NCBI GenBank assembly: GCA_015272215.1
Contig: JACYMD010000008.1
Location: forward strand, 1 to 34,184
Length of the DNA stretch: 34,184 nucleotides
Direction: 5' to 3'
Origin: Rivularia sp. T60_A2020_040
GTDB lineage: Bacteria; Cyanobacteriota; Cyanobacteriia; Cyanobacteriales; Nostocaceae
Position numbers and translations under genes: made by a program
Notes under the pieces: model-generated
Told to the model about the DNA's origin: nothing
Database searches by the model: none
Seen by the model: the letters and a program-made list of their open reading frames with translations, nothing else
Shown here: positions 1 to 34,184 of the stretch, one piece after another
How the letters are laid out: every line of letters starts with the position of its first letter
Position numbering within the stretch: position 1 is the first letter of the stretch

Positions 1-862
1 GTAAGTCCGGTTCTTAGGGGGGAAAGGGATAGCAATATCCCCGACCTACCCGACTAATTCTTAGACCTGAAGATGATGCGAATGAGATACTAGATAAAAT
101 CAGTCAATTCCTAGCTGACAGAGGAATGAAAGTAAGTGAAAAGAAAACAAAGATAACCGCTGCGACAGATGGATTTGACTTTTTAGGCTGGCACTTCAAA
201 GTACAAAGCAACGGAAAGTTTAAAAGTTTTCCCTCAGTGGAAAACTTCAAAAATTTCCGTGAGAAGGTCAAGAAAATCGTCAATAACTCGAATTATGGTT
301 CTAAGGTAAAAGCCGAAAAGCTAGCACCAATAGTTAGAGGTTGGAGAAATTACCACAAGTTCTGTAAAATGGATGGTTCGCGATTTTCGCTATACCACAT
401 GACTCACAGAGCATTTAAGGTATTTAACAAAGAAACTTATCTGAATCGCTACTCCAGTAAGAAATTAATTGAAAAAGCGTTTCCAAAGGTTCCTTACTCC
501 GAAAGTAAACACGTCAATGTCACAGGAAATAAATCTCCCTATGACAAAGATATAAACTACTGGAGCAAACGCAACAGTAAATTATATGACGGACATACCT
601 CTAAAGCCCTTCAAAGGCAAAACCATTCATGTGCAAAATGTGGTTTGAAATTTACAAGCGAAGAGCGAGTTCACTTACATCACATTGACGGTAATCATAA
701 CAACTGGAAAACAAAAAATCTAGTGGCGATACACGAGTCTTGCCATGATTATATTCACATGAGCAAGGGCAATTAGCCCGTCGAATATCGGGAGCCGGAT
801 GCCGTGAAAGTGGCACGTCCGGATCTAAATGAGAGGTGCCCCGGATAATACCGGGCATCGAC
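1..862 (+). mobile_element. Group II intron, 3' part, internally deleted
   Basis: Self-splicing retroelement, entered from its ribozyme core at base 1. Positions 1-53 look like ribozyme sequence just before domain IV. Domain V is a 34-nt hairpin at 792-825 starting GAGCCGGAU with a GUGAAAGU tip, and domain VI follows at about 834-858. The 3' end is placed at about 862 (CGAC), because the replication-protein frame resumes there with Leu-Asn-Gln-Ala-Cys. The 5' half lies outside the window. The open reading frame in domain IV has lost its 5' part, so the intron cannot make its own reverse transcriptase. In domain V the base facing G of the AGC triad reads A (GGAUC instead of the usual GGUUC), which may weaken splicing. 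Boundary uncertain by one or two bases. Confidence 0.85.
126..776 (+). pseudogene. Intron-encoded reverse transcriptase/maturase, C-terminal remnant (maturase domain plus HNH)
   Basis: Remnant of a group II intron-encoded protein. The readable frame is open from base 33 and shows RT-like sequence (LRPEDDANEILDKI) from about 60, the part that normally follows the YADD catalytic motif; YADD and everything before it are missing. The first ATG is at 126. Residues about 15-80 form the maturase X region (FLGWHF, VRGWRNYHKF), and the C-terminus carries an HNH endonuclease domain (CAKCGLKF, HLHHIDGNHNNW, then CHDYIH). Intact relatives are roughly 550-600 residues against 216 here. The join between ribozyme sequence and mid-RT sequence near base 53-57 indicates an internal deletion. 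DNA binding and maturase help in splicing could survive; reverse transcription cannot. Confidence 0.85.
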
Positions 863-2826
863 TCAACCAAGCTTGCCAGTACCTCACCCACCTGCTGCAC
901 AGCAAAACCTGTAGGGAATACCGGGCGCAGATTTTGGACGTACTCGAATACATCGTCTACAACGCAACCCTGGTGGTGATTGCGGATGCCCACATGGATG
1001 ACATAACCGTGGACTTCTTCCGGGCAATGCGTCCCAAAGCAGAAGAACCGTTAATTTTTGTTAACGATTGGAAGAATGGCGATCGCTTCATTCACTGGTA
1101 TGAAGGCAAAAATTCTTCTACCTTGGTAGCCCAAGTTTCCGCAGCGCTGATGACGGGACAGAAAATCATGGTGGTTGCCGATTCCAAAAAATTCATTAAG
1201 AAACTTGAAGAATCGCTTTTGATGTCCATGCGGGTGGAGGTTTCCGAGGAGGAGAAGGCAGGGGGCAGGGGGCTCTTAGCAGGGGGAGAAATTAATTCTT
1301 CTGATGAAAAGCTCACCCCTGATGTGCGTCACGTCTCCGAAGAGGATGGGGACAAAGAGACAAGGAGACAAGGAGACAAGGAGACAAGAAGAACAAAGGG
1401 ACAAGGAAAACACGGACACACGGACACACGGACACACGGACACACGGACAATAAAACTCCTCTACGCATCTGGTCAATTCACTCGGATAATTCTGGGAGT
1501 AAAGAAAATGTTGCCTTCATCAAGGACATAACTAACTCTATAAAGGACGTAGATGCCCTTCTAGTGTCTCCTAGCCTGGGTACTGGGGTTGATATGCCAA
1601 ACTATCATTTTGATGCCGTTTACGGGGCATTTCACGGGACTTCTCAAACTGCTACGGAATGCGCCCAACAACTTTACCGCTATCGTCCCAAGGTGCCATT
1701 TCATGTTTGGGTCGCTCCCAGACCTCCTTTTGGGTACAAAGATACTAATGCTAATAAAATTAAGGAGCGATTGCTGCAAACCAATCAATTGACCGCGTTC
1801 TTGATCCGAATTGACCGGGAAACGGGTAAGCGTGGTGCTGAGAAAGATTGGGCATTGGAAGCATTTTGCAAAATTGAAGCTAAACGCAACCAGTCGATGA
1901 ACAATTTGCGGACAGATTTACGCGAATTGTTGACCGAAATGGGCAATCAAATTATCCCAATGGGGGCGGAGGATGATAAAGAAACCGCTGAACGCCTAAA
2001 AGATGCCGCAGCTGCGTTAAATGTTGCATATAACACTGGTGTCGTCAAAGCTAGGGATATTTCTGCTAGTGAATACCGCAGCTACAGAAGCAAGGATTAT
2101 CTCAATCCCGAAGAAATGCTCTCGTGCGAGAAATTCCGCATCAAAGATGCTTACGGGATGGAAATCACTGAGGAGTTAGTAGCAAGGGATGATAAAGGTA
2201 AGTTGATCAAGTCAATCATTAATTTGGAGGCAATTTTAGCTGAAACAGATGGTGTAATTACTGATGAAAAAACTGGAAGACAACACCCGGCACCGCCAAA
2301 GATTGTGACCGATAAAGACCATGCCGAACGCTTGCATTACGCGCTATGTATGGATTGGGGTAATTATTCGGCAAAATGGCAGGCTCGGTTCTTCCTGGGG
2401 CTGGATAAAATGCTCAGACGGTTGATTGATGGAGAAAGGATTACTGCCAAAGACCCAGAATTATTACGGATGACCAAACTTGCCGAACAAGTGGGGCAAC
2501 ATATAAGTGACATCCTTGGGTTTACTGTTCCAGAGAATTGCGAACCAATATGGTTGTTGGGGACTTTACTCGATCAGTTGGGGTTAAAGTTAGATGACGA
2601 TAAACCTGGTGCAAGGGGTAAACAAGTTAAACATCACTTTTTAAAATCCGAGAAATTGGAATTTGCACTCTCGGTAATTGAGCATCGGGAAAATAAACGT
2701 CAGCGAAAAGAGGAACGAGCGCGTCAAGATGCGGAATTACAGCGGCGATATCAGGCTGGAATAGCAGCCCAGTACGGGGTTGCACCTCCGCCTGACCCGG
2801 TATCCACCCCCCCCCTAATGGTATAG
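862..2826 (+). CDS. Plasmid replication protein, CyRepA1-like, 3' exon (helicase part)
   Basis: C-terminal about 654 residues of a cyanobacterial plasmid replication protein of the CyRepA1 type, a large primase/helicase-like initiator. The first exon lies upstream of the intron and outside the window; an ATG at 829 is inside the intron, so it is not a real start. Visible helicase-like motifs are VVIADAHMDD (Walker B-like), LLVSPSLGTGVDM (motif V-like) and QQLYRYRP with conserved Q and R (motif VI-like). Between the lobes is a low-complexity insert (about 1255-1450) encoded by two octamer tandem repeats; the frame stays open through it. The tail is basic and coiled-coil-like (ENKRQRKEERARQDAELQRR). 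Candidate iterons follow about 570 bp downstream. Family call is by recognition; the helicase assignment is firmer than the family name. Confidence 0.8.
   Translation, partial: LNQACQYLTHLLHSKTCREYRAQILDVLEYIVYNATLVVIADAHMDDITVDFFRAMRPKAEEPLIFVNDWKNGDRFIHWYEGKNSSTLVAQVSAALMTGQKIMVVADSKKFIKKLEESLLMSMRVEVSEEEKAGGRGLLAGGEINSSDEKLTPDVRHVSEEDGDKETRRQGDKETRRTKGQGKHGHTDTRTHGHTDNKTPLRIWSIHSDNSGSKENVAFIKDITNSIKDVDALLVSPSLGTGVDMPNYHFDAVYGAFHGTSQTATECAQQLYRYRPKVPFHVWVAPRPPFGYKDTNANKIKERLLQTNQLTAFLIRIDRETGKRGAEKDWALEAFCKIEAKRNQSMNNLRTDLRELLTEMGNQIIPMGAEDDKETAERLKDAAAALNVAYNTGVVKARDISASEYRSYRSKDYLNPEEMLSCEKFRIKDAYGMEITEELVARDDKGKLIKSIINLEAILAETDGVITDEKTGRQHPAPPKIVTDKDHAERLHYALCMDWGNYSAKWQARFFLGLDKMLRRLIDGERITAKDPELLRMTKLAEQVGQHISDILGFTVPENCEPIWLLGTLLDQLGLKLDDDKPGARGKQVKHHFLKSEKLEFALSVIEHRENKRQRKEERARQDAELQRRYQAGIAAQYGVAPPPDPVSTPPLMV
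1351..1450 (+). repeat. Two octamer tandem repeats inside the replication gene
   Basis: Five copies of an 8-bp unit close to GACAAGGA (1351-1390) are followed 20 bp later by five exact copies of CACGGACA (1411-1450). Octamers are not a multiple of three, so the encoded peptide has an 8-residue period (GDKETRRQ twice, then HTDTRTHG). Short tandemly repeated repetitive sequences of 7-8 bp are typical of heterocystous cyanobacteria. Copy number probably varies. Confidence 0.85.
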
Positions 2827-2854
2827 GGAATTCCCCATTGGGAGGGGTGGATAC
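2800..2854. other. Long hairpin across the replication-gene stop codon
   Basis: GTATCCACCCC (2800-2810) pairs with GGGGTGGATAC (2844-2854), with a second inner pairing AATGG (2817-2821) / CCATT (2835-2839). The stop codon TAG (2824-2826) lies in the loop. No T-run follows, so it is not a classical intrinsic terminator; it may limit read-through or stabilise the mRNA 3' end. Confidence 0.6.
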
Positions 2855-2870
2855 TACGGGAAATAATGGG

Positions 2871-3206
2871 GTGAATTTTGATAAAAGCGATAAAGAGGAC
2901 AGTATTTCTTCTGCCGCAAGCATTGCTGCCCCTGCCTTTCTTGGTAATTCCTCTTGTATATATGAAGTCGGTGAGGATTTGGAACCCAATGATGGGGACA
3001 GCACTCCAATTCAAACCAGCCTCCAAATGCTAAGAGAAGCGATTGTCGGGGGTGTGGAAGCGGTAAAAGCTACTATATGCTCTTGGGCTTCTGAGCGGCG
3101 TTGGTGTGCGGTGCTGCTGTTGGAGGAAGTTGCTGAAAATGAGTTACGTAAGCTGGAGCAAATGATACCAAGGTTTTATGCGTGGTTGAGTGAATTTTCT
3201 AGTTAA
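2871..3206 (+). CDS. Small conserved protein, paralogue A
   Basis: A 111-residue protein of unknown function next to the replication gene. It is clearly homologous to the gene at 3747: both share EPNDGDS, the stretch REAIVGGVEAV, ATIC.W, ERRWCAVLLLE and P.FY.WLSE. I prefer the GTG at 2871 because it aligns with the GTG start of the paralogue (MNFDKSD against MNLDESD) and lies beyond the hairpin at 2800-2854; an in-frame TTG at 2838 falls inside that hairpin. This copy has an extra Ser/Ala-rich segment of about 18 residues after the start. No signal peptide or membrane segment is seen. The position between the initiator gene and candidate iterons would fit a replication accessory or copy-control role, but that is only inference. 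Confidence 0.6.
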   Translation: MNFDKSDKEDSISSAASIAAPAFLGNSSCIYEVGEDLEPNDGDSTPIQTSLQMLREAIVGGVEAVKATICSWASERRWCAVLLLEEVAENELRKLEQMIPRFYAWLSEFSS

Positions 3207-3360
3207 TTGGTAAATTTACTTTGCTCAGTTTATTTAACGCTAATTGCAATTGATTGGCGTGCAGGATTTCTTTGTCTAAAAAAACGTAAGTAACTTCAGT
3301 AGGTAATTTTCGAGCGGGATAGGAGTAGTAATTAAGACCAGACAAGCGACCAGATTGTAT

Positions 3361-3504
3361 GCCAGATAGAGAATGATTGTATACCAGACTGTATGCCAGA
3401 CAAGGAATGACTGTATGCCAGACAAGGAATGATTGTATGCTAGACAAGGAATGACTGTATGCCAGACAAGGAATGATTGTATGCCAGACAAGGAATGATT
3501 GTAT
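3361..3504 (+). repeat. 22-bp direct repeats, candidate iterons / replication origin
   Basis: Five head-to-tail 22-bp copies at 3395-3416, 3417-3438, 3439-3460, 3461-3482 and 3483-3504 differ at only one or two bases (ATGACTG/ATGATTG; GCC/GCT). A degenerate copy is at 3361-3382 and a 12-bp partial copy at 3383-3394; fragments continue on both sides (3337-3360 and 3505-3514). The unit runs from GCCAGACAAGG to GATTGTAT. Unit length, copy number and position just downstream of the replication gene are those of plasmid iterons, and an AT-rich stretch follows at 4100-4340. Antisense reading frames across this array are repeat artefacts. An alternative is an ordinary minisatellite. Confidence 0.8.
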
Positions 3505-3605
3505 ACCAGACAATACCCAACAGATAAAATCAACTGGCAAAAATATGCAATTTAAAGCGCTTAGAGAGTTCCTTAGAAATTTTGATTCTACGGATACTAT
3601 TAGCC

Positions 3606-3728
3606 TTACCAACTTTGAGTAACCGTATAATAGAGTTTTTTGTATTCTTTGACAGTCAAGCTGTGAGTTTTTAAATGATTATAATGAATCATCTCAAATT
3701 GCTGATTGCATACAGCACAAGTCACCAT
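3606..3728 (-). CDS. Tiny zinc-finger-like protein or fragment
   Basis: A 40-residue frame on the minus strand starting at ATG 3728. It reads MVTCAVCNQQF near the start and HLKTHSLTVKEYKKLY further on, i.e. CxxC followed by a His pair and an LT..EY tail. This pattern resembles the Ros/MucR-type or homing-endonuclease-associated zinc finger. It lies between the repeat array and the second small paralogue, on the opposite strand. It could be a genuine mini-protein, or the last remnant of a larger gene, because the start has no clear ribosome binding site. Low to moderate confidence. Confidence 0.4.
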   Translation of the reverse strand: MVTCAVCNQQFEMIHYNHLKTHSLTVKEYKKLYYTVTQSW

Positions 3729-3746
3729 GTCAACGCTCTGTAACTG

Positions 3747-4037
3747 GTGAATTTGGACGAAAGCGATAATTCTTCTCGTATATATTACGAAGTCGGTGGT
3801 GATTGGGAACCGAATGATGGGGACAGCCAAAAGATTCAAACCAGCGTGACTATGCTTCGAGAAGCGATTGTCGGGGGTGTGGAAGCAGTTCTCGCTACTA
3901 TATGCCGTTGGACTTGCGAGCGGCGTTGGTGTGCGGTGCTGCTGTTGGAGGACATAGCTCCAAGTGAACTGCGGTGGTTGGACGAGGTAGTACCTCAATT
4001 TTATGATTGGTTGTCGGAATCAATGCAAACTCAGTGA
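3747..4037 (+). CDS. Small conserved protein, paralogue B
   Basis: A 96-residue protein of unknown function, GTG start, paralogous to the gene at 2871. The shared core runs from YEVG.D.EPNDGDS through REAIVGGVEAV, ATIC.W, ERRWCAVLLLE to P.FY.WLSE; the two are near-identical through the middle and differ at both ends, with DNA conserved as well (for example GAAGCGATTGTCGGGGGTGT in both). This indicates a duplication with the repeat array caught between the copies. Helical content looks high. No catalytic motif is recognised. Two copies flanking a probable origin are suggestive of a partner of the initiator, but nothing in the sequence proves it. Confidence 0.6.
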   Translation: MNLDESDNSSRIYYEVGGDWEPNDGDSQKIQTSVTMLREAIVGGVEAVLATICRWTCERRWCAVLLLEDIAPSELRWLDEVVPQFYDWLSESMQTQ

Positions 4038-4435
4038 GGGGACGACTGATTGTCTATTCGCGATATTCTTCTATACGATAAGTGGTACTAGGTTTGTGCC
4101 TTATCTCTACTAACTCGAATTAACAAATTATTTTGTGTCAATGCAATTGATACAAACATTAACGTAGTAAAAACAAGCGAATAATAAATTGTAATTATAT
4201 TTCACTTACAGTTAAAAAATTTTTAGTATAAGAATAAAATTTAATAATGTATTTATAATTACTAGATTATCTAGCAATAATAATATTCTGCTTTCCCAAA
4301 TGTATCAAGCAAATAGGCTATAGTATATTTACGTGTGTCATAATCAACTAAATTACTTCCCTGTTAGATAACAAGCACTAAAAATGACTTGGCTCTTGTA
4401 TAACATTCAGAATTACAAAAGAGGTAAAAACCAAC
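4038..4435. other. AT-rich intergenic region, no gene seen
   Basis: About 400 bp, strongly AT-rich between 4100 and 4340 (for example TTAAAAAATTTTTAG and TAATAATAATATT), with no convincing reading frame. It holds the nurA ribosome binding site (GAGGT, 4421-4425) at its right end. It could be the DNA-unwinding element of the origin together with the repeats at 3361-3504, or simply the promoter region of the nurA operon. Confidence 0.4.
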
Positions 4436-5455
4436 TTGTCTTTAGATTTCTGGAAAGAAAATAACTTTCGACTTGAGCCTTGGAGTACTGATTACCAACC
4501 TCCAATTGACATAGAGGAACTTTCTTCATCTGAGAGTGAAGTTGACCCTAGTGTAGAGGAAACAGATTGGAGCAATTTCTGTAAAACAAGGGTAAAGCCT
4601 GAGTTACCACAACGATTAATTTTTATTGATGGTCGTCGTCGTATGGATGCCGCTTTGGTGGGCGGGAGTGGAAATACGATAAATTATGGTGTTTTTGGCA
4701 CCATTGCTGTTGGTGCGGTAATTGTAGATAGAATCACATACACTGCCAACTGTACGAACTTTTATATTGGTCGCATCTTAGGGTTTGGGGGTGGGCAAGA
4801 AGCACCTGAGACATCTATTCCTTGTCCTTTTGGAAGTGGGGCAGAATTAGTCTATAAGCCAGTCAAACCTTACATAGAAAATAGTCCTGAAATCCGTAAG
4901 AATCTTGTTCAGAATGCAATGCTCAAGGCAGAAGCAACTTTGGCAGAACAGCAGTATGCAATGCAACCAAACACTTTAGTTATTCGTGATGGGCGATTGC
5001 CGTATAATTCGCCGAGTTTTGCTGTGGGCTATGTTAAAACAATGCACAAAAATTATCTGAGTGAAAAATATGCATCTGTGTTATGGGAATTACAACCAGG
5101 TGAGCGAACTCCGATTTTTTTAATTAAAGAAAAAAATAGACCTCACTGGAGTTGGTATCTTAAATCTGGTAATCCCCAAGTCTACTCTAATAAATTGGGT
5201 TATCACGATTTACACGGTATTGTGCGTTTGGAATTATCTAGTGATATTCCTTTGGAAACAGCCCAAAAGATAGCTGACCAAACTACTTATCTAATTCCCG
5301 AATATTCTTCCCATCCATATAAAGACCCGCGCGCACCGCAAAATCTAACACCCGTAGGCGCATTGGAACGAGAATTAGGGCGACATATGGGCAATGCGAA
5401 TCTTATCAAACGGCGCGTGCAGCATTTTCTTGCATCTACAGGAGTTTCATTATGA
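4436..5455 (+). CDS. nurA: NurA family nuclease
   Basis: Probable 5'-3' nuclease of the HerA-NurA resection machine. NurA folds like an RNase H/PIWI nuclease and needs metal-binding acidic residues. Seen here: FIDGRRR at about residues 63-69 (first acidic motif), VIRDGRL at about 182-188 (second), a conserved lysine in GYVKTMHKNYL, and the family's C-terminal signature PQNLTPVGALERELGRHMG followed by a basic RR. Length 339 is normal. The start is a TTG at 4436, ten bases after GAGGT; no better in-frame start is present. It overlaps herA by four bases (ATGA), so translation is coupled. First gene of nurA-herA-sbcD-sbcC. Family assignment is firm; whether it works in repair or defence is inference. 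Confidence 0.85.
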   Translation: MSLDFWKENNFRLEPWSTDYQPPIDIEELSSSESEVDPSVEETDWSNFCKTRVKPELPQRLIFIDGRRRMDAALVGGSGNTINYGVFGTIAVGAVIVDRITYTANCTNFYIGRILGFGGGQEAPETSIPCPFGSGAELVYKPVKPYIENSPEIRKNLVQNAMLKAEATLAEQQYAMQPNTLVIRDGRLPYNSPSFAVGYVKTMHKNYLSEKYASVLWELQPGERTPIFLIKEKNRPHWSWYLKSGNPQVYSNKLGYHDLHGIVRLELSSDIPLETAQKIADQTTYLIPEYSSHPYKDPRAPQNLTPVGALERELGRHMGNANLIKRRVQHFLASTGVSL

Positions 5456-7173
5456 CTTCCATCGGTTACATTCTTGGTACGCAAGAAGCTACACCTTTAG
5501 AATTTTGGGTTGCAGTGCTACCCGGTCATGTTTTGCGACTTGATGATGTCGTAGAAGTTCAGTCTCAACGACCGGATGGGGATGGAATTGTGAAATTTTT
5601 CGGCATTGTGGATTATGTCCGTACTTTGCATGAAGGGATTCAGTTTGATACGGATACCTTCTTGGTAAAAAATGGTAGTTTGCCAGTTAATGTTTCTTAT
5701 GCCGCACATATTCAGGTAACGCGAATAGAACCAGAGGAATATTTACCTCCGCAACCAGGGGATAAAGTACAAATCGCTGTTAATGAAAGCTTAAAATGTG
5801 CGTTGCATTTTGATGGAATGGAAAAACCCATTTCTGCTGGAATAATGCGTTCGGGTAGTCCTGCTTATCTCAATTTTGAGTTTATTAACGGTACAAACGG
5901 CGCTCATGTGAATATCTCTGGGGTTTCCGGAGTTGCGACTAAAACATCTTATGCTTTGTTTTTACTCCACTCCATTTTCAATTCTGCTGCTCTAGGTCCT
6001 TATCGTGCTAATACTAAAGCTTTAATTTTTAATGTTAAAGGTGAAGACTTATTCTTTTTGGATAAAGCAAATAATAAGTTTTCAGAAAATAATTCGGCTC
6101 AATATCGAAAATTAGGAATACCCGCAGAACCTTTTAAAGATGTGCATTTTTGTGCTGCACCCAGAAAAACTAATCATGATGTTGATCCACATTTAGACCA
6201 ACGCGCTGATGATATTTCAGTTTATTTGTGGAGTATTAGGGAATTTTGCAGGGAACGTCTTTTTAGTTTTTTGTTTGCAGGTGAAGATTTAGAAAGAAGT
6301 AATTTAGGATTTTTAGTATCTATTGTTGAAGAAAGGTTAGGACGTATAGCAGAAGAGAATGACAAAAATGACAAAAATGATAAAAAGGCTTTAGGGGTGC
6401 ATTTAGATGTAGAACCTTTTGGTAGTACAAATAAAACCAAAATAAAAACTTTTAGAGATTTAATTGAATTTCTAGAAGACAAACTAGTAGAAAATGTAGA
6501 CAATAGTTGGTTAGGGCGAAATGCACCTGCAACTGCGGAAGCTTTAATGCGTCGCTTGTGGGGAATTCGTGACGAAATTGGTCACTTAATTCGCGGAGAT
6601 TTACCACCAGAACAAATTGCTAAATATAAATTAGACCCTCTTGCTCCTGCACATCAATTGACTATTGTTGATATCAATAAATTAAGAGGAAAAGCTCAAA
6701 AGTTTGTCGTTGGTGTGTTGTTGAAAAAACTTTTTTATGAAAAAGAGAAACGAGGGCAATATCCAGTAATTTTTATTGTATTGGATGAGTTAAATAAATA
6801 TGCTCCTCGGGAAGGTCGCAGTCCGATAAAAAACTTATTAGTAGAGATTGCAGAACGAGGTCGTTCATTAGGAATAATACTTATTGGCGCACAACAAACA
6901 GCTTCGGAAGTTGAGCGTCGAGTTGTTGGACAAGCAGCAATTCGTGTAGTAGGTAGACTCGATTCAGCAGAAGCCGAAAGACCTGAATATAACTTTCTTA
7001 CAGGTGCTTGTCGCAAGCGCTCTCTACTTCTTAAATCCGGTAGTATGTTTATTCATCAGCCAGAAGTTCCTTCTCCCATTCTTGTTAATTTTCCTTTTCC
7101 TCCTTATGCGACTCGTGCAAGCGAAGTAGAAAGTAATGAAATTGATGAAACTGATGATGATGTTGAATTTTAG
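5452..7173 (+). CDS. herA: HerA-like hexameric DNA translocase ATPase
   Basis: FtsK/HerA-superfamily ATPase that pumps DNA for NurA. The N-terminal part (about 1-110) is a HAS-barrel-like beta domain that docks NurA in known complexes. The P-loop at about 155-166 reads SGVSGVATKTS: it keeps K-T-S but lacks the standard G-K pair. Walker B is VIFIVLDELNKY (about 440-450), followed by RGRSLGIILIGAQQTASEV and an arginine-rich VVGRLDSAE segment. A charged DKNDKNDKK run near residue 305 is encoded by a short tandem repeat. The gene has a good ribosome binding site (AGGAG) and overlaps nurA by four bases; sbcD follows after 42 bp. Length 573 is usual for HerA. Confidence 0.87.
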   Translation: MTSIGYILGTQEATPLEFWVAVLPGHVLRLDDVVEVQSQRPDGDGIVKFFGIVDYVRTLHEGIQFDTDTFLVKNGSLPVNVSYAAHIQVTRIEPEEYLPPQPGDKVQIAVNESLKCALHFDGMEKPISAGIMRSGSPAYLNFEFINGTNGAHVNISGVSGVATKTSYALFLLHSIFNSAALGPYRANTKALIFNVKGEDLFFLDKANNKFSENNSAQYRKLGIPAEPFKDVHFCAAPRKTNHDVDPHLDQRADDISVYLWSIREFCRERLFSFLFAGEDLERSNLGFLVSIVEERLGRIAEENDKNDKNDKKALGVHLDVEPFGSTNKTKIKTFRDLIEFLEDKLVENVDNSWLGRNAPATAEALMRRLWGIRDEIGHLIRGDLPPEQIAKYKLDPLAPAHQLTIVDINKLRGKAQKFVVGVLLKKLFYEKEKRGQYPVIFIVLDELNKYAPREGRSPIKNLLVEIAERGRSLGIILIGAQQTASEVERRVVGQAAIRVVGRLDSAEAERPEYNFLTGACRKRSLLLKSGSMFIHQPEVPSPILVNFPFPPYATRASEVESNEIDETDDDVEF

Positions 7174-7215
7174 TCAAATTCTTGAAAATATAAACTCAGC
7201 AATTAAAAAAAAACT

Positions 7216-8385
7216 ATGCGTTTAATTCATACATCTGATTGGCATTTAGGGAGAAAACTCAAAGGTCAAGATCGTACACCTGAAATAGAAAATGCACTCG
7301 ATGAATTATTCAATCAAGCTAAGAATTTGCAAGTCGATGCTGTATTAGTAGCGGGTGATATTTATGATATTCAAAATCCACCTGCTGAAGCCGAACAAGT
7401 TGCTTATAATTTTTTTACAAAACTCAAACAATCTAATATTCCAGCAGTAATTATTGCTGGCAATCATGATTCGCATTTACGTTTTGATAGTGCGGCTAAA
7501 ATTCTAACTTATGTAGGAATTCAAGCATTAGGTAGACCTCAAAAAGCAAATAAAGGAGGAGTAATTAAACTAGATACTCCCAGCGGAAAATTATGTATAG
7601 CAGCAATGCCATTTGCTTCAGAAAGAAGGTTGCTTAAATATGAAGATTTGTGGTCAAAAGACGATTTAGAACAACGTCAGCATTATCGCTTTCAGGTACA
7701 AAAACTTTTGAATCAATTAGCCAAAGAATTTAGAGATGATAGCGTTAACGTAGTAATGGCACATATGACCATTGAAGGTGTTCAACGTGCTTATTCAGAA
7801 GTTGATTTTTACACGCGAGACACTTACATGATACCTGGACAAATGCTGCCGAATGTTGCCCAGTATATTGCTCTTGGTCATATTCATAAACCTCAGCAAG
7901 TTTCTAATTCTGTACCAACTTATTATTCGGGTTCTTTAATTCAAGTTGATTTTGGGGAAGCAGGAGAAGACAAAGGGTTTAATTTCATAGAAGTTGAAGC
8001 AGGTCGTCCAGCTAAAGTTGATTTTATACCTATTCGCTGTCAGAAACCTTTAAAAGTTATTCAATGCAATGAAGCTAATTTAGAAGAAACTTTAGAAGCA
8101 GAACGGGAACATCCAGGGTTTTTAAAAGTAGTTGTGGAACTAAATGTTCCCAAAATAGGTTTAGCAGAAATGGTACGTAAGCTTTGTCCGCAAACTCTAA
8201 TAGTTGAGCCTAAGTATCCAAAAGTTGAACTGAAAAGACCTGTTGAGTTTCAAGAAGACTATCAATTCGATGCTGCTGAAGAATTCCAAAGCTATTACTC
8301 CCAAAGCAAAGGGATAGAAGTACCACCAGCAGTTTTAGCAGCATTTAAACAATTACATGAGGAGATGAGTGATGCGATCGCTTGA
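7216..8385 (+). CDS. sbcD: Exonuclease subunit SbcD (Mre11 family)
   Basis: Metal-dependent DNA nuclease that works with SbcC/Rad50 on DNA ends and hairpins. All calcineurin-type phosphoesterase motifs are present: SDWHLG (residues 7-12), GDIYD (47-51), GNHDSH (about 82-87), the histidine in VMAHM (about 182) and ALGHIHKPQ (about 219-227). The C-terminal capping and SbcC-binding region is complete; 389 residues is normal. Its end overlaps the start of sbcC by 14 bases. Third gene of the operon; the complete motif set argues that the protein is active. The residue pattern cannot say whether it belongs to the chromosomal or a plasmid-specific lineage. Confidence 0.95.
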   Translation: MRLIHTSDWHLGRKLKGQDRTPEIENALDELFNQAKNLQVDAVLVAGDIYDIQNPPAEAEQVAYNFFTKLKQSNIPAVIIAGNHDSHLRFDSAAKILTYVGIQALGRPQKANKGGVIKLDTPSGKLCIAAMPFASERRLLKYEDLWSKDDLEQRQHYRFQVQKLLNQLAKEFRDDSVNVVMAHMTIEGVQRAYSEVDFYTRDTYMIPGQMLPNVAQYIALGHIHKPQQVSNSVPTYYSGSLIQVDFGEAGEDKGFNFIEVEAGRPAKVDFIPIRCQKPLKVIQCNEANLEETLEAEREHPGFLKVVVELNVPKIGLAEMVRKLCPQTLIVEPKYPKVELKRPVEFQEDYQFDAAEEFQSYYSQSKGIEVPPAVLAAFKQLHEEMSDAIA

Positions 8386-11300
8386 ATTAGAACTAGAAAA
8401 TTTCACCAGTTTTCGTTCTCGTCAAACTCTAAATTTTTCCGAATTAGATTTATTCGCTATTACCGGACCCACTGGTGCAGGTAAAACTTCTCTACTCGAT
8501 GCTATTACCTTTGCACTTTACGGCAATGTAGCTCGTTTCGGTAAAGATGCGAAAGCAAGTCAAATAGTAAGTCAAGGTAAGGATAATCTCAAAGTTAGTT
8601 TTAGATTTGAGGTGCGAGGAGTTGAGTACAGAATTACCCGCACCTGGCGTAAACGTAGTAAAACTGAAAAATATGATGTTGTTTTAGAGAAGCTAAATAA
8701 TGATAAGTGGGAAAAGCTGGAGACTAGGGAAAGAACTGTCACGAAGCGAGTAGAAGAAATCATAGGGATGGACTTTGAAAAATTTACTCGGGTGATTTTA
8801 CTACCTCAAGGTAAATTTGATGAATTTATCAAAGGTAGAAAGGATAAACGTCGGGAAATTTTGCGAGATTTAGCTGGTTTTGAAGTGTTTGAAAGAATGC
8901 GAAGGCAAGCTAGTGAACAAGCAAAAATATTTAACAATGAGTACGAATTTTTAGAACGTCAGCAAAATGATTTACAACTACCTAGTAACTCTGAAATCAC
9001 AGAAAAAAAACAAGAATTAGTAATTATTGAAGAACAAATACCTAAATTAAATGAAGAAGTTCTGAAAGCACAAAAAAAAATGGATGAAGCAGAAGAACTT
9101 CTCAATAAAATAAAGCGTCTGTCTCAATTGCAAAATGATTTAAGCAAATTAGATGCCAAAGGTGTAGAAATTGAAAATTTGATGTTGCAGTTACAGCAAG
9201 CACAAGCTGCCGACCAAATTAAGGATAATTATGCTTTGGTAAAAACTGCGAGAGATAACGAGAAAAAAGCCCAAGCTGCTGTTGTCTCAATAAGAGAAAG
9301 TTTAAATCAAGTAAAACAGGAATTAGAAAAGCAGCAGAGAAACCTCAATGAAGTTAAAGCCTATCAACAAGAAATCGCACCTCAAATAAAAAAACGGGAA
9401 GAAGCTCTCAATTCTGCCAAAAATTACGAACAGCAACGACAACAATGTCAGGCAGAATTAGAAGGAGTTCAACAAAAACAGTTACAAAGAAAAAAATATT
9501 TAGTTGAGCAAAATAAATTACTAGAGAATACTGAAATAAAATTACAAGATGCTAAAAAGCAGGCTGAAAAAGCTGAAGCAGAAATTAAACAATATTCACC
9601 CGGAGGTAAGCGTCTAAAGCAACTTCAACAGGTTTCTCCTTTATTAAGTAATTGGAAGCTAATACACGAACAAACTCTAAAAAACCGTGAAAAGCTAGAA
9701 AAAATAGCCTTAGAAAAACAAAAATCTCAAAGGGATTACCACGAAGCAACTGCAAATTTACAAAAAGTACAATCGTCGATACAGGAGACGCAGAGATTAT
9801 TGCTAGAGGCAGAAAGTACTAATAATCTAGTAACTCAAAATAATCATGTTGCTACTTTACGTTCAAGCCTTCATGATGGTGATAATTGTCCAGTTTGTAA
9901 CGGTACATATAAAGTAAGTCAATTACTACAGTTATCTGAAGTTGAATTAGTAGATGTAACAGAATTAGCAGCTAAAAAAGAAGTCGCAGAGAAAGAGCAA
10001 ACAATTGCACAAAGAGCTTTTACTAAAGCAGAAAGTAATTTAGAAAATTTCCAAAAAAATGAATTAGAATCTCAAAAAGAATTAGAAGAAAATCAAACAA
10101 AGCTTGCTGAGTTAGGACAACAAATTAATACTCTTTTACAAACTGAAACTTGGAAAGTTCATGAACTAAACCAAGAACTGAATTTATTGAAAGAAAATGA
10201 TACAAAATATAACGAAGCATTGATAAAACAAAAAGATGCAGCAACATCAGTTATCCAAATTGAACAAGCTTTAGAATCTGCCAAAAACCAAAATGCAACA
10301 GCTTTATCAGAATATGAAACTGCTACCCAAGAAGTAGAAAATAGGCAGAAGCAATTACAGGAAGTTGAAATTAAACTTCACGAACTTACTGATGGTAAAA
10401 CTTACACAGAGTTACAAACTGAATTAGAAAAAGATAATCAAAAGTTAGAAAAACAATTGCAAGAAGCTACTAAGTCTTATCAAACTGCTGAGAAAAAATC
10501 AATTCAGCATGAAGCGCAAGAGCAAGAAATTAATAAATCTGCTAAAGAAGCATATAACCAAAAATCAGAATTAGAAAAAAAATGGCAAGCTGCACTCATC
10601 AGTACTGGATTTACTGAAGAAAGTTTTCTGAAGGCACAGACTGACTCTAAACAACAAACACATTGGCAAAAACAAATTACAGATTACAATACCAACAAAG
10701 TTGAGTTAGAAGCACGAGTCGAAGAAGTTAAATCTCATATTGAGAATCGCACGATTGATGAATCAAATATTAATTCTCTACGTAATGTCAAGATAGATAT
10801 TGAGAAAGAACTTAAAGAAGGACAAGATAAATTTGCAAATCTAAAAGCTTGGATGAAGGAGTTAGAATCTAAACAAAAACAAGCTGAAAAATTAAAAGTA
10901 GAATTATCCAAGGTTAAAGAACAAGCAGAAACCTATTCCATTCTTTCACGAAATCTCCAATCTAATGAATTTCAAGCCTATATTTTAGAACATCTAGAAA
11001 CAGAATTAGTAACTCGTGCTACTAATGTATTGCAAGAACTTACAGATTCCCGCTATGTCCTGACAATTCAAGATGGAGACTACTATATTGAGGATAATTG
11101 GAATGGTGGTGAATCAAGGAGAGTGCAAACCCTTTCTGGTGGCGAAACATTTGCTACATCTTTATCTATGGCACTAGCACTTTCAGAAAAACTCTCTATG
11201 GGTAAAGAATTAGGCAGCTTATTTTTAGACGAGGGATTCGGTACTTTAGATGCAGAAACATTAGAAACAGTTCATCAAATCTTAGAATCTTTACGCCAAC

Positions 11301-11413
11301 AGGATAGATTAATTGGGGTAATTACTCATGTTAAAGCATTAGGAGAACGATTACCTCAAGTGAAGGTTCTCAAATCTCCAGAAGGTTCAAAGCTGGAAGT
11401 TGAGTTGATTTGA
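8372..11413 (+). CDS. sbcC: Exonuclease subunit SbcC (Rad50 family)
   Basis: SMC-like ATPase that tethers DNA ends and drives SbcD. The two ATPase halves are at the ends: Walker A ITGPTGAGKTSLLDAIT (about 29-45), the signature LSGGETFATSLSMALALSE (about 918-936) and Walker B LGSLFLDEGFGTLDAET (about 946-962). Between them lie about 800 residues of antiparallel coiled coil with a zinc hook CPVC at about 505-508. Length 1013 is normal. I place the start at ATG 8372, seven bases after GAGGAG; a GTG at 8369 is also in frame. A HIP1 site GCGATCGC lies at the start. Last gene of the operon; no strong terminator follows. Confidence 0.95.
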   Translation: MRSLELELENFTSFRSRQTLNFSELDLFAITGPTGAGKTSLLDAITFALYGNVARFGKDAKASQIVSQGKDNLKVSFRFEVRGVEYRITRTWRKRSKTEKYDVVLEKLNNDKWEKLETRERTVTKRVEEIIGMDFEKFTRVILLPQGKFDEFIKGRKDKRREILRDLAGFEVFERMRRQASEQAKIFNNEYEFLERQQNDLQLPSNSEITEKKQELVIIEEQIPKLNEEVLKAQKKMDEAEELLNKIKRLSQLQNDLSKLDAKGVEIENLMLQLQQAQAADQIKDNYALVKTARDNEKKAQAAVVSIRESLNQVKQELEKQQRNLNEVKAYQQEIAPQIKKREEALNSAKNYEQQRQQCQAELEGVQQKQLQRKKYLVEQNKLLENTEIKLQDAKKQAEKAEAEIKQYSPGGKRLKQLQQVSPLLSNWKLIHEQTLKNREKLEKIALEKQKSQRDYHEATANLQKVQSSIQETQRLLLEAESTNNLVTQNNHVATLRSSLHDGDNCPVCNGTYKVSQLLQLSEVELVDVTELAAKKEVAEKEQTIAQRAFTKAESNLENFQKNELESQKELEENQTKLAELGQQINTLLQTETWKVHELNQELNLLKENDTKYNEALIKQKDAATSVIQIEQALESAKNQNATALSEYETATQEVENRQKQLQEVEIKLHELTDGKTYTELQTELEKDNQKLEKQLQEATKSYQTAEKKSIQHEAQEQEINKSAKEAYNQKSELEKKWQAALISTGFTEESFLKAQTDSKQQTHWQKQITDYNTNKVELEARVEEVKSHIENRTIDESNINSLRNVKIDIEKELKEGQDKFANLKAWMKELESKQKQAEKLKVELSKVKEQAETYSILSRNLQSNEFQAYILEHLETELVTRATNVLQELTDSRYVLTIQDGDYYIEDNWNGGESRRVQTLSGGETFATSLSMALALSEKLSMGKELGSLFLDEGFGTLDAETLETVHQILESLRQQDRLIGVITHVKALGERLPQVKVLKSPEGSKLEVELI

Positions 11414-11438
11414 AATAAATTGCGGATCTGCAAGTAGG

Positions 11439-12157
11439 GGTAATTCTAGAGAAGCTGTCACGAAGTGCCACTCTTCAATAATAAAAATGCTGCGATGTTA
11501 TTTTTGGTTAAATTAAGGGAAAACTAAAAGTCGTATTCTTATCAAATACAAAAAAATAATGTCAATCGAAGATTGTAAAAACAGGTGTATACTACCAAAT
11601 TTTTATATTGCTGTAGTTCTCCGAGAAAATACTGCTCCAAAGCGTTTTTATGTAGGGCAAGTTAAAGAGACCGATGAATATGGTATAAGACTGACTTTAA
11701 TGGATTGGGCATTATATGAAGCATATTCCTTGGATTTATTCCGTGGACAAATTTTTGAACAGCATTAATTGCAACCCCAGAACATGACTTAAACCGATTT
11801 TTTGAGGAAGCCCAATCTTGGTATAAGCACTTTAAGACTAATGCTGAAGAACTTACCACTGCGTAATATATTTTACGTTGTTTATCCCTCGTAGGGGTAT
11901 CACTAAATAAGCCACCATGAAGTGCCAAAATAATTGAAAATTTCCGATTTTAATTTGGGTTAGAACTTATTTAGATTTTGAATTATTTTGGTATCAAAAA
12001 GTATAAGTTTCCGCACTAAAAAGGGGATAAAGTCTACACAAGTGGAAGCATAGACTATGTAAAATTTTGTAATAATTAAAAATTAAATGTCTGTAAGCTA
12101 TTGTTCACAATATTTTCAGTTGTGTTGGCACTTCGTGACTGCTTTTCTAGCATTACC
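11439..12157. mobile_element. 719-bp segment bounded by 33-bp imperfect inverted repeats (possible non-autonomous element)
   Basis: 11439-11471 and the reverse complement of 12125-12157 match at 29 of 33 positions; the exact core is GTCACGAAGTGCCA (11457-11470) against TGGCACTTCGTGAC (12126-12139). The segment holds a decayed gene (11559-11866) and AT-rich DNA, and no transposase. It could be a MITE-like element, a relic, or just two related repeats. No clear target duplication is seen. Confidence 0.4.
11559..11866 (+). pseudogene. Broken small gene of unknown function (frameshift and stop)
   Basis: The first frame (ATG 11559) encodes 69 residues up to ...EAYSLDLFRGQIFEQH and a stop at 11766. 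Reading another frame from about 11735 gives PWTNF, a stop, then TALIATPEHDLNRFFEEAQSWYKHF to a stop at 11864. The two pieces join sensibly as ...SLDLF-IPWTNF-x-TALIATPEHDL..., so I read this as one gene with a frameshift near 11735-11740 and an in-frame TGA near 11756. The full protein would have been about 100 residues. Function not recognised. It sits inside the inverted-repeat-bounded segment. Confidence 0.5.
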
Positions 12158-12241
12158 TCAAATATACAAGCATCTAGCATTTAATAAATATTTGCTTGAT
12201 ATTTTTTAAGTTTAAATGTAAATATATCTTTCGACTCAACA
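11867..12241. other. AT-rich non-coding stretch before the pentapeptide gene
   Basis: About 370 bp without a credible reading frame. A third copy of the small motif, ATGAAGTGCCA (11918-11928), and the right inverted repeat (12125-12157) lie here. No obvious ribosome binding site precedes the ATG at 12242. Confidence 0.4.
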
Positions 12242-14749
12242 ATGTCTCTGAACTTCTCTGGTCAAAATTTCATAGGACACTCCTTTAGAGGTCAAAACCT
12301 TGCGGGTGCAAACTTTAGCCATGCAGATATCCAAGGTACAAATTTTACTAATGCTAACTTAAGTGATGTCAACTTTTGCTATGCCAACTTAAGTGAAGCC
12401 GACCTAAGTGGTGCCGATTTAAGTGATGCCAATCTGAGTGGTGCCGATTTAAGTAATGCCAATCTGAGTGAAACAAAATTGAATGGTGTTTACCTGCGTG
12501 ATGCCAAAATAAACGAGGCAACAAAAATTGATATTAAATGGCGTTTGGTCTGGGAGATTGTTACCAACGGAGCCAAAGGTCGAAACTTAAGTAGTGTCGA
12601 TTTAAGTGATGTAGACCTAAGTCTTGTAAACCTTAGTTATGCAGACCTGAAAGATGCTAATTTACAACGCTCCGATTTGTATGGTGCAGATTTATATAAT
12701 ACCGACTTAAGTAATGCAAACCTAAGTGATGCCGACTTAAGTAGTGCCGAATTGGGTCGTACCAAGCTGAAAAGTTCCAACTTAAATAACGCTGATTTGT
12801 ATAATGCTAACTTAATTCATGCGAACTTAAGTGAAGCCGACCTGAGTGGCGCGGATTTTACTAATGCTCGTCTATACTACAATAATCTATGTGATGCCAA
12901 AATTAACGAAGCAACAAAAATTGATATTAAATGGCGTTTGGTCTGGGAGATTGTTACTAATGGAGCCGACGGTTTAAATTTAAGTGGTGTTGACCTGAGT
13001 GATGCAAACCTAAGTGGTGTTGACCTGAGTAATGCTAATCTAAGTAGTGCCAACCTTTTGGGTGCTGATTTAAGTGAAGCCAATCTGAGTGGTGCCAACC
13101 TTTTGGATGCCGATTTAAGTGAAGCCAATCTGAGTGGTGCCAATCTGAGTGGTGCCAACCTTTTGGATGCCGATTTAGGTGAAGCCAATCTGAGTGGTGC
13201 CAATCTGAGCGGTGTCAATCTGAGCGGTTTCAGTCTTTCGTGTGTCGAAATTAACGAAGCAACAAAAATTGATTGTAAATGGCGTTTTATCTGGGAAATT
13301 GCTAATCACGGAGCCGAAGGTCGAAACTTAAGTGGTACCGACTTGAGTGGTACCAACTTGAGTGGTATCGACCTGATTAGTAGCAACTTAAGTTGTGCTG
13401 ACCTGATGGATACAGATTTAAGTGAAGCCGATTTAAGTGATGCCGACTTAAGTGATGCCGACCTGAGTTATGCCGACCTGAGTTATGCCGACTTAAGTGA
13501 TGCTGATTTAAGTGGTGCTAACCTGATGGATACAGATTTAAGTGAAGCCGATTTAAGTGGTGCTAACCTTAAAGGTGCCAAAATTAACGAGTCAACAAGG
13601 ATTGATAGTAAATGGCGTTTGGTCTGGGAGATTGTTACCAATGGAGCCAAAGGTCGAAACTTGAGTGATGCCGACCTGAGTGATGCCGATTTAAGTGATG
13701 CCGACCTGAGTGATGCCGATTTAAGTGATGCCGACTTAAATGATGCCGATTTAAGTGATGCCGACTTAAGTGGTGCCGACTTAAGTGATGCCGACCTGAG
13801 TGGTGCCGACCTGAGTGGTGTTAACCTTAAAGGTGCCAAAATTAGCAAGACAACAAAAATTGATAGTAAATGGCGTTTGGCTTGGGAAATTGTTAGTAAT
13901 GGAGCTAAAGGTCGAAACTTGATTAATACTGACTTAAGTAATATTGACTTGAGCGATGCCGACTTGAGTGGTGCCAACCTTAAAGGTGCTAACCTTAAAG
14001 GTGCCAAAATTAGCAAGACAACAAAAATTGATAGTAAATGGCTTTTGGTTTGGGAGATTGTCAACAATGGAGCCATAGGTCGAAACTTGATTAATACCGA
14101 CTTAAGTGATGCCGACCTGAGTGGTGCTGACTTATGTAGTGCTGACCTATATAATACTGACCTAAGTGATGCAGACCTGAGTGGTGCCGATTTACGTAAT
14201 GCTGACCTAATTGATGCCGAACTGAGTGGTGCAGACCTGAGTGGTTCTGACCTGAGTGGTGCCGACCTACGCAATGCTAACTTAATTCATGCCAATCTGA
14301 TTAATGCTAACCTAATTGATGCCAACCTACGTAATGTCAATTTAATTGATGCTAACTTGAGTGGTGCTAACCTTAAAGGTGCCAAAATTAGCAAGACAAC
14401 AAAAATTGATAGTAAATGGTTTTTGGTTTGGGAGATTGTTACTCAAGGAGCCGAAGGTCGAAATCTAAATGGTGTGGATTTGAGTGGTGCGGACTTGCGT
14501 GATGCCAATTTAAGTGGTGCGGACTTGAGTGATATCAACCTGAGTAATGCCGACTTAAAATATGCAAACCTGAGTAATGCCAACCTAAGTGATGCAGACC
14601 TGGGTGGTGCGGATTTGAGTTATTCCAATTTAAGTGGTGTGGACTTGAGTGGTGCGGACTTGAGTGATGCCAATTTAAGTGGTGTGGACTTGAGTGATAT
14701 CAACCTGAGTAATGCCGACTTAAAATATGCAAACCTGAAGTTAAATTAG
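12242..14749 (+). CDS. Large pentapeptide-repeat protein with seven repeated linkers
   Basis: 835 residues almost wholly of A(D/N)LSx pentapeptides, predicted to form long right-handed quadrilateral beta-helices. The helix is interrupted seven times, roughly every 80-125 residues, by a near-identical segment: AKINEATKID.KWRLVWEIV.NGA.GRNLS (first at about residue 90, last near 715). Later copies change INEATKID to ISKTTKID, so the gene grew by amplification of a linker-plus-helix module. The N-terminus (FSGQNFIGHSFRGQNLAGANF) matches the usual start of such cyanobacterial proteins. No signal peptide or membrane helix is seen, so probably cytoplasmic. Function unknown; DNA-mimic or scaffold roles are known for other pentapeptide proteins but cannot be claimed here. 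Long antisense frames are by-products of the repeats. Confidence 0.93.
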   Translation: MSLNFSGQNFIGHSFRGQNLAGANFSHADIQGTNFTNANLSDVNFCYANLSEADLSGADLSDANLSGADLSNANLSETKLNGVYLRDAKINEATKIDIKWRLVWEIVTNGAKGRNLSSVDLSDVDLSLVNLSYADLKDANLQRSDLYGADLYNTDLSNANLSDADLSSAELGRTKLKSSNLNNADLYNANLIHANLSEADLSGADFTNARLYYNNLCDAKINEATKIDIKWRLVWEIVTNGADGLNLSGVDLSDANLSGVDLSNANLSSANLLGADLSEANLSGANLLDADLSEANLSGANLSGANLLDADLGEANLSGANLSGVNLSGFSLSCVEINEATKIDCKWRFIWEIANHGAEGRNLSGTDLSGTNLSGIDLISSNLSCADLMDTDLSEADLSDADLSDADLSYADLSYADLSDADLSGANLMDTDLSEADLSGANLKGAKINESTRIDSKWRLVWEIVTNGAKGRNLSDADLSDADLSDADLSDADLSDADLNDADLSDADLSGADLSDADLSGADLSGVNLKGAKISKTTKIDSKWRLAWEIVSNGAKGRNLINTDLSNIDLSDADLSGANLKGANLKGAKISKTTKIDSKWLLVWEIVNNGAIGRNLINTDLSDADLSGADLCSADLYNTDLSDADLSGADLRNADLIDAELSGADLSGSDLSGADLRNANLIHANLINANLIDANLRNVNLIDANLSGANLKGAKISKTTKIDSKWFLVWEIVTQGAEGRNLNGVDLSGADLRDANLSGADLSDINLSNADLKYANLSNANLSDADLGGADLSYSNLSGVDLSGADLSDANLSGVDLSDINLSNADLKYANLKLN

Positions 14750-15148
14750 TCCGATAAGTTAATATTGGCTGCGATTTATACCAGTAGAGAAGGATGTTTC
14801 TTGGTTACAAACATATTGAAGACCAAATTTTTTTATGGAATTTGATGTTTGTTTTTATCGCTCTCAAAATATATTTGAAGTTACTCCTAAAAAATCAGTA
14901 GTTATATAAGTTGATATTATCTACGTTGGATACTAGTAGAGACAGGTGTTTCTTGGTTGCTTACCGCTAAGCTAAGAACAGTAAATAAAAAATTTATAAC
15001 GGCAGTCCGCTCTTTCCTCTACAATGTGCTAACCATAACAATAAATATTATTTAATAAAACAGCAGCCCCGCTCATCAATTAACAGTACTAATTGACGCA
15101 TAACCAGCTATCTTTAAGAGAGAATGGGGCAGGTCAACTCAATCACTT
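14750..15148. promoter_or_regulatory. Intergenic region upstream of parA with direct repeats and a small palindrome
   Basis: Two 28-bp direct repeats matching at 24 of 28 positions lie at 14779-14806 and 14931-14958 (shared core TGTTTCTTGGTT). Nearer to parA, TCAATTA (15076-15082) and TAATTGA (15090-15096) form a 7-bp inverted repeat around a 7-nt spacer, a plausible ParA or ParB operator. No gene is seen. Confidence 0.45.
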
Positions 15149-15901
15149 ATGACCAAAATCATCGCAATTTTTAACCAGGCGGGAGGTGTAGCTAAAACCA
15201 CCCTAACCCAAAACCTGGGCTACCACCTGGCACTCCGCAAACACAACGTCCTGCTCATAGACATGGACCCACAAGGCTCCTTAACCATTTTTATGGGCTT
15301 AGTTCCCAGAGAATTGGAGAAATCCATGTATGATGCCATAGTCGAAGAACAACCCTTGCCAATATATGAGGGGATTCACGGCATGGACTTAGCGCCCACT
15401 AACACCACCCTTAGTACGGCGGAAATGCAGTTAGTCAATGCCGATTTGCGCGACTTTCGCCTCAAATACGCCATTGAACCAATTCAAGAAGATTACGACT
15501 TCATCTTGATAGATTGTCCTCCCAGCTTAGGGCTGCTAAGTTACGTTTCTCTCGTCGCAGCAACTCACGTTCTCGTACCCATAGAAACCCACTTCAAAGC
15601 CTTTGAAGGCACAAACGAACTCCTTAAAACCGTTGCCAGAGTTCGCACTAGAGTCAACCGTTCTTTAGAAATAGGCGGATTTGTTCCCACTAAATACGAT
15701 GCCCGTAACTCCCAGGACACCCGCACCTTGGGAGCCATCCAAGAACAACTTGCCGGAGTCGGAAAAGTCCTTCCTCCCATTTCTCGTTCTACCACCTTTG
15801 TTGATGCCACAGAAGAAAGAATGCCCTTAGCCGTATATCAGCCAAAGCATCCAGCTATTGCCATACTTGAACAAATAGCCATTCATATGGAGTCATTATG
15901 A
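15149..15901 (+). CDS. parA: ParA family partition ATPase
   Basis: Walker-type ATPase that moves plasmid copies over the nucleoid with ParB and its centromere. The deviant Walker A is FNQAGGVAKTT (residues 8-18; the signature lysine before GG is replaced by alanine, the catalytic K-T-T is intact), A' motif LLIDMDPQGSLT (about 35-46), Walker B FILIDCPPSLGLL (about 116-128). At 250 residues it is the short type without an N-terminal DNA-binding domain (type Ib-like length, ParA/Soj-like sequence). It overlaps parB by four bases (ATGA), so they are co-translated. The 400-bp region upstream has repeats that may control it. Confidence 0.95.
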   Translation: MTKIIAIFNQAGGVAKTTLTQNLGYHLALRKHNVLLIDMDPQGSLTIFMGLVPRELEKSMYDAIVEEQPLPIYEGIHGMDLAPTNTTLSTAEMQLVNADLRDFRLKYAIEPIQEDYDFILIDCPPSLGLLSYVSLVAATHVLVPIETHFKAFEGTNELLKTVARVRTRVNRSLEIGGFVPTKYDARNSQDTRTLGAIQEQLAGVGKVLPPISRSTTFVDATEERMPLAVYQPKHPAIAILEQIAIHMESL

Positions 15902-17151
15902 ACCGCAAACGCAGCCAACCACTTAAAAGTCAAATTGACATCCCTTGGGACACCACAAACGTTTCAGCTACCGACAAAGCCGATTCCACTCAGAATGTAC
16001 CATTAAAACAAATTCATATAGCGCCAACTCAACCCCGCCGCTACTTTGACCCCAAAGCGCTTTCAGAATTAGCCGAATCCATCAAACAACACGGCATCTT
16101 GCAACCCCTATTGGTGCGTCCTAGAGCTAAAACTGGATACGAATTGGTAGCAGGAGAGCGACGCTACCGTGCCGCCAAAGAATGCGGATTAAAAGATGTA
16201 CCCGTCGTTATCCGCGAATTAAGTAACGAAGCAGCCTTCCAACTAGCATTAATTGAGAACCTGCAACGAGAAGACCTCAACCCCGTAGAAGAAACAGAAG
16301 GCATTTTACACCTACTGGCTATCAGATTAGGTAGAGCGGTTGAAGAAATTCCTCCCTTGCTACGCCGCTTACAACATGAACGTAAAGAAGCTGCTAAATC
16401 TGACAATAACGCTATTGTCACAGAAGAGCCTTCTCTTGAAGAATCTTCCAATAACGTTATTGTCAAAAACAAAGATGATAATTTAGACGCAGATAATAAC
16501 GTTACTGAGGAACAGGAAATAGACTCCAAAGAATCCTCCAATAACGTTATTGTCAAAAAAGAAACTGATAATTTAGACGCTGCCGATGATGTTATTCTCA
16601 AAGACGATTCGGATAAATTAGATGATGAAAATAGCGTTATTGGGGAACAGGAATTAGACCTAGATAATTCTTCCAATAACGTTATTGGAAAAGATGAATC
16701 GGATAAAAACGAGTCATCCAATCAAGAAAAGCCAGAGTTAAAAATTGTTGAAGTTGTGTTTAACGGCTTGGGTTTAATGACCTGGGAATCATTTGCTAAC
16801 AACCGCTTGCCCTTGCTAAATCTTCCAGAAGACATTTTAGAAGCATTAAGAAAAGGCTCCCTTGAATACACCAAAGCCAGAGCCATTGCTCAAATTAAAG
16901 ATACTTCTGAGCGCGTTGCTTTCTTAAACCAAGCTATTAAAGAAAATTGGTCTTTAAGCGAAATCAAACAACGCATTAGTGATAATAAAACCCCAAATTC
17001 TAAGACAGAAACTGAATCTGATAATTACAAAGAGCGCTTTGCTACTGCGACTACCAAACTAAAAAGGTCGCGTATTTGGTCAAACCCCAAGAAACGCAAG
17101 CAGGTAGAAAAACTGCTCTCACAACTGGAAGCGCTGACGCAGGAAGGTTGA
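15898..17151 (+). CDS. parB: ParB family partition protein with a repetitive acidic insert
   Basis: Centromere-binding partner of ParA. The N-terminal ParB/sulfiredoxin-like domain (about 35-125) has IHIAPTQPRRYF, LAESIKQHGILQPLLVRP and GERRYRAAKE (the CTP-binding GERRYRA box). A helix-turn-helix-type region follows, split into two parts: LNPVEETEGILHLLAIRLG before, and VFNGLGLMTWESFANNRLPLLNLPEDI...YTKARAIAQIKD after, an insert of about 110 residues. The insert (about 166-277) is seven 15-residue repeats, most with S(S/D)NNVIV and acidic residues. At DNA level each repeat carries a palindrome (see 16401-16690). GGAG lies seven bases before the ATG. A normal relative would have only a short linker here. 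Confidence 0.95.
   Translation: MNRKRSQPLKSQIDIPWDTTNVSATDKADSTQNVPLKQIHIAPTQPRRYFDPKALSELAESIKQHGILQPLLVRPRAKTGYELVAGERRYRAAKECGLKDVPVVIRELSNEAAFQLALIENLQREDLNPVEETEGILHLLAIRLGRAVEEIPPLLRRLQHERKEAAKSDNNAIVTEEPSLEESSNNVIVKNKDDNLDADNNVTEEQEIDSKESSNNVIVKKETDNLDAADDVILKDDSDKLDDENSVIGEQELDLDNSSNNVIGKDESDKNESSNQEKPELKIVEVVFNGLGLMTWESFANNRLPLLNLPEDILEALRKGSLEYTKARAIAQIKDTSERVAFLNQAIKENWSLSEIKQRISDNKTPNSKTETESDNYKERFATATTKLKRSRIWSNPKKRKQVEKLLSQLEALTQEG
16401..16690. repeat. Seven palindromes at 45-bp spacing inside parB (candidate parS array)
   Basis: Palindromes with core AATAACGTTATT are centred at 16410.5, 16455.5, 16500.5, 16545.5, 16590.5, 16635.5 and 16680.5, exactly 45 bp apart. The last is a perfect 20-bp palindrome, TTCCAATAACGTTATTGGAA (16671-16690). 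The first, TGACAATAACGCTATTGTCA (16401-16420), has one mismatched pair. Sites 2 and 4 hold the perfect 14-bp core CAATAACGTTATTG; sites 3, 5 and 6 are degenerate. Because 45 is divisible by three, the array codes for a 15-residue repeat. Plasmid centromeres are commonly arrays of ParB sites next to parAB, so this is a strong candidate. Confidence 0.85.
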
Positions 17152-17177
17152 GATGCTTCCACGGTTAACGTTTATGG

Positions 17178-17209
17178 CGGAAAGGGAGCCGCGTACTGGT
17201 TCTCCTTTC
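17178..17209 (+). terminator. Hairpin downstream of parB
   Basis: GGAAAGGGAGCC (17178-17189) can pair imperfectly with GGTTCTCCTTTCC (17197-17209) around a short loop. The sequence after it (TCTAAAAG) lacks a T-run, so it is a weak intrinsic terminator at best. It separates parAB from the toxin-antitoxin pair. Confidence 0.4.
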
Positions 17210-17268
17210 CTCTAAAAGCTATTACGTCATAATAAAAATACTTCCATTGTTATTCACAATCAAAAAAT

Positions 17269-17535
17269 ATGAATATTCAACTCAAGCCCGAAGACGAGCA
17301 ATTTATAAGGGCGCAAATTGCTAGAGGTAAATATGAAAATCCGGAAGAAGTTATTAGTAAAGCATTGAAATTATTAGACGAGTCGGAAAAAGGCTATCAA
17401 AAATGGGTTGAAGAAACTCGTCAAAAAGTAGAAGTCGCTGTTGAACAATTGGAAAGAGGTGAAGGCATTGATGGGGAAGTTGTAGTTGAACGACTGCGGG
17501 AGAAGCTACGTAAAGCCAGAGAGAATCAATCATGA
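17269..17535 (+). CDS. parD: ParD-like antitoxin
   Basis: 88-residue antitoxin of the ribbon-helix-helix ParD type. The N-terminal MNIQLKPEDEQFIRAQIARGKYENPEEVISKAL matches the family pattern (beta strand, helix, G-[KR]-[YF]-xNxxEVI). The charged C-terminus (about 50-88) would wrap the toxin. It overlaps the toxin gene by four bases (ATGA), the usual arrangement. The antitoxin-toxin complex normally represses its own promoter, but no operator is obvious in the AT-rich 60 bp upstream. With parAB it secures plasmid maintenance. Confidence 0.85.
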   Translation: MNIQLKPEDEQFIRAQIARGKYENPEEVISKALKLLDESEKGYQKWVEETRQKVEVAVEQLERGEGIDGEVVVERLREKLRKARENQS

Positions 17536-17837
17536 AACAACATATTATCTCCCCAGAGGCAAATAAGGATTTGTCAGAAATTATTGATTATTTTACCAGT
17601 CGTAATATTGACGCTGGGGAGCGTTTTATTGATGAGTTTAATAAAAAATGTAGATATCTTGCTAATTTTCCTAACATGGGACGTAGTTATTCAGATATTA
17701 AGGATTATTTGCGGGGTATATCTTTAGAAGGTTACATTATTTTTTATCGAGTTACGGATAGTGGAATTGAAATTTTACGTGTAGTTAGCGGTTATAGAGA
17801 TTATCCGTCTTTATTCGCAGATTCGGGTGATGATTAA
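17532..17837 (+). CDS. parE: ParE/RelE-superfamily toxin
   Basis: 101-residue toxin of the ParE/RelE fold. Recognisable pieces are SPEANKDLSEIIDYF at the start, GERFIDEFNKKCRYLANFPNMGR in the middle, LRGISLEGYIIFYRV and the final ILRVVSGYRDYPSLF, which match the family's beta-sheet core. ParE toxins inhibit DNA gyrase while RelE toxins cut mRNA; the lack of the RelE catalytic lysine/arginine set and pairing with ParD favour ParE. Complete, with no disruption seen. Confidence 0.87.
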   Translation: MKQHIISPEANKDLSEIIDYFTSRNIDAGERFIDEFNKKCRYLANFPNMGRSYSDIKDYLRGISLEGYIIFYRVTDSGIEILRVVSGYRDYPSLFADSGDD

Positions 17838-17953
17838 AGGTATTGCATTAAAGTTTAAAAACTCATAAAGGTATTTCTCGCCAGACTGGCAAGAATCAAG
17901 AAAAAAGATTAACTTAGATTCAACGCCACTTCCGGAGCTGAGTAGGAGTTCCC

Positions 17954-20836
17954 ATGCTAGAGTCAGAAAAACTTATCCAAATCGTACAATCTTGGTTGTC
18001 ATACATTAGGTTAGAAGAACTGACTAAGAGTGAAGTAGAACGTGGGTCAGAACGCTTTCCAAACGTATTCAGCGATAATGTTAGACTTGTCGGCAATAAA
18101 CTGTTGCTAAGTAGCGAACACTTCAAACAATTCCAGGAGCAGCAACAAGCCGCAGTCAACCGAGATAACAAACACGAATTCCAAATAGCTGCCGCTTTCC
18201 CCCAAATATACTTAGTTCAAGGGAGAGGAAAAGAACAGAAGCTGAAATATCTACCACTCTTCACCATTGATATTTCTCAAATCTTCCGAGGTAAGTATCG
18301 CAAAACTGGCTGGGACTTGACTGAATTCGAGTTTCAACCAGTAATCGTAAATTTAATGCGACTCTACGGGTTAGAAGAAGAAGTTGCCGAATCTTTGATT
18401 GTCACAGAAGGCATATTGAAATTTTTAGAAGATACTTGGCAACGAAAATTTCCCAGTTTGCATGACTTTATCGACCAGGTAGACTTACCTCTATGTAGAT
18501 ACAAAACTGGACGACAACCCTATTTACTGCGCTGCGATTTTTCACCGTACAACGTTCAGTTAAAACAAGACCTGCGAGACATATTAAAGCAATTTCAAGA
18601 TACACTCCTTAATTGTAAGTGGCTGGTTGATAATCATCCCGCTGTTGAATACATATGTAATTCGCCCAAACCACCAGAACATGAAGTCATGTTTTGGGGA
18701 GCGTTTCCGTCTCACGCACCCGATTCATTTCAAGCCTCGGCGCTCAAACACGCCCAACAGAATCCTATAACCGCCGTTCACGGACCACCGGGGACGGGGA
18801 AGACTGAATTATTCTTGCATTTAGTAGCGCAGCAAGTTGTAGAAAGAGCGCTCCGAATTGTTCGCGGGGAAGAAGATGCGAGCAATCTAACGTTATTTGC
18901 CAGCACCAACAACAGTGCTATTCAAAAATTCCAGCAAAGAATTTATGAGAAATTCCCCACCGAACACTTTTATTTAGACGGTGGTAGTCAAGGAGTTATC
19001 AGACGTTCAACACTACCAAAACTGCAACAGGCACAAGACTGGCTGCGAGCTACTCAATTCAACCAGGAGACATGGGAACAAGCCAAACTTGATTTATTAT
19101 CAGCAGAAAATGAAATCCAACAACTGATAGAACAAGACCGTTTTAACGAGAGCCAACAAATTGTTAATACAGAAAAGGTGTCACAACTAAATGCCCAAAT
19201 CCAATCTCTCAATAACGAAATTGCTGCTATTCATGAGGAGTTAGAAGAAGACAGCGAGCAGCTATCAAGTTTGGGAGATTATGCAGATTTCCCAATAGAT
19301 GCTTACCAACAAATCAAAGAGGGGTTACAAAGGGCAGAACGGGAATTACCAAAAGAGTCCGACTCAATCACCAAACGCGCCTTTAACTTAATTAATTTTA
19401 CGAACGATAAACTAGTTTTCAAGCGTTTAGCGAATCACATCAACGCTGCTGTTTTAAATACCTTGGCGACAGCGCATCCTTTTCAGCTACCCCTTGATCG
19501 AGAAGGATTAGCTGCATCCCAGACATCCGTAAACCAAAAACTGGATTTATCACAAAAATGGCAGAATCTTAATCCAAAAGTAGCTGAAATTCAAACGCAA
19601 CTGACAAATCTAAATCAGCAACTGGAGTCAAAACAAAGTCCGAGGCAACAACTCCAAACACAACTCGATAGCTACCCAGACGAAGACTTTTACAGCCGCT
19701 TCTACCGCGACTACCATTCACAACAGGTACAGCTATTTCAACGGGCTTTCTCATTCCTTCAACAAGAAACACTCCGACGTAAAGATAAAGTCATGCAGGC
19801 AGTAGAAACCTACGGAAGCGCATTAACGGGAGACGGAGATGCATTGCTCAAACTAGAAACGGAACCCGATTCTATCTACCGTGACTTAAGTTTAATTTTC
19901 CCCGTTATTAGCTCCAGCCTGCAATCAATACGCAATATGCTACCCACCCTTCATTCCAATAGCATTGCGCTAGCTCTTGCTGATGAAGCCGGAACCACTT
20001 TAATACATCAACTATTCCCCTTACTGATTCGTTCCCAGCAAGCAGTCGTAGCAGGCGACCCAAAACAAATTGAGCCAATTATAAACCTGTGCGACGACAC
20101 CATCAAACAGTACCTTAAAACCGCATTTCTGGAACAAGGGATGACCAATGAAGACTATTATCGTTATGCTCCCACAGCCAAATACACCGCTACCGCTTAT
20201 CATCGCGCTGCTGGCGCTAATGGCACAGAAGGGGACTTAGGTACTGGCATTGTCTTAAGAAATCACTATCGCTGTGTCGCGCCCATAATCCAATTTTGCA
20301 GTCCCAACTATAAGGATGGCTTGCAAATCCTTTCAAATTACGATAGTTCTACACAACAGCCGCACCTACTGGCTTACCACGTCCAAGGAAGCCATATAAA
20401 TAACACCAATCCAGAAGAAATTGATGCTGTAGAAAACGCGATCGCTTTCCTACTAGAGAATGGCTACTCTACTAATTCGGACGACACTAATAAGGCAATT
20501 GGGGTAATGTCTCCATTTACTCGGCAAGCCAACGCGCTAAAATATCGACTTTCTAACCGTTGGCGAAACTTCTCTTGGGACGATATTGGTACGGTTCATA
20601 CCTTTCAAGGAGGAGAGAAAGCAGCCATAATATTATCTCCTTACCAATGCCACCAAGAGCATAGTTTTTGGTTCCTGAATCGCAAACCTAATTTACTTAA
20701 TACTGCCGTTAGCAGAGCAAGGGAATTGTTTGTTTTAGTAGGTAATCTTGAAGAGTTAAAACGAGCGGGTGGGGAAACCAAGCGGTTAGTGGAACATATT
20801 GAACAACATGGTGAAATTCGTTCTACCAATTCTTGA
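17954..20836 (+). CDS. SF1 helicase, DNA2/NAM7 (Upf1-like) type
   Basis: 960-residue superfamily 1 helicase. Motifs in order: Walker A AVHGPPGTGKTE (about 275-286), ASTNNSA (Ia), Walker B LALADEAGTT (about 675-684, DEAG in place of DEAA), GDPKQIEPI (motif III), LRNHYRC (IV), VMSPFTRQA (IVa/V), TVHTFQGGEK (V) and NTAVSRARE (VI). Between motifs Ia and II is a long coiled-coil region (about 370-620), as in Dna2/NAM7-type enzymes. The first 220 residues are unassigned. It starts at ATG 17954 behind AGGAG. The gene is convergent with a small nuclease-like gene. Helicases of this type occur in repair, RNA turnover and phage defence; the sequence does not decide which. Confidence 0.88.
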   Translation: MLESEKLIQIVQSWLSYIRLEELTKSEVERGSERFPNVFSDNVRLVGNKLLLSSEHFKQFQEQQQAAVNRDNKHEFQIAAAFPQIYLVQGRGKEQKLKYLPLFTIDISQIFRGKYRKTGWDLTEFEFQPVIVNLMRLYGLEEEVAESLIVTEGILKFLEDTWQRKFPSLHDFIDQVDLPLCRYKTGRQPYLLRCDFSPYNVQLKQDLRDILKQFQDTLLNCKWLVDNHPAVEYICNSPKPPEHEVMFWGAFPSHAPDSFQASALKHAQQNPITAVHGPPGTGKTELFLHLVAQQVVERALRIVRGEEDASNLTLFASTNNSAIQKFQQRIYEKFPTEHFYLDGGSQGVIRRSTLPKLQQAQDWLRATQFNQETWEQAKLDLLSAENEIQQLIEQDRFNESQQIVNTEKVSQLNAQIQSLNNEIAAIHEELEEDSEQLSSLGDYADFPIDAYQQIKEGLQRAERELPKESDSITKRAFNLINFTNDKLVFKRLANHINAAVLNTLATAHPFQLPLDREGLAASQTSVNQKLDLSQKWQNLNPKVAEIQTQLTNLNQQLESKQSPRQQLQTQLDSYPDEDFYSRFYRDYHSQQVQLFQRAFSFLQQETLRRKDKVMQAVETYGSALTGDGDALLKLETEPDSIYRDLSLIFPVISSSLQSIRNMLPTLHSNSIALALADEAGTTLIHQLFPLLIRSQQAVVAGDPKQIEPIINLCDDTIKQYLKTAFLEQGMTNEDYYRYAPTAKYTATAYHRAAGANGTEGDLGTGIVLRNHYRCVAPIIQFCSPNYKDGLQILSNYDSSTQQPHLLAYHVQGSHINNTNPEEIDAVENAIAFLLENGYSTNSDDTNKAIGVMSPFTRQANALKYRLSNRWRNFSWDDIGTVHTFQGGEKAAIILSPYQCHQEHSFWFLNRKPNLLNTAVSRARELFVLVGNLEELKRAGGETKRLVEHIEQHGEIRSTNS

Positions 20837-21021
20837 ATGCCTCGTGACTCCTAATGCGCTCTAAGATTACCGGCTGAAAGTTTCTCCCCTCTCACTCCCT
20901 CCCTTCTTCAAGAAATGAGGGTTACAGGTATCACGCTCTAGGAGTAGTTACCTATTATCTGGCAGTCCTGGTGGATGCTGTAATAACGTCTCATCCCCCG
21001 TTGTTTGGTATCACTCAAAAG

Positions 21022-21657
21022 CTAGCTCAGAGCAATAATAGTACCAAGCTTCTTCAGTATTTGCAGCACCCGACCAAGCTCATGTCTACTCGGAAGTAAG
21101 GAGAACGTAGTGGAATAGTCGTATTTTGCGTCTTCTCCAGTTTGCAACTTTATAAATATAAATTCGTCGCCGTTGGTAGCTAATCCATATATTATTCGTT
21201 GGTGCGGCTGCGATAGCATATAAGCGATAAGTTGAGGTAGTGCGGCTGCTACCGGAATCCCATTGCGTTTACCTTCTACAACTAGAACCCACAGTTGTTC
21301 TTTTATCACTAACGCATCAATAAAACCGCGAATCGTCTCTTCTGGGTCGTCAATTTCTAATTCCACGCCATAGGGCGAGCGAATTTTATATGGTGGTTCA
21401 AAGAATCCAGCTAATCTTAACAGCGGAGAGATAACTAGCAAATTTATCATCCCTTCCAGTAGAAAACCATCTAATCTTTGGTAATCATATATTTCTTTTA
21501 TCGAAACAATTTCAGTTTTTTCATCGTCTGTTAAATCCGGTAAATCTTCTACCCATTCAGTGAAGAAATTAATATCGTTTGTTTTGTTTAAATTACAGCG
21601 GTCTTGTAGGTCTTTGAAAGTCTTGATTTTATCCGTAACTGCTGCGGTAAAAGCCAT
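21022..21657 (-). CDS. PD-(D/E)xK nuclease-like protein (type I restriction R-subunit N-terminal-like)
   Basis: A 211-residue single-domain protein of the type often labelled restriction endonuclease subunit R in cyanobacteria. The probable active site is GFIDALVIKEQLWVLVVEGKRNG: Asp, then E-x-K about 15 residues on. A preceding glutamate-containing helix and the LPQLIAYM segment fit the HSDR_N-like fold. No helicase domain is attached and no methylase or specificity gene is nearby, so it is not a full restriction system. It points toward the helicase gene at 17954 from the other side, 186 bp away. Likely nuclease by fold; function unknown. Confidence 0.7.
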   Translation of the reverse strand: MAFTAAVTDKIKTFKDLQDRCNLNKTNDINFFTEWVEDLPDLTDDEKTEIVSIKEIYDYQRLDGFLLEGMINLLVISPLLRLAGFFEPPYKIRSPYGVELEIDDPEETIRGFIDALVIKEQLWVLVVEGKRNGIPVAAALPQLIAYMLSQPHQRIIYGLATNGDEFIFIKLQTGEDAKYDYSTTFSLLPSRHELGRVLQILKKLGTIIALS

Positions 21658-22080
21658 ACTCTACTACGGGCGTATTTTTCTACAGGTTTTTGCTCCGACG
21701 GCAGGAGCTAATGCAATTGTACTGTGTTTTAAGTTTCCTCAATAAAGCAACCCACCAGCAACTGGAAAAATCTGGCGGAAGGGTAGGTGCTGCTACTCGC
21801 CCCATGTGTTATTCCACGAGTAAGTTTTGTGGCAGTGACTACCCCCGCCTGAGACGGCGAAGCGGTTTCCAGTTGCGTCCCCACGAATAGTGTGTTGTAA
21901 CTGATTACAGAAGCGTTAATCTATATAACTATGATATTTATGAAGTAATGGGCGATAGTTTTCCGAGGGTATTAGCTTTAACTTATGAGCAAGGTAGTAT
22001 TGAATTAGCATGAAGCAAACAGTCATCTGAATGGTGTTGGGTTCGGATTGAGTTAAACATAAATTACCTTTAAAAAAGCC
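21658..22080. other. Intergenic region, no gene seen
   Basis: About 420 bp with mixed composition. CCAGCAACTGGAAA (about 21749) and TTTCCAGTTGCG (about 21867) are inverted relatives, and a short dispersed-repeat-like stretch (GCCTGAGACGGCGAAGCGG) lies near 21846. No reading frame is convincing. Confidence 0.35.
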
Positions 22081-22389
22081 ATGAATCTCAGCGAAATTTT
22101 ACCCGCAGTTAGCCAGCTATCAAATCAAGATAAACTACGACTAATCTACTTTCTCTTGTTGGCTGTTGCTAAAGAAGAAGGGTGTAACCTAGAAACCAGT
22201 GACGCAGAGAATATACTTTTACATCAACTCGCCTCAACCAGTGCCATAGTATGGTCGCCTCAAGCAGATAATAAGTCTGTGCAAGCTTTCATTGCATCCA
22301 TTAAAGAAGGTTTCAACGAGATTGAACAAGGGCAGGGCATATCTATTGAGTCCGTAGAGCAGATGATGGAAGAATGGACTACGATGTAG
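22081..22389 (+). CDS. Small protein, possible orphan antitoxin
   Basis: 102-residue protein. The N-terminal EILPAVSQLSNQDKLRLIYFLL resembles a helical segment common at the start of cyanobacterial addiction-module proteins. The C-terminal FIASIKEGFNEIEQGQGISIESVEQMMEEW follows the pattern of antitoxin tails (acidic helix, G, then a helix). No toxin gene follows; the next 150 bp contain none and the next gene is on the other strand. It may therefore be an orphan antitoxin. Function assignment is weak. Confidence 0.5.
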   Translation: MNLSEILPAVSQLSNQDKLRLIYFLLLAVAKEEGCNLETSDAENILLHQLASTSAIVWSPQADNKSVQAFIASIKEGFNEIEQGQGISIESVEQMMEEWTTM

Positions 22390-22536
22390 TATTGTCTCCA
22401 AAAGCGTTTGCTCCCGTTGGAAGTGATTGTTCGCCTTTACTGGAGTGATATCTTCCCGTACTTGAGCCTACAGTTTCCCAATGTCGCTGTTGAGCATTGG
22501 TTCAGAACACCATTTATCTAAAACCAGAAAGTTCTG

Positions 22537-24387
22537 CTAGCGTTCAAATCCCCGATTCTTTTTCTTAGATGCTTCTTTTTGCTGTACTTTTTGAAGCTGC
22601 AAACGCTCCAGTTCCGCATTCCAATCCTCTGCTTTCGGGTGCGCTATGGTTGTCTGCGGTAGTAATTCTTTTATCGCTTGTGCAGTAGAGCGTCCTGCCG
22701 AGTCGTTATCGTAAGCAGCGGTAATAGCTCTCACTTCTCTAAGAAATTCTAACGGCAGACTTTTGGGACTATCCACCGCCATATACATGGTTCTTTCAGA
22801 AGGCATACTTCCACGTTCCATTAACCCAATACTGGCGCATGAGAGCGCTTCAATAGGAGATTTACAAAGTACTACTTTTTGGATTTCCGAACCTGGCTTA
22901 CCACCCAAATGAAAGTAAAACCATCCTTCTCTCCGTTTTGAATTGAGCGCGTATCCCATAAACGAATTATTTTCTCCCCGCGTTCCCCGTAAAAATGCGC
23001 CTTTTAAAGTAGTTTCTGCATTTGTGTATTGCGTTCCTTCTTTTACTGTCAGCTCGCGCATTGTAAACACGGCATTTTGCTGGTCATCAGCGTATAGCCA
23101 TGCCTTTTGTTTAAGTCCAATGACAAAGTTTTCAGGCAATCCGCGTTTTTGTACCAAATAATCTTGTACGGATAGCCACTTTGATTCATCCGGAGTTGGT
23201 GGTTTAAAAGTTGGTACGGGAACTTCAAGGACAATTTTAGTAACTTGTTTTTCTATCAAAGCTTTGCTAGCACGCAGCATCCCCTCTTCCCCAAATTGGT
23301 CATGTAACCAAGCCACAGAAGACCTAAAGTTGAAATTATTAACGTGCATGACTAAATCAATAGCCCCACCGCCACCTTTTTCTTCTGTAAAGTCGTACCA
23401 CTTAGAATCATTAATACTGATAACTCGTTCCAAGCCCTTCCAACGATTTTCTCCAATGTCCGCTTTATCAAGTCCTAAATTCCATGCCACTTCCTCTAAA
23501 GGTAAATCCCTTAATTTGTCAGCTTGCTGCTTCCAGTAAAAGTTTTCTGCTTCTAATTCAGTTACGCGCTTTTCTAACTCTTGCCGTAATTTTTCAGAAG
23601 CCGCTGCCTTTTGAGATGCCCGTTTTTCTAACTCTACTATTCTTTTATGGTCGGCTAGCTGGTGATTGATGGATTGGATTGTGGGGTTTGCTTTGATGCG
23701 TTCAAATAATTGCTGTGCCGTCTCACCACGTTTGGGTGCCAGTCGGTCTAATTCCAGTGTTAAAGGTTCTTGGTTGACTGCTTGGTAATATTCTTTAACC
23801 TTGGTGTGGGTGGCTTTGCTGCCCTTCACACCCCTTTCAATTCCCAAATGTGCCAAAGAATTGGCATAGCTATCCTGGAGTTTGGACATTTTAATGCTGG
23901 CTTGTCTGCCATCACCTCCAAACATCTCTTTGTGGCTTAGTTGTTTAGTTTTGTCGTTGACTGGAACGATATAAGCGTGGATGTGGGGAGTAGATTCATC
24001 TAAATGTAGTTCAGCCCTAACGCATTTTTCTCCAAAGTTATCTTGCAACCATTTCGTTGAAGCATTAGTAAAATTCCACATCAATTTATCATCCCATTCC
24101 CCAGCTTTTGAAGGGTCATGAGGACGAAAATATTCCGGGGATGCGCTCAAGAAAATTTCGCTGCATAATACCGCATCTTTACGCGGCTTGTGTTTAGTAT
24201 TATCAGCTATTGTAGCTTTTACTATTTCTTCCAAAGATGGGTCATTATTATTTCCAATTAGCCGAATATTTTCTTTATAGGGGTCAGCATTTGGTGTATC
24301 TTGGAGACGGGCTGTATGTTTTTCACTACCGCCCACATTCCCAAAACTTTTTAATTTCCCAACGCGCATGATTGCTAAACCGACCAT
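22537..24387 (-). CDS. MobV-type relaxase fused to a Toprim domain
   Basis: Plasmid mobilization protein that nicks oriT and stays bound to the strand. The N-terminal relaxase part has MRVGKLKSFGNVGGSEKHTARLQDTPNADP (MobV motif I) and HLDESTPHIHAYIVPV (H-x-DE...HxH metal site, motif III). A coiled coil follows (about 235-290), then a DUF3991-like segment (SKWYDFTEEKGGGGAIDLVMH) and a Toprim domain: VVLCKSPIEALS (the Glu) and AAYDNDSAG (D-x-D). Such relaxase-primase fusions may prime the transferred strand. I choose ATG 24387, which has GGAG six bases upstream; a GTG at 24399 overlaps that site. Length 616. The region upstream has a large stem that may be oriT. Confidence 0.88.
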   Translation of the reverse strand: MVGLAIMRVGKLKSFGNVGGSEKHTARLQDTPNADPYKENIRLIGNNNDPSLEEIVKATIADNTKHKPRKDAVLCSEIFLSASPEYFRPHDPSKAGEWDDKLMWNFTNASTKWLQDNFGEKCVRAELHLDESTPHIHAYIVPVNDKTKQLSHKEMFGGDGRQASIKMSKLQDSYANSLAHLGIERGVKGSKATHTKVKEYYQAVNQEPLTLELDRLAPKRGETAQQLFERIKANPTIQSINHQLADHKRIVELEKRASQKAAASEKLRQELEKRVTELEAENFYWKQQADKLRDLPLEEVAWNLGLDKADIGENRWKGLERVISINDSKWYDFTEEKGGGGAIDLVMHVNNFNFRSSVAWLHDQFGEEGMLRASKALIEKQVTKIVLEVPVPTFKPPTPDESKWLSVQDYLVQKRGLPENFVIGLKQKAWLYADDQQNAVFTMRELTVKEGTQYTNAETTLKGAFLRGTRGENNSFMGYALNSKRREGWFYFHLGGKPGSEIQKVVLCKSPIEALSCASIGLMERGSMPSERTMYMAVDSPKSLPLEFLREVRAITAAYDNDSAGRSTAQAIKELLPQTTIAHPKAEDWNAELERLQLQKVQQKEASKKKNRGFER

Positions 24388-24431
24388 CGCTTGCTCCACA
24401 AAAAACTATCTGCCAACAAGCCCCCGTAGGG

Positions 24432-24455
24432 CGTTCGCGAAGCGTGTCCGAAGGA
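24432..24455 (+). repeat. Dispersed palindromic repeat, GTGTCCG class
   Basis: GTTCGCGAAGCGTGTCCG followed by AAGGAC is the same element found inside two tRNA genes at 33880-33907 and 34060-34087. It is a typical small dispersed repeat of filamentous cyanobacteria. Confidence 0.7.
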
Positions 24456-24543
24456 CTCACGTAACTTCTGTGTCCGAGAGAGCGTACAGCGAGCGAGGAT
24501 GGGCGTAGCCCACCCCGCAGGGGCGCAGAAGTGAAGTGAGTCC
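24453..24543. other. Large inverted repeat upstream of the relaxase, candidate oriT or folded repeat
   Basis: 18-bp arms 24453-24470 (GGACTCAC...ACTTCTG) and 24526-24543 (CAGAAGT...GTGAGTCC) match at 16 of 18 positions around a 55-nt loop. The loop holds the small palindrome TGGGC-GTA-GCCCA near 24500-24512. The site is 66 bp upstream of the relaxase start, where oriT of MobV plasmids is usually found. A dispersed-repeat copy overlaps its left edge, so it could also be a nested repeat cluster. Confidence 0.4.
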
Positions 24544-24812
24544 ACTTCGATTATAACGAAGCTACTCGAAATTGCTTTCGGGAGTAGGCGGAACGAGTAA
24601 TATTGGGGGAATATCTAGGGAGTACGAGAGGAGTAGCGCAATCCCGCGTACTATCAGTTAATTCGGTTGGGGCGTGGCACTTATTTTAATTTATTAAAAG
24701 CTAAGAAATCTCTAATTTAATTATTTTAGAAAATAGCAGAAGATTGGAATAATGATAAAGCTGTTTCTCTACAAAAAGTTACGCGCTAGCATTCAACATC
24801 ATTACCATCAAA
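24544..24812. other. Non-coding stretch, nothing recognised
   Basis: About 270 bp right of the inverted repeat, turning AT-rich after 24680. No gene or clear repeat is seen. Confidence 0.3.
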
Positions 24813-24944
24813 TTATTTTAATTTATATGCAACAGTTGAACCGAGAATAGTCACATTCAACAATTCTTTTTTATTTTTATCCATGTAGACTACCCGCTTG
24901 TAACCATTTTCAAAGTCTTCACTCTTATGCAGCCCCAACCGCTT
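24813..24944 (-). pseudogene. Gene fragment, C-terminal about 43 residues
   Basis: Minus-strand frame ending ...ENGYKRVVYMDKNKKELL and then NVTILGSTVAYKLK before a stop. It looks protein-like (balanced composition, alternating hydrophobics) but has a stop just upstream (TAA) and no start. Probably the tail of a gene cut by the rearrangement that brought in the IS5-family element. Family not recognised. Confidence 0.3.
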
Positions 24945-24963
24945 TTAGAATCAAAACGGATTT

Positions 24964-25952
24964 TTATTTTTTCCATTTCTCCGTCCTTACAATATCTGAT
25001 ATTAAGATTAAGGGTAAAAGTATCATTGGAACGGAGAACCGCAGTTTTATAGAACCCCTGACGGGATCTATAATTGCAGTTGCCAGTCTTTTAAGCATTA
25101 GTCGGACAAAACAAAGATTAACCTTAGTGGTAGAATTATTAAGGGTTCTTTCAAAATTTTTGACTAAACTTTTACGTAAACTTTGCCACGGGGATTCTCC
25201 CCGGTGGCAAGATTTACATCTCTCCATCCAAGAGTTGGTTCTTTCTATGACCCACCTTGCTTTGATTGGAACAAAGCCTGTTTTTCCTTCTTTCTCTTTT
25301 TGGGCTTTGGATGGTTTTGGTGATAATTTAAATCTAATTTTGGTCATTATCTGGGGATAAACTTTTTTCAACTCTTCCTCCAATTTTTCAGGATGATATC
25401 CGTTGTCAAGAAGGATGGTAATTTTGGGAATATTGACAGGTTTAGACTTGAAATACTCAATATTATCTGAGAGCATTTCAATTAGTCCCTTGTCATCGGA
25501 GACGGATGCTTTGGTGCAGTGAGTAAAAAAAGGAAATCCCAAAGTATCTACAGCTAAGTGTCTTTTAATACCATTTGTCGATTTGTAGAAACAAAAACCT
25601 TTTGACTCTTTACTAGCATTACAAGTATTTTTTACCGCTTGTGAGTCAATAATTATTAAGGTTGTCCACAATGGTTTTTTTTAACCTGCTGTCGTACTTG
25701 TCCATGCAGAGTATCTCGTATTTTTTCAATTATTCCTTGTTCTCGCCACTGTTTGTAATGCCAAAATACAGTCGAGTAAGGAGGCAAGTATGAAGGCAAA
25801 TCACACCAATTACAGCCATTCTTTAGCTGATAAAGAACCCCATCTAAGATTTCTCTCTTACTCCAAGTTGGGGGTTTGGTTCTCTTTTTCGCATAGTAAA
25901 AGGGGTTCAATAATTTCCCACTCTTTATCCGTCAAACTGCTTGAATAGCCCA
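24964..25952 (-). pseudogene. IS5-family transposase, in three frames
   Basis: DDE transposase of an IS5-family insertion sequence. Real N-terminus: ATG 25952 (MGYSSSLTDKEWEIIEPL), then a frameshift at about 25895 into ...KKRTKPPTWSKREILDGVLYQLKNGCNWCDLP, then a change of frame at an A8 run (25674-25681) into LWTTLIIIDSQAVKNT, ITILLDNGYHP and RWVIERTNSWMERC, which hold the D, D and E motifs. The A8 step fits programmed -1 frameshifting, known in several IS5 groups; the earlier shift looks like decay. The C-terminus runs about 38 residues past the normal ...LMLKRLA end into unrelated sequence, so the 3' end of the element is probably lost. I found no convincing terminal inverted repeats. Confidence 0.8.
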
Positions 25953-25970
25953 TTGTTCCTTAATTCACTC

Positions 25971-26005
25971 AAGTTGTGGAAGGTGCTTCGCACCTTCCAC
26001 AACTT
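25971..26005. repeat. Perfect 16-bp hairpin next to the IS element
   Basis: AAGTTGTGGAAGGTGC (25971-25986) and its exact complement (25990-26005) around a TTC loop. No T-run follows. It lies 19 bp outside the transposase start and could be a terminal structure of the insertion element, a bidirectional terminator or a dispersed repeat. Confidence 0.6.
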
Positions 26006-26242
26006 GTGCTTTCAGGGCGATCTGCTTGCAGCAGCGCTGAGTCCCAAGGGGACACGAGAGGCGCGAACGCTATCGCATTACTGAATGTGTATTTGGTAAT
26101 CACCATTTTGGATTATTATACCGGAGAATCTAAAGATACCTTCCGGGGTTCTATATGGAGTCAACACTACTATAGGAATAAGTTCCCGCTCCACGAAGTT
26201 AAACGTGTTCGATTGCCACGGAGTGACGTGGTAGCAAAAAGA
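26006..26242. other. Intergenic DNA with dispersed-repeat remains
   Basis: The stretch has repeat-like words (GCGATCTGCTTGCAGCAG, GGCGCGAACGCTATCGC) and no believable gene. A plus-strand frame covering it begins inside the hairpin and has no protein-like composition. Confidence 0.3.
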
Positions 26243-26596
26243 CTATACTACTGCTCTTATTTCCCGGACTCGCTCTGACAGCTTACCGGCAGAAGAGGCA
26301 ATTTCGCTATCGTTTTTCGTTTCAGCACAAACTTTATTCCAGTTATGCTGCCACCGAGCAATAGTACGCCCCAAATCCACTAATTCTGCGGCTTGGTCAA
26401 CATCAATCTCAACTAAAGATGGAACAATCCATTCAATAAAATACAGACTTTGACGCATTTTGCCTACGATTTCGTCTTTAGGAGCTTTATTATTAGTAAG
26501 CGATTGGATTTGAGTGAGGTGCGCTGCCAAGTGGGCTAATCTTGTGGAAATATCGTTTTGTTGAAAATGCTCTTTATCGAATTTTGCTGTATTCAT
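26243..26596 (-). CDS. Hypothetical helical protein, partner of a DUF5674-like gene
   Basis: 117 residues, predicted largely helical (HFQQNDISTRLAHLAAHLTQIQSL, DEIVGKMRQSLYFIEWIVPSL, AELVDLGRTIARWQHNW). No known family is recognised and no membrane segment or signal is seen. It overlaps the end of the DUF5674-like gene by four bases (ATGA), so the two are translated together and probably act together. Composition matches its neighbours. Confidence 0.65.
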   Translation of the reverse strand: MNTAKFDKEHFQQNDISTRLAHLAAHLTQIQSLTNNKAPKDEIVGKMRQSLYFIEWIVPSLVEIDVDQAAELVDLGRTIARWQHNWNKVCAETKNDSEIASSAGKLSERVREIRAVV

Positions 26597-26925
26597 GAAT
26601 TTCCCAGTAATTCTGTTACGATTTGAGCTACATTTTCTCTTATATTAACGTCAAGAATTTCCATCGAGCGGTTCTGACGTGGGCGGATATTTATTAACGA
26701 ATCGTAGGTCACGCTTCCAGTTGAGGGCATATAACCTGCACCCCAAAGGTTTTGTTGCTGACTGCCATTTTCTAACAAAACCTGTTCGCAATCATAATGC
26801 ATTTCGCCGCCGCCAGCTAGGATGCGGTGTTCGATGTCCACTACCACTTTTATGTAAAATTTATGTTCACTGAGCATCTGCTCAATTTCCGAGGTGGTTG
26901 CTCGCTTAGAAATGATAATAATCAA
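26593..26925 (-). CDS. DUF5674-like protein
   Basis: About 110 residues. The pattern EIEQMLSEHKFYIKVVVDIEHRILAGGGEMHYDCEQVLLENGSQQQNLWGAGY followed by LINIRPRQNRSMEI and VTELL matches what I recall of the DUF5674 family, whose function is unknown. An extended frame begins at GTG 26985, but no ribosome binding site precedes it. TTG 26925 has AAGGGGG eight bases upstream and gives MIIIISKRATT, the usual family start. With this start the palindrome at 26958-26974 lies in the promoter region rather than in the gene. Confidence 0.65.
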   Translation of the reverse strand: MIIIISKRATTSEIEQMLSEHKFYIKVVVDIEHRILAGGGEMHYDCEQVLLENGSQQQNLWGAGYMPSTGSVTYDSLINIRPRQNRSMEILDVNIRENVAQIVTELLGNS

Positions 26926-26957
26926 ATATCGCACCCCCTTACTTGGAATACAATTAA

Positions 26958-26974
26958 CGTATACAGTGTACACG
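26958..26974. promoter_or_regulatory. Candidate operator 1 between divergent genes
   Basis: CGTATACAGTGTACACG, 14 of 17 positions symmetric. It lies just upstream of the DUF5674-like gene and shares GTATACAGT with the site at 27078-27097, as expected for two sites of one regulator. Confidence 0.5.
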
Positions 26975-27077
26975 TCTACTGACACAAGGAGAAGGTGAAA
27001 ATATTTAATTGCCTAGTCTCTCTAAATTTTTGTAAATTCCCCTTGCTGACTGCCGTTGAGCATTGATAAAAGTGTTG

Positions 27078-27097
27078 TGTACAATGTATACAGTACA
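27078..27097. promoter_or_regulatory. Candidate operator 2 at the start of the ribbon-helix-helix gene
   Basis: TGTACAATGTATACAGTACA has outer arms TGTAC/GTACA and inner GTATAC. It ends one base before the ATG of the small DNA-binding protein, an autoregulatory position. Confidence 0.5.
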
Positions 27098-27098
27098 T

Positions 27099-27323
27099 AT
27101 GAGCAATGAATCACCCATAGTATCTTTCCGCGTTCCGTTGAGCGTAATAAAAGAATTAATCGCCAAAGGTCGATTAACAGAAGAATATACCAAATCTGAA
27201 CTAAGTAATTTAGTAAAGGAAGACTGGCTGAAATCCCAAGCAATTGATTTTGACGTTTCAGTTCCACATTCCGTACTGGAGCAGGTTTTGGCTAAACTGA
27301 ATCAAATCGAAGCCGGAGGGTAG
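27099..27323 (+). CDS. Small ribbon-helix-helix-like DNA-binding protein
   Basis: 74 residues from ATG 27099. The start IVSFRVPLSVIKELIAKGRLTEEYTKSELSNLVKEDWL has the strand-helix-helix layout of CopG/Arc-type repressors. Frame extension to 27063 adds MIKVLCTMYTVH, which would be encoded by the palindrome and is unlikely. Divergent from the DUF5674-like operon with two related palindromes between, so it probably represses itself and that operon. It could also be an antitoxin without a recognised toxin. Confidence 0.6.
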   Translation: MSNESPIVSFRVPLSVIKELIAKGRLTEEYTKSELSNLVKEDWLKSQAIDFDVSVPHSVLEQVLAKLNQIEAGG

Positions 27324-28178
27324 TTTGTGGCGATCAGCCGCACGGCTGCGCCGATCGCAAATTGAAAAGCTTTATATCAAAGTGCTTGAACAGTACAAGA
27401 CTTACCAGGAAAAGAAGAAATTTACTCTCCTAATTGGAATGAATGTGTTCTCGATATGGGTAAAGATGACCAACCCAAAATCGAACAACATTGAGCAAGC
27501 AAGTGCCGTCTCCCTACTCCCGCCTTCCCTGTGTTAAAAGAGATTTTCTGTACGAATCGAATATACGAAAACAAAAAGGTTTTACGAATATTAAAAATCT
27601 AGATATAAACTATTATTATGTAAAAGGTTAGCATACGTTATTATTTAGCTATGCTTTATCCTTTAAATTATGTTGAGCGAAATAATTAAATCCTAAAAAT
27701 ATATGCATCGATTATCTATATATAAAAAGTTAGTACATAAAAGATTAATCCAAAAATTAATTCTGCTTCAAACCAAAACCGAGCAAAAAGCGAGGTATAA
27801 TACTACAAGTGTCCAAACCCCTGTATAACAAGCAATTCACCCCCATTCCCACCAACGCCTCGCAGGAACCCTGCTCATGCTCAGTAACGGTTTCTATAAA
27901 TACTGTGGTTAAAGCATATGTGACTATCTGTGACAGTTAATATTCTTACTTTTTACTTATTTATAAACGTACTACATTATTACATTGTCAAAGTGTCATA
28001 ATGCTTATTGCAATTGCAATAAATCTGTGTATACGAGAATAATGTTCTTCTATCAATAAAATTTAGTTGGTATGAGATGACTACAACCAGCCTTCCAAAC
28101 AAAATTATTTATCGCCACACACCAACATTAGTGGCAAAATAAAAATAATCCGGGTGTGTCAAATAAAGGGTACGCTCT
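27324..28178. other. AT-rich region without a clear gene
   Basis: About 850 bp. At 27328-27360 a repeat-like palindrome (GCGATCAGCCG...CCGATCGC) occurs. A 70-residue frame (27325-27537) starts inside it and is not credible; in another frame 27390-27493 reads DLPGKEEIYSPNWNECVLDM, perhaps a gene scrap. A perfect 18-bp palindrome TTATTGCAATTGCAATAA is at 28005-28022, upstream of the CoiA-like gene. The rest is AT-rich. Confidence 0.4.
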
Positions 28179-28541
28179 ATGTGGCTCAGATACGGCGTTA
28201 ACCAAGATAATAATCTTGTAAGAATTGAAGATTCCCCCAGGGGTAAAACCCAGCTAAGGTGTCCGTACTGTGGGGGCAAACTTACAGCCAAGAAGGGACG
28301 CATAAAGGAACATCACTTTGCTCATGATGGAGAAACTTGCCGAGAAGTAGCTAGCAAAAATCGGGAAGCGCCCAATTTACCTCTGTATGATAGCTTCAAT
28401 ATATCGCTGACTGGTAAGGAGTTGGAGCATTTAAAACAACTTTGGAATAAGTACGGGTGTATTAATAAAGGAATTAACGAAAGCGAGATTAAATCAGTTT
28501 TTATTGAAAAAGACCTGCTGAAATATAACGAATACCTGTAG
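28179..28541 (+). pseudogene. CoiA-like protein, truncated by the transposon
   Basis: N-terminal 119 residues encoded outside the transposon. LRCPYCGGKLTAKKGRIKEHHFAHDGETC is the zinc-ribbon-like start of competence protein CoiA-like nucleases (CxxC...HHFAH). The nuclease domain should follow but is missing: the stop codon TAG (28539-28541) belongs to the transposon end, which begins at 28537 within the last sense codon. The rest of the gene is not on the other side of the transposon. ATG 28179 follows a weak AAAGGG. Complete relatives are several hundred residues long. Confidence 0.75.
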
Positions 28542-28784
28542 CGAACTGCAAACATCCGGAGATAAAACTGCAAACAAGCCAATTTTGAAACCACATTAAC
28601 TGCAAATAAGGGGGGTCTCAAAACCACATTAAATGCAAATGAAACCAGATTAGCTGCAAACAAGCCAATTTTGAAACCACATTAACTGCAAATAGCCTAA
28701 AACCTTTACCAGTCGTCAATTTTTAATTTTTCGCGTCAAAACTGTCCAGAAAATACGAACTTTTAAGCTGGACACATATGTACA
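28537..28784 (+). repeat. Left terminal inverted repeat, 248 bp
   Basis: Contains two copies of a composite unit, ACAAGCCAATTTTGAAACC with CACATTAACTGCAAAT (28574-28608 and about 28647-28682), and more ACTGCAAA and CCACATTAA words. Such repeated words at an end are the usual binding sites of Mu/Tn7-like transposases. Confidence 0.9.
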
Positions 28785-28873
28785 TTTATCTATATATAAA
28801 TTAGACACTTTTAAAACAGAAAAATTCTATAAGTGGTTCTTTCCATTTTTTGTAAATTTAATGACTAATTTAT

Positions 28874-29863
28874 TTAATTTCTCTCTGACGCATACAAAGG
28901 AATTCCAATTTTTAGCATCTGGTCTCTTAAATCTTCTGTTCGACCAGGAGGTAATTGAGAGTGTAAAAAAGAGGTAATCTCACTTGTCCGTACATTTAAT
29001 AATTCAGCTAGTACTTTAGCACTATAGCCATGCCGTATTAAACGAGGTTCTAAATCGTTAAGTCCAACAGATAATACTGCTTCAACCATTTCAATAGTTA
29101 CAGGTTTAGTTGCAGCTTTATAAGCATCTTCAAATACTCTTTGTAAGTAATGTTCGATTTGTAACGGAGTCATTAATCGTTCTGCCAAAAAAGCAATTGC
29201 CTCATCGGTAATCAAATCTTCAGGCAGATGACCCTCGTGAATACACTCATTTAATAGCCATTTTATATACTCAGCCTGATGTCCTCGAATACCTTCTAAG
29301 CTAAAAACATTTGTTCTAGCACCAATTTCTTCTAATGATGGTCGTCGTAAATCATTTTTTAGCTTGGGATGCCCTACCAGAACCACAGATAAAGTACCAC
29401 CATTGTTGCGTACCAATTCAATAATTCGCTTAATTTGTACTAAAGTACTATGTTGAAGGTCATGAGCTTCATCCACAAAAAGTACTACAGTTTTGCGACA
29501 TTTTTGAATTAAAGCTAATAATTTTCGTTCCCTAAGTTCTGGTTGGGTGGGTGGTTTGGCATCTTTTTCCGTACTTAAGTCCCAAAATAAAGCAGTCATT
29601 AAAACTATGATGCTAACCTTACCTTTATCAACTGCAAGGCTACGGGAAATAATAATGTCTTTTTCGGAGACTAATTCTGATTGCAATCGCTTTAAAGTAG
29701 TAGTTTTGCCACAACCAACAACACCTGTTATGGCAATTAATCGACATTGCCTAACTTGGGATTTGAGTTCTTTAAAAAGATTTGTTTGTTCTTCAGTCTC
29801 AAAAAAGCCCACATGGTCTAAGGTACGTTTGAGACCAAAATAATTCATGACATCACTCAACAT
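28874..29863 (-). CDS. tniB: AAA+ transposition ATPase (TniB/TnsC-like)
   Basis: 329-residue ATPase that chooses target DNA and activates the DDE transposase. Walker A GVVGCGKTTTLKRLQ (about 46-60), Walker B VVLFVDEAHDL (about 125-135) and the sensor VVLVGHPKL are all present; the C-terminal helical region is complete. The start ATG lies within the last codons of the transposase gene (11-base overlap), which couples their translation. Intact, unlike its partner. The family is TniB/TnsC-like; the exact subfamily is not settled by eye. Confidence 0.88.
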   Translation of the reverse strand: MLSDVMNYFGLKRTLDHVGFFETEEQTNLFKELKSQVRQCRLIAITGVVGCGKTTTLKRLQSELVSEKDIIISRSLAVDKGKVSIIVLMTALFWDLSTEKDAKPPTQPELRERKLLALIQKCRKTVVLFVDEAHDLQHSTLVQIKRIIELVRNNGGTLSVVLVGHPKLKNDLRRPSLEEIGARTNVFSLEGIRGHQAEYIKWLLNECIHEGHLPEDLITDEAIAFLAERLMTPLQIEHYLQRVFEDAYKAATKPVTIEMVEAVLSVGLNDLEPRLIRHGYSAKVLAELLNVRTSEITSFLHSQLPPGRTEDLRDQMLKIGIPLYASERN

Positions 29864-31503
29864 GGTTCGTACCTGATAAGGGGTTAAAGAAATCTCTTAC
29901 TTGTTTCATCACCTCCCGCTTATCCAAAGTTTTGGTGCAAACCGCATCAATATAAGCCATCTGCTCGGACGTTAATTTGGCCAACGGGCGTGCTAAATAT
30001 TCAGCTATTGCAAGCTTTGCAGCAATAACTGTGCTGAAAGTTAATTCTTGGAAAGGGTTGGGATCAACAAAGGGTTGAACCTTGAGTTTTTTTGTGCTAC
30101 TCCCAAAAACTGCTACATCCTCTCGATTTCGAGCGGAACTTGGTAAAGAAAGCTGTTTAGCCAATTCTTCAATTCGGTCAGCCCGTTTTTGTGTCCGTGT
30201 CTTCTTAAAATTACGATAGCGATGTAGGGGAATTGGACCATCTACAGGAAGAAAGGGACCATAGCGGCGTTCAGAGTGTTCTATGTATAGTTCGTTATCG
30301 AACAAACCCCACCAAAGAATTACTGTTTCCCCAGCCAAATCGGGTTCAACTTCATAAGCCACCCCCTCAACCGTGATACGAGCATCGATTCCTACTTTGC
30401 GTCGTTCTGGTGAGCGTGCATAAGTACAGAAACGTTCCCATTGACACATTTCCCTAATTCCATCGTTGGGTTGATTCTCTAACCAATCTTCAATCCGGGA
30501 ATGGGATTCGCTGCGATGGGGACGACTATTGTAATGCAGCAAAAACTTCATCAACCAAGCTGTCTTCCTCGGCTTCTGTCTCCGGTTCGTGCAAGTGGTA
30601 GAGGGTTTCATGCATTTCTTTGACGGTGCGAAACGGTCGTTCCACCTTGCCTTTGGAACGAGCCGTTACCCTTCGTCCATCTTTGCCGTTGGGTAAATGG
30701 GTACGTACATCAATCCCCAAATCTGCCATCACTTTTTGAAATACCAAGCTTTTGGCAATGGGACCGTTATCCATATAGAGCATTTTGGGAATGCCTTCAA
30801 AGGGGAAATCGGGTTCTGCCTTTTTTGACATGGCAGCAAACATAAATCGCAGTGCTGCTTCTACGTCTTCACCGTAAACACCGTGGTATTCCTGGTAGGA
30901 AACACCACTACGGTCATCCACGACGCTATAAAGCATCAACAAGGGATGCCCCCGTCCCGGTTCAATCCATGCTGGTGCTTTGACATGCTTGAGGTCGCTT
31001 GGGCTAAGGTCAAAATGCCAGCATTCGTTGCTATATTCGGCTTGGAAGCGGACAGCAGGTGGCTGACGTATCAAGGTATCGCGGTCGTAACCCCATTTTT
31101 TGAGGTAACGATTGACGGTGGTTGGTTTTAATAGCCCTTCTGGGGCTGTGACATGACCGTCTGGAGTATTGATACCGTCAGATTCTAAAAGGCGGATTGC
31201 CTGTACGGTGGATAAATGGCGACCTTTGCGGTTTGATGTACGTATCTTAATGGCAGCAATTATTTCACAGTAGCGTTCCAGTCCAGCTTGGGGGATTACG
31301 CGGGGGACATCGCGGTCGGCACGACGCACTGACCGCACTTGCATATTCTCTCGTAACGCTCGATACACTGTATCTTCGGAAATACCATACAAGTGAGCTA
31401 TTTCCTGGACTAAGGCTCGACGTTCTTTACTACGCGGCGGTAGTTGGTTGAGACGACGACGTAGGTCTACTATCGCTTCTGCTGGTATTTGTTTCTTTGG
31501 CAT
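29853..31503 (-). pseudogene. tniA: DDE transposase (TniA/Mu-like), frameshifted
   Basis: Catalytic transposase of the element. Front part: helix-turn-helix HLYGISEDTVYRAL (about 38-51), a second DNA-binding region, then the RNase H-like core with WHFDLS (D near 166), YMDNGP (D near 246) and GKVERPF (E near 289). After ...LHEPETEAE the frame changes at about 30566-30571 (GAGGAAGACAG): dropping one G gives AEKTAWLMKFLLHYNSRPH and a normal C-terminal half to 29853. No slippery A-run is there, so this reads as a mutation or sequencing error rather than programmed frameshifting. ATG 31503 follows GGGGA at good distance. Confidence 0.85.
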
Positions 31504-31506
31504 CAA

Positions 31507-32142
31507 TTATCCCCTGGTAACAAGAGCATCGTGACGCGGGTGGAGATGCTTACGCCCTAACCAGTCGTAGAGAGTAGAAGGGGAGCAATCTACGAGTTTA
31601 GCAATGGAACGCTTACTGATACCTTTGTCTAAATACTTACGAATTTCTGCTTCCCTCGTGTCCAGTTTCAAATGTGTTGATTGTCGTCCTTTGGGTCGCC
31701 CCAGGATTTTACCTTCAGCTTTGCGTTTGGCGAGGGCTTCGGTTGTTCTGAGTACAATTAATTCCCGCTCAATTTCTGCTGCCAAGCCCAAAACCGTTGC
31801 TGTAATTCGGCTTTGCATGGAGCCATCTAATACCATGCCTTGTTTCGCAATATGAACACTAATTCTACGGCGCACACAGCACTCCAACATTTCCAATACT
31901 TGTAAGGTGGAGCGTGCCATGCGACTGACTTCTGAAAAAATTACAATATCGGAGGCAACAGCCGTTTGACTCAGCAGCAATCCTATGCCCCGCGACTCCC
32001 ATTTCTCCCGCCCAGAAACGGTATCCTCTATAAACTGAATGGGACTCAAAGCATGTACGTTGGCATATTCTAAAATGCCATGCCGTTGGTTATGTAGGTC
32101 TTGGTGGTCAGTAGATACTCTCAAATAAGCATAAATAACCAT
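31507..32142 (-). CDS. Serine resolvase (TniR-like)
   Basis: Serine recombinase that resolves transposition cointegrates. YLRVSTDHQ carries the catalytic serine near the N-terminus, followed by the conserved FSEVSRMARS, AAEIERELIVLRTTEALAKRKAEGKILGRPKGR and a C-terminal helix-turn-helix (SKRSIAKLVDCSPSTLYDWL). ATG 32142 fits the normal MVIYAYLRVS start; an in-frame TTG at 32154 gives four more residues. The recombination site probably lies between the gene and the right inverted repeat (32155-32219), where a perfect palindrome CGGTTTAAACCG (32159-32170) occurs. It stops three bases before the transposase ATG. Confidence 0.9.
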   Translation of the reverse strand: MVIYAYLRVSTDHQDLHNQRHGILEYANVHALSPIQFIEDTVSGREKWESRGIGLLLSQTAVASDIVIFSEVSRMARSTLQVLEMLECCVRRRISVHIAKQGMVLDGSMQSRITATVLGLAAEIERELIVLRTTEALAKRKAEGKILGRPKGRQSTHLKLDTREAEIRKYLDKGISKRSIAKLVDCSPSTLYDWLGRKHLHPRHDALVTRG

Positions 32143-32154
32143 ATTGTCACTCAA

Positions 32155-32219
32155 GTTACGGTTTAAACCGCGATTTGTATTTAACCGAACGTATATAGTT
32201 CAAATTAAACCACAATTAG
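32155..32219. promoter_or_regulatory. Candidate res site and resolvase promoter
   Basis: 65 bp between the resolvase start and the right inverted repeat. CGGTTTAAACCG (32159-32170) is a perfect 12-bp palindrome; the rest is AT-rich. Resolvases of this family act at sites directly upstream of their gene, so the position fits. Confidence 0.45.
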
Positions 32220-32467
32220 TGTACATATGTGTCCAGCTTAAAAGTTCGTATTTTCTGGACAGTTTTGACGCGAAAAATTAAAAATTGACGACTGGTAAAG
32301 GTTTTAGGCTATTTGCAGTTAATGTGGTTTCAAAATTGGCTTGTTTGCAGCTAATCTGGTTTCATTTGCATTTAATGTGGTTTTGAGACCCCCCTTATTT
32401 GCAGTTAATGTGGTTTCAAAATTGGCTTGTTTGCAGTTTTATCTCCGGATGTTTGCAGTTCGCTACA
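32220..32467 (-). repeat. Right terminal inverted repeat, 248 bp
   Basis: Exact reverse complement of 28537-28784 as far as I can read. It ends ...GCAGTTCGCTACA inside a tRNA gene. Confidence 0.9.
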
Positions 32468-32490
32468 TCTACCAACTGAGCTATGACCCC
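32468..32490 (-). pseudogene. tRNA gene truncated by the transposon
   Basis: The first 23 bases of a tRNA, GGGGTCATAGCTCAGTTGGT continuing AGA, cover the 5' acceptor strand and most of the D arm. The transposon end follows immediately. The anticodon is lost, so the isotype is unknown. Confidence 0.8.
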
Positions 32491-32496
32491 ATATAC

Positions 32497-32569
32497 CAGG
32501 AGTGGTAGGACTTGAACCTACATAAAACCGTTTAGAAGACGGTTGCCTCATCCGTTAGGCTACACTCCT
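32497..32569 (-). tRNA. tRNA-Arg(UCU)
   Basis: 7-bp acceptor AGGAGTG/CACTCCT, discriminator G, anticodon stem ACCGT/ACGGT with loop CTTCTAA (UCU), T arm GTAGG-TTCAAGT-CCTAC. A standard cloverleaf. Confidence 0.88.
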
Positions 32570-32578
32570 ATAAATTGG

Positions 32579-32650
32579 TAGTCCCGATTGTTTTGAACCT
32601 GCGACATCCTGCTTGTAAGGAAGGCGCTCTACCAACTGAGCTACGGGACT
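32579..32650 (-). tRNA. tRNA-Val(UAC) with broken T stem
   Basis: Acceptor AGTCCCG/CGGGACT is perfect, discriminator A, and CCA is encoded (32576-32578). Anticodon loop CTTACAA (UAC), with one mismatch in its stem. The 3' strand of the T stem is missing: GCAGG is followed by TTCAAAACAAT instead of a complementary CCTGC. Probably non-functional. Confidence 0.65.
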
Positions 32651-32655
32651 ATGAA

Positions 32656-32727
32656 AGCGATTGACGAGATTTGAACTCGTGCCGAGAGGTTGGAAGCCTC
32701 ATAAGAAGACCGTTACACCACAATCGC
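32656..32727 (-). tRNA. tRNA-Gly(UCC)
   Basis: Acceptor GCGATTG/CAATCGC, loop CTTCCAA (UCC) on a GAGG/CCTC stem, T arm ACGAG-TTCAAAT-CTCGT. The outermost anticodon-stem pair is a T-T mismatch; otherwise regular. Confidence 0.85.
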
Positions 32728-32732
32728 ATTAA

Positions 32733-32805
32733 AGCTGGTGACAGGAGTTGAACCTGCAACAAAGCCGATTACAAATCAGTTGCTCTGCCGTTGAGCCACA
32801 CCAGC
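32733..32805 (-). tRNA. tRNA-Thr(UGU)
   Basis: Acceptor GCTGGTG/CACCAGC, loop TTTGTAA (UGU), T arm GCAGG-TTCAACT-CCTGT. The anticodon stem ACTGA/TCGGC has one wobble and one mismatch. Confidence 0.85.
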
Positions 32806-32835
32806 ACTTTTACGGTGACAGTTTTGTCGCCGCAA

Positions 32836-32909
32836 TACCCCTGACAGGACTTGAACCTGTAGAAAACCCGTTTTAAGCGGGTCATGTCTTCCAATTGCAT
32901 CACAGGGGC
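32836..32909 (-). tRNA. tRNA with Leu(UAA) anticodon, class I body
   Basis: Stem ACCCG/CGGGT, loop CTTAAAA (UAA). Acceptor GCCCCTG/CAGGGGT with a G-U at 1:72, discriminator A. The variable region is only TTTCT, whereas bacterial Leu tRNAs have a long variable arm. Confidence 0.8.
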
Positions 32910-32918
32910 TTGATTTGA

Positions 32919-32990
32919 TGGGCGCTACAGGAGTTGAACCTGTGTCAACCTGATTAAAAGTCAGGAGCATAACCGTTCTGCCAAACGCCC
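32919..32990 (-). tRNA. tRNA-Lys(UUU)
   Basis: Acceptor GGGCGTT/AGCGCCC, anticodon stem CCTGA/TCAGG with loop CTTTTAA (UUU), T arm ACAGG-TTCAACT-CCTGT, discriminator A. Regular. Confidence 0.9.
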
Positions 32991-32995
32991 ACAAG

Positions 32996-33069
32996 TCCGA
33001 GTGGCAGGATTTGAACCTGCGACCCTCTGTTCCCAAAACAGATGCGCTGCCAAACTGCGCTACACCCGG
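32996..33069 (-). tRNA. tRNA-Pro(UGG)
   Basis: Acceptor CCGGGTG/CACTCGG, D arm GCGCAGTTTGGCAGCGC, anticodon stem TCTGT/ACAGA with loop TTTGGGA (UGG), T arm GCAGG-TTCAAAT-CCTGC. Regular. Confidence 0.92.
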
Positions 33070-33073
33070 ATAA

Positions 33074-33174
33074 TACTGCTGGTGGGAGTCGTTCGCGTTA
33101 GCGTCTCCCGAAGGGAGAACCCCACAACCTCTGGTTTCTAAGACCAGCGCCTCTTCCAGTTGGGCTACAGCAGC
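33074..33174 (-). tRNA. tRNA with Leu(UAG) anticodon, repeat inserted in T loop
   Basis: Acceptor GCTGCTG/CAGCAGT, stem CTGGT/ACCAG with loop CTTAGAA (UAG), short variable region AGGTT. The T stem GTGGG/CCCAC is intact, but its loop holds about 30 extra bases (33091-33120), a GTTCGCG...GAGAAC palindromic repeat. Gene length is 101 instead of about 74. Confidence 0.8.
33091..33120 (+). repeat. Dispersed repeat in the tRNA-Leu(UAG) T loop
   Basis: Starts GTTCGCGTTAGCGTCTCCCG and ends AAGGGAGAAC; the ends GTTC/GAAC are complementary and CTCCC-GAA-GGGAG folds inside. The same element is at 33358-33386 in tRNA-Asn. Confidence 0.85.
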
Positions 33175-33181
33175 ATACTAA

Positions 33182-33256
33182 TACTCCCGGTGGGAGTTGA
33201 ACCCACACATAAACTGTTTTTGAGACAGTCGCCTCTTCCAATTGGGCTACAGGAGT
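33182..33256 (-). tRNA. tRNA with Leu(CAA) anticodon, class I body
   Basis: Acceptor ACTCCTG/CGGGAGT, stem ACTGT/ACAGT with loop CTCAAAA (CAA), T arm GTGGG-TTCAACT-CCCAC. The variable region is 5-6 bases. The D arm GCCCAATTGGAAGAGGC is nearly the same as in tRNA-Leu(UAG). Confidence 0.8.
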
Positions 33257-33261
33257 ATAGA

Positions 33262-33336
33262 CTGGGAAGGAGGGAATCGAACCCCCAAAACTTCGCATTC
33301 AAAGTGCGACGGCTTTGCCTATTTGCCTACTTCCCA
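33262..33336 (-). tRNA. tRNA-Gln(UUG)
   Basis: Acceptor TGGGAAG/CTTCCCA with discriminator G as usual for Gln, stem TCGCA/TGCGA with loop CTTTGAA (UUG), T arm GGGGG-TTCGATT-CCCTC with one mismatch. Confidence 0.88.
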
Positions 33337-33340
33337 ACAA

Positions 33341-33440
<100 letters not shown>

Positions 33441-33447
33441 ATGAAAG

Positions 33448-33521
33448 CCCCCCAGGTCAGAATCGAACTGACTACCTCCTGTGCTTCAAACAGGCGCTAC
33501 TACCAATTGAGCTACCGGGGG
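33448..33521 (-). tRNA. tRNA-Phe(GAA)
   Basis: Acceptor CCCCCGG/CTGGGGG, stem CCTGT/ACAGG with loop TTGAAGC (GAA), T arm GTCAG-TTCGATT-CTGAC. The discriminator is G where Phe normally has A. Confidence 0.82.
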
Positions 33522-33529
33522 ATAAAAGA

Positions 33530-33599
33530 GGAAAGATGGATATTATCAAACGAACTGGTTCAATTCAGCATCTCAAGCCAGTCATTCCAGCATCTTTCC
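33530..33599 (-). pseudogene. Possible tRNA relic
   Basis: GGAAAGATG (33591-33599 on the minus strand) pairs with CATCTTTCC (33530-33538), spaced like an acceptor stem, 70 bases in all. Inside, CTG-AATTGAAC-CAG could be an anticodon arm, but there is no proper T arm. It fills a tRNA-sized gap in the array. Confidence 0.3.
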
Positions 33600-33606
33600 C
33601 ATGCAA

Positions 33607-33681
33607 CGAGAACGGAAGGACTTGAACCTTCACCATAGCCGATTCGTAGTCTGAGATGTTATCCAGTTACACCACGTTCTC
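33607..33681 (-). tRNA. tRNA-Arg(ACG)
   Basis: Acceptor GAGAACG/CGTTCTC, discriminator G, loop CTACGAA (ACG) on an imperfect stem TCAGA/TCGGC, T arm GAAGG-TTCAAGT-CCTTC. The anticodon stem is weak. Confidence 0.75.
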
Positions 33682-33684
33682 AGG

Positions 33685-33770
33685 CGGAGAGAGAGGGAGT
33701 TGAACCCACAGTGAACTTACATCCACGACTGCGACGGCAAACAGCTTGCTCTGCCAATAGCGACCTCTCC
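33685..33770 (-). tRNA. tRNA with class II variable arm, isotype uncertain
   Basis: 86 bases. Acceptor GGAGAGG/TCTCTCC, D arm GCTATTGGCAGAGC, variable arm GTGGA-TGTAAG-TTCAC, T arm GTGGG-TTCAACT-CCCTC with one mismatch. The anticodon arm is irregular: GCTG/CAGT closes a 10-nt loop TTTGCCGTCG. If GCC is the anticodon it would read Gly, which does not fit a class II body. Confidence 0.6.
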
Positions 33771-33776
33771 ATATAA

Positions 33777-33856
33777 TGGGTCGAGCTGGAATTGAACCAG
33801 CAACCAAAACGGACTGTTTTACAGACAGCTGCCCACACCAATAGGCGAGCCGACCC
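33777..33856 (-). tRNA. tRNA-Tyr(GUA)
   Basis: Acceptor GGGTCGG/TCGACCC, stem CTGT/ACAG with loop CTGTAAA (GUA), medium variable region TCCGTTTTGGTT, T arm GCTGG-TTCAATT-CCAGC, discriminator A. Confidence 0.88.
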
Positions 33857-33862
33857 ATAAAG

Positions 33863-33962
33863 TAGTGCCGACGGGGCTTGTTAGCGGAGCGTGTCCGTCA
33901 GGACATACCCGCAATCTCCTGCTTGAAAGACAGGCGGCTTAACCAATTTGCCGGAGCGCCCA
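33863..33962 (-). tRNA. tRNA-Glu(UUC), repeat in T loop, poor acceptor stem
   Basis: D arm CGGCAAATTGGTTAAGCCG, stem CCTGT/GCAGG with loop CTTTCAA (UUC), T stem GCGGG/CCCGT. About 28 bases of a GTGTCCG-class repeat (33880-33907) sit in the T loop and the normal TTC is replaced by TATGTCC. The acceptor strands (5' TGGGCGC, 3' CGGCACT) hardly pair. Probably inactive. Confidence 0.6.
33880..33907 (+). repeat. Dispersed repeat in the tRNA-Glu T loop
   Basis: GTTAGCGGAGCGTGTCCG followed by TCAGGACATA; folds around GTCC-GTCA-GGAC. Same class as 34060-34087 and 24432-24455. Confidence 0.85.
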
Positions 33963-33965
33963 CAA

Positions 33966-34037
33966 CGCAGAGACGCTTGTTTTGAACCCAGAACAACAGT
34001 TTTGGAGACTGTGGTGTTGCCATTACACCATCTCTGC
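33966..34037 (-). tRNA. tRNA-Trp(CCA) with broken T stem
   Basis: Acceptor GCAGAGA/TCTCTGC, discriminator G, stem ACAGT/ACTGT with loop CTCCAAA (CCA). The 5' T-stem strand CTGGG is followed by TTCAAAACAAGCG, so it has no partner. The same GGTTCAAAACAA occurs in the damaged tRNA-Val. Confidence 0.65.
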
Positions 34038-34042
34038 ATTAG

Positions 34043-34136
34043 TGGCAGTGGCGGGATTTGTTCGCGGAGCGTGTCCGCAAGGACATACCCGCATATCCTC
34101 GGTTATGAGCCGAGTACCTTAACCATTAGCGGGACT
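34043..34136 (-). tRNA. tRNA with CAU anticodon (Met-type), repeat in T loop
   Basis: Stem CTCGG/CCGAG with loop CTCATAA (CAU), T stem GCGGG/CCCGC with a GTGTCCG-class repeat (34060-34087) in the loop. The 5' strand AGTCCCG does not pair with the 3' strand CACTGCC, so the acceptor stem looks broken and the 5' end is approximate. CAU could be Met or Ile(k2C). Confidence 0.6.
34060..34087 (+). repeat. Dispersed repeat in the CAU tRNA T loop
   Basis: GTTCGCGGAGCGTGTCCG followed by CAAGGACATA; nearly identical to 33880-33907. Confidence 0.85.
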
Positions 34137-34184
34137 TAAACAAAAATTAAGCCCAAATAAACCCTAAACTGGCTTTGTAAGCAA

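Follow-up and report, generated by a model that had tools for sequence, protein, structure and literature searches.

The palindromes within the parB gene of this DNA were interpreted as parS sites for the ParB protein of that same gene, a reading to which a probability of about 0.9 was given from sequence comparison. The putative sites are placed within the part of the gene that encodes a flexible linker, just 5' of the recognition-helix codons, and the array probably arose here by in-frame duplication. Palindromes occupied the same place and frame in related ParB genes, carried marks of selection at the DNA level, recurred outside parB on some replicons, and changed together with one residue of the recognition helix.

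The parAB operon and its array

The window (the whole stretch of 34,184 nucleotides that was analysed) contains adjoining parA and parB genes, with the following features:

15149–15901, plus strand: parA, Walker-type ATPase of 250 aa (Pfam AAA_31, E = 6.6e-49; CbiA)
15898–17151, plus strand: parB, 417 aa, overlapping the end of parA by 4 bp (Pfam ParB_N at residues 32–123, E = 4.9e-34; HTH_ParB at 299–364, E = 2.4e-11)
16411–16722, plus strand: expanded, array-bearing ParB linker, residues 172–275, predicted to be disordered (pLDDT below 50)
16402–16419, no strand: site 1, GACAATAACGCTATTGTC, 8/9 pairs
16447–16464, no strand: site 2, TCCAATAACGTTATTGTC, 7/9 pairs
16492–16509, no strand: site 3, decayed, GATAATAACGTTACTGAG, 5/9 pairs
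16537–16554, no strand: site 4, TCCAATAACGTTATTGTC, 7/9 pairs
16582–16599, no strand: site 5, decayed, GCCGATGATGTTATTCTC, 4/9 pairs
16627–16644, no strand: site 6, decayed, GAAAATAGCGTTATTGGG, 5/9 pairs
16672–16689, no strand: site 7, TCCAATAACGTTATTGGA, perfect 18-bp palindrome
16783–16821, plus strand: recognition helix of the ParB helix-turn-helix, residues 296–308 (WESFANNRLPLLN), helical in the model; the segment of a relative aligned with the helix-turn-helix of solved Spo0J, ParB and Noc
16801–16803, plus strand: codon of N302, the residue predicting half-site base 4; it aligns with the conserved Asn of canonical ParB

The operon had the make-up of a type I ParABS system, with a Walker-type ParA adjoining a ParB that has an N-terminal ParB/CTPase domain and a helix-turn-helix domain. 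A GERR motif was also present in the window ParB, which we take to be the motif tied to CTP binding and hydrolysis (a predicted activity). In the predicted structure (mean pLDDT 69.8) the N-terminal ParB domain was followed by a helical segment, the disordered linker at 172–275 and the helix-turn-helix; the linker was in frame and acidic. The initial annotation had the repeat splitting the DNA-binding region of ParB at a linker; ParB_N and HTH_ParB were confirmed on either side, with helices flanking the low-pLDDT segment. Foldseek matched the model best to structures of ParB, Noc and Spo0J (lowest E 1.3e-12); their TM-scores were low because much of the model is disordered.

The 45-bp grid was confirmed, with seven units in parB centred from 16410.5 to 16680.5. 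There were 10 matches to AATAACGTTATT in the window at up to two mismatches, against 2.98 expected and a maximum of 8 in 100 shuffles. Six were in parB, at 16405, 16450, 16495, 16540, 16630 and 16675, all on the grid, and the remaining unit, with its core at 16585–16596 (GATGATGTTATT), was likewise on the grid and decayed. The initial description of a 12-bp core understated the palindrome; counts of Watson-Crick pairs gave 18 bp, formed by the halves TCCAATAAC and GTTATTGGA. Units 1 to 7 kept 8, 7, 5, 7, 4, 5 and 9 of the 9 pairs, such that units 1, 2, 4 and 7 retained at least seven and unit 7 alone was perfect, while units 3, 5 and 6 were decayed. The exact spacing first reported is therefore real, but it links four good sites and three relics rather than seven equal palindromes. 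Mean pairwise identity among the units was 0.86 in the central 12 bp and 0.72 in the 18 bp, against 0.43 and 0.57 in the flanks, which agrees with the drift of flanking bases originally described. At half-site base 4, all seven units had T with A opposite, as the Asn of the window ParB predicts.

The array had also been called phased. This holds for the reading frame, with 15 codons to the unit, but not for the DNA helix; helical phasing was rejected by arithmetic, 45 bp being approximately 4.3 turns. An Rfam scan at gathering thresholds returned no match at the array, and an RNA hairpin was disfavoured because a perfect palindrome without a spacer leaves no loop, and because copies also occurred outside the gene. 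No good copy was present outside parB in the window, where the one match within 5 mismatches of the 18-mer was not palindromic (5/9 pairs); therefore, the array stands alone there. The perfect unit, TCCAATAACGTTATTGGA, did not conform to the canonical chromosomal parS consensus (TGTTNCACGTGAAACA), sharing only the central ACGT.

Several other features of the window were recorded. A ParD/ParE-type toxin-antitoxin pair lies directly 3' of parB (17269–17837, plus strand), and toxin-antitoxin genes were found near parAB in several relatives too. An 835-aa pentapeptide-repeat protein (12242–14749, plus strand) has internal repeats of 15, 30, 45, 60, 168 and 258 bp. Thirteen tRNA matches (Rfam) were clustered near one window end (32497–33855, minus strand); dense tRNA arrays are known from some cyanobacterial plasmids and phages. 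Near the start of the window, a group II intron match (RF00029; 790–867, plus strand) follows just behind an ORF (126–776) that, read from its sequence, looks like the maturase/HNH portion of an intron protein, and 8-bp short-period repeats within an ORF (1351–1450) encode GDKETRRQGDKE and GHTDTRTHGHTD stretches.

The linker palindrome in related ParB genes

A tblastn search of plasmids gave 42 records with one place covering at least 80% of ParB. When the linkers of twelve plasmid relatives were read first, three different palindromes were seen at the same place: TCCAATAAC with GTTATTGGA, encoding SNNVIG; ACCCATAAC with GTTATGGGC, encoding THNVMG; and AGGAGAAAC with GTTTCTCCT, encoding RRNVSP. 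Between SNNVIG and THNVMG, mirror-image bases replace two residues at once, Asn by His and Ile by Met. The sample was widened to genome contigs, genomes of the same order and class, and Thermaceae plasmids. Three surveys sampled 388 same-order or same-class genomes each; one of them gave at least 150 places, of which 141 were taken in 140 stretches, and nine Thermaceae records were chosen by hand; among 17 pattern stretches from viral contigs there was no relative. In total, 171 distinct ORFs matched the ParB of a relative; five were set aside and 166, from cyanobacteria and Thermaceae, were analysed, a set in which some genes are related and some entries are the same gene with different boundaries.

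The best linker palindrome was perfect over 16 bp (8/8 pairs) in 136 of the 166 ORFs and had 7/8 pairs in a further 22; in all 158 its centre fell on a codon boundary, and in four of them it was not the central motif. The other eight linkers had no palindrome of at least seven pairs. Among 114 non-redundant genes, 91 had a perfect palindrome, compared with 3.69 expected after synonymous codons were shuffled within each gene, and only 1/614 windows of the same length elsewhere in these genes contained one. In 55 control ParBs from other, mostly Firmicute, loci (60 of 80 genome-contig loci lay outside the clade, and 55 of their ParBs were found by pattern), no 8/8 palindrome was found in the 40 codons before the helix.

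Complementarity was also evident where the site was set by an amino-acid anchor alone, which was possible in 90 of 92 short linkers. Pairs 4–9 of these sites were Watson-Crick in 479/540 cells, against a mean of 229.5 (sd 11.1, largest 276) in 2000 shuffles, and sliding the partner by one base largely removed the effect. Complementarity exceeded expectation out to pair 10 or 11, fading at 12. The covariation is understated by this test, because 7 of 16 weak rows arose from the anchor pattern on an earlier Asn. Wobble bases were similarly constrained, with Asn encoded by AAC 103 times and AAT twice at the palindrome centre (625 and 862 elsewhere) and Val by GTT in 104/106 cases (846/2168 elsewhere), although these counts are partly circular because the sites were picked by their palindrome.

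The central Asn-Val was nearly constant, and elsewhere in the linker site amino acids changed jointly as reverse-complement pairs (N/I, H/M, Q/L, D/V, G/S and R/T). Half-sites vary widely yet symmetrically, and the linker amino acids are thereby slaved to reverse-complement codons. The earlier suggestion that selection acts on the palindrome rather than on the protein is strongly supported by these mirror-image changes, together with the exact outside copies and the link between site and helix residue described below. Where linkers had successive sites, spacings of 45 bp (32 cases) and 81 bp (26 cases) were the commonest.

Two side observations concern the motif itself. The palindrome centre can also change symmetrically, as in L047 and L284 (GCGGACAGC with GCTGTCCGC, and TCCCACGAC with GTCGTGGGA). 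Five members of the same ParB family (L303 and L311–L314) had neither the Asn-Val motif nor an in-frame palindrome of at least seven pairs.

Half-site base 4 and the recognition helix

The identity of half-site base 4 followed a single residue of the recognition helix, x, defined as the third residue after F in F..xRL (N302 in the window ParB). Base 4 was T in 92/92 cases with Asn, C in 20/20 with His, and A in 42/42 with Ser, Thr, Lys, Ala or Val, the classes for Ala, Val and Lys having been set on few cases after the data were seen. This rule fitted all 154 scored ORFs. The 158 site-bearing ORFs included four that went unscored: L253, where the palindrome was due to chance, and three Thermus ORFs with a tied second palindrome, in which the linker palindrome fits the rule.

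A quick tree of the 114 proteins, built without linker and helix and with weak branch support, was used to count independent changes. The test covered 105 of the 114 rows, since the central motif was required, and left out one row combining His with A (the chance palindrome of L253). The site character required at least 24 changes on the tree; as the association was perfect in these 105 non-redundant genes, the residue needs the same 24 changes, and so the pattern does not reduce to a single ancient split. Independent pairs on well-supported branches agreed in 5/5, 3/3 and 5/5 cases, which alone fell short of significance; on all branches there were 19, 9 and 16 pairs, with agreement by construction.

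A hold-out of 40 further loci was taken after the rule had been noted; they are partly close relatives of the first set, and six stand above the place named when the rule was noted. Three were set aside and 37 analysed, of which 30 had a palindrome of at least seven pairs and seven, including motif-less relatives of L303, did not. The rule fitted 28 of the 30. One miss was an out-of-frame chance palindrome in a motif-less clade, while the other (L320, Ser with G) was a true exception. The linker sites combine two properties of parS: a palindrome of approximately 16 bp, and a match to the cognate recognition helix, with L320 as the one real exception.

Aligned by phmmer, a close relative's recognition-helix segment matched those of Spo0J, ParB and Noc, with x on a conserved Asn. 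N302 of the window ParB is presumably equivalent to Caulobacter N178, by our own numbering. N178 is among the parS-contacting residues conserved in ParB and Noc (PMC7383237). Residue x was Asn in all 55 control ParBs. Extending the rule to canonical parS was rejected, being contradicted by L062, a locus outside the clade where x is Asn and the canonical site within the gene has C at base 4; the printed canonical consensus has N at base 4 (PMC4409726). Given that C and the open consensus base, the rule is limited to the ParB clade studied here.

Copies outside parB

The initial annotation had proposed looking for the palindrome elsewhere on cyanobacterial plasmids, especially outside coding DNA, and such copies were found. 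Each locus was scanned for its own 16-mer outside ParB genes, and 43 exact copies were recovered in 32 of 136 loci (1.90 Mb); the other 104 had no exact copy outside parB within the sequence scanned. Palindromes borrowed from other loci gave 2 exact matches in 4120 scans, equivalent to 0.07 expected against the 43 observed. The outside-copy counts are not independent events because related plasmids are in the set. The copies of three annotated plasmids (L003, L009 and L012) lay between annotated genes, that of L284 within a small annotated ORF, and one in L010, where the linker site itself is imperfect, touched a gene end; the plasmid gene table is incomplete. At up to one mismatch there were 46 outside copies: 12 within 250 bp upstream of the parA start, 9 elsewhere and 25 where no parA was found by pattern. 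At least eight of the 12 upstream copies share one palindrome and offset and were attributed to one clade.

Within the genome of the window itself (6.02 Mb, 139 contigs), the 16-mer CCAATAACGTTATTGG occurred four times at up to two mismatches, three of these in the window parB. Therefore, there is no dispersed element in that genome, and the scattering over many unrelated genes by which a mobile palindromic repeat would be recognised, named at the outset as evidence against a partition site, was excluded there.

Some loci were grouped by hand for 20 genomes, of which 16 had at least two readable sites; the sites within a genome all differed in 15 of these 16. The exception was one genome (G111) in which four contigs (L125, L140, L145 and L147) share the palindrome AGGAGAAAC / AGGAGAAACGTTTCTCCT; one of its four parB genes is broken by two stop codons. 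Such sharing is unexpected if the site alone sets incompatibility.

The Thermus megaplasmid

The ParB of the T. thermophilus HB27 megaplasmid is a homologue in the clade (tblastn E = 3e-50 with the ParB of L025). In the published accounts, parBm holds its own site, parSm, assigned to the 14-bp palindrome AAGGACGCGTCCTT (PMC4409726; PMC10085754); the gel shift placed parS on a palindrome of parBm other than the linker one (PMC4409726), and the deletion is reported in later work not to be complementable in trans (PMC10085754). The 14-mer sits near codon 221, outside the linker. It was exact in 3/9 Thermaceae parB genes (L198 and L279–L286), with a single change in one more, while a linker palindrome of at least 7/8 pairs was present in 9/9. 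The HB27 linker palindrome is AGGGACAACGTTGTTCCT (GGGACAACGTTGTTCC as set against AAGGACGCGTCCTT); pTT27 has a single copy each of the inner 16-mer of this palindrome and of the 14-mer.

Two T. thermophilus parB genes were instructive, their parA genes being identical over 965/965 bases compared. The parB pair matched at 699/728 bases outside the segment containing linker site and helix and at 119/160 bases inside it, the segment bounds being taken from the protein alignment. Residue x and the linker palindrome differ between the two, whereas the 14-mer does not. This difference was taken as a natural swap of a cassette and as an argument, short of proof, for specificity being set by the linker site. 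On these sequence comparisons we suspect that the linker palindrome, rather than AAGGACGCGTCCTT, is the candidate specificity site in Thermus, contrary to the published assignment, and suggest that the published parS of the megaplasmid be re-tested.

Alternative explanations

If the repeat were selected as protein, the 15-residue acidic motif (SNNVIG and so on) would space domains, bind ParA or drive clustering, and the palindrome would be incidental. The in-frame, acidic and presumably disordered linker and its near-constant Asn-Val suit such a role, but fixation extends to synonymous positions, linked amino-acid changes follow reverse complementarity, and exact copies exist outside parB, intergenic in L003, L009 and L012, though in a small ORF in L284. 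A protein-only repeat was rejected on these three grounds and is given very little weight. A similarly small chance was allowed that the sites bind another protein, such as a par-operon regulator or a restriction/modification enzyme. The operator-like location of 12/46 outside copies within 250 bp upstream of parA would fit a regulator (at least 8/12 being from one clade), but the site follows the recognition-helix residue of ParB itself, at the position equated with a parS-contacting residue of Caulobacter ParB. The two readings are not mutually exclusive, since ParB itself may be the regulator.

Palindromic elements described in Rickettsia genes are the model for a mobile or proliferating element inserted into genes in frame, and tandem in-frame copies in coding sequence are what such an element would leave. 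The genome scan, with three of only four matches lying in the window parB, eliminated it for that genome, and among relatives the palindrome is not one shared sequence but varies between plasmids along with the ParB helix; this explanation was considered the least credible of all. The one given somewhat more weight, though still unlikely, accepts the ParB sites but sees the window array as a decaying relic, with the working centromere elsewhere on the replicon. Three of seven units are indeed decayed and only unit 7 is perfect; on the other side, that unit is intact, every one of the seven has the T–A pair at base 4 that Asn predicts, and the window has outside parB nothing closer than the non-palindromic match mentioned above. 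The preferred reading is that the palindromes are parS sites of their own ParB; the array would then serve the window plasmid as its centromere.

Proposed working

As parS sites, the palindromes would usually number one per ParB gene in the clade. In the window plasmid and its nearest relatives, the linker may have been lengthened by in-frame duplication of a unit, mostly of 45 bp; duplication of the site unit in frame would therefore yield both an array in the gene and a disordered, acidic 15-residue repeat in the protein. The protein repeat would be mainly a by-product, the translation of duplicated site and spacer, tolerated as a disordered linker. ParB binding, CTP-dependent spreading and ParA-driven movement are known behaviour of the family. 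By analogy, ParB dimers would bind the in-gene sites, load as CTP-dependent clamps and spread, and ParA would move the ParB-DNA complex. Bound inside parB, the protein may damp expression of the operon or hinder parB transcription, while having several sites may increase loading locally or make up for individual poor ones.

A broader proposal, held with less confidence yet judged probable on balance, is that site and reading helix form a lock-and-key cassette within about 100–400 bp of one gene. Because they are close together in one gene, a single recombination or duplication would carry both. The site would dictate the linker amino acids, specificities would stay matched while diversifying, new incompatibility groups would arise by segment swap, and the centromere could be amplified as a protein repeat. 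If the in-gene parS reading is true, a cyanobacterial plasmid centromere would be predictable from the parB gene itself, and a one-residue, one-base code would predict part of the site. The linker would also clearly exemplify coding sequence in which a DNA site sets the amino acids, and would offer a route to study the evolution of protein-DNA specificity and of incompatibility groups without a mismatched intermediate.

Comparison with known partition systems

The initial annotation held that partition sites normally lie beside parB and not inside it. This generalisation has exceptions, since in-gene cases are published for B. subtilis parS-359 (PMC4442127) and Thermus parSm (PMC4409726; PMC10085754). 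The first of these is a ParB site within the parB (spo0J) coding sequence (PMC4442127), and resembles the present case in that respect. A canonical parS was also found within the gene in 4/55 control ParB ORFs, three of them located, at codon positions 6, 221 and 244. These and parS-359 differ from the linker sites in being canonical sites at varying codon positions, with no array found; no co-evolution of site and helix was seen in the control set because x is Asn in all 55. The Thermus parABSm system is a homologue in the clade with a site in parBm, but the published parSm (AAGGACGCGTCCTT) is near codon 221 and the palindrome here is in the linker.

Canonical ParB-parS and Noc-NBS share with the linker sites a 16-bp palindrome read by a helix-turn-helix dimer, in which x aligns with a conserved Asn. 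In published work the residues that switch specificity are 173, 179, 184 and 201 (PMC7383237). The natural switch here is instead at the position equated with 178, which is conserved according to the same paper (PMC7383237). A further difference is that Asn does not fix base 4 in canonical ParB-parS, as L062 demonstrates. Iteron-like centromeres, as in F and pSM19035, consist of several regularly spaced sites in non-coding DNA beside the genes. The array has the regular spacing of several partition sites in common with them, but it lies in codons of the binding protein.

In the literature covered, which excluded most subscription journals, no description was found of parS sites on cyanobacterial plasmids, of an in-gene site at one set position throughout a ParB clade, or of co-evolution of such a site with the helix. 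The fixed in-gene position, the co-evolution of site and reader, and the arrays appear to be new, while parS inside parB as such was already known.
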